The position numbers were made by a program, and so were the translations under genes. Below are positions 1 to 5,858 of a DNA stretch of 5,858 nucleotides, piece after piece. The stretch spans positions 1 to 5,858 of the forward strand of contig CALMYW010000402.1 of assembly GCA_937873665.1 (NCBI GenBank), given 5' to 3'. The stretch's first letter is position 1; each line of letters opens with the position of its first letter. This stretch comes from an uncultured Sphingorhabdus sp. Its GTDB lineage: Bacteria; Pseudomonadota; Alphaproteobacteria; Sphingomonadales; Sphingomonadaceae. The notes beneath the pieces are model-generated. The model was not told the DNA's origin. It ran no database searches and saw only the letters and a list, made by a program, of their open reading frames with translations.

Positions 1-294
1 CTGCAACTTGCCCATCCGCGGGGTGACATGGTTGGTGCGCATCCGCGCTAGCGTGCCTTCGTTGTAGCGATGGAGATAGACCAGCGCCTCGAAAGCCTTC
101 TGCTTGCCAGATGAGAACAGCCAGTAGATTGGACGGTTCTTGTACGTCTGAAGGTGATCCTTGTAGAATTGCTTCGACAGGTACGACCGCAATGCGGCGC
201 GAGGCTCACCGGCGTTGCCCATGGAGAGACCATCCATCAGCGTGGTCAGGGTTTCCATGACCGGTGCGTCTGGCCATGCGATACCGAGGAATGC
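1..294 (-). pseudogene. pglX: C-terminal segment of PglX, cut off by two in-frame TAG codons; runs off the left edge
   Basis: In the same frame as the upstream pglX part, 98 codons are open from 294 to base 1. The translation begins AFLGIAWPDAPVMETL and carries the segment YKDHLQTYKNRPIYWLFSSG, then KQKAFEALVYLHRY and NEGTLARMR. These are hallmark blocks of the conserved PglX C-terminus. No ATG plus ribosome-binding arrangement suggests independent translation; the internal ATGs fall inside a conserved domain. The frame reaches the edge at MGKLQ with no stop, so the real end of pglX lies outside the window. The lack of decay in these 98 codons argues that the interruption upstream is recent, suppressed, or an error. 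It is called a pseudogene fragment because the plain genetic-code reading separates it from its gene; if the ambers are read through or are errors, it is simply the end of pglX. Confidence 0.85.
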
Positions 295-330
295 CTAGCG
301 TGGGGAGGCCGCGCCGTCCGCAACCCACTA
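295..330 (-). other. Two in-frame amber codons, 10 sense codons apart, interrupting pglX
   Basis: On the coding strand the frame reads PTAE-TAG-WVADGAASPR-TAG-AFLG. The first TAG occupies 328-330 and the second 295-297. Sense codons before, between and after are in one phase, and no net insertion or deletion is needed to join the two parts. In recalled PglX relatives this stretch is a T.E.WF.DDAA..F..F type of segment. The T, E, W, D, AA and F positions line up with what is here, with the stops falling on ordinary residue positions. Nonsense substitutions such as CAG or GAG to TAG are therefore a simpler explanation than frameshifts. Readings in the other phase give no PglX-like sequence. Confidence 0.85.
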
Positions 331-3300
331 CTCTGCGGTAGGGGAAAAGAGGCCGTCACCGCCCGCTGCAAACGCGCCGTATCGGAAAGGTCCGAAGCCA
401 CCCCCGCCAGCATGAGCATAGATCAGCCCCGGCTCCACCAGCGAGTAGCGACCCATTACGCAGCCGATGGCGTATGAGATCAGGTCTTTTAGGACCGACT
501 TAATTTCAAATTCGTGCTGGCCAAACTCCGACCAGTTTCTGGGAGTAGGTGCTCTAAGGTCATGGCCTAACTCGTTTGCGATAATATCATTTATCGCATC
601 TTCATAACCGCAGCAAATTTCAAGTTGATCACTTGAGTATTCTTGGAAAACAGCCACGGCTTGGTTAATGGTATTAGAGCGATTTCGCAAAATCGCGTTC
701 ATAGTGAATTCGGGAGAGCACTCCTTCTGACTTTCAATTTCCTTGAACAGATGAGTCAAATGTTGACCTAATCTGGCGACATCCTCCATCCGTTTCTCGG
801 TAATTTTCGGAACAGGGAATTGGGACACTGCTCCTTCTCCAAGGCTGACCTTGGGAGACAAAACAGCAGCTGCTTCCTTGCCTAGATAGGAATTTAGGCA
901 AGCCAAAATATAGTACGTCTGCGAGTTATCTTTCGGAAATATGGTTGACCCACCAGATTCAAAAACCCTTCCAGTTGGCGAAAGACGAAATGAGGGGTTC
1001 CCCATTGTCACAGTCGACCACGTTATTCCCAATTTAAAGAAAAATCCGGTACTTTGAGGTCTAGATTTAACTTTTCCATTTTCGTCTGTGAAGTTTCTTA
1101 TTCGATATCCATCGCTCTCCCAATCCAGAACAAATTGGAGGTTCCCATACCATTTTTGAAAATCCCCACCCTTGTTGCACGGGTACCAAACCTGCGGCTT
1201 CGACTTAGACTCCTGCGCAGAGGAACAATTCCAGATCGTTTTAGCGCTGCTAACCTCGTGCCAAAATCGGAGAAATTTAGCAATATCTCCAGTCTTAATA
1301 CCCTGACGGGCCTGCCCCCAATCATTGAGACTGGGAGAATTCTTGATGAAATCCATAAATTCTGCAGAGGCAGATGCAGAAATTGGTCGGTCCTTAGAAT
1401 TTGAAAAATTCGCGGACCTAGCCTCTGTATCGATAAATGTTTGACGGATTTCTTCAACTTTCTGAACTTTTCCCTTACCTTTCGACAAGTTCTTGATTGA
1501 GGAATTATAATTTTCAGACTGGAAATTACGCAGAGCGTAACAACATGTGCCGTGATCCGACCCCCACACGCCCCTTCCATTATCAACAATTGATAGAATA
1601 AGATAATTACTCATCAAATCGTATCGCATTGCTTGGAAGGTTGGTAGAAACATCCAAGTCCCATTTGAAATTAGGGATGAAATTCCGCCAGATTTGTTAA
1701 AAGTAAGGCATCGCTTTATGAAGCATGAGAACAACTCGCTATCCCAAGCAGGGAATTCTAGCGATGCAAATTTTGAGAGCTTTTCGTTGAAAAATGCAGA
1801 TCCCATGTACGGCGGATTGGCCACCACACAGTCATACTGGCCACCCAACACCTGAGCCAGTGCAACCAGCGGCTTCAACGCTTCTTGGGCATCCGCCTGC
1901 GATTGCCGTCGCAACAGGTCGCCCGTCAGCGGCTTGGCAAGCAGCGCATCCAACGATGGCAAACTGTTCATCACCGCGTCCGTCACGGTAATCAGCGAGC
2001 CGAACGTCTTCGCCCCATCAAACAGCTCGACCAGCGCCTTGATCGCCTTCGCCTCCGCCGATGTCGGTTGCTGGGCCGACAAGGTGGGTTCGGACAAGGT
2101 CTCGGGTAGCAAATCGCCGCTCGGCACCATCTCAAACCGCTCTTGCGGCAACAGCGCCTTCGCCAGCGCATCGGCATCCAGCCCTTCGCTATCCTGCACG
2201 GCAAGCACGTTCAGCTTGGGCGGACTGCGCAGCACGGTGCGATCATCCGCGCAGGCTTTCATCAGCAGAGCAAACCCCGCCATCTGCGCCGCCCGGTCAT
2301 CGATATCGAGGCCAAACAGGTTCTTCGTCAGGATCGCGCGCGCCGCCTCCCGCTTGGTGTAGCCTCGTTCCAGATAGATCGCCCGGAACAGGTCATAAGC
2401 TTCCACCAATATGTGGCCCGACCCAACCGCAGGATCGATCAGGGTGATGGCTTCAGGATCAAGCTGCCTCGGCGTGATCGCATCGATCTGCGCTTGCACT
2501 TCCGGCGTATGCTCAGCCGGGGCGATGTAGTACTCCATGCCCGCACGAATGCCGCTGTCAGGATAGGTCGCCAGCCACTGTGCCCCAAGGCTGTTCTGGA
2601 CCATGTATTTCACGATCCAGTTGGGCGTGAAAAGCTGGGTGGCGGCGGGGATGTCTTCCGACCTCACCACCTTGCCGATCACCTGATCTTTCTTCTCCGA
2701 GATGTAGAACTGGTAGAGCCAGCCAATGATCTCGATTTCCTGCCACTCGGCCTCGGCGATCTCGTTCACCAGCTTGCGCACGATGCTGTCGGATTGCAGC
2801 AGGTTTTCCGGCAGCAGCAGTTCGGTCTCGTCGTCGATCTTCTCGAACAGGAACGGCATCGCGCGGTGCAAATCATTGCACTGGGCGATCAGCAACCTGC
2901 GGTAAATCTGCTCGTCCTTGGTGCCGTCCAGCTTGAGATTGACGATCTCTTCGCGATTGAGGCCTGGAAGATCTATCGATGCGGCCTTCTCCAGCAATTC
3001 AGGCTCATCATGGCCCGCCGGGTGCGACAGGACGCGGCAGCCATGATCGAAATAGTGGTGCAATTCCATATACCGGATGGCGAGAAACCGGTTGAACCAG
3101 GTGTAGGCAACAGCCTCCATCACCTGAGCAAAGCCGTCCCGCGCAATGCGCGCGATCAGCCGCGCGCGCTGGTTCGCAACCGAACGCGGGAACGCCTTGC
3201 CGTTCAGGATGAAAAGATCGCCCTGAACTTCGCCAGCAGCGCTCCCGGCCTTGGTGATGCCGAACTTGGCCGCGCGGTTGGTCATGGCCTGAATGAAATC

Positions 3301-3351
3301 AAGCCGAGCCTGCGGGGCATATTTCTTCAGGACGTTGCGGTTGGAAGCCAT
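328..3351 (-). CDS. pglX: BREX type 1 adenine-specific DNA methyltransferase PglX (BrxX), open frame up to a premature amber stop
   Basis: PglX transfers a methyl group from S-adenosylmethionine to adenine in a short non-palindromic site, marking host DNA. The ATG at 3349-3351 gives MASNRNVLKKYAPQARLDFI, a typical PglX N-terminus. Recognisable parts are QLFTPNWIVKYMVQNSLG (239-256), SAM-binding motif I DPAVGSGH (306-313), an acidic GLDIDD motif (347-352) and catalytic NPPY (512-515). After these come ISNGTWMFL (561-569) and GVWGSDHGTCCYAL (594-607). The target recognition region includes WGQARQGIKTGDIAKFLRFW (678-697), WYPCNKGGDFQKWYG (722-736) and ITWSTVTMGNPSFRL (776-790), and GRYS lies at 967-970. 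Family members usually run to about 1150-1220 residues; this frame stops at 1007 (TAG 328-330). Its true C-terminus continues in the same frame downstream, past a second TAG. All visible catalytic motifs precede the stop, so a truncated product would keep the methyltransferase and recognition regions but lose the conserved C-terminal domain. Composition changes sharply within the gene. Identity is very secure; intactness is doubtful. Confidence 0.95.
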   Translation of the reverse strand: MASNRNVLKKYAPQARLDFIQAMTNRAAKFGITKAGSAAGEVQGDLFILNGKAFPRSVANQRARLIARIARDGFAQVMEAVAYTWFNRFLAIRYMELHHYFDHGCRVLSHPAGHDEPELLEKAASIDLPGLNREEIVNLKLDGTKDEQIYRRLLIAQCNDLHRAMPFLFEKIDDETELLLPENLLQSDSIVRKLVNEIAEAEWQEIEIIGWLYQFYISEKKDQVIGKVVRSEDIPAATQLFTPNWIVKYMVQNSLGAQWLATYPDSGIRAGMEYYIAPAEHTPEVQAQIDAITPRQLDPEAITLIDPAVGSGHILVEAYDLFRAIYLERGYTKREAARAILTKNLFGLDIDDRAAQMAGFALLMKACADDRTVLRSPPKLNVLAVQDSEGLDADALAKALLPQERFEMVPSGDLLPETLSEPTLSAQQPTSAEAKAIKALVELFDGAKTFGSLITVTDAVMNSLPSLDALLAKPLTGDLLRRQSQADAQEALKPLVALAQVLGGQYDCVVANPPYMGSAFFNEKLSKFASLEFPAWDSELFSCFIKRCLTFNKSGGISSLISNGTWMFLPTFQAMRYDLMSNYLILSIVDNGRGVWGSDHGTCCYALRNFQSENYNSSIKNLSKGKGKVQKVEEIRQTFIDTEARSANFSNSKDRPISASASAEFMDFIKNSPSLNDWGQARQGIKTGDIAKFLRFWHEVSSAKTIWNCSSAQESKSKPQVWYPCNKGGDFQKWYGNLQFVLDWESDGYRIRNFTDENGKVKSRPQSTGFFFKLGITWSTVTMGNPSFRLSPTGRVFESGGSTIFPKDNSQTYYILACLNSYLGKEAAAVLSPKVSLGEGAVSQFPVPKITEKRMEDVARLGQHLTHLFKEIESQKECSPEFTMNAILRNRSNTINQAVAVFQEYSSDQLEICCGYEDAINDIIANELGHDLRAPTPRNWSEFGQHEFEIKSVLKDLISYAIGCVMGRYSLVEPGLIYAHAGGGGFGPFRYGAFAAGGDGLFSPTAE
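480..1800 (-). other. AT-rich central module of pglX (end of methyltransferase fold plus target recognition region)
   Basis: Hand counts of G+C per 60-base line are 25 (601-660), 22 (1441-1500) and 25 (1501-1560). Outside the module they are 39 (2041-2100), 39 (2161-2220), 37 (241-300) and 41 (301-360). One edge lies near 1800, immediately after the NPPYMG codons; the other lies near 450-540, around the LISYAIGCVMGRYS segment. The module codes for about residues 518-957, including the region expected to read the DNA target. Codon choice also changes, with many A/T-ending codons inside against mostly G/C-ending codons outside. The frame is uninterrupted throughout, so the module is coding and in register with its flanks. 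The edges are approximate because they were judged by eye. Confidence 0.75.
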
Positions 3352-3365
3352 GGGAAGCAGAACTT
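3352..3365 (-). promoter_or_regulatory. brxC-pglX junction, 14 bases, no clear ribosome-binding site
   Basis: The coding strand reads AAGTTCTGCTTCCC between the brxC TGA and the pglX ATG. It holds no purine-rich Shine-Dalgarno-like run at the usual distance, and the last codons of brxC offer none either. No space exists for a promoter or a terminator. The arrangement suggests that pglX is translated from the brxC message, probably by coupling to termination at the brxC stop. The gap is certain; the coupling is inferred. Confidence 0.5.
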
Positions 3366-5858
3366 TCAGAGGATTTCGATGCGGGCGTTGCTGGCGATGG
3401 CCTCTTCAAGCTGCTTGCGCAGCGCGGCCAGATATTCGTCAACATCCTCGCGCGTTTCGAGATAGGGCTTGGACGCGGGCAGCCTGGCCGAAATCTGACG
3501 GCGAGGCTTGAAGTTCTCTGGCGCCTTGACCTTGGGGGCGGGCGTGAACGGTGTCGCACCGGGCTGCTTGACGACGGACGGCTCTGGCGAAGGTTGCGGC
3601 GTTGCCTTGGCCTGCTTCGCGGCTTCGACTGCTTTCTCGATATCGGAATGCGCAAGCTCGGCTGCTTCGGCCGCTTCCTCGATCAGGTTGGTGATCTGCC
3701 CAGTGTTGGTTTCAACCTCGATCCGTTTGCGGATATCCTGAATCGGCTTGAGGCATTTGTTCGAAAAGTCAGCATCAACGCCGATGCCAGCCAGATCGGA
3801 CCGCAGCGTTTCAATTTGCGGATCAACCTTGGCCAATGCCTCTGCGCGCCGCTCGGCGATGACGGTTTCGTTTCGCGCCCGCAGGGTCTGGATGAGCGGA
3901 GCACTTTCCTTGATCCGGCCATAAGGGCGCGGATCGTTCAGGATCGAGCGCCCTGTTGCCAATGCTGCCGCCGCGTCAGTATCCCGGTTCAGGAAGAAGG
4001 CGTTGGGCTCAAACTCGTCGCGGAAGGCCGACCGCAGTGCTTCCCATTGCGGCTTCTGCTGCGTGTAGAAGGTTTCCAGGCGCTGGAATCGCTCACCATA
4101 ATCCCCGAGGTCGGCCGCGTGTGCCTTGGCGTGACCGAGGAAGCCGAAACTGTCGCGGTTGGCGAGCAGCTTGTTGAGCATGCCCTGCAGGTCGGCGATT
4201 TCATCCGAACCGGGATAGGCACCCGTCGCTGCCAAGCCCGACCATTGCGCCAGGAGCTGCGATTGCTTGGCAAAGCGATCGCGCAGCCAGTTGTGCAGAT
4301 CATCTTCGCCTTCCGGTGCCGCAGTGCCAAACAGGTCACGCGCCAAGACGCGCACCGACTGGATGTCCGCCTTGTCCACCGTCTTCCGGCGCGACAGGCT
4401 GACCCTGTTCCATTTGGTCGATCCGTCGATTTGCGCGTAAACGTCGCCCGCCTGAAGCTTGCCACCATTCGCGTGCAACTCGATCTGGCCAGCCTTGAAC
4501 AGCCGGCAGACGAGCAGCAACGTATCGAGCTCTTTCCAGCCATAGGGATGCCGCGCGAAACGTTCAGTGATCAAAGACCCGAGATTGACCGACTGACTGC
4601 GTCCGCTGAGCAGCTCGACATATTCCAGCACTTCCTTGAGCGCCCGAGCATTCTGACTGCCGCCAAGCAGATCGAGCTCTTCGCCGCTGGGATCGGCCAG
4701 CACGCGGCGCAATTCGGCCGACTGATCCGACGGCGAATGCTGGATGAAGGAAAGCTTGTTGTAGCTGTTTTCGACGAGGTATCGCAGCGCGGCATCGACT
4801 GCGACCTTGGGTGTGCCGGGAAAGCTCTTTTCGTTGCCCAGCACATAGAATTTCGCTTCCTCAAGCATTTGCGTGAGAGAGGTGCTGATACGATTGCGGC
4901 GTTGTGAGTTTTCCAGGCGCTTGTCGTCATGAATGCGCTTGGTTGTTTGTGGCAGTGAACCATCAGATTTGAGGCGCAGGTAGGCCTCTGTTTTGATGTA
5001 GGCGGTGATTTCGTCTGACAGCTTCTGATCGTCGCGCAACTTGACCACGACCTGCCCAACGGAGCCATCCACACTCAACTCGATGCACCGCGCGTCGTTG
5101 AAGGTGCCAAAGTCTGGCGCCAGAGGGGTCAAGACGGACAGGATCAAGCTGCCCTCTACCCGGTTGCCAAAGGGCGTCAGGTCAATCAACCGGGTGAGAT
5201 CGAAATCCTTCCCGTTGGCGGCATGGCGATAACGGCGATCCCGCAATACGTCTTCGAAGATCACGTCGCCAAGCAGGCGGTTGAGGTCCGCCTGGCTGTA
5301 GTCCTGATCTTTGATCTCCTTGTTGATATCCCGCTCTTCGTTCGTCAGGAAGAAGTAGAGATCGCCATTGCGGCTGATCAACGTTTCGCGCTCGAGCCGA
5401 AGCAGACTCTGCTCGATCTCGGACCTCAGCGCCCGCTTGTCCGCGTCGACCTCGTCCACGAAAAACGTGACCAGATTGTCGATGTTGGCAGGGACTTCCT
5501 CGACATAGCGAATGAGGAACAGGGTCTTCAGAACTCGCGCATCATAGTCGCTGCGGTCTGCAATGTTCTCTACCCGGCCGATCGCCGTGCGGACGACACC
5601 TTCCAGAAAGCTCTCAATTGCGGGGTAAAAGGCATCCAGTGGGACGAGCGCCCCGATGGGCTTGTTCTTGATAGCCTTCGCAGCAGTCTGGAATGCATCC
5701 AGCATTGAGCGCTCACCCTTCGAAAGGTGACCGCCCGTTGCGCCAAATTGGCGACTGGCTTCGAATATCTTCTGGACCAACAGAAATTGATATGGAGCGA
5801 ATGGGTAGCATTCGACGAAGCCATCCGTATCAGCAAAAGAACGCAGCGTGATGCCTGA
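3366..5858 (-). CDS. brxC: BREX system P-loop protein BrxC, C-terminal 830 residues (5' end outside window)
   Basis: BrxC is the large ATPase-family protein of type 1 BREX phage defence, about 1200 residues in full, so roughly the last two thirds is seen. The frame is open to the right edge; the first visible residues are SGITLRSFADTDGF. The nucleotide-binding P-loop should lie beyond the edge and was not seen. Family-like stretches are YPFAPYQFL (residues 18-26 of the fragment) and HLSKGERSMLDAF (44-56), as I recall them from BrxC proteins. Later come a long helical middle, an Ala/Glu-rich helix (about 719-749), a proline-rich linker (about 749-784) and a charged C-terminal helix containing TREDVDEYLAALRKQLEEAI. 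The stop is TGA at 3366-3368. The TTG at 5778-5780 is an internal codon, because matching coding sequence continues upstream of it. No frameshift or internal stop is seen. pglX follows 14 bases downstream on the same strand, so the two are probably co-transcribed. The assignment rests on remembered family sequence plus the adjacent pglX. Confidence 0.92.
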   Translation of the reverse strand, partial: SGITLRSFADTDGFVECYPFAPYQFLLVQKIFEASRQFGATGGHLSKGERSMLDAFQTAAKAIKNKPIGALVPLDAFYPAIESFLEGVVRTAIGRVENIADRSDYDARVLKTLFLIRYVEEVPANIDNLVTFFVDEVDADKRALRSEIEQSLLRLERETLISRNGDLYFFLTNEERDINKEIKDQDYSQADLNRLLGDVIFEDVLRDRRYRHAANGKDFDLTRLIDLTPFGNRVEGSLILSVLTPLAPDFGTFNDARCIELSVDGSVGQVVVKLRDDQKLSDEITAYIKTEAYLRLKSDGSLPQTTKRIHDDKRLENSQRRNRISTSLTQMLEEAKFYVLGNEKSFPGTPKVAVDAALRYLVENSYNKLSFIQHSPSDQSAELRRVLADPSGEELDLLGGSQNARALKEVLEYVELLSGRSQSVNLGSLITERFARHPYGWKELDTLLLVCRLFKAGQIELHANGGKLQAGDVYAQIDGSTKWNRVSLSRRKTVDKADIQSVRVLARDLFGTAAPEGEDDLHNWLRDRFAKQSQLLAQWSGLAATGAYPGSDEIADLQGMLNKLLANRDSFGFLGHAKAHAADLGDYGERFQRLETFYTQQKPQWEALRSAFRDEFEPNAFFLNRDTDAAAALATGRSILNDPRPYGRIKESAPLIQTLRARNETVIAERRAEALAKVDPQIETLRSDLAGIGVDADFSNKCLKPIQDIRKRIEVETNTGQITNLIEEAAEAAELAHSDIEKAVEAAKQAKATPQPSPEPSVVKQPGATPFTPAPKVKAPENFKPRRQISARLPASKPYLETREDVDEYLAALRKQLEEAIASNARIEIL
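3518..3611 (-). other. Proline-rich linker near the BrxC C-terminus
   Basis: This low-complexity segment of BrxC contains PQPSPEPSVVKQPG and then FTPAPKVKAPENF. It separates an Ala/Glu-rich helical stretch (IEEAAEAAELAHSDIEKAVE) from the short conserved C-terminal helix of the protein. It is probably a flexible tether rather than a functional site. The limits are approximate, taken from the amino-acid composition. Confidence 0.6.

Follow-up and report, generated by a model that had tools for sequence, protein, structure and literature searches.

The DNA analyzed here is a stretch of 5,858 nucleotides, referred to as the window, which carries parts of two adjacent BREX genes on the minus strand. 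Base 1 lies within pglX and base 5858 within brxC, and both genes are therefore cut by the window edges. The features needed below are as follows.

3366..5858, minus strand: 3' part of brxC, 830 residues, with its 5' end beyond the window
328..3351, minus strand: pglX for the BREX type 1 methyltransferase, 1007 codons as far as the first TAG
293..411, minus strand: substitution-rich patch containing both TAG codons, delimited by DNA and protein comparison and read as a very likely sequence error
328..330, minus strand: first in-frame TAG, codon 1008
295..297, minus strand: second in-frame TAG, codon 1019
1..292, minus strand: C-terminal continuation of pglX past the patch, which matches the C-terminal part of PglX models and runs off the window

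The brxC product scores 649.9 bits against NF033441 (cut-off 400) and is called BrxC by PADLOC, and the window differs at 0 of the 588 brxC columns that are invariant across four relatives. The pglX frame reaches 962.6 bits against NF033452, the model for BREX-1 PglX (cut-off 500), and contains Eco57I and MmeI methylase domains. NPPY, whose role in the PglX methyltransferase we take from PMC11341690, is present in the translation. The frame sits directly downstream of brxC on the minus strand, and the identification of the gene as a BREX pglX in the first-pass annotation is thus borne out.

Among related loci, a Novosphingobium MAG (L003) has a DNA identity of 95.2% to the window over 4057 bases, which take in brxC and the initial part of pglX, and Novosphingobium sp. 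18050 (L004) has an identity of 90.6%. More distant by DNA are a second Novosphingobium MAG (L002, 77.6%) and Sphingomonas sp. Leaf208 (L001, 75.5%). The pglX of L004 is a single open frame of 1229 codons. Within the window, the pglX stretch from about 487 to 1801 has no DNA match to L003 or L004 and lies between two blocks common to them, with identities of 95% (L003) and 91% (L004) over the first 4057 minus-strand bases and about 84–85% at the C-terminal end. Such a lack of DNA match is as expected for a putatively exchanged target recognition domain. A separate irregularity is seen in L003 at 7001–15371, where pglX, pglZ and brxL each match L004 proteins in two or more frames and the ORFs are broken accordingly. 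This looks like long-read indel error, which would be an artefact of a different kind from that considered below for the window.

The two TAG codons are in the same frame and are followed by 98 open codons that reach base 1, exactly as had been described in the first-pass annotation. The piece past the stops matches positions 1057–1139 of the NF033452 model. With TAG at codons 1008 and 1019, the complete C-terminal region is not contained in one open frame as read, and this probably reflects error. No RNA structure is supported at the stops (z-score of 0.72, with 144 of 200 shuffles folding at least as well).

For the protein-level comparison, homologues were the best 120 of approximately 8,000 in each of two protein searches, giving 138 distinct sequences. 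The closest among the matches listed, P0001, has 1202 residues, carries no stop across the patch or elsewhere and is 95% identical to the 1007 residues of the window. Aligned gap-free over 1117 codons, the two differ at 65 positions, with 21 of these among the 37 residues from 984 to 1020 (bases of approximately 402–292, both stops counted) vs 44 among the 1080 residues elsewhere. With these 44 other differences, P0001 is a relative from a different strain. In a shuffle test that took the maximum over all positions at a block length of 37 residues, 0 of 20,000 shuffles reached 21 differences and the largest count was 12. At 4 of the 21 positions it is P0001 that carries a rare residue (a frequency of at most 5%), and part of the 21 may therefore reflect natural variation or changes specific to P0001. 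The frame had been described as otherwise clean apart from the stops, which the clustering of differences contradicts. The further claim that the C-terminus is well preserved is correct past the patch, with two differences from P0001 in residues 1021–1036 and none in residues 1037–1073, but not for the part leading up to the stops, in which residues 984–1020 are scrambled.

The patch is spanned by 111 of the best 120 listed homologues and by 129 of the 138 in the pooled set. Leaving the stops aside, 13 of the 19 changed residues are absent from the 111 spanning homologues (12 of 19 are absent from the 129), and 4 of these 13 fall at columns with one residue in all 111. Of the 44 differences from P0001 that lie elsewhere in the protein, 5 are unseen among the same 111. 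A leave-one-out control with 121 sequences including the window placed 12 of the window's 15 odd residues, the second stop among them, in one 37-residue stretch. The window ranks second in this control, behind P0113, a PglX piece of 658 residues in which a single 37-residue stretch close to the end, perhaps a frameshifted one, holds 16 odd residues; three other sequences reach 10–11 odd residues, with 25 to 79 in all. A survey of 397 genomes from the family of L003's genome gave eight that match P0001 at 1e-50, with no stop within the listed matches. At a looser limit, one weak P0001 match in L003's genome holds five TGA codons; this match lies within the frame-shifted part of its pglX. Searches for the source sequence gave no exact hit to a 24-base word from the patch in viral_contigs, none in phages, and in plasmids just three partial matches with a coverage of 1–3%.

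At the DNA level, we defined strict sites as bases where L002, L003 and L004 agree, over the C-terminal 486 bases. L001 was excluded from these counts because it aligns with gaps there, leaving three of the four loci, and L003 and L002 were extended gap-free by 19 and 30 bases past their BLAST ends to cover 486–1. In the window, 25 of 86 strict sites are changed within 293–411 vs 14 of 306 in the flanks (Fisher p of approximately 2e-9, a value that is descriptive, as Fisher values are here, given that the limits 293–411 and 984–1020 were picked after seeing the data). Changes in the patch occur at about equal rates at codon positions 1, 2 and 3 (10/32, 11/38 and 4/16 of the available sites), whereas in the flanks the corresponding counts are 2, 2 and 10, that is, 10 of 14 at third positions, as selection leaves them. 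The remaining pglX and brxC look to be under normal purifying selection. All 12 substitution types are present among the 39 majority-rule differences. The low-coordinate edge is abrupt, as no strict change lies between those at 293 and 169, and there are zero differences between L004 and the window from base 292 to 233. Judged by eye, the density of changes appears to climb along the minus strand toward 293. There are no indels in the C-terminal part, which aligns gap-free to L002, L003 and L004, and a pair of frameshifts was rejected on this basis. The patch is dense, codon-blind and gap-free, with an abrupt edge.

Reference A sites in the patch are changed more often (14/22) than other sites (25/94). 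Calls equal to the preceding base number 17 of 39 vs 11.7 expected, a weak excess (p of 0.038, one of six offsets tried), and a phasing-type read error was rejected as an explanation because this signal is weak. Searching within 1–3351 of the window, we found no repeat of at least 14 bases touching 293–411. No close donor for the patch was found in 29 loci or in the rest of the window by a search that detects only close copies and left even the homologous stretches of L003 and L004 unreported. Elsewhere in the C-terminal part, base 17 carries an isolated change seen only in the window, which alters a residue kept by P0001 and a base common to three loci; it is possibly another error near the contig end.

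Based on these sequence comparisons, 293–411 is very likely a substitution-rich error patch from sequencing or assembly in an ordinary BREX operon. Sequence error was the last of three options offered in the first-pass annotation, and it is the one that the evidence favors. Codon-blind, gap-free and mixed substitutions with an abrupt edge, in a region otherwise under normal constraint, make an error patch the best reading. The window is then best seen as part of an unremarkable type 1 BREX operon from a Novosphingobium-like bacterium, probably on a metagenome contig, with substitution errors over approximately 120 bases toward the 3' end of pglX. The simplest source would be the poor-quality tail of a minus-strand read ending at 293 in a region of thin coverage, or else a weakly covered join; a read in this orientation would agree with the apparent climb in density toward 293. 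Two of the miscalled codons would read TAG by chance. In the organism itself pglX is probably uninterrupted, with a product that would act in the usual way as the BREX methyltransferase and specificity protein.

Local, frame-blind and gap-free substitutions with an abrupt edge are what the poor-quality end of a read, or a join with thin coverage, produces. However, errors from single reads are usually dropped by assemblers, which counts against an error patch, and two details, the excess of changes at A sites and the weak phasing signature, do not fit it specially well. The error spectrum is without a platform fingerprint. The stops are present in the record, yet they are most likely no biological feature, and since they lie within an error-like patch they are poor evidence for a switched-off gene or an altered genetic code. 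The original observation is partly confirmed and its interpretation partly supported.

The patch could instead be real, with a mutation burst or a retained non-functional tract having wrecked the conserved C-terminal piece of PglX such that the protein ends at residue 1007. Clustered mutations in BREX genes have a precedent in a Salmonella laboratory strain with a history of nitrosoguanidine treatment, for which PMC9009780 gives four clustered changes in brxC and a mutated pglZ with an early stop, and frequent disruption or phase variation of pglX is described in PMC9122589 and PMC11341690. However, the published brxC cluster has four changes vs 25 strict changes in approximately 120 bases here, and the rest of pglX is without decay. 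A burst caused by a known mutator should favor few substitution types, whereas 12 of 12 are present in the patch. We consider a real mutated tract unlikely. Slightly less likely still is a real strain in which the PglX C-terminal region has been hypermutated and cut at 1007 in a way that could uncouple methylation from phage exclusion. If the allele were real, phage exclusion might be lost, with or without loss of methylation. Mutations in the PglX C-terminus can reportedly inactivate restriction selectively, to judge by the title of Wozniak et al. 2023, which counts for a real allele; together with the loss of the C-terminal region, this means that the kept catalytic motifs would not imply working exclusion. 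Truncation would remove most of the C-terminal region that follows the spacer helices, on a mapping that we infer from PMC11341690, where residues 961–1225 of PglX are described as a conserved C-terminal region of unknown function.

The remaining explanations are far less probable. Two in-frame TAGs followed by a conserved continuation would be seen if an otherwise intact pglX allele had acquired a clean pair of nonsense mutations, but 19 further residues differ within the same 37 (984–1020), so the stops are not the sole change; a clean nonsense allele was rejected on these grounds and is given almost no credence. That both stops are TAG is in line with amber suppression or recoding that yields a full-length PglX, but among the 129 spanning homologues the commonest amino acid differs between the two stop columns. 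A single meaning of TAG therefore does not fit, as the stops do not fall at columns sharing one amino acid. There are also 830 open brxC codons without TAG and no tRNA genes within the window, and recoding appears extremely improbable. Both loss and recoding had been proposed from two ambers in a clean frame, a premise that fails given that 19 other residues are altered alongside the two stops in a dense, codon-blind patch. A naturally split gene, in which proteins of this subgroup stop near residue 1007 and the C-terminal region is encoded by another gene, had been named as the finding that would make the arrangement normal. The conserved piece past the stops would suit it, as would P0091 (1047 residues), which ends just after the patch, though with ordinary residues through it. 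However, in 129 of the 138 best-listed homologues a single protein continues across the patch, and the L004 frame is open for all of its 1229 codons, leaving a split gene with a negligible chance. The nine that do not span are P0060, P0075, P0081, P0082, P0087, P0088, P0091, P0103 and P0113, and ends were inspected for the seven of these other than P0075 and P0088. Apart from P0091, the non-spanning proteins terminate upstream of the patch or have this part missing from the alignment. P0060 ends as is usual for the family, although the portion before this end is absent from the alignment, and the five others inspected have no PglX-like stretch across the patch. Targeted variation, by a diversity-generating retroelement, recombination with a donor or a phase-variation device, would account for dense local changes and for the more frequent change of A sites, although 25 of the 39 differences are away from reference A and many patch columns are conserved in the 111 homologues, so this is no natural variable region. 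The changes are thus neither confined to template adenines nor placed at a site that varies in relatives, the 29 loci hold no close donor, and neither a repeat tract nor inverted repeats were found at the break when repeats of at least 14 bases were screened. The on/off switching of pglX raised in the first-pass annotation is accordingly unsupported in its repeat-based form, and we regard targeted variation as a whole as very improbable.

The locus calls for caution, given that two stops in the frame of a metagenome gene can mimic recoding or phase switching. Comparison with one close relative exposes the garbled stretch, and checking how densely differences cluster near a stop, and at which codon positions, is a rapid way to screen out such false nonsense alleles.

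Compared with known systems, the gene resembles BREX type 1 PglX (BrxX) in its match to NF033452 as far as it can be read, in the brxC directly upstream and in NPPY, and with P0001 as the query it has sequence relatives whose structures are solved (8c45, 8zek and 9ewz). It differs in that the frame, as read, ends 195 residues earlier than the 1202-residue P0001, within a C-terminal region termed conserved in PMC11341690. With phase-variable or disrupted pglX alleles it shares an interrupted pglX next to an open brxC, but the break is a substitution patch and not a change in repeat length or an inversion, and there is no repeat of at least 14 bases at it. It also resembles a low-quality patch in a metagenome contig, with which it would share local, codon-blind and gap-free substitutions and an abrupt edge.
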